From Alistipes sp. CHKCI003 (GTDB lineage: Bacteria; Bacteroidota; Bacteroidia; Bacteroidales; Rikenellaceae), in contig NZ_FCNT01000052.1 of the NCBI RefSeq assembly GCF_900021155.1, forward strand, positions 62,001 to 126,000: 64,000 nucleotides of DNA. The letters are read 5' to 3'. The notes beneath the pieces are model-generated. The model ran no database searches. It was given only the letters and a program-made list of their open reading frames with translations, and was not told the origin of the DNA. Below, in pieces: positions 1 to 64,000 of the stretch; the first letter of the stretch is position 1, and the number at the start of each line of letters is the position of its first letter. The position numbers and the translations under genes were made by a program.

Positions 1-1156
1 GAGTGATGGCGTTGAGGATGTTCTCGACCACCGAGTCGAACTTGTCCGAGTGGATGTCCACCAGACGGGGCGGGATCTTGCCCGTCTCGGGATCCTGCAG
101 GTCCTTCAGGTAGAGCGGCGAGACGTTGCCCTCGCTGTCCACGTAGACCATGCAGCCCGTTTTGCCTTCGGTGAAGAGTTTGTAGACGCCGATGCCCAGC
201 TCCGAGCAGTAGGTCAGGTCGTAGGCGATCGGAGTCTGGCAGCGGATTTCGTAGCCGATCTCCACCGGGCGGCTCTTGACCTTGAGGTGCAGCTCCTTGA
301 GCTTCTTTTCGATCATTTCGTTGAATATGTGCGCTTTCGATACCTTGCCCAACTCGGGATGGCCGTGTTCGTCGTAGGTGAAGTGCACGCCGCTTTTGCG
401 GATCTCTTCGGCGCTCAGAGCGTGGAACACGCCTTCCGAAATGACGGCCGCACCGTAGTCCATGTGCATGATCTTGCGCTTGAGAATCGACGAGATGACC
501 AGATTCACGATCTTCTCCACGGTGATCTCCGTCTTGTCGAACATCTCGGGGATGACAATCATCGGGTAGTGGCACGCCTCGCCGATGCCGAATGCGAGGT
601 GGCCGGCACTGCGGCCCATGGCTGCCAGCACGAACCAGTTGCCGCTCGTGCGGGCGTCGACATAGACGGCGCGGGCGATGACGGCGCCCTTGTCCTTGGC
701 CGATTCGTAGCCGAACGTCGGCGTGCCTTTCGGCAGCGGCAGGTCGTTGTCGATCGTCTTCGGCACGTGGATGTTGGCGATGGGGTATTTCTTGGCTTCG
801 AGGAACTTGGCGATGCGGTTGGCGGTCGAGGCGGTATCGTCGCCGCCTACCGTTACGAGCAGTTTCACGTTGTTGTCGGTGAAGAACTTGAGGTTGAACC
901 GCTCTTCGAAATCGGCGTCCGTGGGCTTGAAACGGCTCATTTGCAGAAACGATCCTCCCTGATTGAAGATGCCGTCGGCCATCGGATAGCTGATGTCCAC
1001 CATGCGGGGATCGGGGTTGAACAGCCCCGTGTAGCCTTCGTGGAGGCCGATGACGCGGTAGCCTTTGCGGAGAAACGTTTTGGCGACGCTGCCGACCACG
1101 GTGTTCATGCCCGGGGCCGGACCGCCGCCCGTAAGAATAGCAATTGCTTCTTTCAT
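1..1156 (-). CDS. pfp: 6-phosphofructokinase, PPi-type signature (3' end beyond window)
   Basis: Phosphorylates fructose 6-phosphate to fructose 1,6-bisphosphate in glycolysis. About 385 codons are visible from the ATG at 1156; the C-terminus lies beyond the left edge. The N-terminus carries the phosphate-binding TGGGPAPGMN, then VGGDDT and PKTIDND. In this family GGDDT (instead of GGDGS) together with Lys in PKTIDND (instead of Gly) marks pyrophosphate-dependent enzymes, so PPi rather than ATP is the expected donor; this is inferred from the signature only. A good Bacteroidota promoter (1214-1245) lies about 60 bp upstream of the start. Monocistronic as far as can be seen. Family assignment is firm, donor assignment moderately so. 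Confidence 0.93.
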   Translation of the reverse strand, partial: MKEAIAILTGGGPAPGMNTVVGSVAKTFLRKGYRVIGLHEGYTGLFNPDPRMVDISYPMADGIFNQGGSFLQMSRFKPTDADFEERFNLKFFTDNNVKLLVTVGGDDTASTANRIAKFLEAKKYPIANIHVPKTIDNDLPLPKGTPTFGYESAKDKGAVIARAVYVDARTSGNWFVLAAMGRSAGHLAFGIGEACHYPMIVIPEMFDKTEITVEKIVNLVISSILKRKIMHMDYGAAVISEGVFHALSAEEIRKSGVHFTYDEHGHPELGKVSKAHIFNEMIEKKLKELHLKVKSRPVEIGYEIRCQTPIAYDLTYCSELGIGVYKLFTEGKTGCMVYVDSEGNVSPLYLKDLQDPETGKIPPRLVDIHSDKFDSVVENILNAIT

Positions 1157-1213
1157 AGCGATCGGAATTGTGTTTGAATTAGCCTAATTAACCTTCTTGT
1201 CGGATTCGACCCC

Positions 1214-1245
1214 CAAAAGTACGACATTTTTCCGAGATGTACAAA
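1214..1245 (-). promoter_or_regulatory. Bacteroidota-type promoter of pfp
   Basis: On the minus strand: TTTG (-33), a 20-bp spacer, then TACTTTTG (-7), matching the Bacteroidota consensus TTTG / TAnnTTTG. Confidence 0.7.
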
Positions 1246-1302
1246 AAAATGCGGGAACCGCCCGTGGCAGTCCCCGCTTCGTTCGAAGCTGGTAATTATG
1301 GT

Positions 1303-1503
1303 TTACTCAACTACGGTAACGTTTACGGCCTGTTCGCCTTTCGAGCCGTTGCCGATCTCGAATTCGACCTTCTGATGTTCGTTGAGCGATTTGAAACCCT
1401 CGGTCGCAATGCCGGAGAAATGTACGAAAATTTCCTTTCCGCTCTCCTCGGTAATGAATCCGTAGCCTTTTTTGCTATCGAACCATTTTACAGTACCTTT
1501 CAT
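1303..1503 (-). CDS. cold-shock domain protein, CspA family
   Basis: A 66-residue single cold-shock domain that binds single-stranded nucleic acid and acts as an RNA chaperone or anti-terminator in the cytoplasm. The protein opens [17 protein letters not shown], containing the RNP1 motif KGYGFI; RNP2 follows as IFVHFSG. Length equals the usual 65-70 residues of the family. It stands alone; a weak promoter match lies at 1534-1564, and the stretch between promoter and start is AT-rich, as expected for a csp leader. It convergently faces pfp's upstream region with no shared operon. Physiological role (cold versus growth phase) cannot be told from sequence. Confidence 0.95.
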
Positions 1504-1533
1504 AAAAAATGAATTAAATGTGTTAATGTTTTA

Positions 1534-1564
1534 CAAAGTAAAGCAAAAATAGTTGGCTTTCAAA
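1534..1564 (-). promoter_or_regulatory. weak promoter match upstream of csp gene
   Basis: Minus strand TTTG, 19 bp, TTACTTTG; one mismatch to TAnnTTTG. Lies 31 bp before the csp start codon. Confidence 0.4.
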
Positions 1565-1603
1565 ACTTTTTGGCATATATTTTTCATTATCGGAATAAAT
1601 GTT

Positions 1604-1611
1604 TATATTTG
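1604..1611 (+). promoter_or_regulatory. -7 box of the lipoprotein/radical-SAM operon
   Basis: TATATTTG fits TAnnTTTG; there is no clear TTTG 19-21 bp upstream (only TTTT). It lies upstream of the ATG at 1644 and downstream of the earlier in-frame ATG at 1599, so the 1644 start is preferred. Confidence 0.5.
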
Positions 1612-1643
1612 TCCTGACCTTTTTTCAAGGAAAGACGAAGATT

Positions 1644-1910
1644 ATGGATAAGAAAGTGAAACTCGCGCTGCTGGCGCTGCTCGGTTTTTCGACCGCCTGT
1701 TCGACCGTCAGGAGCGGCTCGAAGAGCCGGGAACGGGAGCCTGCGGAGGTTGAGCGACCCACGACGATCGTCATGTACGGCGTGCGTCCGCCCGTTCAGG
1801 AAGACAAGGCGGGCGAACTTCGGGAGAAGCCGCTGACGGCCGCTCCGGTTCCGGATTCGGATGCAGCCGCTCCGGTGCTCGACGAGGTGCGTCCCGAGAA
1901 CGGGAAATAG
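1644..1910 (+). CDS. small lipoprotein paired with a radical SAM protein
   Basis: An 88-residue protein with a lipoprotein signal peptide: basic MDKKVK, hydrophobic LALLALLGF, lipobox-like STAC with Cys at about residue 18. The remainder is polar, acidic and proline-rich, with a central TIVMYGVRPP. The lipobox Cys is its only cysteine. It ends 3 bp before the radical SAM/SPASM gene. This arrangement matches what I know as the radical-SAM-associated lipoprotein families of Bacteroidota (TIGR04134-like lipoprotein with TIGR04133-like rSAM), in which a short lipoprotein with a MYG/EYG-like motif sits beside a SPASM enzyme. It may be the substrate of that enzyme; this is inferred from adjacency. 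Start chosen because the promoter -7 box lies at 1604-1611. Confidence 0.65.
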   Translation: MDKKVKLALLALLGFSTACSTVRSGSKSREREPAEVERPTTIVMYGVRPPVQEDKAGELREKPLTAAPVPDSDAAAPVLDEVRPENGK

Positions 1911-1913
1911 GCC

Positions 1914-2987
1914 ATGGCTCGCCGCAGTCCGGGCCTGAGAAAGCGGATCGGGCTCGATCTATTTTCGAAGCTCTATGCCGCGGAGGTGGCCGAACATGAG
2001 TTGCGTACGCTCTTCTGGGAGTGTACGCTTCGTTGCAATCTCGCCTGCCGCCATTGCGGCAGCGATTGTCGCGTGGACCCGGGCGTCGCGGACATGCCGC
2101 TGGAGGATTTCCTGCGCGTGCTCGACGAGGAGGTAACGCCTCATGTCGATCCGCGGCGGGTACTCGTCATCTTCTCGGGCGGCGAAGTGCTCGTGCGCGA
2201 CGATCTGGAGCGTGCGGGCGCCGAGGTCGCACGCCGCGGCTATCCGTGGGGGATGGTTACCAACGGACTGGCGCTCACGCCCGAACGGTTCCGTGCGCTG
2301 CGGGATGCGGGGCTGCGCTCGGTGTCGGTGAGTTTCGACGGATTTCCCGAGGTGCACAATTACATCCGCCGCAATCCGCACAGCTACGACCGGGCGCTCG
2401 ACGCGATCCGCCTCATCGTGCGTGAGGAGGGGCTGGCCTACGACGTCATCACCTGCGTTACGGGGGCGATGGTGCCGCGTCTCGAAGCGTTCCGCGAGTT
2501 GCTGCTCGCCGAGGGGGTGAAACACTGGCGCCTGTTCTCGATCTTCCCCGTAGGGCGCGCCAAGAACGACGGGACGCTCCGCATGAGCGACGCACAGTTC
2601 CGCGACATGCTCGAATTCATTCGCCGCAGCCGCCGGCTGGGCGGCATCGAGGTCAGCTATGCCTGCGAAGGTTTTCTGGGGCGTTACGAGACGGAAGTGC
2701 GCGATCACTTCTACCAATGCGCCGCGGGTGTCTCCGTGGCTTCGATCCGTGTGGACGGGGCGATCTCCGGCTGCACGTCGATCCGCGCCAATTTCCATCA
2801 GGGCAACATCTATCGCGACCGGTTCTGGGAGGTGTGGCAAAACCGTTTCGGACCCTTCCGCGACCGCGAGTGGGCCCGCAAGGGGGAGTGCGCCGACTGC
2901 GAAATGTTCCGCTACTGTCTGGGCGGCGGCATGCATCTGCACGACGACGAAGGCAATCTGCTCTACTGTCATTACCATCGGTTGTAG
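1914..2987 (+). CDS. radical SAM/SPASM domain protein
   Basis: A 357-residue radical SAM enzyme. The [4Fe-4S]/SAM motif CNLACRHC (CX3CX2C) lies near residues 41-48. A glycine-rich SAM-contact motif FSGGE and the strand SVSFDGFPEVHN follow. The C-terminus carries a SPASM-type cysteine set (YQCAAG, SGCTS, ECADCEMFRYC, YCHYH), expected to hold auxiliary Fe-S clusters. SPASM proteins commonly modify ribosomally made peptides or proteins. It starts 3 bp after the lipoprotein stop, so the two are co-transcribed and probably coupled. Substrate and chemistry cannot be read from sequence; modification of the neighbouring lipoprotein is the natural hypothesis. Confidence 0.88.
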   Translation: MARRSPGLRKRIGLDLFSKLYAAEVAEHELRTLFWECTLRCNLACRHCGSDCRVDPGVADMPLEDFLRVLDEEVTPHVDPRRVLVIFSGGEVLVRDDLERAGAEVARRGYPWGMVTNGLALTPERFRALRDAGLRSVSVSFDGFPEVHNYIRRNPHSYDRALDAIRLIVREEGLAYDVITCVTGAMVPRLEAFRELLLAEGVKHWRLFSIFPVGRAKNDGTLRMSDAQFRDMLEFIRRSRRLGGIEVSYACEGFLGRYETEVRDHFYQCAAGVSVASIRVDGAISGCTSIRANFHQGNIYRDRFWEVWQNRFGPFRDREWARKGECADCEMFRYCLGGGMHLHDDEGNLLYCHYHRL

Positions 2988-4555
2988 CGGTCGGCGGAGG
3001 CGGAGCGTCCGTATCTGCGCTCGTTTACGTATATCTTGCAAAGCCGCGAGGGAGCAGGGGGGAGGATACGGGCGTTTGCGGTATTTTTTCACTCTTCTCC
3101 GGGCCGTACTGCATACGTTTTCCGAGGTTTTGTCGGCGAATGTTCCGTCACCGGAGGGGCCGACCGCAATGGGCCGATTTTCTGCGGACATCGTTCTGCC
3201 CGCATGCTCTTGCCGGCCGGGCGGGAACGGCTGGCTTTCTGTCCGTTTTCGGCGGTAGTGCGGACAGGTGAGGCGGAGGGCGGTGGATGGAGGGACGTGG
3301 CACCCTGTAACGTGGTGCATAGACCGGTTCTCGGAAAGGGGCGCAGATGAGGCGGAGCTGCGGAATCCGTCCGCGAACGAAATCGCCTTTGACGTCGGAC
3401 GGGGAGGTGTCGGAAGACGTTTTCACCTGCGGTTCTCTTGAACTCGTGCAGGCTGCCTCCCAAGCCGCGTCCCTGCTTTTTCGCCGACGACGGATGATCC
3501 TGCACCTGTTTTTGACGCTGCGAATGAAACGGCCCGTCGCTCATGCCGTCGCCCTTCTCGTGCTTTCAGAGGATATGCGGCGAATCGCCGAGGGTGCTTT
3601 GCTGCGAGAGGATGGAATGAATCCGTGATCGGACGATCGCATTGCTTATCTTTCGCATATTCCCGATGACCGGTGGCCGGGAAATGACGGTATTGCGGTC
3701 GTAACTCCGAATATTTTCATTTATGAAGAAGTCATGGAGCGCATATCGACCGGATCCACGAAAAAGGTACGAAATCATGATCGCTCTGAGGAGTGATATG
3801 CGCGGTATCGCCGACGTAGCCCGCCGCATGCAGAAATACCTGACCCAAGGAGATGGCATGAAAACTTACGGCGTGCAGCTGCGCATCGACGGCGGTTATG
3901 GTCGTGCGCAGGATAGCTGGGGCGGGGAATATGCGGACAGAGAATCGCAACCGCACGTAAAGATCCGAGCTATGATACAGATTATGAGTGGATACCGCCC
4001 CCCCCCTCGCCGGGTAGACGATGCCGTCGTTGGGATCGGTCTGTGCAGTCAGGTTATGTTTGCGGCCGATGAAGAAACGGTACGACCTGTTGAATGTCCG
4101 CGAAGATGATCCGCAGGCATCGCTCGATAGCGGTCCGTCGGTTCATGGCGTCGTCAGAAAAGGCGTTATTACCCATACGGAGGCAGGCGATTCGTTTTTC
4201 GAAAAGCGCTCCTGAAGCGCAGGGACCGGATCTTCGGAGCTCCGGACTATCGCATGACGGGTCGAGCCGACACCGGATCGCAGCGTCTCATGTCTGTAGG
4301 TTGCGGACGGCGCCTTGCGGGCAGAGGACTATGCCGCAGACGATGTGCGGAATTTCGTTCGGGAAGCGGAAAGATTTCAGCACTCGTGCGATATCGAGTG
4401 TGCCTGTAATGAGGCGGAGCAGGGGATTTGCCCGATACGTCCCCCCCCCTCCGTGTTGCGCCTTCCGAGAATTGCCTGTTCGGAAAAGAGCTCGTAAAAC
4501 GAGCGGTATGAATATGAAAAAAGGAGCTATAATTTTTTATAGCCCCCTCTCTCTG
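2988..4555. other. gene-poor stretch with coding-like remnants
   Basis: No convincing intact gene in ~1.57 kb. The part 3723-4215 (+) reads like decayed coding sequence: a short frame from 3723 (MKKSWSAYRPDP...) breaks near 3960, where another frame reads KDPSYDTDYEWIPP, and a third short frame opens at 4069 (MKKRYDLLNVREDDPQ, ending 4215). I recognise none of them. C-tracts of 8-9 bases occur at about 3999-4006 and 4441-4449. Confidence 0.4.
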
Positions 4556-4630
4556 TCGGGGAGACTGGATTCGAACCAGCGACCTCCAACTCCCGAAGCT
4601 GGCGCGCTAACCGGACTGCGCTACACCCCG
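4556..4630 (-). tRNA. tRNA-Pro (anticodon CGG)
   Basis: Cloverleaf read by eye on the minus strand: acceptor CGGGGTG pairs with CTCCCCG (one T-T mismatch), D stem GCGC/GCGC, anticodon stem CCAGC/GTTGG with loop TTCGGGA (anticodon CGG, reads CCG), and T arm CTGGTTCGAATCCAG. No CCA is encoded. It lies 20 bp downstream of a second tRNA-Pro. Confidence 0.92.
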
Positions 4631-4650
4631 AACGATATTTTTCCGACGAG

Positions 4651-4725
4651 TCGGGGTAGCGGGATTCGAACCCACGACCCCCTGCTCCCAAAGCAGGTGC
4701 GCTAACCGGACTGCGCTACACCCCG
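4651..4725 (-). tRNA. tRNA-Pro (anticodon TGG)
   Basis: Minus-strand cloverleaf: acceptor CGGGGTG with a matching 3' strand, D stem GCGC/GCGC, anticodon stem CCTGC/GCAGG with loop TTTGGGA (anticodon TGG, reads CCA and probably other CCN codons), and T arm GTGGGTTCGAATCCCGC. No encoded CCA. First gene of a two-tRNA unit; its 5' half is nearly identical to the following tRNA-Pro(CGG), suggesting tandem duplication. Confidence 0.93.
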
Positions 4726-5430
4726 TCGTTCTCCGCTTTCGGATTCCGGGCCGCACCCTTGGGGCGGAGGCGGCCCTCCGGACGGCGGAGGAAATTCCGA
4801 TGATTTCGGGATGCAAAGTTAGCGTCTTTTTTATGGATTGCAAATTTTTAGGACAAAAAATAATGAGGTATATCGTTTTTTTGTTCGTCCGCATCCGTCG
4901 CGGTCCGCGCCGTTTCGCAGCGCACAGCTCGTCGGATGCCGGGCGGAGGTGCTGCCGAAAGGCATTCGTGCGACACGCGCGAACGGGTCTTTGCGCCGGA
5001 GCCCGTTTGATCGCCCTTGGCGTTACGGTTTGCTGTTGCGGCTTTTCCGTCTTTATACCGCCGGCGCCGGGCGGCATGTGCGGGGACCGCCGGACCGTGC
5101 CGGACTGCGGCGAAGTGCCGTCCGCTGCATTGCGACGGACCGCGGAGGGTTGCCGGCGCCGGGCGGTGCCGCGTCGGTATCCCCCGACAAGAAATCGACC
5201 GTTCGGAATCGTGCCGGACGATGACGGGATCCGCCGCAGGTCCGGGGCGCGAAGCTGTCCGGAGAAATCCCGCCGTCCGCTTTCGCTCCCCCCCCCGGCA
5301 ATTCGTTTGCGGCTCAGCATGCGCCGAAGAACCGTGGGGCGCAGGCATGAGCGACCGCATTTGCCGCAGTCGTTCCGTTGTCGCTCCGGAGGTCGTCCGC
5401 CCTGTCCCTCGGTCGTCGCTCGGCTGCGCG
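4726..5430. other. non-coding stretch upstream of the tRNA-Pro pair
   Basis: Holds the tRNA promoter (4813-4844). The remainder to 5430 shows only GC-rich frames without recognisable protein features; a C9 tract lies at about 5288-5296. Confidence 0.4.
4813..4844 (-). promoter_or_regulatory. promoter of the tRNA-Pro pair
   Basis: Minus strand TTTG, 19-bp spacer, TAACTTTG(C): a textbook Bacteroidota promoter, set in AT-rich sequence about 90 bp before the first tRNA. Confidence 0.8.
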
Positions 5431-6066
5431 TCAGCCGGGCAGGAGGTCGTCGAACAGATGGCGGAAGTCTTCGCGCGGCGCAGGCATGTAGACGTCGAAG
5501 CCCAGATCGCGGGCTGCGTTCACGTTTTTCCGTCCGTCGTCGATGAAAAGCGTCTCGTGCGGAACGAGGCCGCTGTCGGCGATCATCGCCCGGAAGATCT
5601 CGGGCGAGGGCTTGAGCAGGTGCATTTCGTAGGAGACGTAGAGTTTGTCGAAATAATCGTTCACGGTGCGTCCGTCGGCCGTGAAGCAGCAGTCGACGAT
5701 GTAGGGCATCACCAACGGATTGTTGTTCGTGAGCATGTAGAGTTTCAGCCCCCGTTCGCGCAGGCGGGCCAGCATCCGCAGTTTGTAGACGGGTATGCCG
5801 ACGATGAACGAGCGGTAGGCGTCGGCGATCTGCCGGTCGGTTGCTTCGCTGCGGCCCGAAATGCGCCGTATTTCGTCGCAGGCTTCGTGGGACGTGAGGT
5901 CGCCGCGCTCCAGCTTTTCGAAGACTTCGGCCGGGTAGTAGGGGTCGATCAGATCGGCGATCCGGGGCATGCCCAGAGCGCGGAACGAGGCTCGGCAGCG
6001 TTCGATGTCGAGGTCGGCCAGTACGCCGCCGAGGTCGAATACGATATTTTGAATGGTAGCGTTCAT
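5431..6066 (-). CDS. HAD-family phosphatase (HAD-IA, YihX-like)
   Basis: A 211-residue HAD hydrolase. Motif I is FDLGGVL near residue 11, where the usual second Asp of DxD is Gly, as in the YihX-like branch (FDLGNV). Motif II appears as YMLTNNN, motif III as the Lys in LLKPSPEIF, and motif IV as LFIDDGRKN. A small phosphorylated metabolite or sugar phosphate is the likely substrate; nothing identifies which one. Its start lies 4 bp after the stop of the upstream SDR gene, making it the last gene of the four-gene leftward operon with the steroid-type reductases. A link to steroid chemistry is by position only. Confidence 0.85.
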   Translation of the reverse strand: MNATIQNIVFDLGGVLADLDIERCRASFRALGMPRIADLIDPYYPAEVFEKLERGDLTSHEACDEIRRISGRSEATDRQIADAYRSFIVGIPVYKLRMLARLRERGLKLYMLTNNNPLVMPYIVDCCFTADGRTVNDYFDKLYVSYEMHLLKPSPEIFRAMIADSGLVPHETLFIDDGRKNVNAARDLGFDVYMPAPREDFRHLFDDLLPG

Positions 6067-6070
6067 GTCG

Positions 6071-7315
6071 TCATTTTTGAAATTTCATGGTATGGCGCCG
6101 CAGCGGCCGCAGAGCTCCCGTCGGGAGCAGTTTGCAGAGGGGTATCCAAATCCTGTTCCACCAGTCGGGCACGATGCACCTCCGTCCCCGGAACAGAGCC
6201 CGCAGCCCCCGGCGGGCGCAGCTCTCGGCCGAGATCAGCACTCCGAGCCGGAGCCCGATCCGCTGCCAGCGGGGCGGCAGCCCGTAGAGGTCGGTCGCCA
6301 CCCCGGCGGGGCAGACGGCCGTAACGCGGATGCCGTGTTCGCGCACCTCTCGGGCGAAAGCCACCGAGAAACTGCGCAGATAGGCTTTGCTGGCGCTGTA
6401 GAGCGAGAGCCCCGGGAAAGGCATCCACAGCGAGAAGGAGGACATGTTGAGGATGTACCCTCCGCGGCCGCGCCGCACCATGTCGGCTGCAAAGTGCCGG
6501 CAGTTGAGCGTGGCGGTGAGGTCGTGCAGCAGGATGATGCGGGCGATCCGCCGGTCGGGCGTTGCGAGCAGGTCGCAGAAGGAGAAGATTCCCGCGTTGT
6601 TGATGAGTACGTCGACGCCGATTCCCTGCGACCGCACCCATGCGAAGAGCTCGTCGGATGCCTCCTCGCGTGCGAGGTCGATCGCCAGCGTGCGGATGTC
6701 GAGCGAAGGGTGGGAGACGCGCAGTTCATCTGCGGCCCGGACGATGTGCTCCGGCGCGAGCCCCGCGAGGACGAGATTGTAGCCCCGGTCGGCCAATTGT
6801 TCGGCATATCGGCGGCCGATACCGGTGCCGGCGCCCGTAATGAGGGCCCATGGCGTGTCCTGCGGCACTTCGCCGCCTCCGGGGTTCGGGCGCTTCGGAC
6901 GCTTCGGACGGTCGGCCGCATCCCCGCATGCGGCCGGCGTGCGGTTCGCCGTTTCCTGAGCGGAAGTATCCGTCTGTGCTCCGGTCCCTGCCTCCGGCGT
7001 GTCGGGGCGGGCGGTCGGTTGCGCGTCCGTCGGTCGGTCTGCCGGTGCGTGCGTCGTGTCGCCGGGCCGTTCGCCGGTCGGCTTGTCGGCATGCGGCGTC
7101 ATGCTGCCGGGCTGCTTGTCTGCCGGCGTGTGCGTCGTGTCGCCGGGCCGTTCGCCGGTCGGCTTGTCGGCATGCGGCGTCATGCTGCCGGGTTGCTTGT
7201 CTGCCGGCGTGTGCGTCGTGTCGCCGGGCCGTTCGCCGGTCGGTCTCGTACCCTTTTCAGACTGCTCCGGCTTGCGGGTGCCGGCGACGCTTCGTTTCGT
7301 TTCGGTCGTCTCCAT
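6071..7315 (-). CDS. short-chain dehydrogenase (hydroxysteroid dehydrogenase-like) with repeat-bearing N-terminus
   Basis: A 414-residue protein. Residues 1-155 are low-complexity (Pro, Thr, Ala, Gly, Asp) and include a 27-residue tandem repeat beginning PTGERPGDTTH at residues 25, 52 and 79. The classical SDR domain starts near residue 156: TGAGTGIG (about 160-167, NAD(P) binding), NNAG (239-242) and the catalytic Ser293, Tyr306 and Lys310 (YSASK). The gene begins 1 bp before the end of coupling distance to the flavoprotein stop and is followed by the HAD gene. By context it would oxidise or reduce a hydroxyl, for example C3 of a steroid or bile acid, beside 5-alpha and 5-beta reductase-type partners (inference). 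The N-terminal extension is odd: SDRs are usually ~250-280 residues, and an internal start just before the domain is possible. Confidence 0.8.
   Translation of the reverse strand: METTETKRSVAGTRKPEQSEKGTRPTGERPGDTTHTPADKQPGSMTPHADKPTGERPGDTTHTPADKQPGSMTPHADKPTGERPGDTTHAPADRPTDAQPTARPDTPEAGTGAQTDTSAQETANRTPAACGDAADRPKRPKRPNPGGGEVPQDTPWALITGAGTGIGRRYAEQLADRGYNLVLAGLAPEHIVRAADELRVSHPSLDIRTLAIDLAREEASDELFAWVRSQGIGVDVLINNAGIFSFCDLLATPDRRIARIILLHDLTATLNCRHFAADMVRRGRGGYILNMSSFSLWMPFPGLSLYSASKAYLRSFSVAFAREVREHGIRVTAVCPAGVATDLYGLPPRWQRIGLRLGVLISAESCARRGLRALFRGRRCIVPDWWNRIWIPLCKLLPTGALRPLRRHTMKFQK
7037..7243 (-). repeat. 81-bp coding tandem repeat, about 2.5 copies
   Basis: In-frame direct repeat within the 5' part of the SDR gene, encoding a 27-residue unit (PTGERPGDTTHTPADKQPGS... 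) twice in full and once partly. Copies are nearly identical at DNA level, so the copy number may vary by slippage. Confidence 0.85.
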
Positions 7316-7316
7316 C

Positions 7317-8528
7317 TCAGGGCAGTTCGGCGAGTTCTTTGCGGATTTTGGCCGGCAGGTCGGGGCAGTGCTTGCAGCACTTCATGTCCACGGAGTACAT
7401 GCGGGCGATGCAGTAGTTGCGGTGGTCGCACTCGCTGCGCGTCTCGGCGTCGCCTTCGCGGAGTTTGCGCACGAAGGCGGGGTCGTTCACGAGTGCACGG
7501 GCCATTTGCACCAGTTCGAATCCGGCGTCCAGCGCACGGTCGATCCCCTTGCGGCTGACCAGTCCGCCCACGTAGACCAGCGGACATTTCAGCTCGGCGC
7601 GGAATTTCGCGGCGTCCTCCAGAAAATAGCACTCCTCGAACGGGAACTGCCGGATCATGTAGGGGCCGCACCAGCGGATGAAGCAGCGGAGCCAGAGCGG
7701 CGAGTAGTAGCTCATGGTGTAGATCGGGATCAGCCCCCGCATGACCGCCATCGGCGCTTTCGAGACGAAGCCGCCCGAGAGGACGATCCCGTCGACGCCG
7801 AAGCGTTCGATCTCCCGGGCGATTTCGAGACTTTCGGGGATCTCGATGCCGCCCCGGAACCCGTCGTACATGTTGTGTTTCACGAGTACGGCCGTGCGCG
7901 TCTGCGCTGCGGCCTCCATCACCTCCGTGAGGCACATCCGAAGGAAGCGCATCCGGTTTTCGAGCGATCCGCCGTATTCGTCGCGGCGGCGGTTGGTGTA
8001 GGGCGAGAGGAACTGCGAGATCAGATAGCCGTGGCCGGCGTGGACCTCCACGCTGTCGAATCCGGCGTCGTGGGCCGTGCGCACGGCGCGTCCGAAGTCT
8101 TTGGCCACGTCGGCGATCTCGCTGCGCCGCATGCCCCGCACGGGGGTGTAGGCATAAAGGTTGAAACCCGTCGAGGCGCCGATCGGGATCTGTCCGGCGG
8201 TGGAGTAGTGGGTCATGTTGCCGCAGTGGCCGATCTGGATGCCGGCGGCCGCGCCCTCGGCATGCACGGCGTCGGTGATGTCGCGCAGCGCCGGCACGAT
8301 CCGGGGCCGGAGCCAGAGTTGTTTGCGGAACGACAGTCCGCTGCGGCTGACGGCGGCATAGGCCAGCGTCGTCATGCCGACGCCGCCGCGCGCCACGCTC
8401 ACGTGGTAATCCTTGAGCTGCTGCGTGGGGCCGAAATCCTTGCCCATGGATTCGAAAGCCGCCGAACGGATCGTCCGGTTGCGCAGCAGGACGGGGCCGA
8501 GCTGATAGGGGGTGAAGAGATTCGACAT
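7317..8528 (-). CDS. NADH:flavin oxidoreductase, old yellow enzyme family (candidate steroid ene-reductase)
   Basis: A 403-residue single-domain FMN TIM barrel. Visible family features: N-terminal LFTPYQLGPVLLRNR, the substrate/FMN region GIQIGHCGNM, VEVHAGHGYLISQFLSPYTN followed by NRRRDEYGGSLENR, and YVGGLVSRKGI near the phosphate site. The C-terminus has a cysteine-rich tail (CDHRNYC...CCKHC). It reduces activated C=C bonds with NAD(P)H. It lacks the C-terminal Fe-S/FAD domains of BaiCD/2,4-dienoyl-CoA reductases. It starts 3 bp after the 5-alpha-reductase-family gene and ends 1 bp before the SDR gene. In known isoallo-bile-acid clusters of gut Bacteroidota a flavoprotein of this superfamily acts as 5-beta-reductase; that role is inferred here from context. 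Confidence 0.88.
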   Translation of the reverse strand: MSNLFTPYQLGPVLLRNRTIRSAAFESMGKDFGPTQQLKDYHVSVARGGVGMTTLAYAAVSRSGLSFRKQLWLRPRIVPALRDITDAVHAEGAAAGIQIGHCGNMTHYSTAGQIPIGASTGFNLYAYTPVRGMRRSEIADVAKDFGRAVRTAHDAGFDSVEVHAGHGYLISQFLSPYTNRRRDEYGGSLENRMRFLRMCLTEVMEAAAQTRTAVLVKHNMYDGFRGGIEIPESLEIAREIERFGVDGIVLSGGFVSKAPMAVMRGLIPIYTMSYYSPLWLRCFIRWCGPYMIRQFPFEECYFLEDAAKFRAELKCPLVYVGGLVSRKGIDRALDAGFELVQMARALVNDPAFVRKLREGDAETRSECDHRNYCIARMYSVDMKCCKHCPDLPAKIRKELAELP

Positions 8529-8531
8529 GGA

Positions 8532-9293
8532 TCAGTATATGAACGGTATGATTCTTTTGCGTTTGAGGACCGTGAATTCCTCGCCGAATTCGGCCGTATA
8601 GCGTTTGTAGAGCGAGGCGGAGCGGGGCGCGAGGTTGGCGAAGGTCCACCACACGAACACCGCGCCGGCCCACGACCACGAGGCGACGGCGAAACCCGTC
8701 CACTCGGTCAGCTCGCCGAAGTAGTTGGCCGAGCTGACGTAGCGGAACATGCCGCCGCGCGGGATGTAGTGGCGCGTGTCGCCCTCCTTGCGCAGGCCGC
8801 GTATGATGGCGTCCGAGCGGCGGTTGACGTACATGCCCGCGAAGAAGATCGCAGCACCGATGTAGATATAAGGCCGGGCGAACCACCCTTCGTAGTAGTC
8901 GGCCGGCGAGACGAAGAAGATCCAGCCTCCCTGCATCAGAGCGTTGAGCGTGTTGAAGAGCATGCCCATCGCGACGATTCCGAAGGGCATTTTCGAGCGG
9001 CCCCGCAGCCGGAGCGGAAAGATGAAGGCGCGGTAGAGGTAGTGGCTCTGGAACATCAGGAAGAGTACGAGCGGTGCGGCCTGCCACGTGCGGTCCGAGA
9101 GGAGCCAGAGGATCGTCATGGCGACGAAGACGGGCGCCTCCATCAGCATCCAGCCGAGCTTGTTGGAGACGGGGAAGCCGTAGCGGCGGTCAAACAGGTA
9201 GCCGTAGCCCGCTTCGAAGAAGTGGAGGGCGACGTATACGACCAGTGCGAGCGCCGCCATCGCGATGAGGAAAATATCGAAGGTCTCTGTCAT
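8532..9293 (-). CDS. 3-oxo-5-alpha-steroid 4-dehydrogenase family membrane protein (steroid 5-alpha-reductase)
   Basis: A 253-residue polytopic membrane protein with about six hydrophobic segments. The C-terminal half matches the steroid 5-alpha-reductase family: PRGGMFRYVSSANYFGEL, EWTGFAVASWS, the helix ending TFANLAPRS, and the closing RKRIIPFIY. This family reduces the delta-4 bond of 3-oxo-steroids with NADPH. I chose the ATG at 9293 because a promoter -7 box lies at 9321-9328, which excludes the upstream in-frame ATG at 9323. First gene of a tight operon followed at 3 bp by an OYE flavoprotein, then an SDR and a HAD phosphatase. Known bacterial members convert 3-oxo-delta-4 bile acids or steroids to the 5-alpha (allo) form; actual substrate untested. 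Confidence 0.85.
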   Translation of the reverse strand: MTETFDIFLIAMAALALVVYVALHFFEAGYGYLFDRRYGFPVSNKLGWMLMEAPVFVAMTILWLLSDRTWQAAPLVLFLMFQSHYLYRAFIFPLRLRGRSKMPFGIVAMGMLFNTLNALMQGGWIFFVSPADYYEGWFARPYIYIGAAIFFAGMYVNRRSDAIIRGLRKEGDTRHYIPRGGMFRYVSSANYFGELTEWTGFAVASWSWAGAVFVWWTFANLAPRSASLYKRYTAEFGEEFTVLKRKRIIPFIY

Positions 9294-9320
9294 GTTGCGA
9301 TTGGTGTTCGGTAAAACACA

Positions 9321-9352
9321 CAAAGGTATGAAAAATCGGACGCAAAACGAAA
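9321..9352 (-). promoter_or_regulatory. promoter of the steroid-type operon
   Basis: Minus strand TTTC, 20-bp spacer, TACCTTTG. The -7 box is a full match, the -33 box has one mismatch. Places the transcript start just upstream of the ATG at 9293. Confidence 0.6.
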
Positions 9353-9825
9353 TTTATTCGGTTTTGCCGGGACGGAGCATCCGAGTCGGAGCCGAAGATG
9401 CGAATGAACCGGGTGCGAAACGCGACCGAATGCGTTTCGCGGGGCGGGTGTTTCCGAAGCGGAAGATCGGCGGATCCTGCAAAACATTGAGGAACGGACG
9501 GCGGATGGTTTGCGGCAGGCGTTCGGAAGGTGCGGACCGCTCCGTCCGGAGCGGTCCGTGTCTGTTCCACATTTATCTTTTCTTACCGGATTCAGCCGGT
9601 CCTGTTCTGCTTCGTCCGGTCCGGTCCCGTCCGGTGCGGTTGGGGCCGTTCGAGGACCGGCGGTCCGCCGGTTCGTCGCGGGAGGGGAGGCGTCGTCGCG
9701 GGAAGACTTTCCGCTTTCCGTGCGGGATGCGGTTTGTCCGGCATCCGCGAAAAGGGGGTGTCCGGCGCGTTTATTCAACTTTACGGGTATGCCTGTTCGG
9801 AGAAAAAGATGATGACGGTACGCAT
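9353..9825. other. non-coding stretch
   Basis: About 470 bp between the steroid-type operon promoter and the gadB terminator. Rich in runs such as GGTCCGGTCCCGTCCGG; no supported gene. Confidence 0.4.
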
Positions 9826-9863
9826 AAAAGAGGCTGTCTGCGATTCGCCAGACAGCCTCTTTT
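9826..9863 (-). terminator. palindromic terminator after gadB
   Basis: Perfect 15-bp arms, aaaagaggctgtctg and its complement, around an 8-nt loop, with T-runs on both sides. Lies 21 bp past the gadB stop. It belongs to the dispersed GGCTGTC palindrome family seen through the window. Confidence 0.8.
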
Positions 9864-9884
9864 CGCTATGGTCCGAAGAACGGT

Positions 9885-11300
9885 TCAATGGGTGAAGACC
9901 CGTCCCAGCTGCTTCTCCTGCTTTTCGTAGGCGATGCGCGACGTGGTGGGGTATTCCAGCTTTTCGAATTCGGCGACGGCGTTGCGGATGTCGCCCAACA
10001 GCATGTCGGCCATGTCGCGCGACATGCCCTGACGCACCACGATACGCATGACCACCAGATCCTCGATGTTCTTGGGCATCGTGTAGGCCGGGACCATCCA
10101 GCCGCTCTGTTGCAGTTTGGCCTGCAGGTCGTAGAGGGTCCACTTCGCCTTCTTGTCGTAATCGGGCTTCATGTACCAGATGAAGAGCGGGTTGACCAGC
10201 TTGTCGGCGTAGTTCTCGAAACAGGGCATCTTGCCGATTTCGTCGTGGCAGTACTGCGCCACGTCCATCGAGTTCTGCTGCACCTCCTTGTAGCCTTCGA
10301 ATCCCAGCCGGATGAAGTTGTAGTACTGTCCGAGGATCTGCGCGGCGGGACGCGAGAAGTTGAGCCCTACCTGCGTGATGTTGGCGCCGAGGTAGTTGAC
10401 GCTGAACGACATTTCGTCGGGCAGGTATTTCTTGTCCTTCCATACGACCCATCCCAGACCCGGGTATACGAGACCGTACTTGTGGCCCGACGTGGAGATC
10501 GAGAGCACCCATTTGAGGCGGAAGTCCCATTTGACCTCGGGGTTGAGGAACGGGAGGATGAAACCGCCCGATGCGGCGTCCACGTGGATCGGAATTTCAT
10601 AGCCCGTCTGGGCGTTGTAGGCGTCGAGTTCCTTGTCCAGCGCTTCGATGTCGTCGTTGAGCCCCGTCCACGTAACGCCTGCGATCGGCACGATGCAGAT
10701 CGTGTTTTCGTCGCACATGTCGAGCGCCTGTTTCGGATCGAGCGTGATTCGGTCGAGCGTCAGAGGCACGGTGCGCAATTCGATCTGCCAGAGCTGGCAG
10801 AACTTCTCCCAAACCACCTGAAAACCGGCGCTCATCACCAGATTGGGTTTGTCGATGGGTTTGCCGGCGGCCTGCCGGCGGTGGCGCCAGCGAAGCCATG
10901 CGGCCACGCCGCCCAGCATGCAGGCTTCGGACGAGCCGATGCCCAGCGCGCCGGTTTTCCACTCGGCTTTTTCGGGCGTGTTCCACAGGTTGGCCATGAT
11001 GTTGATGCAGCGGCCGCACATCACGGCGACGCGCGGGTATTCCGTTTCGTCGATGTAGTTGACGTCGATGGCTTCGTTCATCAGGCGCGTGGCATAGTCG
11101 TCCATGTAGGTCGTTACGAACGTGGCGAGATTCAGCCGCGGCTGGGTCTGGGCATAGGTTTCGTCCTTGACCAGCTGGTAGGCGATCTCGGGTGCGGTCT
11201 TGTTTTTCGGGATGAACTCCGTCGGTGCGGGAGTGAGCATCTTTTTCGAGCCGAAGATAGCGGTCGTAACGTTCTCTCTGGTGTCGTTTTTTTGATCCAT
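9885..11300 (-). CDS. gadB: glutamate decarboxylase
   Basis: A 471-residue PLP-dependent decarboxylase (E. coli GadB has 466) converting glutamate to GABA plus CO2 and consuming a proton, commonly for acid resistance. The PLP lysine lies in STSGHKYGLVYPGLGW; further family features are IGSSEACMLGG, HVDAASGGF and the C-terminal VVRQGMSRD. The very C-terminus ends in GRVFTH; the His before last position resembles the autoinhibitory C-terminal tail of GadB. The start at 11300 (MDQKND) is preferred over an in-frame ATG at 11342 because GadB proteins begin close to this point and the intervening stretch is AT-rich leader. No gadC antiporter lies in the window. A strong palindromic terminator follows. 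Confidence 0.95.
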   Translation of the reverse strand: MDQKNDTRENVTTAIFGSKKMLTPAPTEFIPKNKTAPEIAYQLVKDETYAQTQPRLNLATFVTTYMDDYATRLMNEAIDVNYIDETEYPRVAVMCGRCINIMANLWNTPEKAEWKTGALGIGSSEACMLGGVAAWLRWRHRRQAAGKPIDKPNLVMSAGFQVVWEKFCQLWQIELRTVPLTLDRITLDPKQALDMCDENTICIVPIAGVTWTGLNDDIEALDKELDAYNAQTGYEIPIHVDAASGGFILPFLNPEVKWDFRLKWVLSISTSGHKYGLVYPGLGWVVWKDKKYLPDEMSFSVNYLGANITQVGLNFSRPAAQILGQYYNFIRLGFEGYKEVQQNSMDVAQYCHDEIGKMPCFENYADKLVNPLFIWYMKPDYDKKAKWTLYDLQAKLQQSGWMVPAYTMPKNIEDLVVMRIVVRQGMSRDMADMLLGDIRNAVAEFEKLEYPTTSRIAYEKQEKQLGRVFTH

Positions 11301-11428
11301 AACGAAAAAATAATTAAAGTTTACATCCTCTGTCGAATCCATAAACTGTGCCAGCGGACGGCATGCGGCGGAGAGCCCGGTCCGTGGAAAAATCGGAACG
11401 GAGCGTGGGAAAGTCCGAAAAAATTTTC

Positions 11429-11436
11429 TATATTTG
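11429..11436 (+). promoter_or_regulatory. -7 box upstream of the SPFH operon
   Basis: TATATTTG, a full TAnnTTTG match, 38 bp before the ATG at 11474; no clear -33 TTTG. It lies inside the longer upstream-extended reading frame, supporting the 11474 start. Confidence 0.5.
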
Positions 11437-11473
11437 TAATATCATTGTGATATTACTTAAAAAACTGAACGAC

Positions 11474-12436
11474 ATGGAAAACAGGAATTTCGTTTACGAC
11501 GGATGGAAAACCGGCGGATTCGTCGCCCTGCCGCTGATCCTCGCGGGGCTCGCCGCCGGCATCGTGCTGATCGCATCGGGGGCGGGCGTCTTGTCCGAAC
11601 TCTCCGGCGGGCTGGGGACGCTCGCGGTCGTCGCGGGGGTGCTGTGGTTCGTTGCGATGATCGTCTGCCTCAAGGGATTCATGCTGCTCGAACCGAACGA
11701 GGCCCGTGTGATGGTCTTTTTCGGCAAGTACCGGGGAACATTTTACGACACGGGCTTCTGGTGGGTCAATCCGCTGATGTCGGCCAAGAATATTTCGGTC
11801 CGCGCCCGCAACCTCAATGTCGAGCCCATCAAGGTGAACGACAAGACGGGGAATCCGATTCTCATCGGTTTGGTGCTGGTGTGGAAGATCAAGCGCGACG
11901 ACATTTACAAGGCTGTTTTCGAGATCGACGCTCCGACCGGTGCGGGACAGGCGGCCGTCTCGGCCAGCGCACGCATGAACATACTCGAAAATTTCGTCGG
12001 CGTGCAGAGCGACGCCGCCCTCAGGCAGGTAGCCGGATGCTATGCCTACGACAACAGCGGTGTGGCGGACGACGAGCTGACGCTCCGCTCGAACAGTGCG
12101 GAGATCAACGAGCAGCTCGAAAGCAAGCTCGACGAACGTCTGGCGATGGCCGGCATCGAGGTGGTCGAAGCCCGGATCAACTATCTGGCCTACGCTCCGG
12201 AGATCGCGGCCGTGATGCTGCGCCGCCAGCAGGCCGACGCGATCATCGCGGCGCGTGAAAAGATCGTCGAAGGGGCGGTTACGATGGTGCGGATGGCACT
12301 CGACAGGCTGTCCGACGAACGGATCGTGGAGCTCGACGAGGAACGCAAGGCCGCGATGGTGAGCAATCTGCTGGTCGTGTTGTGTGCCGACGAGGCCGCG
12401 CAGCCCGTCGTCAATGCGGGAACGTTGCATCATTGA
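11474..12436 (+). CDS. SPFH (band 7/stomatin) domain membrane protein
   Basis: A 320-residue SPFH protein. Two hydrophobic segments occupy roughly residues 15-65 ([19 protein letters not shown] and [18 protein letters not shown]); the band-7 domain follows from [16 protein letters not shown] through about residue 240, with ISVRARNLN and a C-terminal helical [20 protein letters not shown] stretch typical of stomatin/prohibitin proteins. Such proteins oligomerise at the inner membrane and influence membrane microdomains or proteolysis. It is followed 5 bp later by an Arc-type DNA-binding protein, a pairing often seen in Bacteroidota, and then a small membrane protein. Function of the trio is not established. 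Confidence 0.9.
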
Positions 12437-12441
12437 CGGTC

Positions 12442-12669
12442 ATGGCGAAACGGGACCGGACGAAGAGTTTCGTGCTCCGTGTGGATGCCGCGACGATGGA
12501 GGCGCTCGAAGCGTGGGCCGCCGACGAGTTCCGCAGCATCAACGGTCAGCTGCAATGGCTCATAGCCGACGCCCTGCGCCGCAGCGGAAGAATGAAGAAA
12601 GTAACGGAAAATACGAATGAAACCGCAAGACAAAACTCCGGGCCGGAAGATCCGGCTGGGGAAATATGA
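12442..12669 (+). CDS. Arc-type ribbon-helix-helix DNA-binding protein
   Basis: A 75-residue protein with an Arc/MetJ-like ribbon-helix-helix: strand KSFVLRVDAATMEALEAWA, then EFRSINGQLQWLIADALRR as the helix pair. The tail is polar. It begins 5 bp after the SPFH stop and probably shares its transcript. In Bacteroidota this small protein accompanies SPFH genes; whether it binds DNA to regulate the operon is unknown. Confidence 0.8.
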   Translation: MAKRDRTKSFVLRVDAATMEALEAWAADEFRSINGQLQWLIADALRRSGRMKKVTENTNETARQNSGPEDPAGEI

Positions 12670-13183
12670 TATGGGAGTGCTGCGCGGTGCGGGCTGGATG
12701 GCCCTGTTCACTGCGCGGTTCTGGCGCGAGCTCGTTTTCAACCGGCTGTGGCTCGGTCTGGTGCCGGTCGGGGCGGCGGCGTTCGTCGTGATGTTCCTGC
12801 TGAACCGGTATGCGGCCGGTTTTTCGGTGCCGACGGCGATGGGCAAGGCGTTCGTCTACTGTCTCTGGAGTGCTTTTTGTTATGCGATCGGAATCTGGAG
12901 CGTGGTTTGCCGCAGGCTCGGTATCGGCGAGGACGGCGAAGAGGACGGCGAAGAGGGTGAAGACAGCGACGGCGGCGGACGCTTTGCCGGACGATGGGCC
13001 GCCTGTCTGCTCCTCGGCGCGCTGGCTCTTCTGTTCGTCGGCTGGGTCTGCTGGCCGGCGATCGGTTACTGGCTGTGGGGGCGGGGCGACTGGATCGCAG
13101 CCGTTACGGGGCCTGTGTTCAAGATCGTACTCGTGGCGTCGTTCTTCTGCCCCGTGATTTGGAATCACTCTCTTGAGAAATAG
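12617..13183 (+). CDS. small membrane protein of the SPFH operon
   Basis: A 188-residue protein of unknown function with about four hydrophobic segments (around LGLVPVGAAAFVVMFLL, FVYCLWSAFCYAIGIWSV, LLLGALALLFVGWVCW and FKIVLVASFFCPVIW) and an acidic loop rich in Glu, Asp and Gly (residues ~105-120). From the ATG at 12617 it would overlap the Arc gene by 53 bp; an alternative ATG at 12671, one base after the Arc stop and preceded by ggggaa, would give 170 residues. The basic KIRLGKYDM segment just before that second ATG looks protein-like, so I kept the longer form with low certainty on the start. Confidence 0.65.
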   Translation: MKPQDKTPGRKIRLGKYDMGVLRGAGWMALFTARFWRELVFNRLWLGLVPVGAAAFVVMFLLNRYAAGFSVPTAMGKAFVYCLWSAFCYAIGIWSVVCRRLGIGEDGEEDGEEGEDSDGGGRFAGRWAACLLLGALALLFVGWVCWPAIGYWLWGRGDWIAAVTGPVFKIVLVASFFCPVIWNHSLEK

Positions 13184-13190
13184 TCGGGAT

Positions 13191-13892
13191 ATGAAAAGAA
13201 TCGTAGTTTTCACCGGGGCGGGCATGAGCGCCGACAGCGGTCTGGCCACGTTCCGCGATGCGGACGGCCTGTGGGCCAACTACCGGATCGAGGAGGTCTG
13301 CACGCCCGAAGCGTTGGCGCGCGACCGCCGCAAGGTGGTGGAATTTTACAACATGCGCCGCCGCGAAATGCTCGAAAAGGAGCCGAATGCGGGCCACCGC
13401 GCCATCGCCGGGCTCGAAAAACGGTTCGACGTGGAGGTGCTGACGCAGAATGTGGACGATCTGCACGAACGGGCCGGATCGTCCCGCGTTACGCATCTGC
13501 ACGGAGAACTCGCGAAACTCCGCTCGTCGCGCGATCCGGAGCTCGTCGTGCCGATCGAAGGGTGGGAGCAGCGGCTCGACGCCACGGCTCCCGACGGCGC
13601 GCTGCTGCGGCCGCATATCGTCTTTTTCGGCGAGGCGGTACCGATGTTCGATGCGGCGGCGCGGATCGCCTCGACGGCCGACGTGCTCGTCGTGGTGGGC
13701 ACTTCGCTGGCGGTCTATCCGGCGGCGGCGCTCGTGCGCTGCGTGCGTCCCGAGGTGCCGGTTTACCTCGTGGATCCCGGGTCGCCCGATACGACGATGA
13801 TCCGCAATCCGCTGACCCACATTCGTGCACGGGCCGCAGTCGGAATGCCGGAGCTGGCTGCGCGGCTCGTCGCGGAGTACGGCGAACGTTGA
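13191..13892 (+). CDS. cobB: NAD-dependent protein deacylase (sirtuin) lacking zinc cysteines
   Basis: A 233-residue sirtuin that removes acyl groups from lysines using NAD+. Family motifs: FTGAGMSADSGLATFRD (NAD binding), TQNVDDLHERAG, the catalytic-His motif HLHGEL, PHIVFFGEA and VVGTSLAVYPAA. The structural zinc site, normally two CxxC pairs between HLHG and the FGE motif, is absent: that stretch (AKLRSSRDPELVVPIEGW...) has no cysteine. Zn-free relatives may exist in Bacteroidota; activity could be retained. It starts 7 bp after the membrane-protein stop and may be the last gene of that operon. Confidence 0.9.
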   Translation: MKRIVVFTGAGMSADSGLATFRDADGLWANYRIEEVCTPEALARDRRKVVEFYNMRRREMLEKEPNAGHRAIAGLEKRFDVEVLTQNVDDLHERAGSSRVTHLHGELAKLRSSRDPELVVPIEGWEQRLDATAPDGALLRPHIVFFGEAVPMFDAAARIASTADVLVVVGTSLAVYPAAALVRCVRPEVPVYLVDPGSPDTTMIRNPLTHIRARAAVGMPELAARLVAEYGER

Positions 13893-14499
13893 TCTCCGGT
13901 CTCTTTTCCGCGATGTCGCGTCGTGCGAAATCTTCGGCAGCCGCTCTGCGCCGGGGCGGGGCGTTTCCCGCGTTTCGGAGCGATTGCGGAGCGGTCTCGG
14001 CATCGTTCGGTGCGATTCCGGAAGGTTCGGGTTCCGTTCCTCCGCAGCAGGTCCGGCCGAGGCCGGCAGTCGGTCGCAAAGAGAGGCGTGGCGGGCCGCC
14101 CCTCCCCCGGGACAACGGCCTGTCCTGCGGCCGGGGCCCGATCGCGAATCCTCTCGAATCCGGCTCGCTTTGGTTTTACCGGGTGTTTTAGGAGACACGG
14201 ATCCTCCGTTCGGTCCGGTGCCGCCGGCGGATCTACGCCCTCTGTCCGGCGGGGATGTGGGGCGCGAACGGGCTGACAGCTCCGTTCTGACGATCCGAGG
14301 GTGTCCGACAAGTCGCAGACACCCTCTTTCGAAGCATTCCTGTCCGGACCCGATTCCGGAATATGCGGTTCTCGGAGAAGCGGAAAAACTTGCCCGACAT
14401 TCCCATTCCCGGATTCGGGGCACGCCGGACAACCGCCGTCTCCGCCTTGTGCGGACAAGCGCTCTGCGCGAGCGGAGGAGGTTTTGCGCCCGGCGGCCG
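13893..14499. other. non-coding stretch containing a palindrome
   Basis: About 600 bp of GC-rich sequence between convergent genes. Apart from the palindrome at 14297-14326, nothing supported. Confidence 0.4.
14297..14326 (+). terminator. GGGTGTC palindrome, possible bidirectional terminator
   Basis: gagggtgtc / gacaccctc arms around the loop cgacaagtcgca, followed by TTTC. Member of the dispersed palindrome family; sits between the convergent cobB and lipoprotein genes. Confidence 0.55.
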
Positions 14500-15303
14500 C
14501 TATTTGTAGGAGATCGTGTAGGTGTTGATCGTCGCTCCGGTGTCGTCTTTCTCGGTGATGCGGGTGATGCGGTCCGCGTCGTCCGTCTCGTAGGTGTAGC
14601 GGTATTCGACTTCCTGTGCGGAATCCTCCGTCCTGCGCATCTTCGGCAGATCGGAGTCCCGTTTGCCGCCCCAGCCGTAGAGCATCGGGAAGGTATTGTC
14701 GCCGTGCGACTCCTGCGCGATCAGATAGGAGAGGTTGAGGTTGGCGTCGTTAGCGAGGTCGCCGTACTCGAAAATCGTCGTCGAAAGCAGTTTCGGAACG
14801 ACGGAGCTTTGGCCCGGTCCGTATTTTTTTATCATGGCCAGATTGCAGCGGTCGCCGGCGAGCAGGTATTGGTAATCGCTCCACCGGCCTTCGGTCTGCT
14901 CCGGTTCGTAGTAGTAGCCGTTGGCGTTGTAATGATAGGAGGCCAGTGTCCGGTCGCCGGAGACGAGTTCCCGCGCATAGCCCTCTTCGTCGAGCAGGAG
15001 CGTGAGCGGTTCGCCGTTGTCCGTGCCGATGTCGATCCGTCCGTTGCCGTAGACGAATTCCCGGACGGAACTGCTCACCTGCGTATCCGTGTCGACGAGG
15101 GTCGTGATCTGCTGTTTCACACGTTGCTGTTCGTCGTAGAAAAAGGTCGTGATGGCGACATCGCCCGAGCGTTGCTCCGTTCGGATCTGGCTGATCAGCT
15201 CGGACACGGGTTCCGGCTGGCTGATGGTGCTCTCCTTGACGGAGCATCCTGTGAGTACGGCGCATGCCAGCGCCGCGATGGGAAGATAGAAAGTGCTTTT
15301 CAT
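14500..15303 (-). CDS. hypothetical lipoprotein
   Basis: A 267-residue protein with a lipoprotein signal peptide (MKSTFYLPIAALACAVLTGC, Cys20). The mature part is beta-rich with repeated Tyr- and Thr-rich stretches such as VREFVYGNGRIDIG, SYHYNANGYYYE and EVEYRYTYETDDADRITRI, reminiscent of the RHS-like/DUF4595-type lipoproteins of Bacteroidota; I cannot assign the family with certainty. It lies 12 bp after meaB and is the last gene of a leftward three-gene unit. Probably outer-membrane-anchored; function unknown. Confidence 0.75.
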   Translation of the reverse strand: MKSTFYLPIAALACAVLTGCSVKESTISQPEPVSELISQIRTEQRSGDVAITTFFYDEQQRVKQQITTLVDTDTQVSSSVREFVYGNGRIDIGTDNGEPLTLLLDEEGYARELVSGDRTLASYHYNANGYYYEPEQTEGRWSDYQYLLAGDRCNLAMIKKYGPGQSSVVPKLLSTTIFEYGDLANDANLNLSYLIAQESHGDNTFPMLYGWGGKRDSDLPKMRRTEDSAQEVEYRYTYETDDADRITRITEKDDTGATINTYTISYK

Positions 15304-15315
15304 GGGTCGGGTGTT

Positions 15316-16440
15316 CTATCGTTTAGCGGATTTATCTTCGAAATAGAGGTCCAGCAGCTCTTTGGCCGCGATGAACGAACTGAGACGGGCGTCGAGCACG
15401 CGCTGTTCGTAATCGCCGATCCGTTTCTCGACTTGGGGATCGTGGTAGAAACTGTTGCGCAGCGCTTCGTTGATGCTCTCGTACATCCAATATTTGTTCT
15501 GCCGGTTGCGGTTGTGCTGGAAATAGCCGTTGGATTCGGTGTGCGCGAGAAACTCCTCGACGCCTTTCCAGACCTCTTCCAGACCGGTCCGGGCGACCGC
15601 CGAGCAGGTGTAGACCTTGGGCCGCCATCCCGATTCGGGCATGGGAAAGAGCCGCAAGGCTCCTTGGAACTGGGTCTTGGCCAGTTCGGCCTTGTGGATG
15701 TTCTCGCCGTCGGCCTTGGTGATGACCATGATGTCGGCCATCTCCATGATGCCGCGTTTGATGCCTTGCAGTTCGTCGCCCGCGCCGGAGATTTGCAGCA
15801 GCATGAACATGTCCACCATCGAGTGCACGGCCGTCTCGGACTGTCCGACGCCCACGGTCTCGATGAAGATCACGTCGAATCCGGCCGCTTCGCACAGCAC
15901 GATTGTTTCGCGCGTCTTGCGGGCGACGCCGCCCAGCGAGCCCGCCGAAGGCGAGGGGCGGATGAAGACATCGGGATTGGACGAGATGCTCTCCATGCGG
16001 GTCTTGTCGCCGAGGATCGAGCCGCCGCTCCGCTCCGACGAGGGGTCGATGGCCAGCACGGCGAGCTTGTGCCGCAGCGACGTAACCATGTTGCCGACGG
16101 CTTCGATGAAGGTCGATTTGCCCGCGCCCGGGACGCCCGTGATGCCGATGCGGACCGATCGGCCCGCATGGGGCAGACAGCGTTCGATGATCTCCTGCGC
16201 CTGTTGATAGTGGTCGGGATTGCTGCTCTCGACGAGCGTGATGGCCTGCGAGAGAACGGTGATGTCGCCCCGGAGGATGCCGGCGACATACTCCTCGGTG
16301 GAGAGACGGCGTCTTTTCGGTCTGCGGAAGTGAGGATTGACGATGGGTTGGTCGGCGACGCCTTCGGTTACGTTGAGCGCGCTGTCGTGATGGGCGTCGA
16401 TATACTCTTTTTCGTAGTGGTCGATTTTGGTGAAAGACAT
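15316..16440 (-). CDS. meaB: methylmalonyl-CoA mutase-associated GTPase MeaB
   Basis: A 374-residue G3E-family P-loop GTPase that protects and reloads B12-dependent methylmalonyl-CoA mutase. Walker A is GITGVPGAGKSTFIE; further motifs are AIDPSSERSGGSILGDKTRM, FIETVGVGQSE (Walker B/G3) and VITKADGEN (NKxD-like). A long N-terminal segment (residues 1-85) with RRLSTEEYVAGILRGD precedes the G domain, as usual for MeaB. The mutase genes are not in this window, but the epimerase and decarboxylase of the same succinate-to-propionate route lie only 2 kb away. It starts 2 bp after the thioredoxin-fold gene and so is in the same transcript. Confidence 0.93.
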   Translation of the reverse strand: MSFTKIDHYEKEYIDAHHDSALNVTEGVADQPIVNPHFRRPKRRRLSTEEYVAGILRGDITVLSQAITLVESSNPDHYQQAQEIIERCLPHAGRSVRIGITGVPGAGKSTFIEAVGNMVTSLRHKLAVLAIDPSSERSGGSILGDKTRMESISSNPDVFIRPSPSAGSLGGVARKTRETIVLCEAAGFDVIFIETVGVGQSETAVHSMVDMFMLLQISGAGDELQGIKRGIMEMADIMVITKADGENIHKAELAKTQFQGALRLFPMPESGWRPKVYTCSAVARTGLEEVWKGVEEFLAHTESNGYFQHNRNRQNKYWMYESINEALRNSFYHDPQVEKRIGDYEQRVLDARLSSFIAAKELLDLYFEDKSAKR

Positions 16441-16442
16441 GG

Positions 16443-16907
16443 TTATTCAGCGATTTTTTCGATAAAAGCAGGGGTCAGTTGCAGGGAGTTTCCCATCCAT
16501 AAGGCACGGTTTTTGGCATCGGTCAGCACGCCGAACGGCAGGTAGGCGACACCGAAGTTCGCGAAGCTTCTGCCCGAAGCGTCGAATCCCACTCCGATCC
16601 GCTGCGAAACGTAGGGGCGCAGGATGGCTGCGACCTTCTCTTCGCTCTCTTGTGCGACGACCACGATCCGCAGTCGTCCGCCGAGTTCGTCGGCTGCGGC
16701 TTTCAGCCGGTCGAGCGAACGGATGCCCTCCTTGTTCGACGAGTGGTAGAATTCGATGTAGGTCAGCGGTGCCGCTTCGGGCTGGCGGCCTTCGAGCCAG
16801 CCCGAGATTTTCAGCTCGGGTACGCGCTCGCCCAGCGCGATGCGCTGCGCCTGTGCGCCGCACGCTCCCGAGAGCACGAAGAGAAAGATAAGGAGTACGT
16901 TTTTCAT
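16443..16907 (-). CDS. exported thioredoxin-fold protein without CXXC
   Basis: A 154-residue protein with a signal peptide (MKNVLLIFLFVLSGACGAQA) and a thioredoxin-like fold inferred from LGERVPELKISGWLEG, then TYIEFYHSSNKEG, RIVVVAQESEEKV and the cis-Pro-like region AYLPFGVLTDAKNRALWMG. The position of the redox CXXC (after FW/FY) reads NKEG at residues 58-61, so a disulfide redox role is unlikely; a scaffold or substrate-binding role is possible. First gene of the unit with meaB; a TATCTTCG -7 box precedes it. The link to MeaB is by position only. Confidence 0.75.
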   Translation of the reverse strand: MKNVLLIFLFVLSGACGAQAQRIALGERVPELKISGWLEGRQPEAAPLTYIEFYHSSNKEGIRSLDRLKAAADELGGRLRIVVVAQESEEKVAAILRPYVSQRIGVGFDASGRSFANFGVAYLPFGVLTDAKNRALWMGNSLQLTPAFIEKIAE

Positions 16908-16925
16908 GGTACGACTTATTTTCAG

Positions 16926-16933
16926 CGAAGATA
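16926..16933 (-). promoter_or_regulatory. -7 box upstream of the thioredoxin-fold/meaB unit
   Basis: Minus strand TATCTTCG, one mismatch to TAnnTTTG, 18 bp before the start codon; -33 unclear. Confidence 0.4.
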
Positions 16934-16975
16934 CGAAATATTTGCCACAATGACGAACAACTTCTGCTTTTTGTT

Positions 16976-17989
16976 ATGAAAATAGGCTTCGATTCCGTTC
17001 CGGAGGCCCTCCCCGGAACCTACTGCGGACGACTCGTCGAAATTCTCTCCGAATATGCTCCGGAACATGAATATGTCGTTGGAGGAGAGCCGGACGACGA
17101 GGCGGATGTCTACCACAGCTCCGCCTCTCCGCTCGCACAGGGAGTGCGTCTGCGGGGCGCGCGCCGGGTGGTTACGGTCCGCGACCTCAATTTCCTGCGC
17201 TACCCGCGGATGTACACGTTCTTCGACCGGATGGTCCGCCTCAGGCTTTACAGACGTTCGTGCCGTTCGGCGGCGTGCGTGATCGCCCTGAGCCGCGGGG
17301 CCAAGGAGGAACTCGCCGAGAGGCTCGGCATCGACCCGCGGAAGATCGAGGTGCTGCTGCCGCTGGGAGTGCATCCGCCGGCGGCGCCGGCCGGCGAGGC
17401 CGAGTGCGAGGCCGTGCGCCGCAAGTACGGGCTGCCCGGACGCTACGTGCTCGCCGTCGGCGTGCCCGAGGTGAGGCTCCGTCTCGTCGAAATCTTCGAT
17501 GCGGTGCGCGACTCGGACGCCGGCTGCGCGCTGGTCGTGTGCGGCCGGCGGACGGGTTATTCCGATTTCCTGTCGGAATATGCCCGCGCCACGGGCGGCG
17601 CCGGGCGGATCGAGTTCGTCTACGAATCCGCGCCGGCCGATCTGCCGGCCCTGATGCGGATGGCCGAGGCTTATGTCTCGATGTCCGATCCCGAGGTCGG
17701 GACTTCGCTGCGGCCGCTCGTCGAGGCGATGCGTTCGGGCGTGCCTGCGGTGTTGAGCGATACGCCGCTCCACCGCGAGACGGCGGCCGATGCGGCCGTG
17801 TATGCGGCCTCCGGCGACGAAGCCGCGCTCTGCGGCGCTCTGCGGAGCGTGCTGTGCGACAAGGAGTTCCGCGCGTGTCTCGCCGGGCGCGGACGGGTCC
17901 GCTCCGAAATCTTCTCCGAGCGGGCCGTGGCCCGGCGTCTGTCCGAGATTTACGGCTCGTTGCAGGCTTGTCCGGAACGGCCGGAATAG
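16976..17989 (+). CDS. glycosyltransferase, GT4-like
   Basis: A 337-residue GT-B-fold glycosyltransferase of the GT4 (group 1) type. N-terminal Rossmann half begins MKIGFDSVPEALPGTYCGRL; the linker VLAVGVPEVRLRL starts the nucleotide-sugar-binding half, which contains RIEFVYESAPADLPALMRMA and the family's ExxxE-like region EVGTSLRPLVEAMRSGVPAVLSD. It is divergent from the thioredoxin-fold gene (68 bp between starts). Sugar donor and acceptor unknown; no other polysaccharide genes nearby, so this looks like a solitary enzyme. Confidence 0.85.
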   Translation: MKIGFDSVPEALPGTYCGRLVEILSEYAPEHEYVVGGEPDDEADVYHSSASPLAQGVRLRGARRVVTVRDLNFLRYPRMYTFFDRMVRLRLYRRSCRSAACVIALSRGAKEELAERLGIDPRKIEVLLPLGVHPPAAPAGEAECEAVRRKYGLPGRYVLAVGVPEVRLRLVEIFDAVRDSDAGCALVVCGRRTGYSDFLSEYARATGGAGRIEFVYESAPADLPALMRMAEAYVSMSDPEVGTSLRPLVEAMRSGVPAVLSDTPLHRETAADAAVYAASGDEAALCGALRSVLCDKEFRACLAGRGRVRSEIFSERAVARRLSEIYGSLQACPERPE

Positions 17990-18025
17990 GTCTGAAAACG
18001 GTTGAAAAAATATGTGTGAAATCTG

Positions 18026-18056
18026 TTTTTATTTCCGAAATAGATTTCTATCTTTG
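18026..18056 (+). promoter_or_regulatory. promoter of the epimerase/decarboxylase operon
   Basis: TTTT, 19-bp spacer, TATCTTTG; 56 bp before the epimerase ATG. The -7 box overlaps an upstream in-frame ATG at 18056, supporting the start at 18113. Confidence 0.65.
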
Positions 18057-18112
18057 TGTGCGCAAAAGAAAACGTACGAAACGAATACATACTAATCTTA
18101 ATTTTTTCAACC

Positions 18113-18523
18113 ATGAAAGTATCTCACATCGAGCATCTTGGCATTGCAGTGAAGAGCCTTGATGAGGCAATCCCCTATTGGGAAAACGTGATCGGTCTGA
18201 AATGTTATGCGATCGAGGAAGTGCCCGACCAGAAGGTCCGCACGGCGTTCTTCATGCTGGGCCAGACCAAAATCGAACTGCTCGAACCCACTTCGGAGGA
18301 GTCGACCATCGCCAAGTTCATCGAAAACCGCGGCATCGGCATCCACCACATGGCTCTGGCCTGCGAGAACATCGAGGAGCAGCTCGCCGACGCCGAGGCG
18401 CACGGCATCCGTCTGATCGACAAGACCCCGCGCAAGGGCGCCGAGGGCATGACGATCGCTTTCCTGCACCCCAAGTCGACGCAGGGCATCCTCACCGAGC
18501 TGTGCGAGAACAAGAACAAATAA
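18113..18523 (+). CDS. mce: methylmalonyl-CoA epimerase
   Basis: A 136-residue vicinal-oxygen-chelate fold enzyme interconverting (R)- and (S)-methylmalonyl-CoA. Begins [20 protein letters not shown] with the metal-ligand His of IEHLGIAV; other expected ligands are in [18 protein letters not shown] (His) and LTELCE (Glu). Length is typical (about 135-150). It heads the five-gene methylmalonyl-CoA decarboxylase operon, delivering the (S)-isomer to the decarboxylase in the propionate branch of fermentation. Spacing to mmdA is 16 bp. Confidence 0.95.
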
Positions 18524-18539
18524 TCCAAACGAGACAGTT

Positions 18540-20102
18540 ATGAGCGAAATTCAAAGCAAGATCAACAAGCTGATCGAGAACCGCGAGACCGCGCGCATGG
18601 GCGGCGGTCAGAAGGCGATCGACAAGCAGCACGAGAAAGGCAAATACACGGCTCGCGAGCGCATTCAGATGCTCCTCGACGAGGGCAGTTTCGAAGAGTT
18701 CGACATGTTCGTAACCCATCGCTGCTACGATTTCGGCATGGAGAAGAAACACACCTTCGGCGACGGCGTGGTAACCGGTTACGGTACGGTCGGGGGCCGT
18801 CTGGTCTATGTCTTCGCGCAGGACTTCACCGTAACGGCGGGTTCGCTGTCGCTCTCGATGTCCGACAAGATCTGCAAGGTGATGGACATGGCCATGCGCA
18901 ACGGCGCGCCCTGCATCGGCATAAACGACTCGGGCGGCGCCCGTATTCAGGAGGGCGTGAACGCGCTGGCGGGCTATGCCAACATCTTCCAGCGCAACGT
19001 GATGGCCTCGGGCGTCATTCCGCAGATCTCGGCCATCTTCGGTCCCTGCGCCGGCGGCGCCGTCTACTCTCCGGCGCTGACGGACTTCATCATCATGAAG
19101 AAGGAGACCTCCAATATGTTCCTCACGGGGCCGAAAGTCGTGAAGACCGTTACGGGCGAGGACGTTACGCAGGAGCAGCTCGGCGGGGCGATGATGCACA
19201 CCACCAAGTCGGGCGTGGCGCAGTTCGCCGTCGATACGGAGGACGAGGGCATCGAGTTGATCCGCAAGCTCCTCTCCTACATGCCGCAGAACAATATGGA
19301 GGATGCTCCGCTCGCGGTCTGCACCGACTCGATCACCCGTCTGGAGGATTCGCTCAACGAGATCATTCCCGACAACGCCAACAAACCCTACGACATGGCC
19401 GAGGTCATCCGTGCCATCGTGGACAACGGCGAGTATCTGGAGTCGGCCGCAGGTTACGCCAAGAACATCATCACGTGCTTCGCCCGTTTCAACGGCCAGT
19501 CGGTCGGCATCATCGCCAACCAGCCCAAGTTCATGGCCGGCGTGCTGGATATCAATGCGAGCCGCAAGGCGGCGCGCTTCGTGCGTTTCTGCGATGCGTT
19601 CAACATTCCGCTCGTAACGCTCGTCGACGTGCCGGGCTTCCTTCCGGGGACGACGCAGGAGTACGGCGGCGTGATCACCCACGGCGCTAAGCTGCTCTTC
19701 GCCTACTGCGAGGCGACGGTGCCGAAAGTAACCGTTACGCTGCGCAAAGCCTACGGCGGCGCCTACATCGTGATGTCCTCGAAGCACATCCGCGGCGACA
19801 TCAACTACGCATGGCCGACGGCCGAGATCGCCGTGATGGGCGCCAGCGGCGCCGTCGAAGTGTTGCAGGCCAAGGAGCTCGCCGCTTTCACCGATCCCGA
19901 GGCGAAGGCCAAGTTCGTGGCCGAGAAGGAGCAGGAGTACAACGACAAGTTCTCCAATCCCTACAATGCGGCCCGCTACGGTTATATCGACGATGTGATC
20001 GAGCCGCGCAACACGCGCTTCCGCATCATCCGCGCGTTGCAGTCATTGGCGACCAAGCGCTTGCAGAATCCGCCCAAGAAACACTCCAATATTCCTTTGT
20101 AA
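18540..20102 (+). CDS. mmdA: methylmalonyl-CoA decarboxylase alpha subunit (carboxyltransferase)
   Basis: A 520-residue acyl-CoA carboxyltransferase. It transfers the carboxyl of (S)-methylmalonyl-CoA to biotin on the small carrier subunit, giving propionyl-CoA. Motifs: [38 protein letters not shown] (oxyanion-hole glycines), [42 protein letters not shown] and [13 protein letters not shown]. Membership in a sodium-pump decarboxylase rather than propionyl-CoA carboxylase follows from the downstream OadG-, biotin-carrier- and OadB-type genes and the absence of a biotin carboxylase gene. Confidence 0.94.
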
Positions 20103-20117
20103 TAAGTTCGTACGACG

Positions 20118-20471
20118 ATGAACATGTTAATCGCAAAAGGAATGGACTGGGGCTGGTCCGAGATGCTGTGGACGGCGCTCATCAGCATTTGCCTCGTCTT
20201 CTTCATGTTGGTGCTGCTGGTGCTGATCATGCAGGGATTCGGCTACGTCGTCTCCCGCCGCAACGCCGTTGCTCCCCCCTCGGCGGCCACGAAGGCTCAG
20301 ACGCAGCTCCACGAGGAGGAGATCGCCGCCATCGCCACGGCGCTCAAGATGTATCGCGGCGATCTGCACGACAGAGAGTCGGAAGTGCTGACGATCATGA
20401 GCATCAAACGCGCTTACTCGCCGTGGAACTCGAAGATTCACGGTTTAACCCAGATGCCTGACAGAAAATAG
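20118..20471 (+). CDS. mmdD: OadG-type membrane subunit of the decarboxylase
   Basis: A 117-residue protein with one N-terminal membrane helix (about residues 17-45, LWTALISICLVFFMLVLLVL) and a soluble tail containing EEEIAAIATALKMY, typical of OadG/MmdD delta (gamma) subunits that assemble the carboxyltransferase on the Na+-pumping beta subunit. The tail ends KRAYSPWNSKIHGL, a motif common in Bacteroidota homologues. 15 bp after mmdA and 11 bp before the biotin carrier. Confidence 0.88.
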   Translation: MNMLIAKGMDWGWSEMLWTALISICLVFFMLVLLVLIMQGFGYVVSRRNAVAPPSAATKAQTQLHEEEIAAIATALKMYRGDLHDRESEVLTIMSIKRAYSPWNSKIHGLTQMPDRK

Positions 20472-20482
20472 ATTTTAAGAAC

Positions 20483-20941
20483 ATGAAAGATTACTCACTG
20501 AAAATCAACGGACATAACTACGATGTGCAGATCGACGACGTGAACGAGAATTCGGCTCTGGCGCGCGTGATCGTCAACGGCACACCCTATGAAGTAGAGA
20601 TCGAGGGGGCGAAGACCGCCGTCTCGAAGCCGCAGGTGGCTCCTGCGCCCAAAACGGCGAACAGCGCCATGATTACCCCTTCGGGCGCCGCTCCTTCGCC
20701 GCGCATCGCGGCTGCGGCCCCCTCGTCGGGCTATGCGGTCAAGTGCCCGCTGCCGGGTACGGTGCTTTCGATCAAGGTCGCCGTCGGCGACCGGGTGTCG
20801 ACCGGCCAGACGCTCGTGGTGCTCGAAGCTATGAAGATGGAGAACAACATCGACGCGGACCGCGCCGGCGTGGTGAAACAGATCTTCGTGCAGCAGGGCG
20901 CGACGGTCATGGAGGGCGATAACTTAATCGTGATCGAGTAG
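20483..20941 (+). CDS. mmdC: biotin carboxyl carrier subunit of the decarboxylase
   Basis: A 152-residue biotinyl carrier. The first ~50 residues ([20 protein letters not shown]) form the assembly segment; an Ala/Pro-rich flexible linker (about residues 50-80) leads to the biotinyl domain, with the biotinylated lysine in EAMKMENN and the usual [14 protein letters not shown] and NLIVIE. It shuttles CO2 from MmdA to the membrane subunit MmdB. It ends 4 bp before mmdB. Confidence 0.94.
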
Positions 20942-20945
20942 CGCT

Positions 20946-22157
20946 ATGTGGACACTGCTGAATTCCGGTTCCGGTTTCGTCTGGGACAGCCTGCGGGATT
21001 TCGCCGGCTCGACGGGCATCGCCGGTCTCTTCGCCTCGATGGGGTGGGGCAATGTGGCGATGATCTGCGTGGCGTTCCTGCTGCTCTATCTGGCCATCAA
21101 GCATAAGTTCGAGCCGCTGCTGCTGCTGACCATCGCGTTCGGTATGCTGCTCACGAACCTGCCCGATGCGAACCTCTACCACACGTCGCTCTTCGAGGGC
21201 GGACATGTGCATTGGGACATCTTCGTAGCGAATGCCGGCCTGCTCGACTACCTCTATCTGGGCGTCAAGCTCGGCATCTATCCCTGTCTGATCTTCGTGG
21301 GCGTCGGCGCCATGACCGACTTCGGTCCGCTGATCGCCAACCCCAAGAGTTTCCTGCTGGGGGCCGCCGCTCAGATCGGTATCTTCGTTACGTTCCTCGG
21401 TGCCTTCGCGCTGGGTTTTACTCCCAATGAGGCCGGCAGTATCGGCATCATCGGCGGTGCGGACGGCCCTACGGCCATCTATCTCACGTCGATGCTCGCT
21501 CCCGAGCTGCTGGGTCCGATCGCCGTGGCCGCCTACTCCTACATGGCCCTCGTGCCGGTGATCCAGCCGCCGATCATGCGTGCGCTCACCTCCAAGAAGG
21601 AGCGTGCCATCCGCATGCGCACGCTGCGCCCGGTGTCGAAGCTCGAACGCATCCTCTTTCCGATTATGATTACTGTAATCATCGCTCTGCTGCTGCCGAG
21701 CGCAACTCCGCTCGTGGGCTGCCTCATGCTGGGCAACCTGATGAAGGAGTGCGGCGTGGTCGACCGTCTGAGCAAGACGGTGCAGAACGAGCTGATGAAC
21801 ATCGTGGTGATCTTCCTCGGACTGACGGTCGGCGCTACGGCGACGGCCGAGGCGTTCCTGAATTTCCGCACGCTGGGTATTCTGTTGTTGGGTGTGATCG
21901 CGTTCGCCATGGGTACGGCCGGCGGCGTGCTGCTCGCCAAGCTGATGAATCTCTTCTCCAAGGAGGGCAGCAAGATCAATCCGCTGATCGGCTCGGCCGG
22001 CGTCTCCGCCGTGCCGATGGCAGCCCGTGTGTCGCAGATCGAAGGCCAGAAGGAAGATCCGGGCAACTATCTGCTCATGCATGCGATGGGGCCCAACGTA
22101 GCCGGTGTCGTCGGTTCGGCCGTTGCTGCGGGTATTCTGCTTTCGTTCCTCGGATAA
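20946..22157 (+). CDS. mmdB: sodium ion-translocating decarboxylase beta subunit
   Basis: A 403-residue polytopic membrane protein (OadB/MmdB/GcdB family) that releases CO2 from carboxybiotin and exports Na+. Conserved stretches: [44 protein letters not shown] (containing the GGADGPT Na+-site motif), [21 protein letters not shown] and the C-terminal [15 protein letters not shown]. About 10-11 membrane segments. Last gene of the operon; the two-tier palindrome at 22307-22402 lies 150 bp beyond and may end transcription. Confidence 0.95.
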
Positions 22158-22947
22158 TCCGGGCGGACGATCGTAGCGTGAGGCTGTCCGGCGATAAGAG
22201 TTATCCGGGCTCCTTTTTTAAGTCGAATTATTTTCGCGCAGCGCATTTGTAGTCGGCGTTCTGTAATAAGGCCGGGAAAAATCCTTTGCGGCTTGCGCAC
22301 TCTGTGGAACTGTCTAACAAATCTGATTCCAACGATTTCACCCCTGTCGGAATGAATTCCGACAGGGGTGATTTCCGATTCTCGGGACTTGTTAGACAGC
22401 TCTTTTTTTTCATGGGGCTTGTCCGGCGCGGTGCGAACCGAGGGTCGGACGGCCCGCTCATGCCGCGGAAACGGTGCCGCCGGGCACGACTTCCGTCGTT
22501 CGGAGAAATACGATCCCGAAAGACGGGACGACGGAACGGGCGCCCGCCCGTGCGCGCGCCGACGGACCGGACGGAACGGAGTGTGAAGGTCGCGGCGGAC
22601 GGCGATGGAGCGGCTCCGCCCCTCGGTCCGAATGCCGTAGACGGTCCCTGCTCTGCGGGATTGTCTGCCTTGGCCGTTTGCCGCGAAGCTGCCGGGTCGG
22701 CCCGTGTGTTGCGGAACCGTCAGTTTTGTCCGTTCATCGCAGCATAGCCGGACCTGACTGTTCGTTGTAGAGCTGCCGGGTCGGCCCGTTCGCTGCGGAA
22801 CTGTCGAAGTTCGGACTGGCGGACCGCACGGCGTTCGCCGCTTCGGCGGAACGATGCGGATGATGCACGGCCGGAGGCGATCGTCCCGAGGGCTTTTCTC
22901 GTGCCGGTGCTGCGTTTTATCCGCCGATGGCGTAAAATGCGAGGCGA
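22158..22947. other. non-coding stretch with a two-tier palindrome
   Basis: Holds the palindrome at 22307-22402. The rest is GC-rich, contains a loose direct repeat around GCTGCCGGGTCGGCCCGT (about 22688 and 22773), and has no supported gene. Confidence 0.45.
22307..22402 (+). terminator. two-tier palindrome with T-run, end of the mmd operon
   Basis: Outer arms gaactgtctaacaa (22307-22320) and ttgttagacagctc (22389-22402), one mismatch, enclose a second palindrome with 16-bp perfect arms tcacccctgtcggaat (22338-22371, 2-nt loop). A run of T follows the right outer arm (to about 22410). The element is homologous in design and sequence to that at 47817-47915. Confidence 0.7.
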
Positions 22948-22979
22948 TTTGGCCGTTGTGCAGGGAAACGTTATCTTTG
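22948..22979 (+). promoter_or_regulatory. strong promoter upstream of the TonB-domain gene
   Basis: TTTG, 20-bp spacer, TATCTTTG: a perfect Bacteroidota promoter 18 bp before the ATG at 22997. Confidence 0.75.
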
Positions 22980-22996
22980 ATAAATTCCAAGCGCCT

Positions 22997-23472
22997 ATGA
23001 AAATTCGCCTCACACTGATTGGGGCGCTGCTTTCGGCTGCCGTTTTGTATCCGGCGCCGAATGTCCGGACGAAAAAACGGTCCGGGCGCAAAGCGCAGTC
23101 TGCGCACGGACCGTAAATTCCGATGAAATTGTGCCGCCCTTTCGGGGCGGCGATGCCGGACGCTTCCGCGAATGGCCGATGAAGCATTTGGAGTATCCGT
23201 CCGAGATCGCCTGTGCGACCGGGTCCGAAACAGTGATCGTCGGATTCGTCGTCGAATGCGACGGTTCGGTTACGGCGTCCGAAATGAAGGGCGGCAAGCA
23301 TCCCGCATTGAAGCGGGCGCTTTGGCGAACGATCTTGAAATGCACCCGTTGGACACCCGGCATAAGGCGCGATTCGGCGAGGGGCGTCATGCGGACGGTG
23401 TCCGTGCGTTTCAGCATGCCGGTGATATTCCATGCGCCGCGGATCCGCCTTGTCCTGTTGCGGAACCGGTAG
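22997..23472 (+). pseudogene. TonB C-terminal-domain protein, frame interrupted
   Basis: The ATG at 22997, directly after a perfect promoter, opens a signal peptide (MKIRLTLIGALLSAAVLYPA). That frame stops at 23116, but a -1 shift at the A6 run 23072-23077 (GAAAAAACGG) leads into a long frame ending at 23472. It reads SDEIVPPFRGGDAGRF, then KHLEYPSEI, IVGFVVECDGSV, KRALWRTILKCTRWTPG and VRFSMPVIF. These match the TonB C-terminal domain (P..PGG, YP, V.FVV..DGSV, WTPG, .V.F.LPV.F). The combined product would be ~158 residues: exported, with no TonB transmembrane anchor beyond the signal. Either a recent frameshift, a sequencing error at the A-run, or programmed -1 slippage. Confidence 0.65.
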
Positions 23473-23835
23473 CGGCAGCTCGGAGGACCGTCCGTTTCCT
23501 GCCGCAGATGATTCGGACCGGGCCGTTTCGGCCGGTTGTACGATGCGGGGGAGCCGTGCTACCGGAATGGTTTTCCGAGCCGGCCGGTCCGGCATGGACG
23601 GACCCGGCCGCGGCGTTCGTGCGGGGGGGGCGTTATGCGCCGGATCGGGGGGGCGCGGCCGGCCCGGCGGTGTTGCTCCCGAACGCGGCGAACGCGATGA
23701 TAAAGTGATATTTTTAAATCCTTTCCGTTTATTTTTTCGGGAGTTGCATTGCGTTCTGAGAAATAATTCGTACCTTTGCGCACCCGTAAAGTGCGGGGAT
23801 TGGATTACAAACAAGTTAAACTAAACGTAAACAAA
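23473..23835. other. intergenic region with rplM promoter and leader
   Basis: GC-rich unassigned sequence to about 23700 (G8 tract near 23622-23631), then an AT-rich promoter and the rplM leader. Confidence 0.45.
23748..23778 (+). promoter_or_regulatory. promoter of rplM-rpsI
   Basis: ATTG, 19-bp spacer, TACCTTTG. Because the -7 box reaches 23778, an in-frame ATG at 23776 cannot be the start; the leader is about 50 nt to the GTG at 23836. Confidence 0.65.
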
Positions 23836-24291
23836 GTGGATTCATTAAGCTACAAGACTATCTCGGCCAACGCCGCGACCACAACCAAAGAGTGGGTGGT
23901 GATCGACGCGACGAACGAGGTATTGGGACGTCTTGCATCGCAGGTCGCGAAGATCCTCCGAGGCAAGCACAAGCCCTGCTACACGCCCCACGTCGATTGC
24001 GGTGATTATGTCATCGTCGTCAACGCGGACAAGGTGAAGCTCACGGGCAACAAGATGACCGACAAGGTCTACACGCGCCACACCGGTTTCCCGGGAGGCC
24101 AGCGTTTCGCTACGCCCGCCGACTATCTGGCGAAGAAACCGGCGTTCGTGATCGAAAAAGCGGTTAAAGGTATGCTTCCCAAGACCCGTCTGGGCGAAGC
24201 TATCTTCAAGAATCTGAAGGTCTATGCCGGTGCGGAGCATCCGCATGCCGCGCAGAACCCCAAGACAATTAAGTTGAACGAGATTAAGTAA
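23836..24291 (+). CDS. rplM: 50S ribosomal protein L13
   Basis: A 151-residue L13 of the large ribosomal subunit. Conserved stretches: KEWVVIDATNEVLGRLASQVA, LRGKHKPCYTPHVDCGDYVIVVN, TDKVYTRHTGFPGG and KGMLPKTRLGEAIFKNLKVY. I chose the GTG at 23836 (V/M-DSLSYKTISAN), which matches the usual Bacteroidota N-terminus MDTLSYKTISAN; the upstream ATG lies in the promoter. Five bp before rpsI, the conserved L13-S9 operon. Confidence 0.95.
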   Translation: MDSLSYKTISANAATTTKEWVVIDATNEVLGRLASQVAKILRGKHKPCYTPHVDCGDYVIVVNADKVKLTGNKMTDKVYTRHTGFPGGQRFATPADYLAKKPAFVIEKAVKGMLPKTRLGEAIFKNLKVYAGAEHPHAAQNPKTIKLNEIK

Positions 24292-24296
24292 GAGTT

Positions 24297-24683
24297 ATGG
24301 AAGTTGTAAACACCGTAGGTCGTCGTAAGGCCGCTGTGGCTCGCGTATTCGTGAAGCCGGGCAAGGGTCAGATTACAATCAACCGCAAGGATCTCGCCGT
24401 TTATTTCCCCCTCGATATTCTTCAGTATCAGGTGAAGCAACCGCTGCTGGCCACCGACACGCTGGAGAACTACGACATCGCCATCAACCTCGACGGCGGC
24501 GGTATCAAGGGGCAGGCCGAGGCCGCTCGTCTGGGTATCGCACGCGCTCTGTGCGAGATCGACGCCGAGTTCCGCCCCGTGCTCAAGAAGAACGGATTCC
24601 TGACGCGCGATCCCCGCGAGGTTGAGCGTAAGAAGCCCGGTCAGCCCGGAGCACGCCGCAAGTTCCAGTTCAGCAAGCGTTAA
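24297..24683 (+). CDS. rpsI: 30S ribosomal protein S9
   Basis: A 128-residue S9 of the small subunit. N-terminal VNTVGRRKAAVARVFVKPG, the LDGGGIKGQAEAARLGIARAL region and the C-terminal RKKPGQPGARRKFQFSKR, whose final Lys-Arg reaches the P site, are all present. Second gene of the L13-S9 operon. Confidence 0.97.
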   Translation: MEVVNTVGRRKAAVARVFVKPGKGQITINRKDLAVYFPLDILQYQVKQPLLATDTLENYDIAINLDGGGIKGQAEAARLGIARALCEIDAEFRPVLKKNGFLTRDPREVERKKPGQPGARRKFQFSKR

Positions 24684-24868
24684 TCGCACGACCGGATTTT
24701 CGGCAAGCACGGCGAGGGTTCGCAAATCGGGAAGACTGCCTATATATTCATATATCGTATTACCTGCCGGTTGCCCCGCCGCGGAAAATCGTCCGGACCG
24801 CTCCCTGTCGGAGCGCTACCTTGGACGGTTGATGAAAAGAGAATTAAAATTAAACAGAACGAATTGAA

Positions 24869-25780
24869 ATGTCACGTACAGATTTTAATACATTGTTGGA
24901 GGCCGGCGCCCATTTCGGGCACCTGAAGCGTAAGTGGAACCCCAAAATGGCTCCCTACATCTTCATGGAGAAGAACGGCATCCATATCATCGACCTGCAC
25001 AAAACGGTGCTCAAGATCGATGAGGCCGCAGCAGCCCTCAAGCAGATCGCCAAGAGCGGTCGCCGCGTGCTGTTCGTAGCCACCAAGAAACAAGCGAAAG
25101 ACGTAGTTGCCGAAAAGGTGGCTGCCGTCGGAATGCCCTATGTAACGGAGCGCTGGGCCGGCGGCATGCTGACGAACTTCCCCACCATACGCAAAGCCGT
25201 CAAGAAAATGGCCACCATCGACAAGATGACCAACGACGGCACATTCGATAATTTCTCCAAGCGCGAGAAGCTCCAGATCGAGCGTCAGCGCGCCAAGCTC
25301 GAAAAGAACCTCGGCTCCATCGCCGACCTTACGCGCCTGCCGGCCGCTCTGTTCGTCGTCGACGTGCAGAAGGAGGCCAATGCCGTGAAGGAGGCCAAGC
25401 GCCTGAGCATTCCCGTCTTTGCAATGGTCGATACTTGTTGTGATCCAACCGACATTGATTACGTGATTCCTGCAAACGACGATGCCACGAATTCGATCGC
25501 CGTGGTCGTGAATGCGATGTGTGCCGCTATCGCCGAGGGCTCCGAAGAGCGCCGTCTCGAAAAGGAGAAGGAGGCTCAGGAGGCCGCAACCGCCGAGGGC
25601 GCGGCTCCCCGCAGGGAGGGCAAACCCCGCATCAAGAAAGCCGTGAAGGCTTCCATCGACGCCGAGGAGGCTGCTTTGGCCGAGGTCGTAGCCGCTACGG
25701 AGGCTGCGCCTGCCGCCGAGGCGGTCGTTGCCGAGACTGTCGTCGAGGAGGCACCCGCTGCCGAGCAGAAGGCCGAGTAG
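24869..25780 (+). CDS. rpsB: 30S ribosomal protein S2, with long acidic tail
   Basis: A 303-residue S2. Core motifs: LEAGAHFGHLKRKWNPKMAPYI, IHIIDLHKT, TKKQAKDVV, YVTERWAGGMLTNFPTI, and VFAMVDTCCDPTDIDYVIPANDDA. The S2 core normally ends near residue 230-240; here about 65 extra residues follow, with a basic patch then an Ala/Glu/Val-rich acidic tail, a feature of some Bacteroidota S2 proteins. It precedes tsf, the usual rpsB-tsf operon; a hairpin lies between the two. Confidence 0.95.
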   Translation: MSRTDFNTLLEAGAHFGHLKRKWNPKMAPYIFMEKNGIHIIDLHKTVLKIDEAAAALKQIAKSGRRVLFVATKKQAKDVVAEKVAAVGMPYVTERWAGGMLTNFPTIRKAVKKMATIDKMTNDGTFDNFSKREKLQIERQRAKLEKNLGSIADLTRLPAALFVVDVQKEANAVKEAKRLSIPVFAMVDTCCDPTDIDYVIPANDDATNSIAVVVNAMCAAIAEGSEERRLEKEKEAQEAATAEGAAPRREGKPRIKKAVKASIDAEEAALAEVVAATEAAPAAEAVVAETVVEEAPAAEQKAE

Positions 25781-25823
25781 TTCGGGCGGATCCTATTTAC
25801 AGTCCGTTTTCCGTCGGAATAAC

Positions 25824-25851
25824 GGCAGACGCCGGCGATCCGGCGTCTGCC
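25824..25851 (+). terminator. hairpin between rpsB and tsf (attenuator candidate)
   Basis: Perfect 12-bp arms ggcagacgccgg / ccggcgtctgcc with a 4-nt loop, no T-run. Could partly terminate or stabilise the rpsB transcript upstream of tsf. Confidence 0.5.
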
Positions 25852-25906
25852 CCTTCCCGTTCCGGGGAAAACTTTTTGAAGTCGAATAATAAATTGAGAG
25901 AATACT

Positions 25907-26737
25907 ATGGAAATCAAAGCTGCTGATGTGATGAAGCTCCGCAAAATGACCGGTGCCGGTATGATGGACTGCAAGAATGCCCTCACCGAAGCCGAAGGTG
26001 ATTTTGCACGTGCTCAGGACATTATCCGCGAGAAAGGCAAGCTCGTGGTGGCCAAGCGTGCGGACCGCACCGCCACCGAGGGTGTCGTGATGACGAAGAT
26101 CGTCGGACAGAAAGCCTATCTGCTTTGCCTTGCGTGCGAGACCGACTTCGTGGCTCAGAATGCGGAATACGCCGCATCGGTGCAGGCCATGATGGAGATC
26201 GCCGTACAGAACGACGCCGCCGACCGCGATGCGCTGCTGGCTGCGAAAAATGCCGAAGGCCGCACCGTCGAGGAGATGGTAACCGAGAAGTCGGGCCAGA
26301 CGGGCGAGAAGATCGAGCTGGCATACTATGCCCGTATCGAAGCTCCGTTCTGCGCCGCTTACGTACATTTCAACAAGAAATTGGGTACGATCCTCGGTTT
26401 CAACAAGCCCGTGCCCGAAGAGGTGGCTCATACGATCGCCATGCAGGCTACGGCGATGGCGCCCGTGTCGATCTCGGAGGCCGATTGTCCGGCCGAGGTG
26501 ATCGAGCACGAACGCAAAATCGCCGTCGAGGCCATGAAGCAGGATCCTAAGAACGCCAACAAACCGGAGGCTATTCTGGAGAAGATCGCCGAGGGTAAGA
26601 TGCGCAAATTCTTCGAGGAGAACACGCTGCTCAACCAGACGCTCGTGGGCGAGAAGGAGACGATCGCCGAGTACATCCGCAAGGCCGATAACGAGGCTAC
26701 GGTGATCGCCTACAAGCGTTTCGCACTGGGCGACTGA
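25907..26737 (+). CDS. tsf: elongation factor Ts
   Basis: A 276-residue guanine-nucleotide exchange factor for EF-Tu. N-terminal UBA-like domain AADVMKLRKMTGAGMMDCKNALTEA is followed by the core with LACETDFVAQN, AYVHFNKKLGTILGFN and the C-terminal LLNQTLVGEKETIAEY. Usual length (275-330 depending on lineage). Same direction as rpsB, 126 bp downstream; a strong terminator follows. Confidence 0.97.
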   Translation: MEIKAADVMKLRKMTGAGMMDCKNALTEAEGDFARAQDIIREKGKLVVAKRADRTATEGVVMTKIVGQKAYLLCLACETDFVAQNAEYAASVQAMMEIAVQNDAADRDALLAAKNAEGRTVEEMVTEKSGQTGEKIELAYYARIEAPFCAAYVHFNKKLGTILGFNKPVPEEVAHTIAMQATAMAPVSISEADCPAEVIEHERKIAVEAMKQDPKNANKPEAILEKIAEGKMRKFFEENTLLNQTLVGEKETIAEYIRKADNEATVIAYKRFALGD

Positions 26738-26799
26738 TACGGTGCGGCGGTGGGGGAGGACGGCTGTGCTGCCTTTCCGCCGTATCCCGTTCGATAATG

Positions 26800-26849
26800 A
26801 AAGAATTCCGTCCCTGCCGCAAGATTTTACGGCAGGGGCGGAATTCTTT
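26800..26849 (+). terminator. terminator after tsf
   Basis: About 20-bp arms, aaagaattccgtccctgccg and its near-perfect complement, with a 10-nt loop and TTTA tail, 62 bp past the tsf stop. Confidence 0.85.
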
Positions 26850-28355
26850 ATAGCGGAGCGACGGCCGCAACTATATTCCGAGAGCGGTTACCGCAATGCG
26901 GGAAGGCGTTTCACGATACATGCCCGGCGGAGAGTACGATCGTGAGGGGCTCGATGCGGTAGTGCCATTGTCCCGTCCCGGAATGCGGCCCCGTCGATCC
27001 CGGGCGAAGCGAGGCTCGTAGCGGTTGCCGGAAGGAACAGAACCGATAACGCCGCCGGAACTTTGCTTTTTCCGCCCGTTCCTTTTTGTACGATTCCGAG
27101 ATACGGGTTACGATGCTTCGCCACGTGGAGTGCGGCGGCTGCGAGAAACGCAAGATTCGTCAGAATATGGAATGCGGCCCGTCGTGTCATGTGCTGCGGT
27201 CGTTGCCGTGTTCGGCGAGGTGCAATTCTGTCGCCGGACATGCGGATAAGAGGAGTGCTGCGGCCGGGTTTCGATGGAGGATAAAATTTCTTTATCATTC
27301 GTTTTTGTTCGTGCGGTGCGAATATCGTCGTTTCGGCGAAAAGAAACGATAACGAATATGATGAATCGGGATACCGGTGAGGAAAAGCCGGACGATGGGG
27401 CCGTCGGCAGCAGGGGTACGGACGAGAGCGGCGTCTGTCTCTGATTCGGGATAATGAGACGACCGGGAATGCCGGGGTAGGATGTGGGGGTGCGGAACTC
27501 CCCGTGTGAGGCCGGGATACTCTTCCGACTGCTCTTCGTAGCATCGTCGGGGGCCGATGCGGGACAGAAACCGGCCGTCGATGATCGCGGAACCGCTCTA
27601 TGGTTTTTCTTCGCATGCTTTCCGCTGCGATGGCGACCGTTCGACGGGGTGTAAGATTCGTCTTTTTTATAGCCGCACCTTCGCCGGATCGACGTTTTCG
27701 AATAAAAATGCTCGGCTGCCGTTCGTACGGGCTCTCGAACGAGGCGGCGAAGATCTCCCTCGGAGAAGAATCCGGAAAGTCATCTTCCTTCTTTGCAGGC
27801 AAAGGGACGCAAGCACCCTTTGCGAACGAGGGAGAACTTGCCGGCGCGATCCGGCCTTTTTGCAGTAGAAGCGTTTTTGAGGAAGGATGAACAGCTGTCC
27901 TGCGGCCGTGCGGGCCGCCAGTCGGTCGTTTAAGCGGCCGGTTTCGGTCATAGGACGGTGAGTGGGTATTCGGATGATTCCATATGAAGATGCTTCCGCA
28001 CAGCGGCGCATGCGGTGCGAAACCCTGCGGGGCTGCGCCGCCGCGAACCATCTCTGAATCCATGTTCCGCCGCAGTTCCGTGCTTGTCGCGGGGTTTCCT
28101 TTCTCTCTGTAGCTGCGAGGACAGAACCGCTCCCTAACCGATGCGCCGCAGTTCCGTGTCTGTCGCGGGGCGTAGGCCGTGCGGCGTCGGCTTTTCCGTT
28201 TGCAGACGGGAACTCCTGCGCTGTCGCATTTTTCCCGTACGGCGTTCCTCTTTCGTCGTTGTGTAGGCGCAACCCGTCGTGTCGTACGTCCTGTGGCGCG
28301 TCTCTTCGCGGCATCCTTCCCGCGTTGCGATTGAAGATGCTCCGGGGTCGTGTCG
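26850..28355. other. gene-poor stretch with a possible membrane-protein remnant
   Basis: About 1.5 kb without a convincing gene. On the minus strand around 26885-27185 one frame reads AAFHILTNLAFLAAAALHVAKHRNPYLG and then GKSKVPAALSVLFL, like a small haem-type membrane protein; near 26900-26950 the best continuation (IEPLTIVLSAGHV, then KRLPALR) switches frame twice. This may be a decayed gene; evidence is weak. The rest shows only spurious-looking frames. Confidence 0.3.
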
Positions 28356-28805
28356 TCAGTTCCATCCGAGCCGGAAGAGCAGTCCCAGCGCATAGCGCCG
28401 CACGAGCGGCGGCCACAGGAGCCACAGGCGGGACAGAAGCCGCCATTCGAGCGAACGGCAACCTATTTCGCGTCCGTTGCTGCGTATGATGCGGCATGCG
28501 ACGGCCGCGACATCGCCGGTCGTGCAATGTTCCGTCTGGCGGTAGTTGCCGTCGCCCGCGAGGGTCAACCGTTCGCCGTCGATCCGCACGATGCGATGGA
28601 GGATATGCCGCCCGCGGTAGCGGAACAGCACGATCTCCCCGCACCGGAGCGGCTGACCGGGCCGGCGGGGTGCGAGCACCACGACATCGCGTTCGTTGCG
28701 CAGCAGAGGCCGCATGCTGGAGCCTTTGACGCGGAGCTGCACTTCGCTGCCCGAGGCGAGCACCTCCTCGACCTGCGCGAAAAAGAGCCGGTTGGAGAGT
28801 TGCAT
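28356..28805 (-). CDS. S24/S26 family (signal-peptidase-like) protein
   Basis: A 149-residue protein of the S24/S26 clan. The serine motif is KGSSMRPLL (about residue 30), then GEIVLFRYRGRHILHRIVRI (signal peptidase box-like) and LAGDGNYRQTE, where the usual lysine of the dyad is not obvious; the catalytic status is uncertain. No N-terminal membrane anchor; a hydrophobic C-terminus (LLSRLWLLWPPL). The start codon lies 2 bp after the stop of the HPr-kinase-like gene. A G9 run ends just before its ribosome-binding region; one extra G would fuse the two genes in frame. Such peptidases occur beside HprK-like and PqqD-type peptide-modification genes. Confidence 0.78.
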   Translation of the reverse strand: MQLSNRLFFAQVEEVLASGSEVQLRVKGSSMRPLLRNERDVVVLAPRRPGQPLRCGEIVLFRYRGRHILHRIVRIDGERLTLAGDGNYRQTEHCTTGDVAAVACRIIRSNGREIGCRSLEWRLLSRLWLLWPPLVRRYALGLLFRLGWN

Positions 28806-28807
28806 GG

Positions 28808-29680
28808 TTACATCCCCCCCCCTTCGAATACGGTCCGATACGAGAGCCGTGCCGCCGCCTCGTCGGGCAGACATTCGAGGTGGTAGACCGGCACGCGGGC
28901 GATCACCGCGGAGAGCGTCGCACAGATGCGGTCTTGCAACGCCGCGTCGTAGGCGAAGGCCGGCGGGCACGACGGCAGCAATGCCCCGATGGCACCCAGC
29001 GTCGGCAGCCGGTAGATCCGGTTGTGCGGAGCCTGACTGAGCCGCACGATCGCACGAATGGGGTAGCTCTCGTTCTTGTAGCAGGGAGTCTTGCCGCTCC
29101 ACGGCGATCCGTAGACGGTCGGCAGACCCTCCTCGATGCCGACGATCGGGCTGTCGTCGTTGAGCAGTTCGGCACCGGCGATGTGTTCGCGCCACAGGCG
29201 GGTATGGGTGCTTTTGCCGGTGCCCGACTCGCCGAGGAACAGTACGGCGCCGGCACCGCAGCGGATCACCGACGAGTGGATGGCGATCCGTTGCAGAGGC
29301 GTTACGGCCAGACCGTACATCATCCACAGCCCGAAGCGGTACATGGAGACGTCGTGTCCGACGTTGCTCCGCACGACCGATCGTCCGTCGGGAAACTCGT
29401 AAAGGGTCGGCGCGCCGCCTGCGCGCGGCGTCATGTAGAAGAGGTAGCCGCCGTCGTAGCGTCCGAAGTGGCAGTCGGCATCGGCATCGTCGAATGCGAA
29501 TGCGTCGAGTTCGCGGTAATCGTACTCCTGCAAATCGAGCGGACAGCCCGTCAGCAGCGTGAGCACGGGCACTCCGGTCTCGTTTTCCGACACGCGGAAA
29601 GGGCGTAGCGCCTTTGCGAAGGCGTTGCCGGAGCCTTCTCCCGTGAGGCGTATTCTGTGGCCTGCGATGATGTAATCCAT
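28808..29680 (-). CDS. HPr kinase/PEP carboxykinase-like P-loop protein
   Basis: A 290-residue protein. Walker A GESGTGKSTHTRLW lies near residue 150, then LLNDDSPIVG (acidic motif) and GSPWSGKTPCYKN, as in HprK/PEPCK-like kinases found with lasso-peptide or PqqD-type clusters. The N-terminal ~130 residues carry beta-rich sequence. It probably phosphorylates a peptide or protein partner; which one is unknown, and no precursor-like small gene was found nearby. 16 bp after the ABC transporter and 2 bp before the S24 gene. A G9 tract (28814-28822) forms its last codons EGGGM. Confidence 0.8.
   Translation of the reverse strand: MDYIIAGHRIRLTGEGSGNAFAKALRPFRVSENETGVPVLTLLTGCPLDLQEYDYRELDAFAFDDADADCHFGRYDGGYLFYMTPRAGGAPTLYEFPDGRSVVRSNVGHDVSMYRFGLWMMYGLAVTPLQRIAIHSSVIRCGAGAVLFLGESGTGKSTHTRLWREHIAGAELLNDDSPIVGIEEGLPTVYGSPWSGKTPCYKNESYPIRAIVRLSQAPHNRIYRLPTLGAIGALLPSCPPAFAYDAALQDRICATLSAVIARVPVYHLECLPDEAAARLSYRTVFEGGGM
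28814..28822 (-). repeat. G9 homopolymer at the HprK-like/S24 junction
   Basis: Nine G on the minus strand directly before ATGTAA, the end of the HprK-like gene. Adding one G would change the ending to GDVTMQLSN, an in-frame fusion with the S24 protein. Confidence 0.9.
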
Positions 29681-29696
29681 AGGTGTGCGTAAGTCG

Positions 29697-31397
29697 TTAT
29701 GTTCCTATCGTGATGACGCGGTCGCAGTAGTCCAGCGAACTGTCGCGGTGCGCGATCACGATGATGGTCAGTTCCTTGTTTTCGTCCGACAGTTCGGCGA
29801 TCGAGCGGTTCACCTCCTCCTCGGTGCGGCTGTCGAGCGACGAGGTGGCTTCGTCGAAGAAGAGCACGTCGGCCTGCTTGTAGAGCGCCCGTGCGATGCC
29901 TATGCGCTGGCGCTGACCGCCCGAGAGGCGGCAGCCGCATTCGCCGATCGGCGTGTCCATGCCGCGGGGCAGCCCGTCGACGAACTCCTTGAGGCGGGCG
30001 GCTTCGAGCGCCCGTGCGGCCCGCTCGCGGTCGATCTCCGCTTCGGGACATCCCAGCGCTACGTTGGCCAGAAACGTGCTGTCGGCGATGAAGACGCTCT
30101 GCGAGACATAGCCGACGGTGTTCTGCCAGCGGCGGCGGTTGGCGGCCGTGAGGGGCTCGCCGTCGACGGCGATCTGGCCCGATGTGGGGGCGTAGAATCC
30201 CAGCAGCAGGTTGAAAAGGGTCGTTTTGCCGGCGCCCGATGCGCCGCGGATCCCGATGCGTTCGCCCTTGCGGATCGTGAGCGAGAAGTCGTGCAGGGTC
30301 TCTTCCGCCGCGTCTTCGAAGCGGAACGAGAGGCGGCGCACGGCGATTTCGCGGCGCAGCGGCATCCGCGCCGTGTCGGCGTCGACCGTCGGGTCGGCGT
30401 GTTCGAGGTCGGCCTCGCGCAGGATGTCGATCGTGTAGCGGTTGTATTTGAGCGATGTCCACGCCGACATCACGTTGCGCACGGAGGGCATCAGTCGGAG
30501 GGCGGCCACGGCGAAGACGCCGAACAGCAGCCGCATCTGTCCGCCCTCGGACCCGAGGCTCGCCACGACGAGCACCGCCATGCCCGCGCACAGCCCCACC
30601 TCGGTGAACATCTGGGGCAGTAGCCCGATGGTCGCCTGCTTCGACCGGGTGCGCACCACGTCGTCCATCGCGCGGTCGAAGCTGCGGAGCATCTGCGGAA
30701 AGGCGTTGTTGATCTCGATGTCGGGATAGCCGCGAAAGGTCTCGATCACCGTGCGGGCTTTCTCGCGGTGGGCGCGGTTCTCGATCTCGCCGTAGCGGTC
30801 GAGCCGGTTGCGGACGAGCGCATAGTAGCTCCATGCTGCGGGCAGGAAGATCACGAGGATCAGCCCCGCGGCCGCGGCGTTGTAGAGGGCCAGCCCGCTG
30901 AAGAGCAGCAGGAAGAGCGTCGCCTCGCTGGCGATCGTGGCCAGCGGCATGAGAATGCCCGTTACGAAGGTGAGGCAGACGACGTTGACGTTGCGGGCCA
31001 GTACGGCCGAGTTGGAGCCCTTGATGAACGTGAGGCCGCGGTTGCGGTACTCCACGTAGAGACGGTGCGACATGTAGGCGTAGAGGTCGTAGATGTAGTT
31101 GCGTTCGGCTTTGTAGAGAGCCAGTCCGAGCAGCGACTTGAGGACCACGACGGCCACCACCGTGCCGCACACGGCCAGCGCGAACGACCGCTGGTCCGCG
31201 AAGCCGCCCCACTCGTAGGCTGCGGCCAGATAGCGGTTGGTGCGGATGCTTTCCGTGTCGAGGATCAGCACCAGCACGGGCAGCAGCAGTGCGAGCCCGA
31301 GGAAGTTGAGCAGCGCCCGCGCGAAGATCGTGAGCGAGACCCGGCAGGTGCGCCGCCGGAACGGACGCGGGATGATGTCGAGCAGCGAATGATCCAT
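29697..31397 (-). CDS. ABC transporter, fused permease and ATPase
   Basis: A 566-residue half-transporter of the exporter type. N-terminal permease of about six helices (LTIFARALLNFLGLALLLPVL, FALAVCGTVVAVVVLKSLLGL, FVTGILMPLATIASEATLFLL...), then the ATPase: Walker A GASGAGKTTLFNLLLG, signature RLSGGQRQRIGIARAL, Walker B ADVLFFDEATSSLD, and H-loop VIAHR. Start taken at 31397 (MDHSLLDII), 7 bp after the AddA stop; an ATG at 31439 would overlap addA. Followed by the HprK-like and S24 genes, suggesting export of a peptide or small molecule modified by them (inference). Expected to work as a homodimer in the inner membrane. Confidence 0.9.
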   Translation of the reverse strand: MDHSLLDIIPRPFRRRTCRVSLTIFARALLNFLGLALLLPVLVLILDTESIRTNRYLAAAYEWGGFADQRSFALAVCGTVVAVVVLKSLLGLALYKAERNYIYDLYAYMSHRLYVEYRNRGLTFIKGSNSAVLARNVNVVCLTFVTGILMPLATIASEATLFLLLFSGLALYNAAAAGLILVIFLPAAWSYYALVRNRLDRYGEIENRAHREKARTVIETFRGYPDIEINNAFPQMLRSFDRAMDDVVRTRSKQATIGLLPQMFTEVGLCAGMAVLVVASLGSEGGQMRLLFGVFAVAALRLMPSVRNVMSAWTSLKYNRYTIDILREADLEHADPTVDADTARMPLRREIAVRRLSFRFEDAAEETLHDFSLTIRKGERIGIRGASGAGKTTLFNLLLGFYAPTSGQIAVDGEPLTAANRRRWQNTVGYVSQSVFIADSTFLANVALGCPEAEIDRERAARALEAARLKEFVDGLPRGMDTPIGECGCRLSGGQRQRIGIARALYKQADVLFFDEATSSLDSRTEEEVNRSIAELSDENKELTIIVIAHRDSSLDYCDRVITIGT

Positions 31398-31404
31398 CGT
31401 TCTT

Positions 31405-34400
31405 CTATACCACTTTTTCGATCGTACCCAGTTTGACATACCACAAGTAGCCTTCCGTCCGGTCGTACCCCATGCCTCGCAGCAGGTCGGCGTATTCGCG
31501 CAGCTGGCGGCGGTAGCGCTCGGGGTCGCGCCGGCCGAACTTGTAGTCCACGACCACGGCCCGTCGTCCGCGCGTCATCACGCGGTCGGGGCGCCGCAGA
31601 CGGCTGTCGCGGGGCACGACGATCTCCCGCTCGTTGTGTACGGCGTCCCATCCGCCGCCGAACCACTCGCGGACCCGCTCGTCTTCGAGCGCCCGGCCTA
31701 CGGCGTCGCGCAGCGCCGCGGCCTCCGCCTGCGAGAGCTGGGCGTTGGCCTGCATCTCTCCGATCGCGCCGAGTATCTCCGCCTCGGTCGCGGCGTTCTC
31801 GAAGGCTTTGTGCAGCAGGATGCCGAGGTTGCGCGGCGCGAGCAGAGACGTCTCCTCCTCTTCGAAGTAGCGCTGCGAGGGAAGCCGCAGCCGCAGTGCG
31901 GGCTGCGCCGTGGCATAATCCTCCAGCACGAGGTGTCCGGTCTTCGGCGCTTCGGTGCGTTGCGGCGCCGGCCCCTCGGCCCGGCCGAATTCGTAGACGA
32001 CGCCCGCCTCGGCGGGGGTGCAGCGTCCCCGCATGCCGTCCAGCTCGCATGCGCCGCCGTCCGCCGCGATGCAGCCCGCGACGAGGCTGCCCACGTGGTT
32101 GCGGTTGCGGGCTTCGTTGGGGATGTAGATGTGAAGCTCCTCCTCGGCACGTGTGAGCGCCACGTACAGGAGGTTGATGTTGTCCACGTTCGTGTAGACC
32201 AGTTCGCGGTAGTATTCGGCCGAGAAGTGCGAGTCGGCCATGCCGCGTTTGTATTTGACCGGAAAGCGCCCCAGCCCCTCCGCGGCCTCGGTCCGGGCCT
32301 CGCCCCAGACGACGGGCTGCTTCGACGGGTCGGGGTCGAGCGGCCACGAGCAGTAGGGGAGGATCACCGCTTTGTTCTGCAAGCCTTTGGCCTTGTGTAC
32401 GGTCATGATCCCCACGGTCGTCTCGCTCTGTTCGACGCTCAGCGACTGCCCGCTGCCCGTCTCGTCCCACCAGCGCAGGAAGAGCGGGATGTCGGCTGTC
32501 TTGCGGGCGCTGAAGCGTATGATCGCCTCGTGGATGGCTTGGAGATAGGCGTTCTCGGACCGGCGTTCGTGCAGCCGGTGCCGCATCACGATCCGTTCGA
32601 ACGCCTCCTCGGGCGCCAGCAGGCGGATCTCGCGGCAGAAAGAGAGCTCCTCCTCCGGCAGCGGCGTGTCGTAGGGGCGCCCCAGATAGCCGTTGTAGAC
32701 CGCTTCCGACATCGGGTCGGCGGGCTTGACGGCCAGCCGCAAGGCCGCCGCCACGAAGGCGCACACCGGAGCGCGCCCCACGAGAAGCGCCTCCTGCGTC
32801 ATCACGTCGAAGCGGTAGCGGGGATCGTCGTTCGTGCGCTTGAACGCCAGCAGCGTCTCGGCCACCCGGGCCCCTTCGCTGTTCGAGCGCACGAGGATCA
32901 AAATGTCTTTGGGGCGGAAACCGCGGTCCAGCAGTTCCCGGATGCACTCCACCACGGGCGGCGCTCCGTCGAACGGGGCGATGCGCACGTAGCCCGGGCG
33001 GTCGCTCCGGCGCGCGGCGGTCTGCGTATGGCCGTCGTAGGCATCGGCCAGCGTGTCCGTCAGCGCCGCCTTGTCCGCCGCGGACAGACGGCCCGATTCG
33101 GCCGCAGCGAGCAGTTCGGCGTTCAGCCTCGCGTTGTCCGCGGCGACGACGCCCCCGACGATCCGGTTGTTGAACTCCACCACAGCGGGCAGACTGCGGT
33201 AATTCTCTTTGAGTCGCACCACCTCCGTCTCTCCGGCGCCGAGCGCTTCGCGGGCCGCCGTGTGCAGGATGCGCCAGTCGCCGCCCCGCCAGCGGTAGAT
33301 CGACTGCTTGATGTCGCCCACCAGCAGCACGGAGGTCTCCTCCGACTGCGCCATGGCGTTCAGCAGCAGCGGCAGGAAGTTCTCCCACTCGCGTGCCGAG
33401 GTGTCTTGGAACTCGTCGATCATGAAGCGATCGAACCGCGTGCCGGCCTTTTCGTAGATGAAGGGTGCGTCGTTGCGGCCGATGAACTCCGAGAGGATGT
33501 ATTTGGTTTCGGAGAGGAGCATCATGTTCTCCTCGTTGCAGAGTGTCTGCACTTTGGCATAGAGGTCGGCCAGCAGGGCGAAACTGCGGTAGTTTTCGCG
33601 CAGCAGGGCCGTCGTGTTCCAGAAGCGGACGTTGCGGTCGTAGAGGGCGCACAAAGCCTGCAATGCGGGTTGCAGCTCGGCACGGAGGGCCTGTACGGGC
33701 GATCCGGCCTTGCCCCATGCGCTCTCCTTCGTGCAGGCGTCCCGAACACGGGCGCCGTAGGGCTCGAATACCTCCCGCGCCGTCTTGTAGAAGTAGGCCG
33801 CGAAGCCCGAACTCTTGTAGGGAAAGTCCGCGAGCCCGAGCCCCGCCCGGTCGATCCGCCCGACGGCTTCGGCGGCGATCCGCCGCATCTCGGCCTGCGA
33901 CTGCCGCGTCCGGGCCGTCGCACGGGCCACGATGCGGTCCAGCTCCGCCTTGGAGCAGCCTGCGCCGAGCGCCGGACGGTTCCGTTCCTTGAACAGCTCG
34001 CCGCTCAGCGCCAGCACCCCTTCGCGGATGTCCCAGCGGCGCCCCTCCTCGATGCGCTCCTGCACGAAGGCCATCAGCCACCGGCGCAGCTCGGCGTCGA
34101 CGGCGATCTCGTCCACCAGCAGATCGGCGCTGCGCCCCACGACGGCGTCGGTTTCGATCTCGGTGTTGTAGTCGGGGGCGATGCCCAGCTCGCGGATGAA
34201 GGCGCGGAGGATGCGCTGGAAGAATTTGTCGATCGTCAGGACCGTGAAGTGGGAGTAGTCGTGCAGGATGGCCGACCGCACGGCCTGCGCCCGCGAGCGG
34301 ACCGTGCCGGCGTCGAGCGACAGTTCGCGGCACAGCGCTTCGAGATAGGGGCTCGCAGCCCCCGAGGCGAGCTCGTGGATGCGTTCGAGGATGCGCGTCT

Positions 34401-34548
34401 TCATCTCCTCCGTGGCCTTGTTCGTGAAGGTTACGGCGAGGATATGACGATAGCGCCCGGGCTCTCCGATCACGTCGCGCACGTATTTGTACGCCAGCTG
34501 ATAGGTCTTGCCCGAGCCTGCACCCGCATTGAGGATTCTGGCTCTCAC
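31405..34548 (-). CDS. addA: AddA-type UvrD helicase-nuclease
   Basis: A 1047-residue helicase-nuclease for double-strand-break resection. Helicase motifs: Walker A NAGAGSGKTYQLAYKYV (about residues 6-14), VTFTNKATEEMKTRI (Ia), MIDEFQDTSAREWE (II), VGDIKQSIYRWRGGD (III), RLKENYRSLP (IV) and IMTVHKAKGLQNKAVILPYC with YVALTRAEEELHIY (V-VI). C-terminal PD-(D/E)xK nuclease with AVVVDYKFGRRD. The partner AddB-like gene lies 0.9 kb away, divergent, with a GIN-domain gene between. Its 3' end overlaps the ABC gene's longest frame. Taken together this is an AddAB-type (RecBCD-equivalent) system. Confidence 0.93.
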   Translation of the reverse strand: MRARILNAGAGSGKTYQLAYKYVRDVIGEPGRYRHILAVTFTNKATEEMKTRILERIHELASGAASPYLEALCRELSLDAGTVRSRAQAVRSAILHDYSHFTVLTIDKFFQRILRAFIRELGIAPDYNTEIETDAVVGRSADLLVDEIAVDAELRRWLMAFVQERIEEGRRWDIREGVLALSGELFKERNRPALGAGCSKAELDRIVARATARTRQSQAEMRRIAAEAVGRIDRAGLGLADFPYKSSGFAAYFYKTAREVFEPYGARVRDACTKESAWGKAGSPVQALRAELQPALQALCALYDRNVRFWNTTALLRENYRSFALLADLYAKVQTLCNEENMMLLSETKYILSEFIGRNDAPFIYEKAGTRFDRFMIDEFQDTSAREWENFLPLLLNAMAQSEETSVLLVGDIKQSIYRWRGGDWRILHTAAREALGAGETEVVRLKENYRSLPAVVEFNNRIVGGVVAADNARLNAELLAAAESGRLSAADKAALTDTLADAYDGHTQTAARRSDRPGYVRIAPFDGAPPVVECIRELLDRGFRPKDILILVRSNSEGARVAETLLAFKRTNDDPRYRFDVMTQEALLVGRAPVCAFVAAALRLAVKPADPMSEAVYNGYLGRPYDTPLPEEELSFCREIRLLAPEEAFERIVMRHRLHERRSENAYLQAIHEAIIRFSARKTADIPLFLRWWDETGSGQSLSVEQSETTVGIMTVHKAKGLQNKAVILPYCSWPLDPDPSKQPVVWGEARTEAAEGLGRFPVKYKRGMADSHFSAEYYRELVYTNVDNINLLYVALTRAEEELHIYIPNEARNRNHVGSLVAGCIAADGGACELDGMRGRCTPAEAGVVYEFGRAEGPAPQRTEAPKTGHLVLEDYATAQPALRLRLPSQRYFEEEETSLLAPRNLGILLHKAFENAATEAEILGAIGEMQANAQLSQAEAAALRDAVGRALEDERVREWFGGGWDAVHNEREIVVPRDSRLRRPDRVMTRGRRAVVVDYKFGRRDPERYRRQLREYADLLRGMGYDRTEGYLWYVKLGTIEKVV

Positions 34549-34662
34549 TTCTGTCCGGTTCGGTTTGCGACCGTTCCGGGCCGGGGCCCGTGCGGCGGCA
34601 TTCGCGCCGCTCTTCCGCTGTTTCCGGGCTCCCGCCGCCGGAAAACGTCGTCTAAAAGCGAC

Positions 34663-34670
34663 TAAAGATA
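34663..34670 (-). promoter_or_regulatory. -7-like box upstream of addA
   Basis: Minus strand TATCTTTA, one mismatch to TAnnTTTG; about 115 bp before the addA start. The opposite-strand TATCTTAG at 34713-34720 could serve the divergent GIN-domain gene. Both weak. Confidence 0.3.
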
Positions 34671-34747
34671 GTCATAAATGGCGAATAAATGTGCGGCCGG
34701 CGGATTTTTTCGTATCTTAGCCCTGCGAATTCAAACGGATATTTTAT

Positions 34748-35437
34748 ATGAAAAAACTGATTCTGAGCTTCGTGCTGCTTCTGGCGGGCCTTTCGGTCTC
34801 GGCGCAGGACGGCGGCACGAGCGAGTGGCTGACGGAATTCTCGGAGGTCAGCCTCAGCGGCCCCTTCGCCGTTACGTTCGTGCAGGTGCCCGAGACGGAG
34901 GCTCCCCGTATCGTCTACGACACCAAAGGCTCCTACACTTCGAAATTCAAGGCCGAGGTGCGGAACGGCGTGCTGACCGTTACGGAGAAGACCGAAGCCC
35001 GCCGCACGACCACGACCGAAGTGAAAGTCTGCTTCCATGCGATCCGCCGGATCCGCGTCTCGGGCGCCACGGTCTCCTTCCCGGGGCCTTTCAAAGCCGC
35101 GATGCTCGACGTCGGCGTGAACGGCGGGGCGACGTTCGACGGGATGTTCGACGTTACGGACCTCGCCGTGGAGCTTTCGGGCCGCAGCCGGGCGATCCTC
35201 TCGGGCGAGGTCCGCTACCTGACGCTGACGGCCGCCACGGGTAAGGTGGATGCCGCACGGCTGAGGGCCATGTCCGTGCGGGCCGAAGCCTCGAACAGTG
35301 CCGAAGTCTCGGTTTGCGCCACGGAGCGTCTCGAAGCGAAAACCTCGACCGACGCCCGCATCTCCTACACGGGCGACCCCGCCGTGCTGCGCGGCGGCGC
35401 GGGCTTTACGGGCGGCGAGGTCGTCGAACTCGACTGA
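34748..35437 (+). CDS. exported GIN-domain (DUF2807) protein
   Basis: A 229-residue protein with a signal peptide (MKKLILSFVLLLAGLSVSAQ). The mature part, with WLTEFSEVSLSGPFAVTFVQ and repeated beta strands (VTVSFPGPFKAAMLDVGVNG, LAVELSGRSRAILSGEV, RAEASNSAEVSV), fits the GIN/DUF2807 beta-helix domain of Bacteroidota surface proteins. Function unknown. It lies between the divergent addA and the co-directional addB, 7 bp before the addB start, so it probably shares addB's transcript; why a secreted protein is in a DNA-repair operon is unclear. Confidence 0.85.
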   Translation: MKKLILSFVLLLAGLSVSAQDGGTSEWLTEFSEVSLSGPFAVTFVQVPETEAPRIVYDTKGSYTSKFKAEVRNGVLTVTEKTEARRTTTTEVKVCFHAIRRIRVSGATVSFPGPFKAAMLDVGVNGGATFDGMFDVTDLAVELSGRSRAILSGEVRYLTLTAATGKVDAARLRAMSVRAEASNSAEVSVCATERLEAKTSTDARISYTGDPAVLRGGAGFTGGEVVELD

Positions 35438-35444
35438 GGCATCC

Positions 35445-38400
35445 ATGCGGGGCTTTCTGGAGGAGGTGGCGGCCGATCTCTACGGCCGCTTCGGTCGGGG
35501 AGTATCCGAACTGACGGTGCTCTTTCCGTCGCGGCGGGCACGCCTCTTTTTCACCGATGCGCTCTCCCGCATCGCTGCGGAGCCGCTCTGGCAGCCCCGC
35601 TGGCAGACGGTCGACGAGCTGACGACCGAAATTTCGGGCCTGCGCTCCGGCGACCGCATCCGCCTCATCACCGAGCTCTACCGGATCTATTCCGAGTTCC
35701 ACACCGAGCCCTTCGACCGTTTCTATGCGTGGGGCGATCTGCTGCTCAACGACTTCGATACGATCGACAAATACATGATCGACGCCGGCCGGCTGTTCCG
35801 CAACATCTCCGACCTCAAGGAACTGGAGGCCGACGTCTCCTACCTTACCCCCGCCCAGCTCGGCATTCTGCGTTCGTTTTGGGCGAGTCTGGCGGGCGAG
35901 GGCGATCTTTCGGAGGAGAAGCGCCGTTTTCTGGCGGTTTGGCGGACGCTCGCGGAGGTCTACCGCCGCTACAAGGCCCGGCTCGCCGAACTCGGCATCG
36001 CCTATACGGGCATGATCCAGCGCGAGGCGGCCGAGCGGATCGCAGCGGGCCGCGCCGCACTCCCCGGGGGCGGCGGCCGCTATGTCGTGGCGGGATTCAA
36101 CGCCCTCTCCGAGTGCGAAAAGCGGTTGTTCGGATTTCTTGCGACGCGGGCCGAGACCGATTTCTATTGGGATTACGACGACTACTACGTCTCCGACCTG
36201 CGGCAGGAGGCGGGCCTTTTCGTGCGTGAGAATCTGCGGCGTTTTCCGCCCCGCAGCGATCTGTCGCACGACTGCATGCGCCGCCCGAAGCGGATCGAGG
36301 CCGTGGCCGCTTCGTCCGACGCCGTGCAGTGCAAATACGCGGCCCGCATCCTCCGCGAGCTGGCCGCGCAGAACGGCGGCCGCCCGCTGGGCAAGGAGAC
36401 GGCCGTCGTGCTCACCGACGAAAACCTGCTGATGCCGCTGCTCTATGCGCTTCCGCCCGAGGCGGGCGAGGCGAACGTAACGATGGGCTACCCCCTGCGG
36501 CAGACGTTGGCCTCGACTTTCGTCGAGCGGTTGCTCGACTTGCAGCGCCACCGCCGGACGAAAGGAGGCCGGACGCACTTCTACCATGCGGATGTTACGG
36601 GCCTGCTGTCTCACCCCTACGTCGCCGCCTCCGCTCCGGATGCGGTCGCTGCGCTGCAGGCGGAGATCGTCGAGCACCGCCGGCTCACCGTGGAGGCCGG
36701 GAGCCTCGGCCGCGGCGAACTGCTGCGGCTCGTCTTCTCGGCCGCCGACGGGTGGCGCGGAATGTCGCGCTATCTGTCCGGGGTGTTGTCGGCCGCCGCA
36801 CGCCTGCGCTACGAGGGCGACGACGCCCGCCGCCGCGTGGAGTTCCTCGCGGTCATCGCCGAGCACGTCGCCAAGATCGGCAACTCGCTCGAAGCGTGCG
36901 GGATGGATATCCCCGACGAGGTCTATGTCTCGCTCGTGCGCCGCACGCTCCGCCAGCTCCGCATCCCCTTCGAGGGCGAGCCGCTCGAAGGGTTGCAGGT
37001 GATGGGTATTCTGGAGACCCGCAACCTCGATTTCGAACACGTCATCATCCTCTCGATGAACGACGACAACTTCCCGGGCAACCTGCTGACGCAATCCTCG
37101 TTCATCCCCTACAACCTGCGCATGGCCTACGGACTGCCTACGCCCGAACACCACGAGGGGGTCTATGCCTACTATTTCTACCGTCTGCTCCAGCGGGCCG
37201 GCGACGTGCGGATGATCTACTGCTCGCGTGCCGACGACAAGTCGACGGGCGAGCCGAGCCGCTATATCTGTCAGCTCGATTACGAGAGCGGTTTCCCGCT
37301 CCGCAAGCTGGAGGTCGGGGTCGATGTGAACCTCGCGCCCGCCGAGCCGATCGAGATCCCGAAGGATGCCGCCGTGATGCGGCATCTCGAACGATTTCTG
37401 GTCGGGCGGGCGGGGATGCGCTCGGAGGATGGCGCGCCGGTCGCATCGGCGGGTGCTGCTATTGACGGACCCGACGCTTCGCCGGAGCCGGCCGCGGAGG
37501 AGGGCGCCGTGCGTGATTCTCGGCCCGGCAGCTTCTCGGGAGGTGCTTCCGTGCAGCGGGAGGCGGGGGCCGGAACTTCTGCCGGATACGTGCCGGCGCT
37601 CTCGCCGACCGCCTTTTCGCGTTACGTAACCTGTCCGCTGAAGTTTTATTTCTACTCCGTGGCGCGCATCAAACCCGAGGAGGAGCTGACCGAAGAGGTG
37701 GATAATCCGCTTTTCGGCACGATCCTGCACGATGCGGCCCAGCAGCTCTACGAGCGGGTGCGGGGCGAACAGCATCCCGCCGGGACGCTGCGGGCGATGG
37801 TCGGGGCGGGCGAGGTGGAGCGTGCCGTGTGCAGTTCGATCGATCGCAACTGCCTGCACGACGCCGAGGCGACCGAGGCGGACTATACGGGCAATCTGCT
37901 GATCGTGAAGGATATTATTGCGAAATACCTGCGCGGAGGCGTTGTCCGTTACGATGCGGCGCACGATGCGTTCGCCGTGCGCGGACTGGAGGAGGAGGTC
38001 GCCTACGAGTTTCCGTTCGAAGCGGCGGGCGGGACGCTGATCCTGCGTTTCGCAGGCCGTGCCGACCGCATCGACTCGCTCGACGACGGGGCGCTGCGCG
38101 TGGTGGACTACAAGACCGGAACGCCTCATCTCGACTTCGACGGCGTGGAGGCCCTGTTTCGCGGCAAGGGCCGGCAGCGTCTTCCGAATATTCTGCAAAC
38201 GATGCTCTATGCGATGATGCTCCGCCGCACGGAGGGGCGCGACGTGGAGCCGGCGCTCTACTATGTGCGCGAGATGCACCGCGAGGAGTACGATCCCCGG
38301 CCCGTGGACCGCACGGGAGGCGTCGGGGCTCGCTATGCGTCGTTCGGCGCCGCATTCGAGGAGGAGGTGCGGCGCACGCTGGCCGAACTCTACGATCCGA

Positions 38401-38474
38401 CGGTTCCGTTCCGCCAGTGTGAGGATGCGGACTCCTGCCGCTACTGCGATTTCCGGGAGATATGCCGACGGTAA
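35445..38474 (+). CDS. addB: AddB-type nuclease, PD-(D/E)xK family with Fe-S cysteines
   Basis: A 1009-residue protein, the inactivated-helicase/nuclease partner of AddA. N-terminal VLFPSRRARLFFTDALSR; central YRSLP-like region replaced by EVTMGYPLRQTLASTFVERLL and GLQVMGILETRNLDFEHVIIL; C-terminal nuclease with the LRVVDYKTGTPH motif. Four cysteines expected to bind a [4Fe-4S] cluster: TCPLKFYFY before, and DSCRYCDFREIC at the end of the protein. The start at 35445 (MRGFLEEVAA) begins 7 bp after the GIN-domain gene; the upstream frame into that gene is antisense-like filler. Confidence 0.9.
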   Translation: MRGFLEEVAADLYGRFGRGVSELTVLFPSRRARLFFTDALSRIAAEPLWQPRWQTVDELTTEISGLRSGDRIRLITELYRIYSEFHTEPFDRFYAWGDLLLNDFDTIDKYMIDAGRLFRNISDLKELEADVSYLTPAQLGILRSFWASLAGEGDLSEEKRRFLAVWRTLAEVYRRYKARLAELGIAYTGMIQREAAERIAAGRAALPGGGGRYVVAGFNALSECEKRLFGFLATRAETDFYWDYDDYYVSDLRQEAGLFVRENLRRFPPRSDLSHDCMRRPKRIEAVAASSDAVQCKYAARILRELAAQNGGRPLGKETAVVLTDENLLMPLLYALPPEAGEANVTMGYPLRQTLASTFVERLLDLQRHRRTKGGRTHFYHADVTGLLSHPYVAASAPDAVAALQAEIVEHRRLTVEAGSLGRGELLRLVFSAADGWRGMSRYLSGVLSAAARLRYEGDDARRRVEFLAVIAEHVAKIGNSLEACGMDIPDEVYVSLVRRTLRQLRIPFEGEPLEGLQVMGILETRNLDFEHVIILSMNDDNFPGNLLTQSSFIPYNLRMAYGLPTPEHHEGVYAYYFYRLLQRAGDVRMIYCSRADDKSTGEPSRYICQLDYESGFPLRKLEVGVDVNLAPAEPIEIPKDAAVMRHLERFLVGRAGMRSEDGAPVASAGAAIDGPDASPEPAAEEGAVRDSRPGSFSGGASVQREAGAGTSAGYVPALSPTAFSRYVTCPLKFYFYSVARIKPEEELTEEVDNPLFGTILHDAAQQLYERVRGEQHPAGTLRAMVGAGEVERAVCSSIDRNCLHDAEATEADYTGNLLIVKDIIAKYLRGGVVRYDAAHDAFAVRGLEEEVAYEFPFEAAGGTLILRFAGRADRIDSLDDGALRVVDYKTGTPHLDFDGVEALFRGKGRQRLPNILQTMLYAMMLRRTEGRDVEPALYYVREMHREEYDPRPVDRTGGVGARYASFGAAFEEEVRRTLAELYDPTVPFRQCEDADSCRYCDFREICRR

Positions 38475-40105
38475 TGGGCGTGCGGGATGCGGTCCCGTTT
38501 GCGGTTCGGAGCGTCGTCGCAACCGGATAGCCGGTGCGTACTCCCGGTTTTTCCCGCGATTTTCCATGCTTTGGGATGGAGGGGGCCGAAGTCAGGCAGA
38601 GGGTTGGGATAGAAGGATCGCTTGTTTGTCAGTAAGCTGCGGCATGGTTCCCCTGATTCGGGGAATTGCGGACGATAGGCGATTCCGTTCGAACGTGATT
38701 CGGGCATGAGACCCTGCCCGAACGGGGAGGCTCGGACCGAAAATGCGACAACGGTCGAAAGAGGCTTTGAAGGAGTTTCGGAAATAGCCTGCAATCCGTC
38801 TGGGAATCCCGAATCTTCAGCACGACGGAAATCCGTCATACTCCGTTCGAACCGCGTCCGGTGCGGGGGTGTCCGCCGAGCTTCCGCCGCTGCTCGGGAG
38901 CCGTTCGAATCCCTCTGGGGCAGCCGCGATTCCGGCCGGACGATCGGGAGCGTCGGAGCCTTTCGGATTTTAGACGTGCATTGAGCCGGCTGTTTCCGAA
39001 TAGCCGTAAAACGGAGCGTTCGTACATCGAGGGCCGTTTTAGGCCGTTTGCAGCGGGATTCGCAAAGTGGATGCGCAGGAGGCGCAAGGAAGGGAGCCGC
39101 AGGGGGGGGATCGGAGGCTCGGACCGAAAATCGACGGATGCGCAGGGCGGGGCACTGCCGCGGCGGGACATCCAATATCATTATTTTCTCGGTAATTTCC
39201 TCCTTTCCCGGGTACGTGCAGTCGGGGACGCCGTGTTTGCATGAACGGTCGAACGGCGGCGGTATCCGTGAGCGTCATCCCCGTTTTTCGCTTTGTCTTT
39301 TGTCGCTTTGCGCTTCCCGTCTCGTCTTTATGCTTTGTCCTTTCTTGCTCTGTTCCCTCGGCCGGGTGCTCTCTGCCTTGTTTTTCCGCTTGGTCCCTCC
39401 TCGCTCTTTGCCGCCCGTTTCGTGCTCCCGGCCTCGGCCCGGTCGTTCCTTTTGCCGATCCGGGGCCTGCGGTCGGGCGGAAACAGGCCGGGGTATGACC
39501 GGGTGCTTCGTGTATAACGGTTGCGATCCGGGAGTTGCGGTTTTTCGGGAAGAGCCGTCTGTTTGCGGCAGCGGTTCGCGGAACGGGCGGTCCGTTGCGT
39601 CGGTTCGGCTGAAAACGGCGCAGTTTCGAGGCGCGGAGCGCAGCTCCGTACATATCCGGCCGCGGTTCGGCTGCGAGCCCTGCGTGCTTTGTCCGCCGTG
39701 CTGCACGCTGTTCGGGTGAAGGGCTCTTGTGCCCGTATTCCGACACGGCCTTTTCCCGATCTTCGCATGAATGCACGCTGACGAATGCCTGCGTCTTGTC
39801 GCGCTTGTGCGGGGACGGGCGGCTTATCGTATTGATTGCCGTGCATGGCGCTTGTCGAAACGGGACGAAGGGATGCGGACCGGGGAGGCGGGACGTTGCG
39901 GTGCGTGCGCAGAATGCCTGACCGCACGGGACGCTGCGTCCGGCCGTCGTTTCCGGAGCGAATCTCTTCCGCTTGCGTCGCCGGTGTTCGGCTGCCGTGC
40001 ATGCGGTTGGCGGGTCGGAACGAGAGCCCGGAGAGCCGCTGCCCGGACGGGACGTTTCGGACGTAGACGCCGTATTTTCGGGAGGGGACAGGCGGCCTGA
40101 GGGCC
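38475..40105. other. long non-coding stretch
   Basis: About 1.6 kb with no supported gene on either strand. Frames found here are short, Arg/Ser/Ala-rich and promoterless. A G8 tract lies at about 39102-39109. Loose repeated words (for example GCTCGGACCGAAAAT at about 38730 and 39118) suggest internal duplication. Confidence 0.4.
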
Positions 40106-41104
40106 TCAGAATTTCACGGCGATGCAGGGCGCACCGCTTCTGCGGGCGGCTTCGAGCCCCACGGCCGAGTCTTCGAAAATCAGCGTCTCGTGCGGTGCGG
40201 CCCCTTCGGCGGCCATAGCCCGCAGAAAGGAGTCGGGCGCGGGTTTGCTGCGGGCGACGTCTTCGCCCGTGAGCATGCCGTCGATGCCGCCGGCGATTCC
40301 CAGATGACGCATGGCATTCCGGATGTTGTCGCGGCTGCCCGTCGAGACGATCCACACTCGTCCGCCTGCGGCGCGGAACGCCTGCGCGAACGCCCACAGC
40401 GGACGGTTGAGCCGCAGCGTGTCGAAACAGGAGGGGTAAAGCGCGATTTTGCGCAGCCGCAGCCGTTCGCGCACAGCGGGATCGCCGAACCCGATCCGTT
40501 CCAGAAATTCGCGGCTCCGCATCCCGAAGTAGGTGCTCAGATAGGCTTCGCGCGTCAGTTCGATGCCCGCCTCGGCCAGCGTGCGGGCATAGGCGCGGTA
40601 GTTGGCCTCGCGCGTGTCGGCCAGCGTACCGTCGAAGTCGAGCAGCACGAGGCGCAGCCGTTGCATGTCTGCCCGGTCGAGCGGAATCGCGTGCGAGACG
40701 CTGCCGTCGGGAAGTATGAAAAGCGGCCCCTCCTCCGCCGGGCGGCGGATCGCACCGACCGACGGGGCCGATGCCGCCGCCGGAACCGCCGCATCCGGAG
40801 CAGCGCCGGCCCTCGTTGTCCGAAGCCCGTTTTCGCCCGGGGGGCCGGACGCATCGTCCGGACCCGTTGCGCGTAACGGGCCTTTCGCCGCATCCGAAAG
40901 AGCCGGGGCGTGTCCCGTACTTCCGGCCGGCGCTTGCGTGTCGCCGGAAGCGGCGGTCGGGGAGGTGCCGGCAGCCGTGTTTTCCGCATGCGGTGCGCAG
41001 ATCCGGCCGGTCGTCTTCGCATGACGGGCAGCGGACGCATCGCTTCGGTTCGCACCGCCGCCCGCTTCGTCTGCCGCGAAGGCTCTGTTTCGGTCTTTGC
41101 GCAT
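40106..41104 (-). CDS. HAD-family phosphatase with long disordered N-terminus
   Basis: A 332-residue protein. Residues 1-145 are low-complexity, Ala/Gly/Pro/Thr-rich; the HAD domain begins near residue 146: LDFDGTLAD (motif I), WIVSTGSRDN (motif II), KPAPDSFLRAM (motif III Lys) and LIFEDSAVGLEAA (motif IV), giving a beta-phosphoglucomutase/phosphoglycolate-phosphatase-like protein. The cap region has YRAYARTLAEAGIEL. It starts 7 bp after the upstream M23 gene, which supports the full-length start; an internal ATG at 40669 would give the bare domain. Substrate unknown. Confidence 0.8.
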   Translation of the reverse strand: MRKDRNRAFAADEAGGGANRSDASAARHAKTTGRICAPHAENTAAGTSPTAASGDTQAPAGSTGHAPALSDAAKGPLRATGPDDASGPPGENGLRTTRAGAAPDAAVPAAASAPSVGAIRRPAEEGPLFILPDGSVSHAIPLDRADMQRLRLVLLDFDGTLADTREANYRAYARTLAEAGIELTREAYLSTYFGMRSREFLERIGFGDPAVRERLRLRKIALYPSCFDTLRLNRPLWAFAQAFRAAGGRVWIVSTGSRDNIRNAMRHLGIAGGIDGMLTGEDVARSKPAPDSFLRAMAAEGAAPHETLIFEDSAVGLEAARRSGAPCIAVKF

Positions 41105-41111
41105 GGTCGGA

Positions 41112-42062
41112 TCAGTCGAACGACTGCATCCCCGACTGCGCGATGCGGATCATGCGCTGGTAGTCGGCGGGCGACAGTTCCATGAAGAAGTAGTGGATCG
41201 GATCGACCCGCATCCCGTTGTGGCGCACCTCGTAGTGGAGGTGCGGCGCGAGCGAGAGACCCGTGTTGCCCGAGAGGGCGATGATGTCGCCCCGCCGCAC
41301 GCGCTGTCCGCGCACGACATTGACTTTGCTCAGGTGGGCGTAGGTCGTCTCGTAGCCGTTGCCGTGGTCGATCACCACGGTGCGGCCCGACGTCGAGTTG
41401 CGCTGCGCCACGTCCTTCACCACGCCGTCGGCCGTGGCGAAGACGCGCGACCCTTCGGGCAGGGTGTAGTCCACCCCCTGATGCGGCTGGAGGGTCTTGT
41501 AGAAGGGGTGGATGCGCATGCCGTAGGAGGCCGTGAGCAGCGTCAGCTGTTTGTTGATGACGGGCTGGATCGAGGGGATGTTGTTGCGGGCGTCGCCCGC
41601 CGAGTCGACGGCCGCCTGCAGCGTGAGGTAGGTGCCGTTCAGTGCGGCCAGACGCCCTTCGGCCGCCGAAAGCCGGTCGCGGAACTCGCTGCGGAGCTTC
41701 CGGAAGGGTTTGCCGAGCATCTCTTCGTAGCGCTCCGAGCGTTTGCGCTCGTACTCCGAGTCGAAATCGTAGGGGTCGGATTCGAAGAGGGTGCGGAAGA
41801 CGCTGCGGTCGCGTTCCACGACATTGGCGAGCACCGTTTGCAGGGAGTCGTAACGCGCCGTGAGCGTTTCGTATTCGCTGCGCAGACGGTCGGTCGAGTG
41901 GCGGAGCTTGTACTCCACGGGCGTGTCGAAGAAGAGCGAGAAGGCGATGTAGTAGAGCACCGCGGCGCCCGTCCAGACGAAGGCGCCCACCGTCGTGCGG
42001 ACGACGATCTGCTTGCGCCGGCGTTTGCGGCGGAGCCGCTCCAAGTCCTTTTTTCCTGCCAT
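41112..42062 (-). CDS. M23 family metallopeptidase (membrane-anchored)
   Basis: A 316-residue LytM/M23 peptidase that cleaves peptidoglycan crosslinks. One membrane helix near residues 20-45 (VVRTTVGAFVWTGAAVLYYIAF), a coiled-coil-like middle, and the catalytic domain with HQGVDYTLPEGSRVFA (HxxxD) and APHLHYEVRHNG (HxH), the zinc ligands. It forms a pair with the paralogous M23 gene just upstream (7 bp) and a HAD gene downstream. Likely cell division or wall-remodelling role. Confidence 0.92.
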   Translation of the reverse strand: MAGKKDLERLRRKRRRKQIVVRTTVGAFVWTGAAVLYYIAFSLFFDTPVEYKLRHSTDRLRSEYETLTARYDSLQTVLANVVERDRSVFRTLFESDPYDFDSEYERKRSERYEEMLGKPFRKLRSEFRDRLSAAEGRLAALNGTYLTLQAAVDSAGDARNNIPSIQPVINKQLTLLTASYGMRIHPFYKTLQPHQGVDYTLPEGSRVFATADGVVKDVAQRNSTSGRTVVIDHGNGYETTYAHLSKVNVVRGQRVRRGDIIALSGNTGLSLAPHLHYEVRHNGMRVDPIHYFFMELSPADYQRMIRIAQSGMQSFD

Positions 42063-42069
42063 CGTGCGG

Positions 42070-43071
42070 TTACATTTCGAAGTTCGTGTCGCGCATCTCC
42101 TCCATCAGGCGGTCGTACTCTTCGGCCGTCATGTTGCGGTTGAAGTAGTTGACCGGGTTGACGGGCGTACCCTTGTGGATCACCTCGTAATGGAGGTGCG
42201 GAGCCGTCGAACGTCCCGTGCTGCCCGCTTCGCCGATCTTCTGGCCGCGCACCACGCGGTCGCCGACTTTGACCAGCACCTTGTTCAGGTGGGCGTAGCG
42301 GGTCTTGTAGCCGAATTCGTGGTCGAGCAGGATTTGACGGCCGAAGCCGCCGTTCTCGCCCGTGGCGGCGGCGATCTCCACCACGGCGTCGCCCGTAGCA
42401 TAGACGGGCGTTCCGCGGTCGCAGCCGAAATCCACGCCGTTGTGGGGCGCGATGCGGTGCAGGATGGGGTGCAGGCGCCGCGGGTTGAAAGCGCCGATGT
42501 GGTTGTTGTGGAGCTTCGAGCGGTCGATGGGCCAGATGGCCGGAATGGCCGCCGACATCCGCTCCTTGTTGAAGGCCAGCGCTTGCAATTCGTCGAACGA
42601 GACCGACTCGCGGTAGATGCCGCGGGCCAGCGCGTCGAGCTGTTTCCACGTTCCGATCATCAGCGGCGCATAGGTGTCGTCGGCCAGCGCGGCGTATTTC
42701 GAATCGGGATAGGAGTCGAAGCCTGCGCCGCCCGGCGGGTCGGCCGAGAAGAGCGAGCGGTAGACGTTCTCGTCGCGGTGGGCGATCTCCTCCACCTTGC
42801 TCTGCGCCGCACGGACGCGGTCCTGTAAAATACGGTATTTGAGGACCATGTCGCGGTTCGAACGGATGATGCGGTACATCTTGGGCGTATAGAAGAAATA
42901 GGAGAAGAGCACGTTGGCGACCGATACGAAGATGAAGCCCAGCAGGATCTTGCGCAGCAGGCGGTAGGTCTTCAGCCGGAACGAGACCTTCGCCACCTCC
43001 GTTACGACCTCCTGCGTCAGCGTTTGCGCTTCGTGCGTGAGCGCGTCGAATGTTCCCTCTTTTTGCGTCAT
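42070..43071 (-). CDS. M23 family metallopeptidase (membrane-anchored, paralogue)
   Basis: A 333-residue paralogue of the downstream M23 gene, with an N-terminal membrane helix (about residues 40-65, ILLGFIFVSVANVLFSYFFY), a coiled-coil-like region, and the catalytic domain HNGVDFGCDRGTPVYA and APHLHYEVIHKGTPVNPV with the zinc-ligand histidines and aspartate. Promoter elements lie at 43099-43130, divergent from alaS. First gene of a three-gene leftward unit. Confidence 0.92.
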   Translation of the reverse strand: MTQKEGTFDALTHEAQTLTQEVVTEVAKVSFRLKTYRLLRKILLGFIFVSVANVLFSYFFYTPKMYRIIRSNRDMVLKYRILQDRVRAAQSKVEEIAHRDENVYRSLFSADPPGGAGFDSYPDSKYAALADDTYAPLMIGTWKQLDALARGIYRESVSFDELQALAFNKERMSAAIPAIWPIDRSKLHNNHIGAFNPRRLHPILHRIAPHNGVDFGCDRGTPVYATGDAVVEIAAATGENGGFGRQILLDHEFGYKTRYAHLNKVLVKVGDRVVRGQKIGEAGSTGRSTAPHLHYEVIHKGTPVNPVNYFNRNMTAEEYDRLMEEMRDTNFEM

Positions 43072-43098
43072 TCCCTGAAATTTCTCCGGCTATGGATG

Positions 43099-43130
43099 CA
43101 AAATTAGCTTAAATTATGTAATTTTGCAAC
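43099..43130. promoter_or_regulatory. overlapping divergent promoters, M23 operon / alaS
   Basis: Minus strand: GTTG, 20-bp spacer, TAATTTTG (box at 43099-43106). Plus strand: TAATTTTG at 43119-43126, within the minus-strand -33/spacer region. The two directions share sequence, so they may compete for polymerase. Confidence 0.5.
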
Positions 43131-43169
43131 CCGTATCGGATAACGTTGGGAATAGATAAAACAGTATAC

Positions 43170-45791
<2,622 letters not shown>

Positions 45792-46191
45792 AACATGCGG
45801 TTTTCGGCCGGCAGGGGGCGATCGGGGGAGGCCGCCCGGAGACCGCCGCGGTGCGAAGGGTTCGAATCGGAATTATGTTCCTGTCCTTCGGCCGGCAGCG
45901 CCGGTTTTGCTGCGAAGCGGCGCTAAGCTCCCGTCGGGAGCGGAACGTGTCGGATTTCTTTCGGCCGTTTTCCGGCTGGGCGGAGCCCGGCTGCGTCGGG
46001 CTCCGCATCGGACTTTGCGAAGATGCCGTCGCAGCAGTTGCGACCCGGCGTAGACCGACCCCTGTGCCGTCGACTGCCGGCGGAGAGCGGGGAGGAGCCG
46101 CCAACCGGAGCCGCAGGCGGCGCGCATGACGGCCGGCCGGACTGTGCGACGACGGTGCAGAATGATATAAAGCTGAAAAATAGTTAAGGTT
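45792..46191. other. intergenic region after alaS with a hairpin
   Basis: About 400 bp. Contains an inverted repeat gcggagcccg / cgggctccgc at 45980-46006 (7-nt loop, no T-run) and a smaller ctcccgtcgggag hairpin near 45930. No gene. Confidence 0.45.
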
Positions 46192-47721
46192 ATGAGTGCA
46201 AACAAAGTATTGCTGATGATTCTCGACGGCTGGGGAGACGGCCGCCACGATCGTTCGGATGCGATCTATACGACGCATCCCGCCTATATCGAGGCCATGA
46301 CGGCCCGCTACCCCCATGCCGAACTGCGCACCGACGGCGAGAACGTCGGCCTGCCCGAGGGCCAGATGGGCAACTCGGAGGTGGGGCACCTCAATATCGG
46401 CGCGGGCCGCGTGGTCTATCAGGACCTCGTGAAGATCAACCGCGCGGCGAAGGACGGTTCGATCCGTCGGAACCCCGAGATCGTCGGCGCGTTCGAGTAT
46501 GCGAAGCAGCGGGGCGTGAACGTGCATTTCATGGGGCTCGTGTCGGACGGTGGCGTGCATTCGTCGCTCGACCACCTCTTCACGCTGTGCGACATCGCAG
46601 CCGGATACGGGATCGAAAACACCTTCGTCCACTGCTTCATGGACGGCCGCGACACCGACCCCCGCAGCGGCAAGGGGTTCATCGAGCGGCTGGAGAAGCA
46701 TCTGGCGGCGACGACCGGCCGGATCGCCACGGTCGTGGGCCGCTACTACGCCATGGACCGCGACAAGCGCTGGGAGCGCGTGAAGATCGCCTACGACGCA
46801 CTGGTCGGCGGCATCGGCGAGCATTCGTCGGACATGGCCGAAGCGGTCCAGAAATCCTACGACGAAGGGGTAACGGACGAGTTCATCAAACCCTATGTGC
46901 GCATCGACGAGAACGGACGGCCCGTCGGGCAGATCCGTCCGAACGACGTGGTGATCTTTTTCAACTACCGCAACGACCGTGCGAAGGAGCTGACGATCGC
47001 GCTCACGCAGAAGGACATGCCTGCCGAGGGGATGCACACGCTGCCGCTCTACTACTGCTGCATGACCCCCTACGATGCGACGTTCACGGGGCTGCACATC
47101 CTCTTCGACAAGGAGAACGTGCCCGATACCATCGGCGAGTGGGTCTCGAAACAGGGGCTTTCGCAGCTCCGCATCGCCGAGACCGAGAAATATGCCCACG
47201 TAACGTTCTTCCTCAACGGCGGGCGCGAGGAGAAATTCGCGGGCGAGGAGCGTATCCTCGTGCCGTCGCCCAAGGTGGCTACCTACGACTTGCAGCCCGA
47301 GATGAGCGCCTATGAGGTGAAGGACAAGCTCGTCGAAGCGCTCGGCGGTCGGAAGTTCGATTTCATCTGTCTGAACTTCGCCAACGGCGACATGGTGGGC
47401 CATACGGGCGTGTACGAAGCGATCCGGCAGGCCGTGAAGGCCGTGGACGCATGCGTGGCCGAGGTGGTCGAGGCGGCGAAACGCAACGGCTACGAGGTGG
47501 TGATGATCGCCGACCACGGCAATGCCGACAATGCGCTCAATCCGGACGGTACGCCCAATACGGCGCATTCGCTCAATCCGGTGCCCATCGTCGTGGTCTC
47601 GGATCGCGTGCGGAGCGTCCGCAACGGCATTCTGGCCGATGTGGCGCCCACGGTGCTGAAACTGATGGGGCTTCCGCAGCCTTCGGAGATGACGGGCCGG
47701 CCGCTCGTGGAGATGAAGTAG
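46192..47721 (+). CDS. gpmI: 2,3-bisphosphoglycerate-independent phosphoglycerate mutase
   Basis: A 509-residue alkaline-phosphatase-superfamily enzyme interconverting 3- and 2-phosphoglycerate with Mn2+. Metal and nucleophile motifs: [11 protein letters not shown] (Asp), [13 protein letters not shown] (catalytic Ser), [36 protein letters not shown] and [10 protein letters not shown]. Full length. A two-tier palindromic terminator follows 95 bp later. Confidence 0.97.
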
Positions 47722-47816
47722 CCGAATCGTTCGGGAGAGACGGCAGGAGGGATTGTCCGAACGGACTGTTCCGTCCGGCGGCGGAGCTGCCCGACCCGAA
47801 AGCCGTGCGAATCGGA

Positions 47817-47915
47817 AGAGGTCGTCCGACAAGTCTCCAATAATGAAAATCACCCCTGTCAGAGATTGTTCTGACGGGGGTGAATCGTAAGAATCGGACT
47901 TGTCGGACAACCTCT
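47817..47915 (+). terminator. two-tier palindrome after gpmI
   Basis: Outer 19-bp arms agaggtcgtccgacaagtc (47817-47835) and its complement (47897-47915), one mismatch, enclose inner arms tcacccctgtcaga / tctgacgggggtga (47850-47883). Same plan and similar sequence as 22307-22402. Confidence 0.7.
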
Positions 47916-47998
47916 TGTTTTGAGTTTGCCCGTCTTTCACGCTCCCCTCCCCGGTATCCGAGGTTTATCGACAACGACGGGCATCTTGCGCCGTCAGG

Positions 47999-48665
47999 TC
48001 TCCCGAACCCCCGGATGCCGGGCCGCACGCCGTATTGCGTTTCGGTCCTAATACCTCCGTCCGGTATGCCTTGCCGCCGTTCGTTCGCCCGCGTCCCGTG
48101 CACCGTCTCACGTATCGTGCTGAATGCCTCCGGTCGGTATGCCTTCCGCTGTCGGTTCTCCCGAGGCCCCGGGCGTCGGGCCGCACGCCGTATTGCGTTT
48201 CGGTCCGAATACCTCCGTCCGGTATGCCTTGCCGCCGTTCGTTCGCCCGCGTCCCGTGCACCGTTTCACGTATCGTGCTGAATGCCTCCGGCCGGTATGC
48301 CTTCCGGTGTCGGTTCTCCCGAGGCCCCGGGCGTCGGGCCGCACGCCGTATTGCGTTTCGGTCCGAATTCCTCCGTCCGGTATGCCTTGCCGCAGTTCGT
48401 TCGCCCGTGTCCCGTGCACCGTCTCACATATCGTGCTGAATGCCTTCGGCCGGTATGCCTTCCGGTGTCGGTTCTCCCGAGGCCCCGGATGCCGGGCCGC
48501 ACGCCGTATTGCGTTTCGGTCCGAATTCCTCCGTTCGGTATGCCTTGCCGCCGTTCGTTCGCCCGCGTCCCGTGCACCGTCTCACGTATCGTGCTGAATT
48601 CCTCCGTCCGGTATGCCTTCCGGTGTCGGTTCTCCCGAGGCCCCGGGCGTCGGGCCGTATGCCGC
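47999..48665. repeat. 158-bp tandem repeat, four full copies plus a partial
   Basis: The word tctcccg starts copies at exactly 47999, 48157, 48315, 48473 and 48631. Copies differ by scattered substitutions. Each unit contains two related halves (CCTCCGnCCGGTATGCCTT appears twice per unit) and the words TATTGCGTTTCGGTCC and GTTCGTTCGCCCG. The period is not a multiple of three, so it is not a protein repeat. Confidence 0.95.
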
Positions 48666-48725
48666 TCTCTATGCCGAAGATACGCTCCGCCGTTGGCGCG
48701 GGCTTCGCAGTATCCGGCAAGTGCG

Positions 48726-48762
48726 AAAGAGGCTGTCCGACAAGTCGCAGACAGCCTCTTTT
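48726..48762. repeat. dispersed GGCTGTC palindrome
   Basis: aaagaggctgtc / gacagcctcttt around the loop cgacaagtcgca, 60 bp right of the tandem array. Same family as the palindromes at 9826, 14297, 58668 and 63022. No gene ends close by. Confidence 0.75.
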
Positions 48763-49004
48763 CCATTCGAACTTTTTACGAATATGCGATCCGCCGGAAG
48801 TCGAAAATCTTGACGGACAGCCTCTCCGCCCCGGGAGCTTCGCGTTTGCGAATATGCCCGCACGGACGCATCCGCCCTTCGTTTCCGCGGAATCCGCGGG
48901 CCGTGTCCAGCCGTTTTTTGCGCGCGCGGCGACGGCGGAGCGGTATTCCCGGGCCGAAACGCGATACGGTCGGACCGGTCCCGGGATGCGGCCGTCGTGC
49001 GCGG

Positions 49005-49457
49005 TCAGTCGAGCCGGGCCGTGAATTCGTCGATCCAGCCCGGAAGGAGTCGGAGCGCATGGCGCATCTGGAAGAGCGTGTTCGCGCTATTGTCGGAAAT
49101 GAACTCCATGGAGACGGTGAAGATGTTCTGTTCGTCGTCCGAGTAGGCCGAGCATTTGCAGAGGTATTTGTTCCGATTGAAGTCGTTCGAGATCGCCAAG
49201 AGCTTCGCGAGAGGGGTGTCCGTACTGAAGCTGGCCTTCATTTCGACGTAGGACGAGTTCTCGCTGGAGAGATCCTGCACGATGACGTAATAGCTGATCC
49301 CCTGTATCTTGACGGAGATGTCGCCGTCTTGGTCGTAGCTCGGTACGTAGCCTTCGACTCCGAGAAAGGCGAAGATGTCGCTTTTGACGGTCGATTGGGC
49401 CGAAAGGGTGCCGATCGCGCCCAGCAGAAAAAGCAGGGTAAAGGTGAGTTTTTTCAT
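49005..49457 (-). CDS. exported YbjN-like small protein
   Basis: A 150-residue protein with a signal peptide (MKKLTFTLLFLLGAIGTLSAQ). The mature part (YYVIVQDLSSENSSYVEMKA, LLAISNDFNRNKYLCKCSAY, IFTVSMEFISDN, LRLLPGWIDEF) resembles the YbjN/T3SS-chaperone-like fold; the family match is my reading and moderate. Start at 49457 chosen because the -7 box TATCTTTG lies at 49485-49492, inside the longer frame. Function unknown; likely periplasmic. Confidence 0.7.
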   Translation of the reverse strand: MKKLTFTLLFLLGAIGTLSAQSTVKSDIFAFLGVEGYVPSYDQDGDISVKIQGISYYVIVQDLSSENSSYVEMKASFSTDTPLAKLLAISNDFNRNKYLCKCSAYSDDEQNIFTVSMEFISDNSANTLFQMRHALRLLPGWIDEFTARLD

Positions 49458-49484
49458 AGGTCGGTATATTTTGATAGTTTGAAA

Positions 49485-49492
49485 CAAAGATA
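49485..49492 (-). promoter_or_regulatory. -7 box of the YbjN-like gene
   Basis: Minus strand TATCTTTG, a full TAnnTTTG match, 28 bp before the start codon; -33 unclear. Confidence 0.5.
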
Positions 49493-49652
49493 CGCATTTT
49501 TCCGGCTCGTTGTACCTGTTTCCGGGTTCTGTCGTCTGTCTTCCGGTCGTTTCCCGCATTCGGCGGAGGGTGGAGAGAATCGTGCCGCCCGAATCGCTTC
49601 ATGCGAAACGATTCGGGCGGCGCGTCTGTGGACTTCGCGGCGGAGGAGCCGT

Positions 49653-50183
49653 CTAATACAGGTCGAGCAGTTCGTAGCTGCACCCTACGGCCGCGAGGTA
49701 GCGCATGAACTCTTCGCGCCGGATCACTACCGTCGCACGGTTGTCGTTGGGGTGGAACGAGTAGGCGTCGCAGCGCTCCAGTGTCCGGTCGAGAAAGAGG
49801 TGTACGCCGCGGTCCGTGTCGTTGATGAGCCCGAAGGGCGAGACCGATCCGGGCCGCAGGCCGAGCAGCCGCTCCATGCGCTGTTCCGAAGCGAAAGTCA
49901 ACTTGCCCTGTCCGAGCCGCTGTTCGAGGGCGCGGATAGGGAGGCTCCGCTCGCAGTCGAACGAGACGAGGTAGTGGCGGTCGCCCTTGTGGTTGCGGAA
50001 GAAGAGGTTCTTGCAGTGCTTCGATCCGTCGTCGCGCCAGTAGCGGCGGGCGATCTCGATGGTCGGCGCCGCGGGGTGCTCGTAGTGCGTGTAACGGATG
50101 CCGTGGCGGTCGAGGAAGTCGTACACCGCTTGCCGGCGGTCGGGGCTCTCCTCGGCGGATGCTGCCGGCGGATCAGTTGCCAT
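49653..50183 (-). CDS. ProX/YbaK-type prolyl-tRNA deacylase-like protein
   Basis: A 176-residue editing-domain protein of the prolyl-tRNA-synthetase-associated family, which hydrolyses mischarged Ala-tRNA-Pro (ProXp-ala-like). Conserved stretches: YTHYEHPAAPTIEIA, SKHCKNLFFRNHKGDRHYLVSFD, GKLTFASEQRMERLLGLRPGSVSPFGLIND and the closing GCSYELLDLY. It overlaps the upstream dehydrogenase gene by 11 bp, so the two are translationally linked. Length is usual. Confidence 0.88.
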   Translation of the reverse strand: MATDPPAASAEESPDRRQAVYDFLDRHGIRYTHYEHPAAPTIEIARRYWRDDGSKHCKNLFFRNHKGDRHYLVSFDCERSLPIRALEQRLGQGKLTFASEQRMERLLGLRPGSVSPFGLINDTDRGVHLFLDRTLERCDAYSFHPNDNRATVVIRREEFMRYLAAVGCSYELLDLY

Positions 50184-51120
50184 GGGCGAGATACTCTGCG
50201 ATGTTGTCGGCGATCCGCTCCACGAGCACCTTCACCGCCTCTTGGGGCGACCATGCGTTGTGGGGCGAGAGCAGCAGTTTGTAGGGGTCCTTGACGCGCA
50301 GCAGGGGATTGTCGGCCCCGATCGGCTCGCGCGAGAAGACGTCGAGCGCCGCGCCGGCCAGAGTGCCGCGGTCGAGGGCTTCGGCCAGTGCCGCTTCGTT
50401 GACGATGCCGCCGCGCGCGACGTTGATAAGCAGGGCCGAGGACTTCATGATGGCCAGCTCCGGAGCGTCGACGAGGTTGCGCGTGCGGTCGTTGAGAGGA
50501 CAGTGTATCGACACCACGTCGGCCCATGCCAGCAGTTCGCACAGGGTCATGGCGGGGTAGGGTTCCTCGCGCACGACGCCCGACGTGGAGGCGTAGCGCA
50601 CCTCGCAGCCCAGCGCCGTGGCGATCCGGGCCACCTCGCGGCCGATTTCGCCCAGCCCTACGATGCCCCAGTGCGAGCCGTGGAGCTGATGCGTCGGGCG
50701 GCCGAAGTGATATTGCAGCGGCGAGTCGGCGTATCGGGTTTTGACGTAATGGTCGTAGTAGAGGATCTGGCGGCGGAGCGCGATGGCGCCGCCGATGGTG
50801 GTCTCGGCGACCGAGTGGGTCGAGTAGCCCGCGGCGTTCCGGACGGCGATGCCCAACTCGGCGGCCGCTTCGAGGTCCACGTGGTTCATGCCCGTGGCGG
50901 CGATGCAGACGAGCTTGAGATCGGGCAGCGCTCGGAGCGTTTCGCGTTTGAGGGGCACTTTGTTCGTGATTACGATTTCGGCGCCGGCGCAGTGTGCGGC
51001 GATCTCGTCGCGTTCGGTCGTGGCGTGGCCCGTGTAGTTGCCCAGCGCGCGGATGGCGCCGAGGTCGGCGCCGCCGAGCGAGTATTCGTCCAGAAAGACG
51101 ATGTTCGGTAGATTGTTCAT
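50173..51120 (-). CDS. D-2-hydroxyacid dehydrogenase (glycerate dehydrogenase-like)
   Basis: A 315-residue NAD-dependent D-isomer 2-hydroxyacid dehydrogenase. NAD fold IVGLGEIGREVARIATALG, catalytic Arg in LINVARGGIVNE, Glu in the following helix and His in LLSPHNAWSPQEA. Best guess hydroxypyruvate/glycerate type because of general similarity to HprA-like proteins; substrate not certain. Overlaps the ProX-like gene by 11 bp and follows tcdA by 13 bp; part of a leftward operon tatD-tcdA-this gene-proX. Confidence 0.87.
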   Translation of the reverse strand: MNNLPNIVFLDEYSLGGADLGAIRALGNYTGHATTERDEIAAHCAGAEIVITNKVPLKRETLRALPDLKLVCIAATGMNHVDLEAAAELGIAVRNAAGYSTHSVAETTIGGAIALRRQILYYDHYVKTRYADSPLQYHFGRPTHQLHGSHWGIVGLGEIGREVARIATALGCEVRYASTSGVVREEPYPAMTLCELLAWADVVSIHCPLNDRTRNLVDAPELAIMKSSALLINVARGGIVNEAALAEALDRGTLAGAALDVFSREPIGADNPLLRVKDPYKLLLSPHNAWSPQEAVKVLVERIADNIAEYLAHGN

Positions 51121-51133
51121 AGCTTTATGTGAT

Positions 51134-51883
51134 TTATTTGGGGTTCGTTGCCGGGGCGGGGTCGAGTTCGTGCAGCAGACCGCGTACGACGACCGAGGCG
51201 CAGCCGATGCCGAACAGAGCGGGAAGGTACGAGATCGTCCCGACGTTCGATTTCTTGTTGGGCTCGTCGCACGCGATCATCGCCCCTTCGCGGATCGGCT
51301 CGGACGAGAATACGGCCCGGAAACCGCTCCGTATGCCCAGCTTGTGCAGCCGTTTGCGGAGCATGTGGGCCAGCGGGCAGTGGTGGGTCTTCGAGATGTC
51401 GGCGATTTCGAGCCGCACGGGATCGGTTTTGGCGCCGGCGCCCATCGAGCTGACCAGCGGCATGTTCCGCCCGAGCGCGCCGGCGATCAGGGCCAGCTTG
51501 GGCGAAAGGGTGTCGATGGCGTCCACCACGTAGTCGAAACGGGCCGAGTCCAGCAGGCGGTCGGTTTCGTCGTCCCGGATGTATTTGTTCACCACGGTCA
51601 GCCCGATGCCGGGCGATATGTCCCGCAGACGTTCCGCGAGCACTTCGGCTTTCGGACGGCCCACGGTCGAGTGCAGCGCCACGAGCTGACGGTTGATGTT
51701 CGAGAGGCTCACCGTATCGGCGTCGGCCACGGTCATGCGCCCCACGCCCGCACGGGCGATCATCTCGGCGGCGTAGGCTCCCACGCCGCCCAGCCCCACG
51801 ACGAGCACGTGCGCCCTGCGCAGGATGCCGAGTTTCTCGGCGCCGAGCAGCAGCTCGGTGCGTTCCAGCCAGCTATCGGTCAT
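51134..51883 (-). CDS. tcdA: tRNA threonylcarbamoyladenosine dehydratase
   Basis: A 249-residue E1-like ThiF-family ATPase that cyclises t6A37 to ct6A37 in tRNA. Rossmann motif LVVGLGGVGAYAAEMIARAGVG, VADADTVSLSNINRQ (the Asn-Arg ATP motif), VVDAIDTLSPKLALI and SSMGAGAKTDPVRL identify it. It overlaps the TatD gene by 11 bp. Length is typical. Confidence 0.93.
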   Translation of the reverse strand: MTDSWLERTELLLGAEKLGILRRAHVLVVGLGGVGAYAAEMIARAGVGRMTVADADTVSLSNINRQLVALHSTVGRPKAEVLAERLRDISPGIGLTVVNKYIRDDETDRLLDSARFDYVVDAIDTLSPKLALIAGALGRNMPLVSSMGAGAKTDPVRLEIADISKTHHCPLAHMLRKRLHKLGIRSGFRAVFSSEPIREGAMIACDEPNKKSNVGTISYLPALFGIGCASVVVRGLLHELDPAPATNPK

Positions 51884-52475
51884 GACGTTCGAAGATCAGT
51901 CGGTAGTTGTCCCAAAGGGCCTCGGCCAGCGTCTCTGCGTCGATGCCTTTCGCTTCGGCCGTGCGGCGGTAGATCTCGCCGATGGGCGTGTCGCTCTCGT
52001 CCGTCTCGCAGAAGATGCGGTCGAGCGGCGTGCGGCGCAGCGCTTCGAGCGTCTTCGGCGAACGGAACGTCCGCTCGCCGAACGAGAGGTAGCAACCCCG
52101 TTCCACGGCCCGCCGGGCCTCCTGTGGCGAGCCGATGAAGCCGTGGAAAAGGACGGCTCGCAAGCGGCGGCCGCGCAGCTCAGTCATCAGCGGGTCGAAT
52201 GCCCGCACGCAGTGCAGCACCACGGGCAGCCCCAGCTCCTCGGCCAGCGTCAGCTGTTCGCGCAGCAGGCGCAGCTGTTCGCTCCGCTCCGCTCCGCGCA
52301 CGAAGTCGAGCCCCGTCTCGCCGACGGCCTGCACGTCCGGCGCCAGCGGCAGCAGCTCCGATGCGCTGCGGCCCGCAGCCTCCCACGGATGGATGCCCGC
52401 CGTGCGCAGTTCGATGCCCGTGCCCGCGGGGCGGTGGGTGTGTATGTTTACCAAAGGTGCGCTCACGATTCGCAA
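51873..52475 (-). CDS. TatD family metal-dependent hydrolase (compact)
   Basis: A 200-residue amidohydrolase-superfamily protein. Metal ligands: LVNIHTHR (HxH), GETGLDF, VVLHCVRAF, LFHGFIGS and CETDESDTPIG (the ETD of TatD). TatD proteins are usually ~255-265 residues; this compact form lacks part of the N-terminal region but has all motifs, so it may be a short branch rather than a truncation. Probable DNase/3'-5' exonuclease or DTD-like activity in the cytoplasm. Overlaps tcdA by 11 bp; first gene of the leftward unit. Confidence 0.85.
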   Translation of the reverse strand: MRIVSAPLVNIHTHRPAGTGIELRTAGIHPWEAAGRSASELLPLAPDVQAVGETGLDFVRGAERSEQLRLLREQLTLAEELGLPVVLHCVRAFDPLMTELRGRRLRAVLFHGFIGSPQEARRAVERGCYLSFGERTFRSPKTLEALRRTPLDRIFCETDESDTPIGEIYRRTAEAKGIDAETLAEALWDNYRLIFERHDR

Positions 52476-52535
52476 AAATAGGAATTTTCGGCGTAAATAA
52501 ATCGTTTTCGTCTTCTGATTGTTCGAAAAAATTCG

Positions 52536-52543
52536 TACATTCG
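52536..52543 (+). promoter_or_regulatory. -7 box upstream of nqrA
   Basis: TACATTCG, one mismatch to TAnnTTTG, in AT-rich sequence 86 bp before nqrA; -33 unclear. The 5' leader contains gtgtgttagtgcactaac, a small palindrome (gttagtgcactaac at about 52560-52573). Confidence 0.45.
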
Positions 52544-52628
52544 CACGCGATTTCGAGTGTGTTAGTGCACTAACAGTTGAAAACTACCGAACCAAACACA
52601 TAAATCATCTAATCAAACAATTTGTAAC

Positions 52629-53984
52629 ATGTCGAAAATCATTACATTACGCAAGGGTCTCGACATCAATCTCGTGGGACGTGCCTGCGAGACGACGGCC
52701 GATGCGCCGGAGTCTGCGGAGTACGCCGTGTCGCCGCTCGACTTCGAGGGCGTCGTTCCCAAATTGTTGGTTAAGACCGGTGATCGCGTGAAGGCGGGCA
52801 CGCCGTTGTTCTTCAACAAGTACAACGAGCGCGTTCTGTTCACTTCGCCCGTCAGCGGTACGGTGGCGGCCGTCAACCGCGGAGAGAAACGCAAGGTGCT
52901 CTCCGTAACCGTTGCGCCCGATGCCGACCAGCAATACGAGGAGTTCCCCGAACTCGATGTGCGGAAGGCTTCCCGGGAGGAGATTGTGGAGCGGCTGCTC
53001 CGGTCGGGCCTGTGGCCGATGATCGTGCAGCGGCCCTACGGCATCATCGCCGATCCGAACGACGCGCCGCGGGCCGTCTTCGTCTCGGCCTTCGATTCGG
53101 CGCCGCTGGCCCCCGACTACAACTACGTGCTGGCCGACCGCATGGCCGATCTGCAAAAGGGCATCGAAGCGATGCAGCGCCTTACCGAGGGCAAGGTGCA
53201 TCTCTCGGTGCGCGCAGGCTCCGAGGGCGCGATGACGCAGCTCGCCGGCGTCGAGTTGCACCGGTTCGCCGGCAAACACCCCGTGGGTAATGTAGGCGTG
53301 CAGATCCACCACATCGCGCCTATCGATAAAGGCGAGGTGGTCTGGACGGTCAACATACAGGATCTGGCCATCATCGGCCGCCTGTTCCGCGAAGGCCGCG
53401 TCGACATGACCAAAACCGTCGCCGTGGCCGGATCGGAGATCGCCGAGCCGCGCTACTGCCGCATCGTGTCCGGCGCATCCGTGGCCTCGATTCTGGGCCG
53501 CAACGTCAAGCCGCAGAAGGAGGGCGACCGCGTGCGCATCATCTCGGGCAACGTGCTGACGGGCGTGAAGACTGAGGCGGACGGACATATTTCGTTCTAT
53601 GCCAACCAGCTTACGGTGATCCCCGAGGGCGACAAATACGAGTTTCTGGGATGGGCGATGCCCCGCCTCGGCAAGTTCTCCGTGTCGCGCGCCTATTTCT
53701 CGTGGCTCTGCCCGCGCAAGGAGTACAATCTGGATACCAACATGAACGGCGGCGAACGCCCCTTCGTGGTAACGGGGCTCTACGAGCGGTATTTGCCGAT
53801 GGACATCTACCCGATGTATCTGCTGAAGGCGTGTCTGGCGGGCGACATCGAGAAGATGGAGAACCTCGGCATCTACGAAGTAACGGAGGAGGATTTCGCG
53901 CTCTGCGAGTTCGTCGATCCCTCGAAGATCGGGATCCAGCAGATCATCCGCGACGGTATTAACTTAATGATCAGGGAGGCATAA
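52629..53984 (+). CDS. nqrA: Na+-translocating NADH:quinone reductase subunit A
   Basis: A 451-residue cytoplasmic subunit of the Na+-NQR respiratory pump, which oxidises NADH, reduces quinone and exports Na+. N-terminal IITLRKGLDINLVGRACE, then VVPKLLVKTGDRVKAGTPLFFNK, TVAAVNRGEKRKVLSV, LWPMIVQRPYGI and the C-terminal DIYPMYLLKACLAGDIEKMENLGIYEVTEEDFALCEFVDPSK match NqrA. First gene of nqrABCDEF, followed 2 bp later by nqrB. Confidence 0.95.
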   Translation: MSKIITLRKGLDINLVGRACETTADAPESAEYAVSPLDFEGVVPKLLVKTGDRVKAGTPLFFNKYNERVLFTSPVSGTVAAVNRGEKRKVLSVTVAPDADQQYEEFPELDVRKASREEIVERLLRSGLWPMIVQRPYGIIADPNDAPRAVFVSAFDSAPLAPDYNYVLADRMADLQKGIEAMQRLTEGKVHLSVRAGSEGAMTQLAGVELHRFAGKHPVGNVGVQIHHIAPIDKGEVVWTVNIQDLAIIGRLFREGRVDMTKTVAVAGSEIAEPRYCRIVSGASVASILGRNVKPQKEGDRVRIISGNVLTGVKTEADGHISFYANQLTVIPEGDKYEFLGWAMPRLGKFSVSRAYFSWLCPRKEYNLDTNMNGGERPFVVTGLYERYLPMDIYPMYLLKACLAGDIEKMENLGIYEVTEEDFALCEFVDPSKIGIQQIIRDGINLMIREA

Positions 53985-53986
53985 CG

Positions 53987-55132
53987 ATGGGACTGCGTAA
54001 ATTTATGGACAAGATCAAGCCCGCCTTCTCCAAAGGGGGCAAGCTGGGCTTCCTCGAATCGACGTTCGATGCGTTCGAGACGTTCCTTTTCGTTCCGAAC
54101 ACGACGACGACCCGCGGCGCGCACATCCGCGACGCCAACGACATGAAGCGTACGATGATCGTGGTGGTCGTGGCGCTGCTGCCGGCGCTGCTGTTCGGAT
54201 TCTACAATACGGGCTACCAGCACTTCCTCTCGCAGGGCGTGCCGCCCGAATTCTGGGCTTCGCTCTGGTTCGGCTTCCTCAAGGTGCTGCCGATCATCGT
54301 GGTCTCCTATGCGGTGGGCCTCGGTATCGAATTCGCTTTCGCGCAGATGCGCGGCCATGAGGTCAACGAGGGCTTTCTGGTGTCGGGTCTGCTGATCCCG
54401 ATGATCATGCCGGTGGATATTCCGCTGTGGATGGTGGCCCTTGCGACCGCCTTCGCCGTCGTATTCGGCAAGGAGGTTTTCGGCGGTACGGGCATGAACG
54501 TCTTCAACCCCGCGCTCGTGGCGCGTGCGTTCGCCTTCTTCGCCTATACCCCGATGATGTCGGGCGAGACGGTCTGGATCGCCGGGCTGACCGACGGGAC
54601 GGGCGTCGTCGACGGATTCTCGGGCGCCACGGCGCTCGAACAGCTCGGCACCACGGGTACGATGAGCTATTCGGCGCTCGACGCATTTCTGGGCTTCATC
54701 CCGGGCAGCATCGGCGAAACTTCGACGCTCGCCATACTGATCGGTGCGGCGATTCTCCTGTTCACGGGCGTGGCTTCGTGGCGGACGATGGTGTCGGTCT
54801 TCGCGGGCGGTCTGGCGATGGGCTATCTGTTCGAGGCGATCGGCCTGACGACCTATCCCGCATGGTACCACCTGATCGTCGGCGGCTTCGCGTTCGGCGC
54901 GGTCTTCATGGCCACGGATCCCGTAACGTCGGCTCAGACCGACAAGGGCAAGTACATCGTCGGTTTCCTCACGGGCGCTCTGGCCGTGCTGATCCGCGTG
55001 GTGAACCCCGCATATCCCGAGGGCATGATGCTGTCGATCCTCTTCATGAATGCGCTGGCGCCGCTGGTGGACTACTACGTGGTCGAAGCCAACATCTCGC
55101 GCCGCAAGAAACGTGTCAAATTAGCAAAATAG
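53987..55132 (+). CDS. nqrB: Na+-translocating NADH:quinone reductase subunit B
   Basis: A 381-residue polytopic membrane protein with about ten helices. It carries covalent FMN and riboflavin. The FMN-threonine motif of NqrB, S-G-A-T, appears in DGFSGATALEQLG; other features are FLFVPNTTTTRGAHIRDANDMKRTM, GTGMNVFNPALVARAF and MATDPVTSAQTDKGKY. Directly between nqrA and nqrC. Confidence 0.96.
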   Translation: MGLRKFMDKIKPAFSKGGKLGFLESTFDAFETFLFVPNTTTTRGAHIRDANDMKRTMIVVVVALLPALLFGFYNTGYQHFLSQGVPPEFWASLWFGFLKVLPIIVVSYAVGLGIEFAFAQMRGHEVNEGFLVSGLLIPMIMPVDIPLWMVALATAFAVVFGKEVFGGTGMNVFNPALVARAFAFFAYTPMMSGETVWIAGLTDGTGVVDGFSGATALEQLGTTGTMSYSALDAFLGFIPGSIGETSTLAILIGAAILLFTGVASWRTMVSVFAGGLAMGYLFEAIGLTTYPAWYHLIVGGFAFGAVFMATDPVTSAQTDKGKYIVGFLTGALAVLIRVVNPAYPEGMMLSILFMNALAPLVDYYVVEANISRRKKRVKLAK

Positions 55133-55142
55133 GGGAGTAGAT

Positions 55143-56057
55143 ATGGCAACGAAAAAATTTGTATGCAACGTCTGCGGCTACGTCCACGAGGGCGATGCCG
55201 CACCCGAAACCTGCCCCGTGTGCAAGGCTCCCGCCTCGGAGTTCGCGCAGGTGAAGAAGAAGGGGCTGTTCAGCGACAGGAACGGCAATCCCTATATTAT
55301 AATGTACTCGACCGTGATGGTGGTGCTCGTGGCCGTGCTGCTGGCCGTGGCGTCGCTTTCGCTTCAGAAGCGTCAGTACGCCAACGAGCTGAACGAAAAG
55401 AAGCAGTCGATCCTGCAATCGCTCTTCGCGGCCGACGCTGCGGCCGAAGGGCTCTCGGCTGCGGAGTATATCGACCGGAAGGGCGTGGACTACGATTCGT
55501 TCATCGAGGATGCGGTGCTCGACGCCGAGGGCCGGCCGATCGAGGGCGAGGATGTGTTCGAACTGCTCAAGGATCTCGGAGGCGCTTTCGACGACGGGAA
55601 ATATCCCGTCTTCGAAGCCGGCGACGGCCGTGTCGTGATCCCCGTTACGGGCTCCGGACTCTGGGGCCCGATCTGGGGCTACGTGGCGCTCGCAAGCGAC
55701 ATGAATACCGTAGCCGGTATCGTCATGGCCCACAAGGGCGAGACCCCGGGTCTGGGCGCCGAGATCGCCACGCCGCAGTATCAGGCGCATTTCATCGGCA
55801 AGAAGATCTTCGCCGGCGACGAGTTCGTGTCGGTGAAACTCCGCAAGGGCGGTGCGACGGAGGCGAACATCGAACACGAAGTGGATGCCGTATCGGGCGG
55901 AACGAAGACTTCGGACGGCGTAACGAACATGCTCTACAACAGCCTTTCGAACTACCTGCCGTTCCTCGAAGCGCGCCGTGCGGCCGCCGGGAACGAAGCC
56001 GCCGCTCCGGCTGCGAATGAAGTGTCTAACGAAGAAAATGTAGCGAACAATGAGTAA
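55143..56057 (+). CDS. nqrC: Na+-translocating NADH:quinone reductase subunit C with N-terminal rubredoxin-like domain
   Basis: A 304-residue fusion. Residues 1-40 form a rubredoxin-like iron site, [20 protein letters not shown] (Cys8, 11, 24, 27). One membrane helix follows (about 51-75, [20 protein letters not shown]), then the FMN-binding domain of Nqr[41 protein letters not shown] and the covalent-FMN motif [10 protein letters not shown] (Thr254; usually SGAT). The last ~30 residues are an Ala/Glu/Asn tail. NqrC is normally ~260 residues with no such N-terminal domain; in the usual topology this domain would be cytoplasmic. The start at 55143 gives the zinc/iron-site cysteines. Overlaps nqrD by 8 bp. 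Confidence 0.93.
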
Positions 56058-56706
56058 GCAGGAAAAAGAGCCAATGTTTTCGGCTAAGAACATGAAATAC
56101 CTGACGGGGCCCTTTTCGGCGAACAATCCCGTCATCGTGCAGATCCTCGGTATCTGCTCGGCGCTGGCCGTTACCGTGCAGCTCAAGCCCGCGATCGTCA
56201 TGGCACTGTCGGTTACGGTCGTTACGGGTTTCTCGAACCTCGTGATGTCGCTTCTGCGCAACGGCGTGCCGTCGCGCATCCGCATCATCGTGCAGCTCGT
56301 GGTGATCGCCGCACTGGTGATCCTCGTCGATCAGGTGCTCAAGGCGTTCGTCTACGATGTGTCGAAGCAGCTGTCGGTCTACGTCGGTCTGATCATCACC
56401 AACTGCATCGTCATGGGCCGCGTCGAGGCCTTCGCGCTGGGCAACAAACCGTGGCCCTCGTTCCTCGACGGTATCGGCAACGGTCTGGGCTACGGCCTGA
56501 TTCTGGTGATCGTGGCCTTCTTCCGCGAACTGCTCGGTTCGGGAACCCTCTACGGGTTCCGGATCATCCCCGAGAGCTGGTACATCGCCAACGGCGGTTT
56601 CTATTCCAACTGCGGTCTGATGCTCTTCCCGCCGATGGCGCTCATCATCGTGGGCTGCATCATCTGGGTGCATCGTTCGCGCAACAAGGATTTACAGGAA
56701 AAATAG
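56050..56706 (+). CDS. nqrD: Na+-translocating NADH:quinone reductase subunit D
   Basis: A 218-residue membrane protein with about six helices and the half-channel of the Na+ pump. Conserved: [22 protein letters not shown] (with the Cys that helps hold the intramembrane Fe-S site), [22 protein letters not shown], and [16 protein letters not shown]. It begins 8 bp inside nqrC and ends 14 bp before nqrE; paralogue of NqrE. Confidence 0.95.
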
Positions 56707-56720
56707 GAGGTATATAGCGT

Positions 56721-57341
56721 ATGGAATCATTGAATATCTTTATCCGGTCGATTTTCATCGACAACATGGTTTTCGCCTTCTTCTTCGGCATGTGCTCCTA
56801 CATCGCCGTGTCGAAGAGCGTGAAGACCGCGCTCGGTCTGGGTGCCGCCGTTACGTTCGTCATGGTGATGACCGTGCCTCTGAACTACCTCCTCTACGAG
56901 TATGTCCTCAAGGCGGGGGCGCTCTCGTGGGCCGGTCTGCCCGACGTGAACCTCGACTTCCTCTCGTTCATCGTCTTCATCGCCACCATCGCCGCCTTCG
57001 TGCAACTCGTGGAGATGGCCGTCGAGAAGTTCTCGCCGACGCTCTACAATCAGCTCGGCATCTTCCTGCCTCTGATCGCCGTGAACTGCGCCATCATGGG
57101 CGGCTCGCTCTTCATGCAGCAGAAGGTCGATGCGCTGGAGCTCACCTCGTGCTGGCAGTCGATCGTCTACGGTCTGGGTTCGGGTCTGGGCTGGGCGCTG
57201 GCGATCGTCATGATGGCCGCCATCCGCGAGAAGACGACCTATTCGCACATACCGCCCGCACTCAAGGGCCCCGGCATCGCCTTCATCATCACGGGTCTCA
57301 TGGGTATCGCGTTCATGATCTTCTCGGGTATCCAGTTCTAA
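56721..57341 (+). CDS. nqrE: Na+-translocating NADH:quinone reductase subunit E
   Basis: A 206-residue polytopic subunit paralogous to NqrD. Motifs: LNIFIRSIFIDNMVFAFFFGMCSYIAVSK (Cys near residue 27 paired with that of NqrD), LGIFLPLIAVNCAIMGGSLFMQQ and a hydrophobic C-terminus IAFMIFSGIQF. Together with NqrD it forms the membrane Fe-S site and ion path. 24 bp before nqrF. Confidence 0.95.
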   Translation: MESLNIFIRSIFIDNMVFAFFFGMCSYIAVSKSVKTALGLGAAVTFVMVMTVPLNYLLYEYVLKAGALSWAGLPDVNLDFLSFIVFIATIAAFVQLVEMAVEKFSPTLYNQLGIFLPLIAVNCAIMGGSLFMQQKVDALELTSCWQSIVYGLGSGLGWALAIVMMAAIREKTTYSHIPPALKGPGIAFIITGLMGIAFMIFSGIQF

Positions 57342-57365
57342 CCTTCAATAAAGAGATTACCGAAA

Positions 57366-58631
57366 ATGGATTTGACAATTATTCTAACAGCGATCGTTGC
57401 CTTTCTGGCGGTAACCCTCCTGCTGGTGGGGCTGCTTCTCTTTGCAAAGGCTAAACTGACCTCGTCGGGCGATGTTACGATCGACATCAACGACGGTGAA
57501 AAGGTGCTCCGGACCGAGAGCGGTTCGACGCTGCTCTCGACGCTTGCCAACAACAGGGTCTTCCTGCCGTCGGCGTGCGGCGGCGGCGGCTCGTGCGGCA
57601 TGTGCAAATGCCAAGTGCTTGAGGGCGGCGGCGACATCCTGCCTACCGAGACGGGCTTCATCACGCGCAAGATGGCCAAGGACCACTGGCGTCTGGGCTG
57701 TCAGGTGAAGGTGAAGAACGACCTCAAGATCCGCGTACCGGAAGCCGTTCTGGGCGTGAAGAAGTGGGAGTGTACGGTGGTTTCGAACCGTAACATCTCG
57801 ACTTTCCTCAAGGAGTTCGTGGTGAAGCTGCCCGAGGGCGAGAACCTCAATTTCCGCAGCGGCGGCTACATCCAGATCGACATCCCGAAATACAAGGAGA
57901 TCAAATTCTCCGACATGGACATCGACCCGCAGTTCCGTGCCGATTGGGACAAGATGAAGATGTGGGACCTCACGACGACCAACCCCGAGCCGACGTTCCG
58001 CGCCTATTCGATGGCCAACCATCCGGCCGAGGGCAACATCATCATGCTCAACATCCGTATCGCCACGCCGCCGTTCGACCGTGCCGCGGGCAGTTTCATG
58101 AAGGTGAATCCGGGTATCTGCTCGTCGTACATCTTCTCGCGCAAACCGGGCGACAAGGTTACGATCTCGGGCCCTTACGGCGAGTTTTTCCTGCCCGACA
58201 ACCTGCCCGATACGCAGGAGCTCATCTTCATCGGCGGCGGTGCGGGTATGGCGCCGATGCGCAGCCACATCATGCACCTGTTCAAGACCGAGAAGACACG
58301 GCGTCCCGTCTCGTTCTGGTACGGTGCGCGTGCGATGAAGGAGGCGCCCTATCTGGACGAGTTCCACCAGATCGAGAAGGATTTCCCCAACTTCAAGTTC
58401 AATCTGGCGCTCGACCGTCCCGATCCCGAGGCGGATGCGGCAGGCGTGGAGTACACGCCGGGCTTTGTGCATAACGTGCTGTACGAGAACTATCTGAAGA
58501 ACCATCAGGCTCCCGAGGACTGCATCTATCTCATGTGCGGACCTCCGATGATGATCGCTTCGGTGGTGAAGATGCTCGACAGTCTCGGCGTACCGCCCGA
58601 AAATATCCTCTACGACAATTTCGGTTCGTAA
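57366..58631 (+). CDS. nqrF: Na+-translocating NADH:quinone reductase subunit F (NADH-oxidising)
   Basis: A 421-residue subunit that takes NADH's electrons. N-terminal helix (LTIILTAIVAFLAVTLLLVGLL), a [2Fe-2S] ferredoxin domain with LPSACGGGGSCGMCKCQV plus a later Cys in HWRLGCQV, an FAD domain RAYSMANHPAEGN, and the NADH domain IFIGGGAGMAPMRSH ending LMCGPPMMIASVVKML. Last gene of the nqr operon; followed by a strong terminator. Confidence 0.96.
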   Translation: MDLTIILTAIVAFLAVTLLLVGLLLFAKAKLTSSGDVTIDINDGEKVLRTESGSTLLSTLANNRVFLPSACGGGGSCGMCKCQVLEGGGDILPTETGFITRKMAKDHWRLGCQVKVKNDLKIRVPEAVLGVKKWECTVVSNRNISTFLKEFVVKLPEGENLNFRSGGYIQIDIPKYKEIKFSDMDIDPQFRADWDKMKMWDLTTTNPEPTFRAYSMANHPAEGNIIMLNIRIATPPFDRAAGSFMKVNPGICSSYIFSRKPGDKVTISGPYGEFFLPDNLPDTQELIFIGGGAGMAPMRSHIMHLFKTEKTRRPVSFWYGARAMKEAPYLDEFHQIEKDFPNFKFNLALDRPDPEADAAGVEYTPGFVHNVLYENYLKNHQAPEDCIYLMCGPPMMIASVVKMLDSLGVPPENILYDNFGS

Positions 58632-58667
58632 GCCGCGGGTGCGGTCTGCACCGCCTCGTATCATGAA

Positions 58668-58703
58668 GGGCTGTCCGAGACGTATCGGACAGCCCTTTTT
58701 CTC
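58668..58703 (+). terminator. terminator of the nqr operon
   Basis: Arms aagggctgtccg / cggacagccctt with an 8-nt loop and a T-run, 37 bp past nqrF. Member of the dispersed GGCTGTC palindrome family. Confidence 0.85.
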
Positions 58704-59241
58704 GTACTGCCGATCGGGTGTTTACCCGGAAGTGCCGTTCTCGCCGGGGCGAAAAACTATTCAGAGAGCCCCTTTTCGGGATGTCGGTGTGATTCGGGTT
58801 TGCGGTGTGTTTCCCGATCGTCGGCTGAGCTGTCCGGGCCGTCTTCAGGGGGGGCGCCAGCTCGGCGAGACGGTCGGGCGGTTCCGGCTCTTCGAAGCCG
58901 ATGGGCGGCAGCCTCCCGCGGCGGAGCGCGGCTCTTCGTGAACGTGCTCCACAGGCTGCGGCCCGTCTTATAGAGCTTGACGAGAGTGATAAAAGAGACC
59001 GAGAAAGAAGTTTTTCCGTTTGGTCGCTTGACCGGTGCACACTCGACTTCGTTTTTGCAATGCCGGCAATCCGGCGGCACGCACTCGTCCGGCATACGTG
59101 CCGGTTCCGGCTGCGAATGACTCTCTGTATATTCCGGCTTTCCAGAGAATCGGATAAAGCGTGTGTATTATGCAATATGATTTCAGTGCTGCATGTTAGC
59201 CGCCGTTCTTCACGGGCGCTCCCTGCGCCCCATAAGGGTGG
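58704..59241. other. non-coding stretch
   Basis: About 540 bp between the nqr terminator and the gluzincin-like gene; G7 tract near 58849. No supported gene. Confidence 0.4.
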
Positions 59242-60672
59242 TTATATCGAACGGACGAATTGCAGCCAATCCTCCTCCGAAACCCCCGAATCCCTCAGAA
59301 TCCTGCCGAAATCCTCGAAATCGGGGGCGTCTCCCTGTTCGAGCCGAAGATTGAACTTGCGGACCGCCTCGTGGAATCTCTCCGTCCCGATTTTTTGGGC
59401 GAACTCATGAATCCGGGCCGGAACCTTATGGTAAACGATTCCATGTGTACCGTCGCCGGAGCGGGTATCCACATAATTGCGTGAAATGTCGAAGATGGAA
59501 ATATCCTTGTCTCCGGGTAAATTCTCGAAATATTCGAGCTTTGCGGCAAAAGCCTCGTCGCGCTCGTTCGGGTCGGGATAATAGACGTAATTGGCGAAAT
59601 ATTCGATCAGGGACTCGTCGAAGAAATAACGCGCGTCGATCCGGTCGTAATTGTAGTTCAGGAAACAATGTACCAGTTCATGTGTCAGCGAGGGATCGAG
59701 CCAATAAGACCGGTCGATAAAGACCGCATGCTCCCGGTCGGACATGTGAACGGCCCGGCCGTATGCGTATTTTTCATCCTCGGTTCTCAGATCGTCTTCC
59801 AGAATCGTAAACTCTTCGGCTTTCGATTCGGGGAACAGGCCGTGCAGCGAACGGATTATGCGGCCGATACGCTCCTTCCGGTCTGCGATCAGGCTGTCCG
59901 GCAGCTGTGCCAGCGGCACGGGTATTTCGTTCTCGACTTCCGATGTGTCGCGTTTGGACAGCAGCAGATCGCACCGGATGTCGCCGATGCGGACCGGATG
60001 CGGATCATACCATTTCTTGTCGGCGATGTGAAAAGAGATGTCGTCGTACCGGTGCTGCGCCAGATCCAGCGAAACCGTTCCGTCAGCTTCGGCGATCGAC
60101 TCACCGTTGATGAAGAAGCAGACCGTGTCCGGAATGTCGAATGCGACCTTATCGAATTCGACGTGTCCGTCGTCGCCCTTGAAATACCAAGAATTCCACC
60201 CGAAATCGTATTGCAGCAGGCCGCAACCCATGGGAACGATGTGTGTCCGGAAGCATAGGTCGCTGTAATAGCCGTACTCGATCCTTATGTGGGTCGCCGC
60301 ATCCGCAGGAACGGGGATGGACAGATTCGCGCCGTCGAACGTGTAATCCGTATCGTGATACGGAGCCTGCCCGTTCCGCGAGCATACGTTCATATCGGGA
60401 ATCAGGGCGAAATCGGGGTCTCCCTCGGCTCGGAGCGTCTGGAAAAAACTGAAATTCTCCAGTTTCAGAGACAGCGTATCGCAGGAAAGGGGCCGGATGT
60501 CGAAATCCTGTATGACTTTCAGTTTGTACGGATAAAAGAAAGCGCCCAACGAATCCTGCGGCTCGGCATCGACTACTTTGACGAACATCGTCGCATGCAA
60601 ACCTTGTGCGTGAACGGCGGCAGCGATACCGAACGACATACCGCATAATAGTGAGAAAATAGCCTTTTTCAT
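59242..60672 (-). CDS. secreted gluzincin-like (M1-related) protein
   Basis: A 476-residue protein with signal peptide (MKKAIFSLLCGMSFGIAAAVHAQ). An N-terminal beta-rich half (FVKVVDAEPQDSLGAFFYP, TLSLKLENFSFFQTL, HIRIEYGYYSDLCF) is followed by a zinc-peptidase-like site: LTHELVHCFLNYNYDR, then, 18-20 residues on, YFFDESLIEYFANY. This is the HExxH...E arrangement of M1-type gluzincins (HE at the histidine motif, Glu in DESL). AT content is higher than in neighbouring genes, suggesting a separate origin. Probably an exported peptidase; substrate unknown. Confidence 0.75.
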   Translation of the reverse strand: MKKAIFSLLCGMSFGIAAAVHAQGLHATMFVKVVDAEPQDSLGAFFYPYKLKVIQDFDIRPLSCDTLSLKLENFSFFQTLRAEGDPDFALIPDMNVCSRNGQAPYHDTDYTFDGANLSIPVPADAATHIRIEYGYYSDLCFRTHIVPMGCGLLQYDFGWNSWYFKGDDGHVEFDKVAFDIPDTVCFFINGESIAEADGTVSLDLAQHRYDDISFHIADKKWYDPHPVRIGDIRCDLLLSKRDTSEVENEIPVPLAQLPDSLIADRKERIGRIIRSLHGLFPESKAEEFTILEDDLRTEDEKYAYGRAVHMSDREHAVFIDRSYWLDPSLTHELVHCFLNYNYDRIDARYFFDESLIEYFANYVYYPDPNERDEAFAAKLEYFENLPGDKDISIFDISRNYVDTRSGDGTHGIVYHKVPARIHEFAQKIGTERFHEAVRKFNLRLEQGDAPDFEDFGRILRDSGVSEEDWLQFVRSI

Positions 60673-61340
60673 TTTCGTGTCATTTATTTAGTTTCCTCAA
60701 TTCATCGATTCTCCGGTTCCGTTTCTCGTTTCCCGGTTCGACCGGAGGGGCGGGAGCGTTCCGCCTCCTTTAAGATCAATGTCGAAAATGCCCGTGCTTA
60801 TTCAGAGGGTGTTGACGAATAGAGTGCACTGCGCCGGCTTTCCGATTCGGCAAGCAGCTGCGACTGATAGCTTTTCTGGCTTTCTGCCGTATATTTCTCA
60901 TACACGAATTTAGTCGTTTTTTTATTCTCGGCCAAACTCGCCGACTGCTTTTCCGGTCTGATCGTATTTTTTTTCTGCTGATACCCAACTATTTTAGGCG
61001 TTATAGGACGGCTGTTATTCGAAATATCGCGATACAGCCGCCCGCCCCTCTTCCGGCAACCGAACGGCCGTTCCGCTGCGTGCGCAGTCCGAGGCCTCGG
61101 AGAATGCGGCCGCAGCGGCGCCTTCCTTTCCGGCGCGACGGATGCGAGAAGCGGCTTCGTCGATTTTTCAGAGACGAAATAAGGGCTGTCTAACACGTTT
61201 CAGACACCCCTTTTTTATCCGTACTGCTATTCGGGAACTTTTCCCGATACGCAATTTTCAGAGGGTAAAAGAAACTTGTCGGACAGCCCCGAACCCGTAA
61301 CGGCCGGCGTCGGCCGGTCTCGCCGTGTTCCGGTGTGCCG
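60673..61340. other. intergenic region with palindrome and a doubtful small frame
   Basis: AT-rich near 60660-61000. A minus-strand frame (stop at 60798) ending in Lys/Glu/Ser-rich sequence (EKYTAESQKSYQSQLLAESE) could be a short gene, but it lacks a good start and promoter. The compound palindrome at 61181-61290 lies here. Confidence 0.35.
61181..61216 (+). terminator. GGCTGTC palindrome, possible terminator
   Basis: aagggctgtct / agacacccctt with a T6 run. A further copy of the right arm, acttgtcggacagcccc, lies at 61274-61290 beside the membrane-protein gene's end, so this is again a compound element. Confidence 0.6.
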
Positions 61341-61976
61341 CTATCGGGCTGCGGGTGCCTCCGAGTCGGCGATGCACTTCCAGCCCGTGAGGATCATGAA
61401 GAACGCGACGATCGAGAGAATGAGCGCGATCACCGAACCGACGATCGGAATCCACCCGACGACCCAGCCGATCACACCGAGAATCATGGCGACGAAGATC
61501 TTCGAAGCGCCCTTGCGCGCCCCTTCGGGGAACGTCGCGGAGTCCTTCAGATTCGAATAGGCGATCAGCAGCATGATCCATGCCACGAGGTTGATGATGC
61601 CGCCCACGATGCCGATCAGCGGGATGCAGGCCAGCACGACGCCCACGAGCGAAAGGATCGTGGCCGTGCGGATGCTGCCGATGCGCGGTGCGTCGAGGGG
61701 GTCGACCATCCCTTTGAAAAGGTCGAGCGACTTGATGAAAAGCCAGTATCCGTAGACGATCGCCACGGTAGCGGCGATGTTCAGCAGGCTCCACAATCCC
61801 AGTCCGCCCGTGGAGACCTCGCCCGACGAGAGAGCCGCAATTACCGAAGCGGTGGCCGTAATGGCCAGAATGAACGAGAAGACCGAGGAGGCGATGCCCG
61901 CCACCGTGTAGATCAAGACGGCTTTGTAGAGGTTGGCCGTCGTCTGTTTCCATGATTGTTGCAGATTTTCCATCAT
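61341..61976 (-). CDS. polytopic membrane protein of unknown function
   Basis: A 211-residue protein with about five to six hydrophobic segments: VLIYTVAGIASSVFSFILAI, LLNIAATVAIVYGYWLFI, LSLVGVVLACIPLIGIVGGIINLVAWIMLL and IFVAMILGVIGWVVGWIPIVGSVIALILSIVAFFMIL. The N-terminus is MMENLQQSWKQ; either of two adjacent ATGs (61976, 61973) may start it. No family recognised; general appearance of DUF-type membrane proteins in Bacteroidota. Confidence 0.65.
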   Translation of the reverse strand: MMENLQQSWKQTTANLYKAVLIYTVAGIASSVFSFILAITATASVIAALSSGEVSTGGLGLWSLLNIAATVAIVYGYWLFIKSLDLFKGMVDPLDAPRIGSIRTATILSLVGVVLACIPLIGIVGGIINLVAWIMLLIAYSNLKDSATFPEGARKGASKIFVAMILGVIGWVVGWIPIVGSVIALILSIVAFFMILTGWKCIADSEAPAAR

Positions 61977-62120
61977 ACCGTAGAGTTTAGATTGAACAAA
62001 AGTGAGTTTCCGTGTGCAATGCCGCCGGAACACGGCACGCGAGCGCGCACCGCATCGTCGGCCCGACGTTCTAAAGGTAAGGAAACTTTTCGGGAAATGC
62101 AACGGCTGCCTCTTCCGGAA

Positions 62121-62792
62121 TCACGCTTTCTTTTCGGGTTTCTGATATACCGATAGAATGTACGTGGTGAAAATCGGGAACATCATCATGCCGAGAATCG
62201 GCAGCAGCACGCAGATGGTCTTGCCGAGGGCCGTTACGGGGAATATCTCGGCCCCGACCGTCGTAACGTTCATCCACGCCCACCAGAGAGCGTTGCCGAA
62301 ACCGTGGAGTTTCGCGTTGACGAGCACCTCGTAATCGTAGAATACCAGCGCCGAAATGTAGGTGAACAGACACACCGTGAAGACATAGGCGGTGAACAGC
62401 CGCTTGATTTTGTTGTCCACGAGCCATTGCACGATCAGATACAGCGCGAGGAACGCCCGCGCGAGAGGAATGATGCCGATCAGCATTGCAAGGTGGCGCG
62501 GCATGCCCGTCCATCCGAAGATGTTGAGGTAGGGAATCGAGATGAGAAAAAACAAAATATTGCGGATGAAGAACCGTCCCTTCTGTTCGGCGGAAGCCCA
62601 ACGCACGAAAAAATCCAATAGAAAGAGTACGCAGACGATGAGTTGCACGGTCATATACCACCGGGAGAAACGGATGTGGTCGCCGGAGATGATCTCCCAT
62701 GATAGGGCAATCAGCAGGACGATGCCGCCGGCGAGCGTCAGCATGTCGAGCGACCGGCGGAGCGCAAGATGCGGTGATTCGGTTGGTTTCAT
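62121..62792 (-). CDS. ion channel of the voltage-gated/K+ channel superfamily
   Basis: A 223-residue protein with about five to six helices (LTLAGGIVLLIALSWEIIS, YMTVQLIVCVLFLLDFFVR, FFIRNILFFLISIPYLNIFG, HLAMLIGIIPLARAFLALYLIVQ, FTAYVFTVCLFTYISALVFY) and a pore: LWWAWMNVTTVGAEIFPVTALGKTICVLLPILGMMMFPIF. The selectivity-filter position reads TTVGAE instead of TTVGYGD. Probable ion transporter; ion unknown. Start at 62792 (MKPTESPHLAL) taken over an ATG at 62903, which would add a basic, non-conserved stretch. Confidence 0.8.
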   Translation of the reverse strand: MKPTESPHLALRRSLDMLTLAGGIVLLIALSWEIISGDHIRFSRWYMTVQLIVCVLFLLDFFVRWASAEQKGRFFIRNILFFLISIPYLNIFGWTGMPRHLAMLIGIIPLARAFLALYLIVQWLVDNKIKRLFTAYVFTVCLFTYISALVFYDYEVLVNAKLHGFGNALWWAWMNVTTVGAEIFPVTALGKTICVLLPILGMMMFPIFTTYILSVYQKPEKKA

Positions 62793-63021
62793 GGCAAGAG
62801 TGTTTCGCAGGGCCTCTTCAAAACCAATGCCATATACACCCCGTGCAATCCGGAAATCGGACGGTAAAGCGGGCGAAAGGGACTTCGTGCGGGAGGAGGG
62901 CATCGAAGAAAAAGACGGTAAAAAGAGAACCGCCCATGCGCCCTTCTTCCCCCTTCTCCGTTTCTCTTGGGGAATTACCTGTCCGAAGAAGAGAAGCGTA
63001 TGGCAGCGGTATGAATAAAAA

Positions 63022-63051
63022 GAGGCTGTCCGACGATTCTCAGACAGCCTC
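63022..63051. repeat. dispersed GGCTGTC palindrome next to the composition shift
   Basis: gaggctgtc / gacagcctc around cgacgattctca. Last family member before the AT-rich region. Confidence 0.75.
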
Positions 63052-63203
63052 CGGTCCTATGTCCGTAGCGGGAGAGAGACTCAATATTTCAAACCGGGTT
63101 AAATAATAGTGGTTTATTTTGATTTGTTTGATTTTGATATTCAGCAATTTGAATATTTTTACTAAAGTAAAATAAACTAATTTGTTTCAGACTATTTTGG
63201 TAT

Positions 63204-63224
63204 AAGTCGCCAAAAAGTCGCCAA
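63204..63224 (+). repeat. 11-bp direct repeats upstream of the integrase
   Basis: AAGTCGCCAAA then AAGTCGCCAAT in tandem. Possible integrase arm-binding sites or part of an attachment end. Confidence 0.5.
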
Positions 63225-63226
63225 TA

Positions 63227-63259
63227 TTTGCGGGACATGAATAAACTTCATTATATTTG
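63227..63259 (+). promoter_or_regulatory. promoter of the integrase gene
   Basis: TTTG, 21-bp spacer, TATATTTG, 19 bp before the ATG at 63278. Confidence 0.65.
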
Positions 63260-63277
63260 TCATATATCTTCGGGTGT

Positions 63278-64000
63278 ATGGCTACTGTTTATTTTTCCCT
63301 GTCGAGGAAAGCATCCTCCGGTTCACGCTTGCATGAAGTTCTGGTGCGATTTTGTCATGGGCGTATCAATCAACGTGCAAAGTCCGGAATATTTGTAAAC
63401 TCGGAATATTGGAGTGATGATCTTCAGCAGATCGTTATTCCGAAATTTCGTATCTTATCCCAAGAAAAGCGGGCGTTCATGGAAGAACTGTCGCACTCGC
63501 AAAATGACTTATCCGATCTGCGATCAATCATTATGACGGAATTCATAAGTGCTGGATCAGGGAAAGTCCTATTGCATAAAGACTGGTTGTCGGGTGTGGT
63601 ATCATCGGCCTTACGGCGGCGACTTAATATCTCGGATAGCTCCGATAGCGATTTTTTTGAGGCATGGGATAAATTTATTTCGAGTAAACAGGTCAGTGAT
63701 TCCCGAAGGGCGATGTTCAAAGTCGTACGTAACATGATGTATCGTTTCGAGCGTGTTTCCCGCATGACCGATCCATCCTTTGCGTTGTCTCTCGATAGGA
63801 TGACCAGTGGCACGTTGTCAGATTTTGAACGGTTCTTGTTCGAGGAAACGAAATATGTTGAATTATATCCTGATATTTATAAAGATATAGCAGGGAAAGA
63901 CCTTCCCAAAAAGAGAGGACAGAATACCGTATCTCACCGTATGGCTATTTTGCGCACGTTTATTATTTGGGCTCTTGATAATGATCTGACGGTGAACGAT
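63278..64000 (+). CDS. tyrosine recombinase/integrase (5' part, continues past window)
   Basis: 241 codons from the ATG at 63278, open to the window end. N-terminal MATVYFSLSRKASSGSRLHE resembles the arm-binding domain of Bacteroidota integrases; IFVNSEYWSDDLQQIVIP is the typical linker after it; FEAWDKFISSKQVSDSRRAMFKVVRNMMYRFE matches the SAM-like core-binding domain, and NTVSHRMAILRTFIIWALDND leads to the catalytic domain, which lies beyond the edge. AT-rich codon use unlike the rest of the window indicates recent transfer. Probably the integrase of an integrative element entering from the right. Confidence 0.85.
   Translation, partial: MATVYFSLSRKASSGSRLHEVLVRFCHGRINQRAKSGIFVNSEYWSDDLQQIVIPKFRILSQEKRAFMEELSHSQNDLSDLRSIIMTEFISAGSGKVLLHKDWLSGVVSSALRRRLNISDSSDSDFFEAWDKFISSKQVSDSRRAMFKVVRNMMYRFERVSRMTDPSFALSLDRMTSGTLSDFERFLFEETKYVELYPDIYKDIAGKDLPKKRGQNTVSHRMAILRTFIIWALDNDLTVND

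Follow-up and report, generated by a model that had tools for sequence, protein, structure and literature searches.

Sato et al. 2021 and Li et al. 2021 are reportedly the primary papers on a Bacteroidota gene cluster that unites a steroid 5-alpha-reductase (5AR), a 5-beta-reductase (5BR), and a 3-beta-HSDH. The account of known systems given here draws on excerpts of articles cited by PMC accession and extends as far as those excerpts do. The 5AR gene of P. merdae shares a cluster with genes for an NADH:flavin oxidoreductase, hypothesized to act as the 5-beta-reductase, and for a predicted 3-beta-HSDH; disruption of 5AR prevents the formation of alloLCA derivatives (PMC10382948). Strains of P. 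merdae, Odoribacter laneus, and B. dorei convert 3-oxo-delta-4-LCA to isoalloLCA (PMC10382948), and the route is described as leading from 3-oxoLCA through 3-oxo-delta-4-LCA and 3-oxo-alloLCA to isoalloLCA (PMC10672800); the cluster is also known from PMC11271093 and PMC12697870. Reported effects of this end product are the inhibition of Gram-positive pathogens, among them C. difficile (PMC10382948), and the promotion of regulatory T cells (PMC11271093). In Firmicutes, BaiCD, BaiP, and BaiJ act on 3-oxo-delta-4 bile acids, with the 5-alpha step assigned to BaiP/BaiJ, which are described as distinct from the membrane-associated Bacteroidetes enzymes (PMC9645264).

Here we describe an operon in Alistipes sp. 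CHKCI003 that is probably an Alistipes copy of the Bacteroidota 5AR-5BR-3-beta-HSDH cluster, predicted to carry 3-oxo bile acids to the flat isoallo (5-alpha, 3-beta) form. It lies in the stretch of 64,000 nucleotides that we analyzed (the window; 61% G+C) from a genome of 2.87 Mb. Its four genes are all on the minus strand and run in the order 5AR, OYE, SDR, HAD (window coordinates):

9294..9352, minus strand: leader with a presumed Bacteroidota-type -7 box; TACCTTTG starts 35 nt ahead of the ATG of 5AR
8532..9293, minus strand: 5AR, steroid 5-alpha-reductase family, 253 aa; PF02544, E 3.5e-40; membrane protein by homology
7317..8528, minus strand: OYE-type FMN oxidoreductase, 403 aa, candidate 5-beta-reductase/dehydrogenase (5BR); PF00724, E 3.5e-52
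6071..7315, minus strand: SDR oxidoreductase, 414 aa, candidate 3-beta-HSDH; PF00106 adh_short, E 8.8e-38
7037..7243, minus strand: 81-bp (27-residue) tandem repeat within the SDR N-terminal extension; 2.6 copies, 97% matches
5431..6066, minus strand: HAD-IA hydrolase, 211 aa, final gene of the run; PF00702, E 3.3e-15

A sequence-only reading of the window had placed the three enzyme families in one tight leftward operon with gaps of 1-3 bp and a HAD gene after them. The Pfam matches and the common strand bear this out, as do the intergenic gaps calculated from the coordinates: 3 bp between 5AR and OYE, 1 bp between OYE and SDR, and 4 bp between SDR and HAD, so that the range of 1-3 bp holds for the three enzyme genes. 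We place the start of 5AR at the ATG at 9293; the mechanical ORF list begins it at a TTG at 9323. We take TACCTTTG in the leader to be a -7 box from its resemblance to the Bacteroidota consensus, and no -33 TTTG was seen at the usual spacing. The next gene upstream, on the same strand, encodes a pyridoxal-dependent decarboxylase (9885-11342; PF00282) that looks glutamate decarboxylase-like. Elsewhere, the window holds a gene for a radical SAM/SPASM protein (1914-2987) and two adjoining tRNA-Pro genes on the minus strand (4555-4725).

Homology, conserved catalytic residues, and conserved gene order are described below; we infer the individual reactions of the operon, including the direction of the OYE step, the substrate, and the stereochemistry. 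As candidate 5BR, the OYE flavoprotein would use FMN to convert a 3-oxo-5-beta bile acid to the 3-oxo-delta-4 intermediate or the reverse. The NADPH-using 5AR would then transfer hydride to the alpha face of C5, with the C3 carbonyl polarized by E52 and Y85, yielding the 3-oxo-5-alpha (allo) acid, whose 3-oxo group the SDR would convert to 3-beta-hydroxy (isoallo). The genome also encodes one protein of the bile salt hydrolase/penicillin acylase family PF02275 (G000:C47:1361-2212, L112; E 1.6e-46). This lends weak support to a role in bile acid metabolism, because the family is not gut- or bile-specific and also matches 4 of 14 control genomes.

Judged by sequence, the 5AR protein is a relative of the solved steroid 5-alpha-reductases with the catalytic Glu/Tyr conserved, a kinship that the sequence-only reading had proposed. 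It scores 137.9 bits against PF02544 Steroid_dh (curated cut-off, 22.6), which places it within the family, and it matches three solved proteins: the steroid 5-alpha-reductase 7c83, presumably a proteobacterial enzyme (E 8.9e-45), human SRD5A2 (7bw1; E 5.3e-33), and, far more weakly, the very-long-chain enoyl-CoA reductase 22of (E 2.6e-6). Profile alignment sets E52 and Y85 at SRD5A2 E57 and Y91, and E52, Y85, R88, and N190 are kept in 81/81 sequences (the window and 80 named loci). In SRD5A2, E57Q reduces activity and Y91F essentially abolishes it (PMC7591894, excerpt). PF02544 is likewise not gut- or bile-specific, with matches in 3 of the 14 control genomes, two of them above the cut-off; Synechococcus is among the control genomes matching this family or PF02275. 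The best named 5AR loci among the matches listed, which possibly exclude records of the window's own genome, are 75-81% identical and belong to Alistipes, Millionella, and other Rikenellaceae. Identity falls to 56% for the Parabacteroides sp. 5AR P0325, the sole Parabacteroides-named 5AR among the matches listed, which here represents its genus in place of the P. merdae proteins.

Alternatively, the main substrates of these enzymes could be steroid hormones such as progesterone, testosterone, and cortisol, or dietary sterols, instead of bile acids. The closest solved relatives of 5AR are indeed steroid 5-alpha-reductases, the human enzyme included, and a 5-beta-reductase of Clostridium innocuum, which its authors compared with a homologous dienoyl-CoA reductase, reduces steroid hormones (PMC12238238, excerpt). 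However, the clustered families were described for bile acids in P. merdae (PMC10382948), and although sequence alone cannot separate the two kinds of substrate, we consider a chiefly hormonal role unlikely.

The second enzyme of the predicted isoallo-bile-acid operon is a clear OYE family member, scoring 178.2 bits against PF00724 Oxidored_FMN (cut-off, 27). Residues H163, H166, and Y168, as aligned to YqjM, are present in 72/72 sequences, and this His/His/Tyr set has active-site roles in OYE enzymes. Against the BaiCD model NF041087 the protein scores 168.6 bits, far below the equivalog cut-off of 825, and so lies outside that equivalog. Its C-terminal tail (7317-7430) carries three cysteines in 72/72 sequences and a fourth in 57/72, possibly an atypical iron-sulphur site, or what is left of one, in an OYE that has no FAD/NAD half.

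Conservation of gene order in relatives sets the operon, as a unit, beyond chance. We searched 247 genomes of the host order with thresholds of E 1e-15 for 5AR, 1e-60 for OYE, and 1e-45 for SDR, and found 5AR in 51, OYE in 38, SDR in 29, and 5AR together with OYE in 37. Of the 37 genomes having both, 26 show OYE after 5AR on one strand and no more than 3 kb away, and in the remaining 11/37 the two are not within 3 kb; the full order 5AR-OYE-SDR occurs in 16 of the 247. These counts are lower bounds, given the unequal thresholds and the fragmentation of some genomes (G148 has its genes spread over several contigs). The link of SDR to 5AR and OYE is looser than that between 5AR and OYE, since SDR stands within 3 kb after OYE in 19 of the 29 SDR-bearing genomes. 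Within the genus, an SDR match at 1e-60, counted irrespective of gene order, is found in 53 of 61 sampled genomes, our own included.

A second set comprises 80 named loci, the best 80 of at least 578 confirmed when ranked by 5AR similarity, and hence rich in Alistipes. OYE is present in 76 of these and SDR in 71. OYE is missing in L073, L086, L097, and L110, and SDR is missing in the same four loci, in L034, L039, L066, and L070, all four of which reach a contig end, and in L093 (partial OYE match). The 5AR-OYE gap is mostly below 100 bp, with a maximum of 497, and in L080 the SDR lies 2.3 kb further on. Recurrence of the gene order among relatives makes a further copy of the known cluster likely. 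An entirely new pathway is rejected, both on this recurrence and on a cluster already in print (PMC10382948).

The looser attachment of SDR bears on another explanation, in which 5AR alone is a steroid enzyme and the other two proteins reduce unrelated enones and ketones, sharing the operon just for expression. Enzymes of the OYE and SDR families accept a wide range of substrates, and SDR adjoins OYE in 19/29 genomes having it. Yet the adjacency of 5AR and OYE in 26 genomes and again in 76/80 of the best loci points to a shared pathway, and we give this explanation a slim chance. That the operon serves to make or edit a membrane lipid of the bacterium, and not a host steroid, is scarcely credible: the enoyl-CoA reductase 22of does match 5AR weakly, but 7c83 surpasses it by about 38 orders of magnitude, and 5AR retains the E57/Y91 pair.

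For the isoallo route that we favor, the SDR is the candidate for the last step. It belongs to the classical SDRs (PF00106, 130.2 bits; cut-off, 26.6) and carries the glycine-rich cofactor motif, NNAG, and Ser/Tyr/Lys, all motifs with established roles in this family. Matches to SDR folds cannot distinguish a 3-beta specificity from others. Ten PF00106 matches occur in the genome, and another of its SDRs could act as a 3-alpha-HSDH.

The repeat-bearing tail of the SDR, whose translation is putative, is the one unusual feature of the operon. About 160 residues precede the cofactor motif, where about 16 are usual in homologues, and the repeat sits within this N-terminal extension, outside the catalytic core. 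Alistipes supplies the nearest homologues with a name, among them a 97% identical SDR (P0123, from an uncultured Alistipes sp.), and the 27-residue unit varies from 1 to 3 copies among near-identical homologues. One might speculate that the tail is translated as a flexible linker of variable copy number (1, 2, 3) that keeps the soluble SDR tethered to the flavoprotein and the membrane 5AR, setting isoallo output strain by strain, but we regard this as quite improbable. An internal SDR start at V150 (GTG) is judged unlikely; P0123, P0133, P0144, and P0145 have Ala there. The idea of a mobile or genome-wide element finds no support, in that the genome holds no long second copy of the 81-bp repeat and its other three matches span merely 16, 28, and 18 bases. 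A separate tandem repeat of 158 bp occupies 47999-48664 of the window (4.2 copies, 94% matches). Among relatives, open frames of 687 and 820 aa had hinted at giant SDRs, which we rejected for L121 and L123: the frame continues upstream across OYE, and the SDR proper starts where OYE stops, leaving 28 and 16 residues ahead of the core. In L122 the SDR open frame is 562 aa, and the core motif was without a match in 4 of 15 loci scanned (L119, L122, L124, L130).

The HAD gene probably encodes a phosphatase that is co-transcribed and plays no role in the pathway. A HAD homologue is present in 13/80 named loci and lies within 200 bp after SDR in 11/80. Across the 247 genomes of the host order, 29 carry a close HAD homologue and 10 of these also carry 5AR; among those 10, HAD follows SDR in our own genome only. 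This check of position covers 10 of 33 HAD places and, for G105, one of two, the other being on a different contig from 5AR. Membership of HAD in the conserved cluster is thus unsupported across the host order. The sequence-only reading had also suggested that HAD and the repeat-bearing SDR may mark a variant. Weak support for this comes from the 11/80 loci with HAD after SDR, and the repeat lies outside the catalytic core; we regard the HAD gene and the SDR N-terminus as two minor lineage features.

With an SDR match in 53/61 genomes of the genus and the full gene order in 71/80 named loci, the candidate cluster is widespread among Alistipes and related bacteria, and Alistipes is therefore to be counted among the candidate isoalloLCA producers. 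The discovery value is modest; the type of cluster is already known, and the Alistipes locus adds a member. Among the papers listed, our literature search, which left out Sato 2021 and Li 2021, found none on the Alistipes operon, and this is not proof of absence. The locus may also bear on annotation. In dairy-cow MAGs, the excerpted report states that no 3-beta-HSDH was found by KO annotation, though Alistipes is common there (PMC9750977). Three Alistipes loci from other dairy-cattle MAGs (L051, L053, L083) nevertheless carry 5AR-OYE-SDR, so that either this KO annotation overlooks the SDR or the protein is something other than a 3-beta-HSDH.

Several described systems can be set beside this operon. 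The bacterial enzyme 7c83 shares full-length homology with the window 5AR, and the catalytic Glu/Tyr regions align. BaiCD has an OYE module in common with our flavoprotein, but the latter has 403 aa against the 642 positions of the BaiCD model and scores far under its cut-off. In a set of chicken isolates that includes Alistipes, 5AR was reported, as a single gene rather than a cluster, in all Bacteroidetes except two Odoribacter and one Parabacteroides distasonis (PMC6069880, excerpt); at locus L038, from chicken isolate An66, 5AR, OYE, SDR, and HAD stand in a row. The closest system is the P. merdae/Bacteroidota cluster, whose 5AR is described as similar to mammalian SRD5A1 and whose resemblance to this operon had been suggested from the outset. 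The resemblance holds, as 5AR, an NADH:flavin oxidoreductase, and an SDR are clustered here as described there (PMC10382948, excerpt). It rests on families, gene order, and the congener P0325. The same three families thus occur together in both, and unlike the described cluster, the operon of Alistipes sp. CHKCI003 has an SDR with a long repeat-bearing N-terminus and ends in a HAD gene.
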